A DNA stretch of 20,754 nt from a virus. A program made the position numbers and the translations under genes. The notes below the pieces were generated by a model. That model was not told where the DNA came from, searched no databases, and saw only the letters and a list, made by a program, of their open reading frames with translations. The stretch spans positions 1 through 20,754 of the IMG/VR virus record IMGVR_UViG_3300025646_000475; one strand, 5' to 3'. The first letter of the stretch is position 1. Each line of letters starts with the position of its first letter. Positions 1 to 20,754 of this stretch are shown in pieces.

Positions 1-102
1 TTCATATTCATAGTGTGGATTGTGGACTTTGACTGTTGGGTGGGCAAAAGCGCAGCCAGACAAAAGGACGAGAAATAAACTTGTAATAATGATTTTCTTC
101 AT
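1..102 (-). CDS. Small putative lipoprotein, N-terminal part only (cut by window edge)
   Basis: Reading leftward from the ATG at 102-100 gives 34 codons with no stop before the window edge. The product begins MKKIIITSLFLVLLSGC: a lysine-charged start, a hydrophobic stretch, then the lipobox-like LSGC at residues 14-17, followed by AFAHPTVKVHNPHYEYE. This is a typical bacterial lipoprotein signal, with Cys17 as the predicted lipidated residue; AFA before HP could alternatively be a signal peptidase I site. A GGAGG ribosome binding site (111-115) lies 8 bases before the ATG, which supports a real gene. It follows recA after a 43-base gap on the same strand. Phages carry small lipoproteins for lysis (Rz1-type) or superinfection exclusion, but too little is visible to choose between these or others. 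The signal peptide and start are well supported; the function is unknown. Confidence 0.7.
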   Translation of the reverse strand, partial: MKKIIITSLFLVLLSGCAFAHPTVKVHNPHYEYE

Positions 103-145
103 AACTAAAACCTCCGTTCCTTTATTAGACGAAGGGTTTAATTAT

Positions 146-1246
146 TTATTCATCATTTTCTTCATAAAAATCTGAAGCGTTGCCAAGTCGCTGGTCAAAC
201 TTTTTGATTACTTCTTCGTCCATAATGTCATAGACACGCTGCTTGAAGGCTTGGTCTTGCATTTTGTCTTCCCATTTAGAAGGCTGGAACTTTTCTACTT
301 TGCCGTCGCCCATTTCCAAAGAATACCAAGCACCAGCAGAACTCATATACTTTGAGCCTTTGACTGCTTCAAATAGACTTTGGTCGTCTTGGACACCGAC
401 ACCCTCAGTTCCCCACAAGATTTTGAAGTTGCATTGCCGACCTTGTGTTCCAAACCTGCTTTTCTCCAACTTGACCTTGACCTCAGAGCCAATACGAAAA
501 CCGCTTTCATCAGTAATGTAAGCAGCCTTTGCCTTGCGACCTGTCAGCCAGATACGCAGAGAATAAGCATAATGCATAGCCTTACCACCCGGAGTTACAT
601 AGGGAGTAGTCAAAGCCTCCGAAGGCGAACTGGTAATGTTAGTCTTCAACTGGTTTAGCACCAAGAAGGTTGATTGGCTGTTAGCAATCGGCACAGTCAA
701 CTTGGACATACCTTTAGCCAAGATTCTTGCTTTTACTGCCATTGAAGACTGTGGATTAAAGTCTCCTTCCACATCGGAAATAGCAGGTGTAAGAGCAAGA
801 GAATCCCAAATGAAAAGCATACGATTTTCATTGTTAGCCAAAAGGTCTTCGATAGTTTCCAATACAAACTCAACAGACTGAGCCTGAACATATAGAATAG
901 TATCAACATCGCATCCAGCCCTCTCCAAGAAAGCAGGGTCAATAGCAGATTCAGAATCGAAATAGATGACATCAATTCCCTTCTTCTGTGCGTTGGCTGC
1001 TACTTGTGCTGCCAAGAATGACTTACCTGTTGCTTCAAGACCTGCGATCTCTGTTACTTTGCCGACTGGAATACCAGCCAGTTGTCCTTTACAAATAATA
1101 GAATCTAGCCACCTAGACCCTGTTGGAATCCAATCATTAACCTCGGTTGGATTCTCTTCACTTAGGTTGTGTGCTACGGTCATGCCAGCCCTCTTATTAA
1201 TGAGTTTTCGCATATCTGCCATAGACAGTTTACCTGCTTTAGCCAT
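146..1246 (-). CDS. RecA/UvsX-type recombinase
   Basis: The product is a 366-aa ATP-dependent strand-exchange protein that would form filaments on single-stranded DNA for recombination-dependent replication and repair. The Walker A loop GLEATGKS is at residues 69-76, a Walker B-like strand (MLFIWDS) at 143-149, and the NQLKTNI segment leading into DNA-binding loop L2 at 198-204, followed by a glycine-rich TPGGKAMHY at 218-226. Length is between that of E. coli RecA (about 350) and T4 UvsX (about 390). The C-terminus is acidic (EENDE), as in many RecA proteins. The ATG has a GGAGA site 5 bases upstream (1251-1255). The gene follows the single-strand DNA-binding protein, its natural partner, but a strong terminator lies between them, so it is probably expressed by read-through at lower level. 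No separate promoter is evident in the 45-base gap. Confidence 0.95.
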   Translation of the reverse strand: MAKAGKLSMADMRKLINKRAGMTVAHNLSEENPTEVNDWIPTGSRWLDSIICKGQLAGIPVGKVTEIAGLEATGKSFLAAQVAANAQKKGIDVIYFDSESAIDPAFLERAGCDVDTILYVQAQSVEFVLETIEDLLANNENRMLFIWDSLALTPAISDVEGDFNPQSSMAVKARILAKGMSKLTVPIANSQSTFLVLNQLKTNITSSPSEALTTPYVTPGGKAMHYAYSLRIWLTGRKAKAAYITDESGFRIGSEVKVKLEKSRFGTQGRQCNFKILWGTEGVGVQDDQSLFEAVKGSKYMSSAGAWYSLEMGDGKVEKFQPSKWEDKMQDQAFKQRVYDIMDEEVIKKFDQRLGNASDFYEENDE

Positions 1247-1260
1247 AATGTCTCCTATAG

Positions 1261-1287
1261 AAAAAAGTAGGGGGGCTTGCGCCCCCC
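1261..1287 (-). terminator. Rho-independent terminator between ssb and recA
   Basis: On the minus strand GGGGGGC (1287-1281) pairs perfectly with GCCCCCC (1276-1270) around a GCAA loop, a GNRA-type tetraloop that stabilises hairpins. It is followed by TAC and then six T (1266-1261). It sits 5 bases after the ssb stop codon and ends about 5 bases before the recA ribosome binding site. On the plus strand there is no T tract after the hairpin, so it works for the minus-strand transcript. It probably reduces recA expression relative to ssb. Confidence 0.85.
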
Positions 1288-1291
1288 TTGG

Positions 1292-2047
1292 TTAGCCTGC
1301 GAGTTCTCGAAGAGCAGCCTCAACATCATTAGATGCCTCGCTCGTGGTAGAGGCATACTTTGTGGTTTCAGAGGAAGCGTCCTCTGCATTCACATCAGAG
1401 TTGAGGAACTCATCCAGAATGTCTTGCACATCCTGAGTGGACTTACGCTCGAAGAGTGTATCCAGATCTGGGACTGCCTCGACAATCTCCTGACAAGCCT
1501 CATCGCCATCATCGCACAATGGGGAGGATTTACGTCGTGGCTGGACTTTCGTCTGTGGATAAAGCATACCGGGAGCCTTACCGTAAGACAGGACCAGATC
1601 TGTTCCTTCGTCTGGGTCAGTGATATCACCGTAGTCTGGGTTCAGAACCAGACTGAGGAGGGTTTCATAGACGGTCTTACCGTATCCCCAGACTTTAACA
1701 CCTTCGGCTTCTTGTCCTCGAACAAGAACAGGCGAGAAGAAGCGTTGGCGAGCAAAGAGGCTTTTTGCTTGCTGAATGCTCTCTTGCGAACCCTCGTTGA
1801 AGAGTTTGGTTGCAAAGTTGCATACAGGGCAATCGTCCCCAAAGTTACGCTTCGGGCAGAGGAAACCAGATTGGCTTCCAAGGTTGTAGTGGAAGTGATG
1901 CTCCTTAAAGGGATCTTCGTCTGGGGACGGAAGGATGCGGATTACATTCTCTCCGTCTTGGGGACGCCAGAACTCAGATTTCTTCTGACCTCCTTTCCCT
2001 TGGGCAGAAGCAAGTTTCTCTTTCATTTTATCAAGATTAATAGCCAT
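1292..2047 (-). CDS. gp32-type single-stranded DNA-binding protein
   Basis: This 251-aa protein resembles the T4 gp32 family, which coats single-stranded DNA and organises the replication and recombination machinery. The N-terminus (MAINLDKMKEKLASAQ) is basic, as expected for the cooperativity region. The core contains a zinc-binding pattern: histidines at 50, 51 and 53, then Cys64, Cys73 and Cys76 (CPKRNFGDDCPVC), close in spacing to His64-Cys77-Cys87-Cys90 of T4 gp32. The last 60 residues are rich in Asp, Glu, Ser and Thr, matching the acidic tail through which gp32 recruits partners. Length is slightly below T4 gp32 (301 aa). The start has an AAAGGAG site, and a near-consensus sigma70 promoter lies about 30 bases upstream, suggesting strong expression by host polymerase. 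A terminator follows, then recA. Confidence 0.88.
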   Translation of the reverse strand: MAINLDKMKEKLASAQGKGGQKKSEFWRPQDGENVIRILPSPDEDPFKEHHFHYNLGSQSGFLCPKRNFGDDCPVCNFATKLFNEGSQESIQQAKSLFARQRFFSPVLVRGQEAEGVKVWGYGKTVYETLLSLVLNPDYGDITDPDEGTDLVLSYGKAPGMLYPQTKVQPRRKSSPLCDDGDEACQEIVEAVPDLDTLFERKSTQDVQDILDEFLNSDVNAEDASSETTKYASTTSEASNDVEAALRELAG

Positions 2048-2075
2048 TTTTTCTCCTTTTCAAAGTTATACACGA

Positions 2076-2104
2076 ACTATACACTAACTAAAATTGAATG
2101 TCAA
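2076..2104 (-). promoter_or_regulatory. Sigma70-like promoter for ssb (and recA)
   Basis: On the minus strand a perfect -35 box TTGACA (2104-2099) is followed after exactly 17 bases by TATAGT (2081-2076), five of six matches to the -10 consensus. The -35 box overlaps the stop codon of the upstream tubulin-like gene. The ssb start codon is 29 bases beyond the -10 box, leaving room for a short leader with the AAAGGAG site. This suggests that host RNA polymerase transcribes ssb independently of the virion genes upstream, probably early in infection. Confidence 0.8.
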
Positions 2105-2940
2105 GCATTTTTTTCATTTTGTATTTCTGAAGTACTTGCGATGAAATAAGCGTATTTATCGGCGTATTGGGTTGGAAATACGCCGTAGGAAACTTTTACG
2201 TCTTTTTCCTGTGGCGAATCTTTCACTTGGCTCATAATCTTACTCATCAAAGTCTTATCAGTTTTTAGTTCCTCTTCGGGAATGGCGTAATAATAACGCT
2301 TCTCCACAACATTGTCAAGAGAAAAAAACGGGCTTTCGTCGCCTGTTTCTGGATTTAGAATGCCGAAAGTTGAGATACGGCAGATATCTTTTGGGTCAGA
2401 CAGAGTTCCAACGACTGGCTCTGAATGATTGAAAATGTTAGTCATATGTATCGTTGCGACAATAACTTCATTCAATCTATCGTAATAGCCCATAATCGGT
2501 GCTCCACCTAAGATTTTGTCTATCTGTTGGTTATCAATCGCATAGAACTGCTTGAAAACGCCTGACCTTGCGTAATGCTGCAAAACACCAAATACCAAGT
2601 TTGTTTGCAGTCTTCTTGTCTGAGACAAGGTATCTACGTCTGGGTGAATGTAAAGAATGCTTATTGGTCCTTTGCCGTGGATTTGTTCTAGAACACGAAG
2701 GGCTGCGCCTGAAATAATGCTGGCTCCTGAAATAACAAAGAGGATCTCGCCTTCAACGTCTCGCAGTTGGTTTGCGATTAGTGGAAAGTTCTCTTCGTAT
2801 TTCTCAGGGTGGTCATACTTAGGCACACGAATGTCTGCGCTTTCTTCGTGGTCAATAGTGATTACTTTGTATTGTGGGTGTTGCGAAAAGGCTTTGCCTA
2901 TTTTATAGCCTACGTTGCCCAGTCCAATTATTATATCCAT
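2101..2940 (-). CDS. Putative compact FtsZ/tubulin-superfamily protein
   Basis: The 279-aa product has an order of segments that fits the FtsZ/tubulin fold, though no signature motif is intact. It opens with a strand and glycine-rich loop, MDIIIGLGNVGYKIG (1-15), like beta-1/T1. A strand then leads to ISGASIISGAALRVLEQI (70-87), where the tubulin GGGTGTG (T4 loop) and its helix belong. ISILYIHPDVD (93-103) and a helix beginning TRRLQTN (108-114) resemble the FtsZ segment TKPF..EG..R...A. YAIDNQQIDKIL (133-144) matches the position of the conserved IxNDxLL motif, and a helix plus SDPKDICR (181-188) matches the T7 region. The C-terminal part (215-272) alternates strands like the FtsZ second domain. 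It is shorter than FtsZ, mainly between T1 and T4. Phage tubulins (PhuZ, TubZ) position or segregate DNA. It overlaps the polymerase gene by 10 bases, so the two are probably translationally coupled. An alternative is a plain Rossmann nucleotide-binding protein. Family assignment is inference. Confidence 0.5.
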   Translation of the reverse strand: MDIIIGLGNVGYKIGKAFSQHPQYKVITIDHEESADIRVPKYDHPEKYEENFPLIANQLRDVEGEILFVISGASIISGAALRVLEQIHGKGPISILYIHPDVDTLSQTRRLQTNLVFGVLQHYARSGVFKQFYAIDNQQIDKILGGAPIMGYYDRLNEVIVATIHMTNIFNHSEPVVGTLSDPKDICRISTFGILNPETGDESPFFSLDNVVEKRYYYAIPEEELKTDKTLMSKIMSQVKDSPQEKDVKVSYGVFPTQYADKYAYFIASTSEIQNEKNA

Positions 2941-4115
2941 AAACCGCTCATTTCTCCAAAGTTCTTTCCAGCAGACACATTTGTTTTGAATACACCAAAC
3001 GGTGTTCCCATAAACTCCCAGTAGATTGAGTTGATAAAATCCCCATCTTCGTCGGAATAGTCTAGCACAATACTGTCGTGAATGATAAATGCTATTTTAG
3101 TTTTCTTACCCTTCAACAAATCATTTATCAAAATAGCCTTGTCTAAAATCATATCGCTACAAGTGCTTTGTATTATGTAGTTAACAGAGTGATACTCGTC
3201 TGCTTCTATCTTTCGGTGGAATAAGGTTTTTACATACTTACCGTCCCAAAACATTTCTTTGATACGCTCTCTGTTGTAGAGTTTAGATAGTTCCTTGTCC
3301 TCGGCATTTGGATTGTAAAGCCACGAAAAAATCCTCTTCTTTGATTCTTCTCTGGTTAGTTTGCCGTCAAAGAGTTCATAGGAGTTGTAGTCGTGAATGT
3401 CTATGTGTGGTTGCTCTACGCCGAGAAGACCCAGTAGGACACGGACTTCTGCTGCGTTGTAGTCAAACTCAACAAACCAGTTGTTCGTTGGCTTGATTAC
3501 TTTCCTGAACTTCTTATCCATAGTGAGGATTGGGAAAGAGTTCTTCTGGGTTGTGAGCCTTCCTGTCTTTGTTCCAAAAGGATTATACTTTATGTAAGGC
3601 TCTGTTTTCATTATCTTTTTGTAGAACTCTTTTGTTCTTGGGTCAGCCAAGTCGTTGTTTAGAACAGACAAGTCTATGTTTAGTTTCTGTTGTTTGATTT
3701 CAGTTACCAGTTTTGTAATGTGAAGCAAGTTGTCGTAGTTGTCTGGTCGCTTGTGTGTATCAATAACGTGCTGTGTAATCTTGTTTTTGAGAACACAGTA
3801 TTCTTTTAGGAAGCCTTCTGGGACAAGATCAAAGAAGCAATGGTCGTTTAGAGAAACCTTAGCAGTTATAAAGGACTTATAGAATGCTTTAAGTTTTTTC
3901 CAGATACGGTCATAGTCTTCCCTGAGTTCAGGAGGACAAGCCTGTTCTAGCGTTTTACCCTCGCAATAAATCTTGGCGTATTCTATGTTTAGGTCTTTGA
4001 GGAAGGAAGCGTATTCCCAAGTGTGGGTTCCGCCTTGGGGCAGGTCTTTTAGGATTTTACCCTCTGAATAAATACCAACGCATTTTTCTTTTTCGTCTAG
4101 GGCTTGGAATAACAA
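2931..4115 (-). CDS. Family A DNA polymerase, polymerase domain only
   Basis: This 394-aa protein carries the family A (Pol I/T7-type) polymerase motifs and would copy phage DNA. TGRLTT at 184-189 matches the conserved T-x-GR-L(S/T) segment. Motif A is DYNAAEVRV at 218-226, with Asp218 as a metal ligand and Glu223 and Arg225 in place. Motif B is reduced to K260..F263..Y267. NYIIQSTCSDM (312-322) matches the NY..QG..AD helix. Motif C is HDS at 346-348: the metal-binding Asp347 is kept but the usual Glu is Ser. There is no 3'-5' exonuclease domain, since only about 180 residues precede the GRLT segment; proofreading must come from another gene or be absent. The frame starts with TTG, preceded by AGAAGG at about 6 bases, and I see no better ATG. 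T4 uses a family B enzyme instead. I recall that RM378, a distant T4-type phage, encodes exonuclease and polymerase activities separately. Confidence 0.85.
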   Translation of the reverse strand: MLFQALDEKEKCVGIYSEGKILKDLPQGGTHTWEYASFLKDLNIEYAKIYCEGKTLEQACPPELREDYDRIWKKLKAFYKSFITAKVSLNDHCFFDLVPEGFLKEYCVLKNKITQHVIDTHKRPDNYDNLLHITKLVTEIKQQKLNIDLSVLNNDLADPRTKEFYKKIMKTEPYIKYNPFGTKTGRLTTQKNSFPILTMDKKFRKVIKPTNNWFVEFDYNAAEVRVLLGLLGVEQPHIDIHDYNSYELFDGKLTREESKKRIFSWLYNPNAEDKELSKLYNRERIKEMFWDGKYVKTLFHRKIEADEYHSVNYIIQSTCSDMILDKAILINDLLKGKKTKIAFIIHDSIVLDYSDEDGDFINSIYWEFMGTPFGVFKTNVSAGKNFGEMSGLWI

Positions 4116-4125
4116 TGCTGACCTT

Positions 4126-5583
4126 CTAGTAATATTGTTTTAGGTATTGCTGAATATACTCTAAAGCGGCAGATTTGTCAACAAATTTATAAATCTGATC
4201 TATTTTTTGAAGGTTCTTGTTCAAGATAGGCTCTGGAACGTTGGCTTTTAATTCTTTTAATCTAATGATAAAATACATTTTTGTCCAGAATAAATCATTA
4301 TATTTCTCGTCGTGGACTTTTTGACCAATCGTTTTTCTAAAAACTTTTATGATTTTTGTTTTTTGAGTGTTTCCATAGTCAGTAAATGGACTTGAAGGAG
4401 AACAGGCAGTAAGTTTTGGAACTGCAACATTTGGAAATGCTGCCACATATGTATTGTAGAACTGCATTAAATAAACTTTTAAAGCGTCAATATCATATTG
4501 ATCTGCCCTAATAAAGAAGCGATCATATATGTCTTTCTGATTAAAAGATTCCATTGGTTCAGTTCCCAAGAAGTGAACGTGTGGACCTATCCCTACCTGA
4601 TTAAATACATCATATGTTGCACTTTCTGCTTGAATAATCTGATAGTTTTTAATCTCGTGCCTATGAAAAACTCCCGGCTCCATTGGATCTTCAGTATATT
4701 CTGTGAAGCCATTGCCAGCAGCATCAACAACATAAGTATGGCTATGAGTTGTCCCTACATTTGGCTTTGTAAATGCGGTTGTTGTTGTTCCTTGTAGTAG
4801 ATAACTAATCATATACTTGGCAATATATGATCTCATTTCTGGAGATTCCAAGTTGGCGATCAATCTCCAAGGAGCATTTTTATCTACCATAAAGCCGAAC
4901 TTCTTTGCAGCCAACAAATAAGTTTTGAAATTAATATTGTTTACAAACTTATCATATTTCTCATAGTCATCAGAATGATCTAAGTTGTAAATCTCTATAC
5001 ACAGCCCACTCATCATAGGTGTAAAATAACTGGATCTTATAAACCCGCTTTTTGTAAAAGGAATTTCTGAAATCATACTTGATACAAGATCATTTAAGAA
5101 TACATCTAAGAAAGTTTCATAGTTTTTTATGCTTTTGTGCTTTCCTGTTTTATCAAGGTATACTCCAGCAAAATCTTGATAAAGAGCAACCATTGCTTCG
5201 TGATGTGCTTGATGAACGTTCTGCCATCCTTTTGTTGCAGTCCAAGGTTTTGTTATGGCATCATCTTCAACAAACTTTTTACTTATCTTTATTTTCATCC
5301 ATTGCTGAAAATCTTGATATGCATCTGCTACAAATCCAAAAACAGCAACATCTTTTTTTGTTGTTGGTATTATTTTAAGATATGTTTCATTTGGAAATAT
5401 AATATTTCTTTCATTGGTTTCTCTACCATAAAAAAGATTCTGTTGTTCCCAGAAAGAAAAAGTTTGTGGGAATGTAGACCCAGTTGGAAACAACTCTTGA
5501 TATCTTGTTCTCTCCTTGAATAAGACTTTAGATCCAAGAGAGTTGATACCAAAAACGATTTCATCATTTAACTTATAAGTCAT
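4126..5583 (-). CDS. Probable virion protein with three paired-histidine motifs
   Basis: I do not recognise the family of this 485-aa protein. It follows the baseplate hub-like gene with a 1-base gap, which suggests a virion, probably baseplate or tail-tip, role. The notable region is residues 279-337: THSHTY (279-284), a DAAGNG turn (287-292), HRHEI (307-311) and GPHVH (333-337). H-x-H pairs spaced this way around glycine-rich turns occur in phage tail spike and tail fibre tips, where they bind metal ions, and here they could form one or two metal sites. The N-terminal 60 residues include a PTGSTFPQTFSFWEQQN stretch, and the C-terminal 100 residues look helical and charged. No transmembrane segment or signal peptide is evident. 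The ATG has a GGAG about 9 bases upstream, inside the end of the previous gene. The polymerase gene follows 10 bases later, so this gene is the last apparent virion gene before the replication block. Confidence 0.75.
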   Translation of the reverse strand: MTYKLNDEIVFGINSLGSKVLFKERTRYQELFPTGSTFPQTFSFWEQQNLFYGRETNERNIIFPNETYLKIIPTTKKDVAVFGFVADAYQDFQQWMKIKISKKFVEDDAITKPWTATKGWQNVHQAHHEAMVALYQDFAGVYLDKTGKHKSIKNYETFLDVFLNDLVSSMISEIPFTKSGFIRSSYFTPMMSGLCIEIYNLDHSDDYEKYDKFVNNINFKTYLLAAKKFGFMVDKNAPWRLIANLESPEMRSYIAKYMISYLLQGTTTTAFTKPNVGTTHSHTYVVDAAGNGFTEYTEDPMEPGVFHRHEIKNYQIIQAESATYDVFNQVGIGPHVHFLGTEPMESFNQKDIYDRFFIRADQYDIDALKVYLMQFYNTYVAAFPNVAVPKLTACSPSSPFTDYGNTQKTKIIKVFRKTIGQKVHDEKYNDLFWTKMYFIIRLKELKANVPEPILNKNLQKIDQIYKFVDKSAALEYIQQYLKQYY

Positions 5584-5584
5584 T

Positions 5585-8224
5585 TTATGGAGTCTCCAAT
5601 TTTTCTGTTTGTTTTGAAGCAGCAGAACCTTCTGGACTATAGATATTCTGAACTGGGTCTGAAACTCTTGAAACAGAATCTGCCTGAATAGAGGTGGACC
5701 ATCCGTCTTTATTAATCGTATTTGATACTTCTAACACAAGATAATACCCGCCGAGACCAACTGCTCTGGATGTTTCTTGACCTAGCCCTGTCAGAGTTGG
5801 GTTGATATATATATAAACTCCCGGCTTAAGCAAAGTATTGCCAATCATTTCCAAATCAACGTTAAATAAGTTAAATATTTCAGCAAACTCATCATTATCT
5901 GCCACCGCTTTTTGTGCCATCGCTTCTGCTTGAAAGTTCTTTTTAGCCTTAGAAAACTTTACTTCTTTTGCCAAACCCCTATCTGCTCCAATATAGAAAT
6001 GATAAATTCCTTTTTCGTGATCTGCGATGGGATCTCCATTGAGAGATGTCGGTAAACCATTTTCCGCAACATAAACTAAGTTGTAATAATATCTTTGATT
6101 AGTGCTACACTTTCTTAAGACATCTCCAGAAGATAATCTTTTTAGTTTTTGTCCAGAACTTCCATTTGTGTATATTCTTTTTACAAACGCCTCCCCATTA
6201 GACGGAAAGGGTTCAATGGGGCTTTGTTCAGACCCATAAGATCCAAGTTCTAAAGTTGTTGTCTTGATTGTCACGGGTCTTGAAACGCTTTCTCCAAAAC
6301 ACATTTGGTTGATTGATGGAAGCAAAAGTTGCTGAAGCGATTCTTTGATGAAGTTATTCAGTGAATGTCTTTCAACACCTTTATCAATATACATTTTTTT
6401 AAAGAATTGTAGATACATTTCCAATGATATCGGCATATCTAATATTGAAATTTCAGAGTTATTAGTATCTGCTCCGGGTATCTGTATTCCACCAAACATA
6501 TATCCAACGTGATCTTGGTTTATTTTCTCACTTAATTCTGCTGTGTCTATTACCGCTTGTAATAAATCACCATAATAAAACCAATATATATCTAAAGTAT
6601 CTGAGTCAGATTTCGGCTTGTTTTCATCTTTTAATCCAAGTTGTAATGAAATATCTGTGAAAACTGCTCCTTGTATTTTTGTCAACTCTTCTTGAGATAT
6701 TGGCTTACCGTCATTCTTTAAGACTGCGTTGTTGATACCTCTGGCAATATCTCTTGTTATCAGGTTAGTGCTCCCCTTTACAGCAGTCCCGCCGTTCGTT
6801 GCTTTAAGGAGATTTTTATCCCTTATTTTCTTTCTTGCTGCTAAAACAGAATCGTTTGTAGCATCTTGAACTAACTTATCTTTATTTCCAAAAAAACCGG
6901 GGAGCGCATCAAAAATCCCAGAATCTACAACATCCTGCTTAACCTGATCTGGATATTCTGGAGAAAAATATAGAAGATCATCTTTTGGGACTGTTACTTT
7001 TTTCACCTTGTCGTTATCATAAAGGTAAGTCAATATTCTTGAGTATTTCTCAATTTTGTTTCTTCCTTTGTATCTTTCTATTTTTTGATCATTTTTTGCT
7101 TCTAAGTCTGATGTATTAAGTTTTTCAAGTTCCTTCTTATCCTTGCTGAGATTTCTTTGTTTTTCATAAAACGCAGCCCTTATTTCTCTTTTTCCTTTTC
7201 CAGTTTTAGCATTTTGTATTTTTTTTGATAATGAAGATTTTTCTTTTTCCACTTGTTCTTCAAGTTTAGAAATGCCTTTTTCAAGTTCTTTGCGCTTTTT
7301 TCTAAATTCTTGTGTTTCTGCCTCGACCATTTTAATGGCAGCAGCATATGGATTCTTCGTTATGCTAAATATATCATATGTCGCCCTATCTAATTGCGCT
7401 TCAATATAAGAGCGATAAGATATATCTAATGTAAGAGCACCATTTTGTTCAAAGGACAAATCATAATCAATCAGTTCCAGAATCAAAGACAAGTTCATAC
7501 TTTGTATTTGTTCTATTAAGTTATCATTTAGTGTCTCTGTCTGGTTTGGAGGAATGGCATATCCGACATCTGCTCGGATTCTATAATGTGCTCCAGCAAA
7601 CTCTCTTGGGCTTTGACCTCTTCTGCTAATCAAGTCTGAAAATCTAAATGGCGTAGTTCCACCACCTTTGCTTGATAATCTTAAAACCCTATCTTTAGTT
7701 AAAGATTCTCCGTTCTGGAATATCAGTTTCAAACTTCCATTGACCATTCTGCCGGAACCCCAAGGAGATTGATTTTCAAAGTTGAGACTGAAATCAACAA
7801 TGCCTACATCGTCTCCTCTTCCAGAAGATGAGTTAAGTATTGACTCAAGCGTTTGACTACTATCAGTAGAAAAAGGAATAGGGGCTTCACCAACATAGGT
7901 TCTTTCTCCAGTATATAAAACTTTATAAAGTTCTATTTTTGGAACAAACCTTGAATAATCAAGTGGGCTAATGTTTAATAGATTTTTAATGCTTGGTGCT
8001 GGCTTGTTTATTTTACTTAAAAGAGTTCCTACATCATTATCAGACAAACATAACGTGTATAAAAATCCATTTGGATTTACGCTTTTTACAGATAAATCAC
8101 CTAAAGTTTTTGCCTCAGAAAGCAAAAAGCATTGTTTCATATTAGTGAAATTAACTATTTGAGATTCTGCTGATAGTTTTTTAGTTTGCGGATCTGTAGA
8201 TCCTGTTTCTTTAACATCACCCAT
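5585..8224 (-). CDS. Large baseplate hub-like virion protein with coiled coil
   Basis: The 879-aa product lies just after the gp53-like gene and is probably part of the central baseplate. The first 290 residues look beta-rich (for example SPWGSGRMVNGSLKLIFQ at 153-170, and LELIDYDLSFEQNGALTLDI at 249-268). Residues 298-385 are a long, strongly charged Lys/Glu helix with heptad character, very likely a coiled coil inserted between two beta-rich parts. Near the C-terminus, MIGNTLLKPGVYIYINP and GGYYLVLEVSNTINKDGWS resemble the end of gp27/gpD-type hub proteins, where an OB-like barrel finishes with such strands; this similarity is by eye only. I see no lysozyme or peptidase motif, so unlike T4 gp5 it does not appear to carry the cell-wall enzyme. 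It ends within a base of the next gene. Being a virion gene is well supported; the exact hub role is tentative. Confidence 0.7.
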   Translation of the reverse strand: MGDVKETGSTDPQTKKLSAESQIVNFTNMKQCFLLSEAKTLGDLSVKSVNPNGFLYTLCLSDNDVGTLLSKINKPAPSIKNLLNISPLDYSRFVPKIELYKVLYTGERTYVGEAPIPFSTDSSQTLESILNSSSGRGDDVGIVDFSLNFENQSPWGSGRMVNGSLKLIFQNGESLTKDRVLRLSSKGGGTTPFRFSDLISRRGQSPREFAGAHYRIRADVGYAIPPNQTETLNDNLIEQIQSMNLSLILELIDYDLSFEQNGALTLDISYRSYIEAQLDRATYDIFSITKNPYAAAIKMVEAETQEFRKKRKELEKGISKLEEQVEKEKSSLSKKIQNAKTGKGKREIRAAFYEKQRNLSKDKKELEKLNTSDLEAKNDQKIERYKGRNKIEKYSRILTYLYDNDKVKKVTVPKDDLLYFSPEYPDQVKQDVVDSGIFDALPGFFGNKDKLVQDATNDSVLAARKKIRDKNLLKATNGGTAVKGSTNLITRDIARGINNAVLKNDGKPISQEELTKIQGAVFTDISLQLGLKDENKPKSDSDTLDIYWFYYGDLLQAVIDTAELSEKINQDHVGYMFGGIQIPGADTNNSEISILDMPISLEMYLQFFKKMYIDKGVERHSLNNFIKESLQQLLLPSINQMCFGESVSRPVTIKTTTLELGSYGSEQSPIEPFPSNGEAFVKRIYTNGSSGQKLKRLSSGDVLRKCSTNQRYYYNLVYVAENGLPTSLNGDPIADHEKGIYHFYIGADRGLAKEVKFSKAKKNFQAEAMAQKAVADNDEFAEIFNLFNVDLEMIGNTLLKPGVYIYINPTLTGLGQETSRAVGLGGYYLVLEVSNTINKDGWSTSIQADSVSRVSDPVQNIYSPEGSAASKQTEKLETP

Positions 8225-8227
8225 TTT

Positions 8228-8566
8228 CTACATCCCATAATATGTTAATACTAACTCAAGAGGAGTTGGGATTCTTATAATATCACCAAACTGAATATCG
8301 CTTTCAAGCGGCTTTTGATTAAAGTGAGCGATAACCCACCAGTGCTTTGGATCTCCATAATATTCGTTTGATAGTTTATAATAATGATCCCCTCTTCTCC
8401 AAGTCCGAGTTACGATTGTCAAGTTAGATATCTCTTTAGAAGTTGGATATCTTAACTCACCTGTTCTATATTGTTCAACATAATTGATACCTCTATTCTT
8501 AAATAGATTATCATACATAATGTTTGAGTTAACCGCTACTCTTCTTAAATCATATCTTGAAGCCAT
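8228..8566 (-). CDS. Baseplate wedge protein, gp53-like with LysM fold
   Basis: This 112-aa protein has a LysM-type segment: the TWRRGDHYYKLSNEYYGDP stretch (55-73), HWWVIAHFN (75-83) and GDIIRIPTPLELV (94-106). The arrangement W..GD.YYKL...YYGDP..WWVIA.FN...GD.I.IP is typical of phage baseplate and tail LysM proteins, including T4 gp53, which joins neighbouring wedges to close the baseplate. T4 gp53 is 196 aa, so this is a short form with about 50 residues ahead of the LysM part. In this setting LysM is a structural module, not a wall-binding one. An AAAGGA site precedes the ATG, and the gene sits 11 bases after the previous gene and 3 bases before the hub-like gene. Confidence 0.8.
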   Translation of the reverse strand: MASRYDLRRVAVNSNIMYDNLFKNRGINYVEQYRTGELRYPTSKEISNLTIVTRTWRRGDHYYKLSNEYYGDPKHWWVIAHFNQKPLESDIQFGDIIRIPTPLELVLTYYGM

Positions 8567-8577
8567 ATTATTATCCT

Positions 8578-9363
8578 TTACTCAATAAACATAGATTGAC
8601 CCAGCCCAGACCCGAGAACCTCTTCTTGTTGTGATTGTTGTATCTCAGGTGGAATTGATTGACCACCATTAAGTTCATTCGTTGACTCTGGATTGTCTTT
8701 TGCTACATCAAAAGGTTTTGGGGGATCAGCAACATATCCACTATTCTTGTAAGGGAAGCCATCATTAAGAGATTTACCATTAACATAGCCTTGAGTTGCT
8801 TTATGTAATGGATGAAATGTGAAAGACAGGTTTAAAATCTTTGGATATACTTGTCCGTATTCTTCAAAGAATCCCCCTTCCATATCAAATGAATGATCTA
8901 AACCATCCAAGGTTCCTGCCAAAGCACCTCCATCTTGCTCTGTAATCAAGTTCATATATTTAACAGATACAACTGGTGCTCCATTTATCGTGTAAGCATT
9001 TGTAATACCATCAGCCAAACCTTTAAACGAAGGGTATAAAAACTGAACCATCTGGGAAACACTTCTTAAGTTTTTCTTTGCTTCTGATTTAGAAGCAGCC
9101 ACTAACTTGAAAGAAACAGAAATAGATCTTTGAGTATTCTGAAAGTTTTGGATTGTATCCATACGACCATATACAGTTTCTCTATTCCAGTTACTTGTAA
9201 AACTATCATTCCATTGGTCCAAAAAGGCAGTCATATTAATAACGGCTGAAGGAACATCAATACGGCTAATTGTTAAAACGTGCCCCTTTGAACGTGCTGC
9301 GTCAAGAGGATTAACATAACTTGTATTATAAACTTTATTTAACTCTGGTTTTTCTGTAGCCAT
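8578..9363 (-). CDS. Probable baseplate/tail-tube junction protein
   Basis: This 261-aa protein follows the tape measure gene with a 12-base gap. It contains NWNRETVYGRMDTIQNFQNT (about 58-77) and then RSISVSFKLVAASKSEAKKN (78-97), a pattern seen in many myophage baseplate proteins that begin the tail tube: a short strand, VYGRMD.I..F..T.R, and a strand plus helix. Later, PKILNLSFTFHPLHK is another tube-like strand. The last 60 residues are rich in Pro, Gln, Asn and Ser and probably disordered. By position and these features it may correspond to the T4 gp48/gp54 connectors between baseplate and tube, which are related to tail tube proteins. The assignment is by eye; a general virion protein is the safe reading. 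An AGGAA site precedes the ATG. Confidence 0.65.
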   Translation of the reverse strand: MATEKPELNKVYNTSYVNPLDAARSKGHVLTISRIDVPSAVINMTAFLDQWNDSFTSNWNRETVYGRMDTIQNFQNTQRSISVSFKLVAASKSEAKKNLRSVSQMVQFLYPSFKGLADGITNAYTINGAPVVSVKYMNLITEQDGGALAGTLDGLDHSFDMEGGFFEEYGQVYPKILNLSFTFHPLHKATQGYVNGKSLNDGFPYKNSGYVADPPKPFDVAKDNPESTNELNGGQSIPPEIQQSQQEEVLGSGLGQSMFIE

Positions 9364-9375
9364 ATTTGTTTATTC

Positions 9376-11865
9376 CTAACTTGATGTAAATACATCATAT
9401 TTCTTATTTATATAATCCACCGTCGCTTCTCCAACCTTTTTCTTGTCCAAATTAACTGACACATTGATTGGCTGTCCTGCTGTGCCAGCGGCTGGTTTCA
9501 TATTTAAAGCCTTTTCAATGCGGAGAAGAGCCTGTAACATTGCGCTATCATTAGCCGTTGTATTGTTTGTTGTGTTAGAAACTCTTGTTTCTTCCATTGT
9601 CTTCATCAAGTTTGTTGTACTTTGGTTGTTAACAACTTGAGCACCCTTTGGGAGGCTTACAAGTTCTGGTCCCTCTTCTCCAACCATAGCCATACCAGAA
9701 GAAGAGATCTTTCCACCAATAGCCAAGCCGGGGACTTCTCCCCCATCAAAAAGCGACAGCAAATAAGATGACGGAGAAGTAGACAAAAATCCCGGCGTTG
9801 GGATATCTGCTCCAAATAAATTTATAATATCAATAATTCCTTGACCAACTCCAGCCAAAACTCCCCAAACAGCATCAAATGGTAACATAATTAGCCTTGC
9901 AACTGCCTTAAAAAAAGATGGAAGGTCATTAAACATATTTCCAAAATCAGTGAAAAATCCGCCCATATACTCCATAACTTGATCAAAGTTCTTGATTAGT
10001 CCATATATCGCCCCGCCCAAAGCGACCACACCCAATATAATCGCACCTATTGGATTTGCTATCATTGCTGCGGTAACAAAATTTACCGCTGTTCCAAAGG
10101 CTGTCATTGCTGCTCCAGCAACTCCCGAGGCTACACTGAGTATCTTGAGGGCGATTGCTTTTGTCCCTAGGGCAATTGCCAAAGCAGTTTCTTTTACTAT
10201 CTGGGTAGTAGTAAATAATAATCCCTTTTCTTGTTGGTAATTATACACTTGATAAGCCGCCGTAGCAAACAACAATGCTCCTCCGACTAACTTAATATTT
10301 TCAGCAAGAAAGTTGAAAACACTTATTAGTGGCTCAAGCCCTGCTGATATACTTTTAAGACTTTCGTTGAGTTTATCCATAGCACTATTGGCCTTAACTG
10401 CCATTTCTTCGAGAGGATTTTCTTTAGCCAATGCTTGTTGAGAGTCCATATTTCCATCAATAACTTGCTGAAGGGTTCCGAGTTCCAATCCCAGTTCAGA
10501 TGCCAACATCTTTTGCTGAAAGAAAGGCATATCAGAAAGTGTTTTTCCCGCTGCTTGAAAACCGCTTCTCAGCATATCAAGTTGTGCGGCTGGACCTTCT
10601 GCTGCTGCCATTGTTAAATCAAACGCATTAACAAAAGAACCACCAAGAGAAAGATTAACGGCAGCAACGGCTGATGCTGACTCTGAAAAGGTATCTAAAC
10701 CATCTGATAAAGCAAATAAAGTGTTTCCAAGATCATCAACAGTCATACCAAGACTCTTGGCAGTTTTTGCTGTTTTCATAAAGATTTCTGGACCTTGGCG
10801 ACCAAAAGCAGCCAATCTTGGAGATAGATTTCTAAATGCATCATTTAATTGTTGCGGAGGTATACCTATTGAAGCCCCTGTCTCAGTCATTGTTCTGATT
10901 ACATTTTCCGCTTCACTTACTCCCATACCTAACTGAGAAACAAGGAAGTTGAAGTTTTCGCCAGATGTAGAGGCACTAACGCCGAGTTCTTGAAGAACAG
11001 CAGTAGTCCCTGCTACTCGATTTCTTACTTCTTTACTTAAGTTACTAAAAGCACCAAAACTGAGATATAACTCCTGATTTGCTGCCGCTGATTCCTGAAG
11101 GCTGACACCAAATTGAACATTCTCTCTAAATACATCTTCTATAGAGCCAGCAAATTCTCTTGATGCGCCTGTGGCTCCAACAAAACTTGCTTGTAGTTCA
11201 TCTAAAGCGACAGCAGTTTGAATTGAATTAGAAATCAAAAACTGTAATGCATTTGCTGGTCCGAATGTTGCTGCCATTTCTTTACCGATGGAAGTTACCA
11301 CACTCTTAAGACCTTCTCCTGATTTTGCTGCTTTAAGAAAGTTCCCAGTTAGAGTGTTATTTAAATCTCTCTGGAAGCCAACCATCTTAGAAAGGTTATC
11401 TACAAGTCCTTTACCGACGTTTATACCTGCTTGTTTGGCGTCTGCTATTTTTAGTTGTATCGCTAATTCTTCGTTTAATAGCCGTATTCTTTCTTCTGCT
11501 TGCTTTTTTGCTTCTTCATCATCTCCTGCGAGATCATCTTGAAGTTTTTTTATTTTTTTTAATAAGTCAATCTTTCGTTGTTGTGCCTGAATATCTTCTA
11601 CGCTTGCCGTTTTGCTATCTTGTAGGCGTTCGAGCCTTGCGTTTTCTATACCAAGGAGTTTCTCATTTTCTTCTCTTGAAGTTTGAAGATATTCTAAAGT
11701 TATGGCATATTGTTCTCTTTGTTGAACCAATATATTTCTTTCTGTTTCAAGTTTATCAACAGATTCACCACGCAATCGTGCCTTCTTCGCTTCGTATTCT
11801 ACTTCCTTTGCGAGTTCTTTGTTGATTTCCTGTATAGTTTCTAACTCTTCTGTTCTATCTGCCAT
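9376..11865 (-). CDS. Tail tape measure protein
   Basis: The 829-aa protein would extend through the tail tube, set tail length and leave during DNA ejection. The first 150 residues are a charged Glu/Lys/Gln coiled coil. Residues of about 520-624 form a run of hydrophobic helices ending in NPIGAIILGVVALGGAIYGL, the membrane-like region common in tape measures. VGEEGPELVSLPKGAQVV (728-745) is the well-known tape measure C-terminal motif. T4 gp29 is 590 aa, so the tail is expected to be longer than that of T4. The gene begins 10 bases after the 109-aa gene; its ribosome binding site is weak (AAGTGAG), so translation is probably coupled to that gene. The upstream pair of a gp26-like gene and an overlapping small frame fits the usual place of tape measure chaperones. 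Confidence 0.92.
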   Translation of the reverse strand: MADRTEELETIQEINKELAKEVEYEAKKARLRGESVDKLETERNILVQQREQYAITLEYLQTSREENEKLLGIENARLERLQDSKTASVEDIQAQQRKIDLLKKIKKLQDDLAGDDEEAKKQAEERIRLLNEELAIQLKIADAKQAGINVGKGLVDNLSKMVGFQRDLNNTLTGNFLKAAKSGEGLKSVVTSIGKEMAATFGPANALQFLISNSIQTAVALDELQASFVGATGASREFAGSIEDVFRENVQFGVSLQESAAANQELYLSFGAFSNLSKEVRNRVAGTTAVLQELGVSASTSGENFNFLVSQLGMGVSEAENVIRTMTETGASIGIPPQQLNDAFRNLSPRLAAFGRQGPEIFMKTAKTAKSLGMTVDDLGNTLFALSDGLDTFSESASAVAAVNLSLGGSFVNAFDLTMAAAEGPAAQLDMLRSGFQAAGKTLSDMPFFQQKMLASELGLELGTLQQVIDGNMDSQQALAKENPLEEMAVKANSAMDKLNESLKSISAGLEPLISVFNFLAENIKLVGGALLFATAAYQVYNYQQEKGLLFTTTQIVKETALAIALGTKAIALKILSVASGVAGAAMTAFGTAVNFVTAAMIANPIGAIILGVVALGGAIYGLIKNFDQVMEYMGGFFTDFGNMFNDLPSFFKAVARLIMLPFDAVWGVLAGVGQGIIDIINLFGADIPTPGFLSTSPSSYLLSLFDGGEVPGLAIGGKISSSGMAMVGEEGPELVSLPKGAQVVNNQSTTNLMKTMEETRVSNTTNNTTANDSAMLQALLRIEKALNMKPAAGTAGQPINVSVNLDKKKVGEATVDYINKKYDVFTSS

Positions 11866-11875
11866 AGATTAGTTC

Positions 11876-12205
11876 TCACTTAAAGGGCCACTTTATTCCT
11901 GTTTCTCTTTCAAAGTTGGCGAGTGCTCTTTCGAGTTTGTGCCTGTTGTTCATTGTTCTTGGATCAGTCAATCCGTGTCTCTCAAACGACTGAAGATATC
12001 TTTTTTCATTTCCAAGTGCTCTTGCAAAACTTGACATTTGATTTTGAGTTCCTCTAAACCTTGCAGGAATCAAAGATCCCCCGAACATCATTTTAAGTAA
12101 GAGTTCAATCTGACCCCCTAATGCTCTCAAGTATCCTTCGTCAATCGTCTTGGGATTTAAATTAATCTCAATTGATGCGAGTTGTTCTTCATTTATATTA
12201 GACAT
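11876..12205 (-). CDS. Small unknown protein before the tape measure gene
   Basis: I chose the ATG at 12205 because a strong CGGAGGAG site lies 7 bases before it; the frame remains open further upstream, but that extension reads through the spacer and terminator region with a hydrophobic, unlikely N-terminus. The 109-aa product starts MSNINEEQLASIEINLNP, has a likely helical middle (GYLRALGGQIELLLKMMFGG), a NQMSSFARALGNEKRYLQSF segment and a basic C-terminus (NRHKLERALANFERETGIKW). No known motif is recognised. It is preceded by a terminator and two copies of the ACTATTTA octamer, so it and the tape measure gene may have their own transcript. Its position suggests a role in tail assembly, but that is inference only. 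Confidence 0.7.
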   Translation of the reverse strand: MSNINEEQLASIEINLNPKTIDEGYLRALGGQIELLLKMMFGGSLIPARFRGTQNQMSSFARALGNEKRYLQSFERHGLTDPRTMNNRHKLERALANFERETGIKWPFK

Positions 12206-12223
12206 TTGTAACTCCTCCGAGTA

Positions 12224-12241
12224 TAAATAGTTGTAAATAGT
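12224..12241 (-). promoter_or_regulatory. Tandem ACTATTTA octamers, candidate late promoter
   Basis: On the coding (minus) strand ACTATTTA occurs twice, 10 bases apart (12241-12234 and 12231-12224), between a strong terminator and the ribosome binding site of the 109-aa gene. Because the terminator ends just upstream, a start signal is needed here, and this pair is the only distinctive sequence. The same octamer lies ahead of the tail sheath and tail tube genes. No sigma70 -35 box is visible. Whether it is a phage late promoter is inference. Confidence 0.4.
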
Positions 12242-12272
12242 AAAAAAAAAGACCAAAAACATCTTTGGTCTT
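12242..12272 (-). terminator. Rho-independent terminator after the gp51-like frame
   Basis: On the minus strand AAGACCAAA (12272-12264) pairs perfectly with TTTGGTCTT (12257-12249) around a six-base loop and runs straight into at least seven more T (12248-12242). It begins 5 bases after the stop codon of the gp51-like frame. It would end the transcript covering the sheath, tube and gp26-like genes, leaving the 109-aa and tape measure genes to read-through or a new start. Confidence 0.85.
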
Positions 12273-12277
12273 CGGTC

Positions 12278-12553
12278 TTATCGTCTACCTTTTTTAGTAG
12301 CCTTATCCATTTGTTCTTTTTCTTTTTCAAATTGCTTTGCCAATCTCTCCAAAAACCATCTTCTTAAAACGATTGGCAGACTGTATGCTTCAATAAAACT
12401 CCAACCACCGAAATGCTTTAGTTGGAATATCTCTTCATACACTCCTTCAATGTATTCATCGCTTAGGCCAAAAAAATTCAGTGGTAAACGGCACCTCCAT
12501 TTCTTGCTCGTAACCACAATCTCCGCACTCAAAATGTTGGGCAAGGTCAACAC
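12278..12553 (-). CDS. gp51-like frame overlapping the gp26-like gene, possibly a frameshift extension
   Basis: The open frame runs from a GTG at 12553, but its first 28 or so codons lie inside the gp26-like gene, read as unlikely sequence (TSKKWRCRLP), and that GTG has no ribosome binding site. The protein-like part begins around GLSDEYIEGVYEEIFQL and continues through GGWSFIEAYSLPIVLRRWFL to a charged Lys/Glu tail, about 63 residues. No good start codon opens this part; the only candidate is GTG at 12442, with GAAGGA directly against it, too close for a normal site. The frames cross at a run of seven T (12476-12470), where a +1 shift would join this part to the gp26-like protein. In content and place it resembles small T4-type hub assembly proteins such as gp51. 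It is likely a tape measure chaperone. Function and expression mode are inferred. Confidence 0.6.
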   Translation of the reverse strand: MLTLPNILSAEIVVTSKKWRCRLPLNFFGLSDEYIEGVYEEIFQLKHFGGWSFIEAYSLPIVLRRWFLERLAKQFEKEKEQMDKATKKGRR

Positions 12554-13310
12554 TTGGCATTGCGTCTTGATAAGCGAATCTCAAGTGACGAGAATCAATC
12601 GCTGGCATATTCTGAATAAAGTTTGCAATGGTTCCTTGATTTGTTTCACCATTAACCGAGACAACATAGAGCATCATCTGGTCTGTCAAACTCATTTCTG
12701 GAAGTTTGTTCTTTTGTCTCATACTGTTTGTTTTCAAGATTGTCTTTTCATCTTTCCCAGAAAGAGGACGAACTTCAACATTTACTCCAGTTTTTGGGAG
12801 ACTTACAAGGAAGGTTCCGTTTTCTGTCTGTTGTGCGAAGGTTGTATCAGATCCTCTTTCATAAGACTCTTCTAAGGCTTCTTCTAAGTCAAAAGTATGA
12901 TCTGACACAGAACCACAAGAAGGGCAAGGAATTTTTGTGTTATAGTCTGCTCCATAACCTGAAATCCTTGTTGCGATTAGAATAGCGTTTTTATCCCCGA
13001 TTAGAAGATCGTCAACATTAATGGACTTGTCAACAATAACGCTTTGAAGCAGCCTATCCAAAACAACACCCTTTTTAATCAAAGAACGATTAACAAGAAT
13101 ATCTTCATCTTTTGCTGTCATATATCTGATTTCTACAGTTTCAAGATTGTGTAAAGGATGACCTTCTGGATAAAACTGACCCTTAGAAGGCAACTCCACC
13201 ATTTCTGTTGGTGTTGCAAAATCTAAAGGGTTTGTTTGGGTTGCGGTTGCGCCAGTTGAAGTGTCTGGCTCTGCGGATCCGAAACGATCCTGATTATTTC
13301 TGGTGCTCAT
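12456..13310 (-). CDS. gp26-like baseplate hub assembly protein with zinc site
   Basis: This 284-aa protein resembles the T4_baseplate family to which gp26 belongs. The N-terminal 30 residues are low-complexity, followed by MVELPSKGQFYPEGHPL (37-53), a segment typical of the family, and EIRYMTAKDEDIL (60-72). Two Cys pairs, CPSC at 129-132 and CGDC at 262-265, probably form one zinc site across the fold. Its position between tail tube and tape measure is where tailed phages place tape measure chaperones. The reading frame ends at 12456 with TGA after EFFWPKR; just before the end is TTT TTT T, at which a +1 slip would extend the protein by 63 residues into the overlapping frame. A sigma70-like promoter lies just upstream. 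Family match by eye is fairly good; the chaperone role is inference. Confidence 0.75.
   Translation of the reverse strand: MSTRNNQDRFGSAEPDTSTGATATQTNPLDFATPTEMVELPSKGQFYPEGHPLHNLETVEIRYMTAKDEDILVNRSLIKKGVVLDRLLQSVIVDKSINVDDLLIGDKNAILIATRISGYGADYNTKIPCPSCGSVSDHTFDLEEALEESYERGSDTTFAQQTENGTFLVSLPKTGVNVEVRPLSGKDEKTILKTNSMRQKNKLPEMSLTDQMMLYVVSVNGETNQGTIANFIQNMPAIDSRHLRFAYQDAMPSVDLAQHFECGDCGYEQEMEVPFTTEFFWPKR
12470..12476 (-). promoter_or_regulatory. Putative +1 ribosomal frameshift site (T7 run)
   Basis: Seven T on the coding strand are read in the gp26-like frame as TTT TTT Tgg. If the ribosome skips one base, both phenylalanine tRNAs re-pair perfectly with TTT TTT and reading continues as GGC CTA, the start of the gp51-like part. 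The fused product would be about 343 aa. A -1 slip leads to a different frame, and -2 gives a poorer re-pairing. The zero-frame stop codon lies only 12 bases further on. Confidence 0.4.
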
Positions 13311-13340
13311 TAAAACCTCATTGAGTTAAGTTTTGTATGC

Positions 13341-13369
13341 ATTATATGATAAGATTTATGATTTGTAAA
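13341..13369 (-). promoter_or_regulatory. Sigma70-like promoter before the gp26-like gene
   Basis: On the minus strand TTTACA (13369-13364, five of six matches to the -35 consensus) is followed after exactly 17 bases by a perfect TATAAT (13346-13341). It lies in the 67-base gap between tail tube and gp26-like genes, with the start codon 30 bases beyond the -10 box. The gap is AT-rich, which raises the chance of coincidence, but the spacing and match are good. Confidence 0.6.
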
Positions 13370-13377
13370 GTATTTTA

Positions 13378-13938
13378 TTAGTTGCCCGGACGATATTGAG
13401 AAACGGATGCAGCAAGTGCCGGATCTTCAATTGATCCTTGGGTTGCTTCATATTTGACAAAATCGTAACGCATTTCAACTGTGATGTTCATCAAATCTTC
13501 TGAACCATAGTCAAAATCGCCCATTTCAACATTTTTGACCCAAGCATTAATCAAAGTGAACTTTTCAATATCTTTTCCTTGGTCGTCAAGTGTAACGATT
13601 TCTGGAGTTTGAAGAGCATTGATTGCCTCTGCTTTTGAAATAGTCTCAAGATTATTTACTGCTGGGAGTCTATAACCACTTTGTGAAAGAAGAGCCAAGG
13701 CGTAACCTGTTGCGTTTGGAGTAATAGGATCAACCATTGTAAAGGAAACAGTATTGTATTCAACCCTTCCCGGATAGTAGAAAGTATGGTTTAAATACTG
13801 ATGTTGTGTTTCAGATACTGTCAAAGAAGGTCTGTTGACCTTTGTAATGACCCACTGATCAATCCCTCTTAATCTGAGAACGAATCTATATGCTCTTTTT
13901 GGTTGTGGAGCGTTAGCCCAAAATTTCTTATCTGCCAT
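13378..13938 (-). CDS. Tail tube protein (gp19-like)
   Basis: This 186-aa protein directly follows the sheath gene and has the size and strand pattern of T4 gp19 (163 aa), whose hexameric rings stack to form the inner tail tube. Features include PKRAYRFVLRLRGIDQWVIT (13-32), the VNRPSLTVSET segment (34-44), HTFYYPGRVEYNTVSFTMVD (51-70) with the PG.VE/W....F...D pattern common to myophage tube proteins, and a C-terminal MNITVEMRYDFVKYE strand pair. The gene has an AAAGGAAA site about 9 bases before its ATG, and one ACTATTTA octamer in the 57-base gap upstream. No terminator follows before the next gene. Confidence 0.9.
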   Translation of the reverse strand: MADKKFWANAPQPKRAYRFVLRLRGIDQWVITKVNRPSLTVSETQHQYLNHTFYYPGRVEYNTVSFTMVDPITPNATGYALALLSQSGYRLPAVNNLETISKAEAINALQTPEIVTLDDQGKDIEKFTLINAWVKNVEMGDFDYGSEDLMNITVEMRYDFVKYEATQGSIEDPALAASVSQYRPGN

Positions 13939-13974
13939 CGTTTTAGGTTTCCTTTGTAATAGTTTCCTTTATAG

Positions 13975-13982
13975 TAAATAGT
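13975..13982 (-). promoter_or_regulatory. ACTATTTA octamer before the tail tube gene
   Basis: One exact copy of the octamer shared with the gaps before the sheath and 109-aa genes, 36 bases before the tube start codon. It is followed by CTATAAAGG, so a TATAAA-like late promoter element is also possible here. Function inferred. Confidence 0.35.
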
Positions 13983-13995
13983 TAGTTCCTATTTT

Positions 13996-16900
13996 TTAAT
14001 CTTCAAATCCTGCGCCAGAGTTTGTGATTACGAAATCGATTGCGAAGAACTCAACAGCCTTGGTTGGCTTCAAGAAGATCTTTGCGTAAATCGTATTTCT
14101 ATCAATCATCTCTGCCGTTGTTGTTGTATCATCAAGGATAACACGGAAAGCATCCAATCCATAGTTGTTCTTAATGTTATCCAAGAAAGGATTAACTTGA
14201 CCAGTAAATCTTGCCCAAGTTGCCTCTACGTTAGGCTCAAACAACAAGTTTGCTGCGATTCTTGAGATTTCTTTCTTTACATAAATCATCAATCTTCTTA
14301 CGTTGATTCTATCCAATGCCGATGGAGTAACCTGAAGAGTCTTTTGACCGAAGATTACAATTCCTTCGCTTGGGAAAGAAGCAATAGGGTTGACGTTTCT
14401 TTCATACAAGAAGTCTCTTTCTTTAGAAGTAAGTCTGCTTCTTACGTTAGTTACTGGAAGACCAGCCGCACCGTCAGTCAAGCCACCTCTGTTGAAACCA
14501 GCAGGGGCAAACCAGAGAGCAGATTGCTTCTCAGAGTAAGACATTGCTCCAAGTGCTGCGATTGAAGGTGGTGCCCAGATTCCACGACCGCTGACTGTAT
14601 CAGAGATGCGAACCCAAGGATAGTATGTTGCGCCATAACTTGAGTTAAGGTTACGAAGTTCCATATTTTGTCCAACTTCAGCAACGTGTTGTGATACGCC
14701 GCCCAGACCTGTTCCAGCGGTGATTCTCAATTCTTCACTGTCGAAGTTTTCAGAAGAAGGTAAGTATCCGCCTTTTGGGTCCATAAGCATCAAAGCATCA
14801 CCTCTTGCTTCACAAATGCGAAGACCGTGAGTTGTCAAACCTTGGTTAACGACACCCGGAACAGCCAAGATGTTTCCTTCAATGAACTCTGGATCAGCAA
14901 ACATATCGATTGCTTTCTTTACAGTGTAGAACATAGCCTGTCCTTCTTCTGTTGAAGCATCTGGGAGTGCTCTTGTTTGGTTAAAAGGCTCTTCTTCGGT
15001 AATGTCAAATCCGTTAAATCCACCGAACATTGGTGAAGTAAATCTATCGTATCCTCTGTCAATAATACCTTTGTAAGAACCAGATCTCGCAGTAACAGAA
15101 TCTCCTTGCGCTCTTGATCCAGAACGATAGAATACAGTATTCTTTGTGTTAAACTTGAATACCAAGTCATCCAATGAGAAGTACCAAGAAGTCTTGGTGT
15201 TATTTGCAGATGGAGCAAAAGTTCCTCCGTTTGCAAGTGGGTATACCAAATCAACCATACTTGGTTCATATACAGTTGATCCGCTTGATCTTGTGTATTG
15301 AGCACCGAAGTATGCTTCAGTTGGATCGGAAAGATCTCCATCAGAAGAACTTACACGAAGTGGAACTGTTGGATGTTTAACAGATCCAGTGAACTGAGCA
15401 ACTCTATCTTCAGAGATTGCTATAGCAGCGGCTGAAATGATTCCAAAAGAGTTATCTCCGACTCTTTGATCAGCATTGAAAATACCATTAGAGCCAGTTC
15501 CAGCAGTAAGAGGGCTTGTAACAGTCCCTGCTGCATTAGCAATAGAACCAGTTCCAGCAGTTGCTCCAGCATCAACAAGTGTGATATCCGAAAGGGTGAT
15601 TGGTCCTTCTACACCGAAAGGAAGCAACTCTGGGTTTGTCTGTGCTGTATCAACAGCATTTGCCATTTCAACACGAACAATCTTAGATCTGTTTGGGTAA
15701 GTTCCATATTCAACCAAACGTCTTTGATCTGCATTCCATTGGTAATATTTGTCACCAACTTGGGCTGCGATATAGTTTGGAGAGTTTGGATCTAAACTAA
15801 GACCAGCAAATCTTTCAACATATACTTTAGCATTGTCTGTATCTTGAGCATCTCTAATAGCCAAGGTAAATGTTCCATATGGACTATTGTCATTCTTGGA
15901 GTATTTAATATCTTCAATAGAAATCTTGAATTTTCTTTGGATTTCTTCACCAGAACTTAAACCGTGAACTTTGAACAATCTTGTAACTGTGTTCAAATTT
16001 TCTGGGTTGTATGCTGGTCTGAGGACGTTATCACCGATTGTTGCGGAACCTGCTGTATTTCTCAAGTCTTGTGAGAAAAACCATCCAGTTCTTGGTTGAC
16101 GGGTAGCGAACTTAAAATCACCTCCGTTGGCAATATCTGTAGATGCTCTACCAATTCTAACGATGATACCGTAAGCATCACTGCTTGTGATTGTTTCCGC
16201 AACTGCTCTTTCATATGTTTGACCCAACCAGTAAGTTGTAGCGTTTGCGGCTGCTGAATCAACGATGCTACTATTTGTGAAGGTTGGATTCGTATTGAAT
16301 ACCTTACGAATATAGTTTTGTGAAGACTGATCAAAGTTAAATGCTGTTGATTTAACAACCGCACTTGTATTATCGAGAACAACTGCTCCAAATGTTTTGC
16401 TTGCTCCATTAACCAATACACAAGATGATGTTGTTGTATTTTCAAGAGTTCCGTCAATATCGCCAGCGACCGCACCACGAATGGTTCCAGATAAGGCAAT
16501 AGATCCTTCTGTTGTGTAGAAAATGGCAGCAAGGGTTCCATTAACCGCTTCAATATCGCCAGAATCCCCAGCATTAGAAGCGGAGTTGAATAAGTACAAA
16601 CCGTATGCTCCACCACCAACTGCCGGATCTGTATTGGCTGATTTCCAACCTGCTTTACCAGCATCAGTTCCATCATTATCTGGAGATTGATCTCCAAGGA
16701 GACGAATAAATGTAAGGGAGTTGTTGTTCTTTAACCACGCTTGAGCAGCATAAGCGGCAAAAGTAGGAGCAGTCGGAACTCCATTTCTCCATAAGTCACT
16801 TGCTTCTCCACCAGCAACTGGATTTCCAAAAATGGTTACAAACTCAGAAAAAGAATCAACTTTTACTGGCTGCATTGCCGGACCTCTACGGGAACGACCG

Positions 16901-17004
16901 ATTACGAGAGGTCCGATTGCCTCTGGTGTCTTAGGGAGTTGTGAGTTATCAATTTCCTCAACGTGAACTCCGGGTGAAACAAACTTAAAATCTTTTGCCG
17001 ACAT
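13996..17004 (-). CDS. Tail sheath protein (gp18-like), unusually long
   Basis: The 1002-aa protein forms the contractile outer tail tube. The N-terminus, FKFVSPGVHVEEIDNSQLP (6-24), has the SPGV...E.D...P pattern of myophage sheaths, followed by GPLVIGRSRRGPA and VDSFSEFVTIFGNP, also typical. The C-terminal 130 residues carry the conserved sheath core: FPSEGIVIFGQKTLQV, INVRRLMIYVKKEISRIAAN, and a final FAIDFVITN strand that links neighbouring subunits. T4 gp18 is 659 aa; the extra 340 or so residues lie in the middle (roughly 130-640), which is Ser/Thr/Gly/Ala-rich and probably forms additional surface domains. The start has an AAAGGAGA site. The gene follows the gp15-like gene after an 87-base gap with an ACTATTTA octamer. 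Confidence 0.95.
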   Translation of the reverse strand: MSAKDFKFVSPGVHVEEIDNSQLPKTPEAIGPLVIGRSRRGPAMQPVKVDSFSEFVTIFGNPVAGGEASDLWRNGVPTAPTFAAYAAQAWLKNNNSLTFIRLLGDQSPDNDGTDAGKAGWKSANTDPAVGGGAYGLYLFNSASNAGDSGDIEAVNGTLAAIFYTTEGSIALSGTIRGAVAGDIDGTLENTTTSSCVLVNGASKTFGAVVLDNTSAVVKSTAFNFDQSSQNYIRKVFNTNPTFTNSSIVDSAAANATTYWLGQTYERAVAETITSSDAYGIIVRIGRASTDIANGGDFKFATRQPRTGWFFSQDLRNTAGSATIGDNVLRPAYNPENLNTVTRLFKVHGLSSGEEIQRKFKISIEDIKYSKNDNSPYGTFTLAIRDAQDTDNAKVYVERFAGLSLDPNSPNYIAAQVGDKYYQWNADQRRLVEYGTYPNRSKIVRVEMANAVDTAQTNPELLPFGVEGPITLSDITLVDAGATAGTGSIANAAGTVTSPLTAGTGSNGIFNADQRVGDNSFGIISAAAIAISEDRVAQFTGSVKHPTVPLRVSSSDGDLSDPTEAYFGAQYTRSSGSTVYEPSMVDLVYPLANGGTFAPSANNTKTSWYFSLDDLVFKFNTKNTVFYRSGSRAQGDSVTARSGSYKGIIDRGYDRFTSPMFGGFNGFDITEEEPFNQTRALPDASTEEGQAMFYTVKKAIDMFADPEFIEGNILAVPGVVNQGLTTHGLRICEARGDALMLMDPKGGYLPSSENFDSEELRITAGTGLGGVSQHVAEVGQNMELRNLNSSYGATYYPWVRISDTVSGRGIWAPPSIAALGAMSYSEKQSALWFAPAGFNRGGLTDGAAGLPVTNVRSRLTSKERDFLYERNVNPIASFPSEGIVIFGQKTLQVTPSALDRINVRRLMIYVKKEISRIAANLLFEPNVEATWARFTGQVNPFLDNIKNNYGLDAFRVILDDTTTTAEMIDRNTIYAKIFLKPTKAVEFFAIDFVITNSGAGFED

Positions 17005-17059
17005 TTTATTCTATTCTCCTTTGAAACGTCCAATATTCTTGACGAATTTATTTCTCTAA

Positions 17060-17067
17060 TAAATAGT
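17060..17067 (-). promoter_or_regulatory. ACTATTTA octamer before the tail sheath gene
   Basis: One exact copy of the octamer in the 87-base gap upstream of the sheath start codon, 55 bases ahead of it, reading CACTATTTATTAG on the coding strand. No sigma70-type box pair is visible in the gap. Candidate late promoter element by recurrence only. Confidence 0.35.
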
Positions 17068-17091
17068 GTTTCTTTTTTCCAAAGTCCAAAA

Positions 17092-18015
17092 TTATTCTCT
17101 ATACTTACCATCCACTGCTGTATTTGACCTGTTTGTTATTCCATCACCACTTACAGACAAAGGATCGTCGTATACAACGTGTTCTCTTGGGATCTTTACT
17201 TCAACGGCGTTTTCTCTAATAGAGAACTTTGGTGTGTCTTGGTTATTTCCTTCTCCTATTAAGTATCCTAATACTTTTAAATCAACTTTTGTTTCAAATC
17301 TTCTTTCTTCTGTTGTCATCTCTGAAAGATTATTGTTAAGACTATAATCTCCTTGGACAAATGTCTCATAGCGATGACCTTCTCTTTCAATCATAAAACT
17401 GTTGATTGTTCCCGGTCTTGTTATAAAAGGTTGCATTAGTTCGTTCATCTGCTGCTGATACTCTGTTCTCAATGTAATTGAATAGGTAATCTCAACATAA
17501 ACAATAGGCGGAATAGAAATATATTCATAGACAACTTTGCTTGTTGATTGTCTAACAAAGTTAGGTCCGACCCTGTTGTTGTATTTTTTATTAGCATCTG
17601 CATTTGCAAAGTTAGAAGTCTTGTCTTGCTTTATTCTTCTCGCAATAACAAGAGAGCCACCTTTTTCTGGTTGACTTTGTATTGGGAACTGATCTCCATA
17701 AAAGGCTCCTCTTGTGTTGAGATCTTTTACAATAGCAGTTCTTTCAATAGTGATAACAGGCAATATAATCATACCTTCGTTATCTCTATAGGTTTCGTTA
17801 TTCTTAATCTGAAATGATCTCTCGGAAGAAACCCAAACAACAGGTGTTTTCTTCCATCCTGTATTTGTGGTTGAGTGAAGATCCAACTTCTCATTGACAT
17901 AATCATAGATTGCATAATCAATCGTCTCAAATGTTGAAGGCGAGAAATGCAGATCATCATCATATCTACTGGCTTTTTCAGATGGTATACCTGTATATCT
18001 GTTATCAATAGCCAT
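17092..18015 (-). CDS. Tail terminator / sheath stabiliser, gp15-like
   Basis: This 307-aa protein resembles T4 gp15, the hexamer that caps the finished tail and contacts the neck. Shared-looking parts are VVWVSSERSFQIK (59-71), where gp15 has ITYASKEHFMMK; GMIILPVITIERT (81-93), like the LPRINL region; and IVYVEITYSITLRTEYQQQM (171-190) followed by LMQPFI, like gp15 YELSIFTRYEDDMFQIVEQILPYF. It is longer than T4 gp15 (272 aa). It overlaps the previous gene by 11 bases and lies just before the sheath, matching the usual T4-type neck-to-sheath order. Similarity is by eye, and a general tail completion protein is the fallback. Confidence 0.7.
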   Translation of the reverse strand: MAIDNRYTGIPSEKASRYDDDLHFSPSTFETIDYAIYDYVNEKLDLHSTTNTGWKKTPVVWVSSERSFQIKNNETYRDNEGMIILPVITIERTAIVKDLNTRGAFYGDQFPIQSQPEKGGSLVIARRIKQDKTSNFANADANKKYNNRVGPNFVRQSTSKVVYEYISIPPIVYVEITYSITLRTEYQQQMNELMQPFITRPGTINSFMIEREGHRYETFVQGDYSLNNNLSEMTTEERRFETKVDLKVLGYLIGEGNNQDTPKFSIRENAVEVKIPREHVVYDDPLSVSGDGITNRSNTAVDGKYRE

Positions 18016-18493
18016 TGAACGTTCCTTTTCTTGCTCTCTTACAAGTAGCCATTATTTCCATTTTATGTTCCACTTGACCAAATATTTGCCTTGGCTCGTT
18101 TAAGGTTACGATTTCATAGTGGAACTGACCGTATAAAACAAAGTCACCTTCTCTTACAAACAAATTTTGATCTTCGGTTAATCTTCGCTTGTGGAAGTAA
18201 ATGTTAATACTTGATTCTTTATCTACTCCCATATTTGCTGTGCTTGTTTCTTGACCTTCCCAGCCAATCAAAGCATAAACTCTAATAGGCGGCAAAAAAG
18301 TCTTATTTATACTTTCACCATATAAAGGATGAAAGTTAGTTTTTTCAAGACTTATAGGATAATAAAGGATTGTTTGACCTATGACCCTCTCAATGATCTC
18401 ATCATTGATCTGCTTGACGAGATTGCGCTCTTTCTCCCCAGTAAATAAGGGAGGAGGAGGTGCTTCGGGTTGTGACCATTTGTTGTTTGCCAT
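18005..18493 (-). CDS. Neck protein, gp14-like
   Basis: The 162-aa protein has features of T4-type neck protein gp14, which with gp13 closes the filled head and joins it to the tail. It shows HPLYGESINK (55-64), a PPIRVYALIGWEG strand (68-80), MGVDKESSINIYFHKRRL (88-105) and GDFVLYGQFHYEIV (116-129). The pattern of a variable strand, .G.D.E....I.F..R.L, then GD...Y....YEI.. is shared with neck proteins of T4-type phages. It is shorter than T4 gp14 (256 aa). The N-terminus is Pro-rich (PEAPPPPLF). It sits 5 bases after the gp13-like gene and overlaps the gp15-like gene, the standard order of these three. Assignment relies on this order as well as on the sequence. Confidence 0.6.
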   Translation of the reverse strand: MANNKWSQPEAPPPPLFTGEKERNLVKQINDEIIERVIGQTILYYPISLEKTNFHPLYGESINKTFLPPIRVYALIGWEGQETSTANMGVDKESSINIYFHKRRLTEDQNLFVREGDFVLYGQFHYEIVTLNEPRQIFGQVEHKMEIMATCKRARKGTFNGY

Positions 18494-18498
18494 TTATC

Positions 18499-19800
18499 TT
18501 ATCCTACAAAAAGTGAAGGTGGAATATTCTTTAATACATTTTGTGCTGATTCACTTATGCTGCTATCTTTTTCAGCAAGTTTTTCATAAGTGAGTTCATC
18601 AAGCACAGTTTTCAATTCATCTCTCAATGCTTGTTGTTCTTCTTTGGCTTGAGATAAAAGTTCTGAACCGTTCATAGATATGCTGTCATTTGGGATTGGA
18701 ATAGAAGCAAACTTAGATCTAATCAATCCGAGCATTTCTTTTGCTAAGGCAAGAGCAAATCTTCTAATCCATTGCTTACCAATAGCATTAATCTTATCGT
18801 ATGGTATATTCTCGAATGGAAGAGTGTTCATATTGTTGACACCGGAAGCACCATCTTCTTTTCCTGCTTCTTCAGACCAAGGATCAGTTGCTACTGTAAA
18901 CTCAACCCAATAACTTGTTGGTCCACCTGAATATGGCTTTGGGAATAATCTAAGTTTATTATCTTTAATCTCATAAGAAAAATGAGATGCTCTTGTGTAG
19001 ATTGAATCTTCAAAAGCCATTGCTTGTGCTTTGTTTTGCCAAGTTGGGATTAGTTCAAATGTAGAATCATCTGAGTATTGTCCGTAATAAGACAAGTTGC
19101 CTACAGTATTCAGACCGCCATAGTATCCATAAAATCTCCACATAGCATTAGGAGTTTTATAATATACTTTTCTAATGGTGACTCTTTTGTCTCCTGTAGC
19201 ACCGAGTTTTCCATAAAATGGGCTATCTGCATCTGTCAAAGAAGTGTCGCTGATAATGCTTTGTAGATCGTAATCTTGTTTATCTACAACCGCTGTAAAC
19301 GAAGCAGAATAGATTGGGGTTGTTCCGCCAATCCCTACTTGAGTAGAAACTGCATCGCCAACTCTCATAGCATACTGGAAATCAAACTTTGGATATTTTA
19401 AGCCTACCTCTGATCCACTAAGAGTATCTCCGCTAACCAACTCACCATCTGAATCAAATGATCCTGTTCCAGCACCAAGAACACTTCCAAGAACATTCTT
19501 GGCTTGATGAACATTAATTAAATAAGAATATTCAAGACACGCCTCTTCATAAGCAGCATAAACTTGATACTCTGTAATCTCAATGTCTAATACATCACCG
19601 CCGAGTTTCTTATATACATAAGTTACTTGGTCTGCTGCACCTTCCTTAAAAGCATTAAGTGCTTCTTCTGATTGAGCGTGTTCAATGTATACGCCATAAG
19701 GAAGCGGATTGTCTGCGTTATTAACATTAGCAACTGTTCCAGTTACTGGTAGTCTTGAAACGCTGGTATTGCTTGCTGGTGTTAAGGTTGGGTAAGCCAT
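18499..19800 (-). CDS. Neck / head completion protein, gp13-like
   Basis: This 433-aa protein is the first of the neck block. Residues 71-96 (LDIEITEYQVYAAYEEACLE and onward) match the pattern by which T4 gp13 and related connector proteins begin: an acidic strand, then a helix with regularly spaced Tyr/Ala/Glu. The middle is beta-rich and aromatic (WRFYGYYGGLNTVGNLSYYG), and SYWVEFTVATDPW is another strand. The C-terminal 100 residues are a helical Lys/Glu-rich stretch (LRDELKTVLDELTYEKLAEK). It is longer than T4 gp13 (309 aa). A strong AAGGAGAT site lies before the ATG. A terminator stands between it and the capsid gene, so it may have its own start; a TATGAT sequence lies in the gap but without a good -35 box. 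Confidence 0.65.
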   Translation of the reverse strand: MAYPTLTPASNTSVSRLPVTGTVANVNNADNPLPYGVYIEHAQSEEALNAFKEGAADQVTYVYKKLGGDVLDIEITEYQVYAAYEEACLEYSYLINVHQAKNVLGSVLGAGTGSFDSDGELVSGDTLSGSEVGLKYPKFDFQYAMRVGDAVSTQVGIGGTTPIYSASFTAVVDKQDYDLQSIISDTSLTDADSPFYGKLGATGDKRVTIRKVYYKTPNAMWRFYGYYGGLNTVGNLSYYGQYSDDSTFELIPTWQNKAQAMAFEDSIYTRASHFSYEIKDNKLRLFPKPYSGGPTSYWVEFTVATDPWSEEAGKEDGASGVNNMNTLPFENIPYDKINAIGKQWIRRFALALAKEMLGLIRSKFASIPIPNDSISMNGSELLSQAKEEQQALRDELKTVLDELTYEKLAEKDSSISESAQNVLKNIPPSLFVG

Positions 19801-19871
19801 TTATTTAATCTCCTTGACACGACTGTATCATAGTAATTAGTTGCCCTTAGAAGATAAAGCAAAATAGAAAC

Positions 19872-19902
19872 AAAAAAGCCCCGCCAAATGAATGACGAGG
19901 CT
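19872..19902 (-). terminator. Rho-independent terminator after the major capsid gene
   Basis: On the minus strand AGCCTCGTC (19902-19894) pairs with GGCGGGGCT (19885-19877) as nine continuous pairs, two of them G-U, around an eight-base loop, then runs into six T (19877-19872). It begins 27 bases after the capsid stop codon. A strong terminator directly behind the capsid gene would give a short, abundant capsid transcript separate from the neck genes. Confidence 0.85.
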
Positions 19903-19929
19903 CTTTGTGTTACTTAAAACCTAATCAGA

Positions 19930-20754
19930 TTATCCGAGAAGATCTTGACAGATAACAAGACCGTACATATCAGGTCTAACCATCTTCTTAGCGTAACGGG
20001 TCATAACACCCTTACGAGGTACGAAGTCCTCGACACCGAAAATGGTTGGAGTTACCTGAAGTGGTACATAAGGTGCGTATACATATCCGCTTTCAAGGAA
20101 CGATCCACCTTTACGTCCAACAAGAACAACGTTTCTTGGGAAGTAAGGATCGACGTATACATCAAACTTCTTGCTCAACGAACCAACGTTAACAGCACCA
20201 ATAGTTCCACGGTCAGCATCGTGAGTTACGCTTGCTCTGAAGCCAGCAGTGAACTCAAGGATGTTAGCAACTTCTGGGGAAACAACTACGAAGTTTGCTC
20301 CACCACGAAGTGTCTTTCTGTGGATTTGTGCCGAAACATCATTGATGGTTTCTGCAAGAGTTTCGTACCATTCGGAAACAGTACCAGTGAAGTCAGCACC
20401 AAGCAATGCTTCGTTAGCAGCAGTACTGATTGGAGCACCAGTATCTCTAACTAAGAATTTGCCCGGACGACGGGACCAGTATTGAGTTCCAGCAGTAGCA
20501 CCTTTGATAAGGTCTTCAAGAATCTCTCTGTCGATCTCAAGAGCGATCTGCTCAGAAAGAATGCTTGTAAGTTCAACTTCTGCATCAAGGTTGTGGTAAG
20601 CATTGAGGTCTTGACCCAATTCTGGTGTCCACTTAGCATTGAGTTTCTTGGTCTGAGCAGTAACAGCAACGGAATCAACTTTGATGTCGATTTCTGGGAT
20701 TGCTGCTTGGTTTTCAAGTTGCCACTCAGAAGCACCAACAACAGAACCAATAGC
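19930..20754 (-). CDS. Major capsid protein (gp23-like), N-terminus cut by window edge
   Basis: The frame is open to the right window edge, so the 274 residues seen are the C-terminal part of a protein that in T4 is 521 aa. It is clearly gp23: IPEIDIKVDSVAVTAQTKKL, then LNAKWTPELGQDLNAYHNLD and SEQIALEIDREILEDL are hallmark stretches of T4-type major capsid proteins, and DVYVDPYFPRN and FVPRKGVMTRYAKKMVRP further on are also typical. It builds the hexamers of the prolate or isometric head. A shorter reading that starts at an internal TTG (20619) would split these conserved segments and is wrong. A strong terminator follows the gene. The family assignment is the firmest evidence that this is a T4-type phage. 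Confidence 0.97.
   Translation of the reverse strand, partial: AIGSVVGASEWQLENQAAIPEIDIKVDSVAVTAQTKKLNAKWTPELGQDLNAYHNLDAEVELTSILSEQIALEIDREILEDLIKGATAGTQYWSRRPGKFLVRDTGAPISTAANEALLGADFTGTVSEWYETLAETINDVSAQIHRKTLRGGANFVVVSPEVANILEFTAGFRASVTHDADRGTIGAVNVGSLSKKFDVYVDPYFPRNVVLVGRKGGSFLESGYVYAPYVPLQVTPTIFGVEDFVPRKGVMTRYAKKMVRPDMYGLVICQDLLG

Follow-up and report, generated by a model that had tools for sequence, protein, structure and literature searches.

The 20,754-nucleotide viral stretch analysed here (the window; IMG/VR record IMGVR_UViG_3300025646_000475) encodes a compact protein, here called FZL, immediately beside a phage DNA polymerase. An earlier note on this DNA took the protein for a divergent FtsZ/tubulin relative, and the locus thus raises the question of whether FZL has that fold and, if so, what such a protein would do among replication genes. 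The genes concerned are the following:

2101-2940, minus strand: FZL, 279 aa, compact protein of predicted tubulin/FtsZ fold, ATG at 2940 (ORF call and fold prediction)
2931-4115, minus strand: PolA, family A DNA polymerase domain, 394 aa, motifs A, B and C intact
1292-2047, minus strand: gp32-like single-strand DNA-binding protein (SSB), next gene downstream of FZL
146-1246, minus strand: UvsX/RecA-like recombinase, beyond gp32

Gene order, carrier genomes and constraint

In the window, the start of FZL overlaps the end of PolA by 10 bp, while FZL and gp32 are separated by 53 bp. The polymerase is a compact family A enzyme without exonuclease domain and is not T4 gp43. The other side of PolA is occupied by baseplate and tail genes, as far as the tail sheath (13996-17004, 1002 aa), which matches the sheath domain in its C-terminal part only, with a large N-terminal or insert region unmatched. 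Moreover, a 485-aa protein without Pfam or PHROG match (4126-5583) lies between the tail genes and PolA, a position conserved across loci.

Coupling to the polymerase gene proved stronger than had been claimed. PolA was directly upstream of FZL in all 237 loci with an identified upstream neighbour, overlapping it in 167, and gp32 was next downstream in 244 of the 245 loci with an identified downstream neighbour; both counts include some contigs that were fetched twice with different flanks. The sole locus without gp32 directly downstream (L047) has a gap of approximately 4.4 kb between FZL and UvsX. FZL was present as a single copy in each of nine long records (64-184 kb). In four long records the operon could be followed past UvsX. 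Allowing for some insertions, it continues there through a 5'-3' exonuclease-like gene, a DnaB-like helicase and, at approximately 1140 aa, a DnaE-like Pol III alpha, and ribonucleotide reductase was found in three or four of the four; for one of these records, L289, the domain names were confirmed by Pfam. The DnaE-like protein, which has a PHP domain, was located at L289:12031-15480, L287:1822-5232 and L290:1850-5257, besides the compact PolA. As 139 of 139 PolA sequences keep the catalytic aspartates in motifs A and C as well as R/K/Y in motif B, two polymerases seem to be present in FZL phages. In addition, L289 carries ThyX, adenylosuccinate synthetase (PurA, 16058-17050) and IMP dehydrogenase (18104-19000), the latter two downstream of DnaE, so that this phage has purine genes of its own, a step toward GTP included.

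With the single window protein as query, 47 loci were found in IMG/VR, and profile scans of the same resource raised the number of confirmed relatives to at least 486-591. The fetched loci yielded 144 distinct full-length proteins, reduced to 106 by dropping those at least 85% identical, and the aligned proteins share 36-85% identity with the window protein. Close pairs showed dN/dS values of 0.03-0.06; FZL is a real protein under strong purifying selection. This constraint and the complete reading frame rule out a split or truncated canonical FtsZ. The carriers, with genomes of roughly 150-200 kb and thus of T4-like size, form a large, abundant, uncultured and unannotated group of tailed phages, which, judging from IMG data set numbers, are probably marine.

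Searches of Pfam, PHROGs, PDB sequences and, by tblastn, 50,697 phage records returned nothing significant for FZL. None of 19 members matched PF00091, and FZL reaches at most 12.9 bits against this profile, over the T1 loop, versus a curated cut-off of 33. Judged by sheath, gp32 or UvsX, the nearest cultured phages are Microcystis phage Mel-JY01, Flavobacterium phage immuto and Lysinibacillus LysYB1, and their genomes gave no FZL match; in all three, gp32 and RecA/UvsX adjoin each other, and in immuto the pair of genes that separates PolA from SSB appears, by eye, unrelated to FZL. The only match in a genome contig (L115) was a phage contig of approximately 5 kb bearing the FZL operon within the WOR-3 MAG CP070664. 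It looks like contamination rather than a prophage: 100-N gaps connect the phage contig to the rest of a concatenated MAG labelled as a chromosome, and it therefore gives no host.

Fold and family membership

Structures were predicted with AlphaFold2 for the window protein (19 alignment rows; mean pLDDT 86.1, pTM 0.88) and for the distant relative L113, 43-47% identical to it (27 alignment rows; mean pLDDT 91.8, pTM 0.89). As the two alignments have members in common, the models are not wholly independent. Both display the order S1-H1-S2-S4-H4-S5-H5-S6-H6-H7-S7-S8-H10-S9-S10, that is, the canonical superfamily layout of an N-terminal Rossmann-like GTPase domain, a central H7 and a C-terminal domain. 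In Foldseek searches against solved structures, the best E-values were 1e-11 for the window model (to S. aureus FtsZ) and 4e-12 for that of L113 (to FtsZ), and the best 50 rows were all FtsZ, tubulin, TubZ or CetZ; PhuZ was absent among the best 50 solved-chain matches listed, which has no bearing on its distance. VIA-align placed CetZ first for both models (window, Z 24.5 over 256 residues, rmsd 2.9; L113, Z 25.5 over 263 residues, rmsd 4.0), followed within about 1-3 Z by TubZ, FtsZ and tubulin. Of the eight best matches to viral models, those bearing a name were nearly all phage FtsZ/tubulin-like proteins.

At the sequence level, an FZL profile aligned with FtsZ only weakly (hhalign, E 0.007), in the register that the fold demands. 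The fold thus rests on prediction, namely on two high-confidence models, since sequence profiles detect the superfamily only weakly. Altogether, a complete tubulin/FtsZ fold, as the earlier note had proposed, is strongly supported and, within the limits of prediction, settled. The whole-length matches bear out what the note had looked for, but T7, H8 and H9 are missing and the profile match is weak. By fold FZL is a member of the superfamily, and by the features tested it is not FtsZ, tubulin or PhuZ.

The fold matches also bear on a reading of FZL as an ordinary NAD(P)-binding Rossmann protein, with GLGNVG and D30 as dinucleotide fingerprint. A sub-threshold TrkA_N match over residues 3-33 of the window protein (19.3 bits, cut-off 23.8) and weak TrkA_N matches in 10 of 19 members speak for it; it is contradicted by both models, each of which has the central H7 as well as a C-terminal domain of S7-S10, and we consider a Rossmann dehydrogenase ruled out by the whole-length matches, which are to tubulin/FtsZ (E 1e-11, Z above 24).

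A different candidate role for FZL is that of a decoy, poisoning host FtsZ by co-assembly or capping and so blocking division during infection. FtsZ is a known phage target, and the FtsZ-like fold would suit this role. Nevertheless, we regard it as improbable: the gene holds a fixed position within the replication operon (237/237 loci) rather than among host-takeover genes, the profile match to bacterial FtsZ is weak, and the strong constraint is not the change expected of an arms race.

A scan of long FZL records with PF00091 revealed a second FtsZ-like protein in record G013, of 364 aa, with a T1 loop GVGGGGGK, a T4 loop AGGGGGTGS and a T7-like FDSKDLER:

L284:2390-3481, equal to G013 103389-104480, minus strand: second FtsZ-like protein (PF00091 scan)

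Its family (345-410 aa) has an acidic N-terminal tail with a conserved FDF, T4 GGGGGTGS and a T7-like DSKDL, and comprises at least 107 relatives on IMG/VR contigs of up to 281 kb, with no match in cultured phages. Its alignment with FtsZ spans almost the full length (hhalign, E 2.9e-10; PDB FtsZ matches down to 4.6e-8), and it aligned with the FZL profile at E 0.0019. FZL was found in 5 of 15 other long contigs bearing the second family, and the second family in 1 of 23 long FZL contigs. The two families, of which the second is canonical and T7-bearing, are separate and sometimes share a genome.

Predicted nucleotide site and missing interface elements

All segments quoted in the earlier note (SGASIISG, ISILYIHP, IDNQQIDKIL and SDPKD) are found in the translation of 2101-2940. 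Placed on the alignment of 106 proteins and on the models, the elements of the superfamily fall as follows:

2908-2925, minus strand: T1 loop GLGNVG, residues 6-11; family GLGxAG, with G6, G8 and G11 in 104-105 of 106
2704-2730, minus strand: T4-position loop SGASIISGA, residues 71-79 (profile alignment and conservation)
2563-2580, minus strand: near-invariant motif QHYARS, residues 121-126, C-terminal end of H5
2524-2535, minus strand: T6 position around N137, the guanine Asn equivalent to FtsZ N165, invariant (106/106)
2470-2484, minus strand: H7 start YDRLN, residues 153-157; aromatic at 153 in 94/106, N157 in 106/106
2377-2427, minus strand: H7-S7 connection, residues 172-188, expected T7/H8 site; no NxDxx[DE] and no helix

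The earlier view that all signatures are degenerate fits the T4 loop of the window but not the family, in which T1 is near-canonical (consensus IIGLGxAGCNIA, with GLGxAGC in most members) and the asparagines of T6 and H7 are invariant. The T4 signature GGGTGT/SG is absent: against GGGTGTG in FtsZ, the family consensus is [GSC]G[SA]Gx[IV]SGA, mostly G[SA]Gx[IV]SG, and the window departs further with GASIISG. Profile alignment (hhalign) paired IDN of FZL with IPN of FtsZ at T6 and YDRLN with FGAAN at H7, a register in which the guanine-contact set of the superfamily is present, i.e., the T6 asparagine together with an aromatic residue (Y or F at position 153) and an asparagine at the start of H7. 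Overall, the base-binding residues are invariant, whereas the phosphate and catalytic elements are altered.

The short region between T1 and T4 remarked on earlier was confirmed, at approximately 71 residues versus 91 in E. coli FtsZ; it is about 20 residues shorter, and H2 is missing. Helices H8 and H9 are likewise absent from both models, H9 being replaced by a short strand. SDPKD had been assigned to T7, and this assignment fails: D182 and D185 are not conserved, NxDxx[DE] occurs in none of the 106 proteins, and no acidic position in the H7-S7 connection is conserved above 73/106. The connection itself is nearly as long as that of FtsZ (32 versus 36 residues, counted from the H7 asparagine). 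A second near-invariant set comprises Q121, Y123, R125 and S126 at the end of H5, and H165, M166 and N168 in the second half of H7. Topology would put this set near the domain end that faces away from the nucleotide, which in FtsZ is the site of T7 action.

In FtsZ, tubulin and PhiKZ TubZ alike, T7, the base of H8 and S9 make up the protofilament interface (PMC3678025). Loss of the T7/H8 elements therefore argues against a canonical FZL protofilament. The main rival reading is nonetheless a dynamic, GTP-hydrolysing filament that positions phage DNA in the manner of PhuZ, its catalytic site re-invented, in which the face formed by Q121/Y123/R125/S126 and H165/M166/N168 would replace T7 in contacting the neighbouring subunit's nucleotide. 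The whole fold and the base-binding residues are retained, and two invariant residue sets lie, by topology, at opposite ends of the GTPase domain, as such a filament would have them. On the other hand, NxDxx[DE] is lacking throughout the 106 proteins, H8 is absent, T4 is altered, and FZL is without the C-terminal H11/tail found in PhuZ and TubZ (PMC3678025, PMC5322520). Moreover, T7 mutants of PhuZ form non-dynamic filaments (PMC4244570, PMC7950403); PhuZ with a mutated catalytic aspartate polymerises yet is static (PMC4244570). We consider this filament unlikely, and less likely than a static scaffold or adaptor.

The more specific suggestion of a PhuZ-like replication compartment is likewise not sustained, given the missing T7, H8 and tail. 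Neither the window protein nor L113 matched PHROG 4733 or PF22334 (PhuZ), which 201phi2-1 PhuZ, as a control, matched at 1e-105 and 6.5e-41, respectively; the PhuZ profile aligns with FZL over T1 only. In addition, a single-protein query, which misses distant relatives but matched its control, detected no chimallin in five FZL records of 155-184 kb, records that may be incomplete.

Proposed role and comparison with known systems

Based on these results, FZL most likely serves the phage replication complex as a scaffold or adaptor that is gated by guanine nucleotide but does not hydrolyse it, a proposal that we hold with moderate confidence. As the base pocket is kept and T7/H8 are lost, binding of nucleotide without canonical hydrolysis is to be expected; in combination with the unvarying order of genes, such binding would favour a static scaffold or adaptor of the replication complex. 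FZL would then be a miniaturised tubulin/FtsZ fold that has become a fixed component of the PolA-FZL-gp32-UvsX replication operon in a large clade of tailed phages. It would bind guanine nucleotide without canonical head-to-tail hydrolysis, and the nucleotide state, together with the opposite face (Q121, Y123, R125, S126, H165, M166 and N168), may govern oligomerisation and/or docking of partners. The resulting static assembly could keep polymerase, SSB and recombinase together, or anchor these in the cell, and FZL would be more pseudo-tubulin than cytomotive filament. Gene context suggests, but does not prove, physical contact with the replication proteins. Against the scaffold or adaptor, a polymer would also fit the presence of conserved residues on the two predicted longitudinal faces. 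Tentatively, FZL may also be a dedicated nucleotide-sensing subunit of the viral replication machine, whose base pocket controls assembly on PolA/SSB rather than powering a cytoskeletal filament. To our knowledge, no other tubulin has a core role in DNA synthesis.

Two groups of phage tubulin have been described (PMC7950403), PhuZ from jumbo phages that form a nucleus and TubZ from plasmid-like phages. FZL is a new divergent clade of the tubulin/FtsZ superfamily, not PhuZ, TubZ, FtsZ or CetZ, and adds a further phage group, found in phages of T4-like size within a replication operon, its catalytic loop lost. Our results suggest a tubulin turned into part of the DNA-copying machinery. FZL would test how far the fold can depart from force-producing filaments, and whether cytoskeletal folds organise replication sites of bacterial viruses outside jumbo phages.

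Among known systems, the archaeal CetZ (PDB 3zid and 4b45) is the best whole-chain structural match; however, it is a cellular protein of 14% identity, and FZL lacks H2, T7/H8 and H9. As TubZ and FtsZ score nearly as high, a specific kinship between CetZ and FZL is not shown. PhuZ/PhiKZ TubZ of jumbo phages is, like FZL, a phage-encoded protein of tubulin fold with a conceivable role in phage DNA organisation, but the two share no sequence-family match and differ in T7, H8, C-terminal tail and carriers (FZL phages being of about 150-200 kb and without detected chimallin in the five records), and FZL sits in the replication operon, PhuZ of 201phi2-1 among hypothetical genes. TubZ of plasmids and phage c-st resembles FZL in fold (Z 23.2) and, as FZL may do, serves DNA maintenance of extrachromosomal elements; it has a C-terminal tail and a TubR/tubS partition cassette (PMC7950403), whereas the direct neighbours of FZL are PolA and gp32. 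FtsZl1 is, like FZL, a divergent member of the superfamily, for which unusual or no filaments were argued from missing interface elements (Makarova and Koonin 2010, PMC2875224). It keeps the GTP-binding loop and is unalignable at S6-T7 and in the C-terminal domain, while FZL shows the reverse, with T6, H7 and the C-terminal domain kept and the catalytic loop lost. Finally, AlpC of prophage CGP3 (PMC4446434) is an unrelated protein of actin fold with an adaptor, AlpA; like FZL, it is a phage protein of cytoskeletal fold, and it is needed for efficient phage DNA replication.
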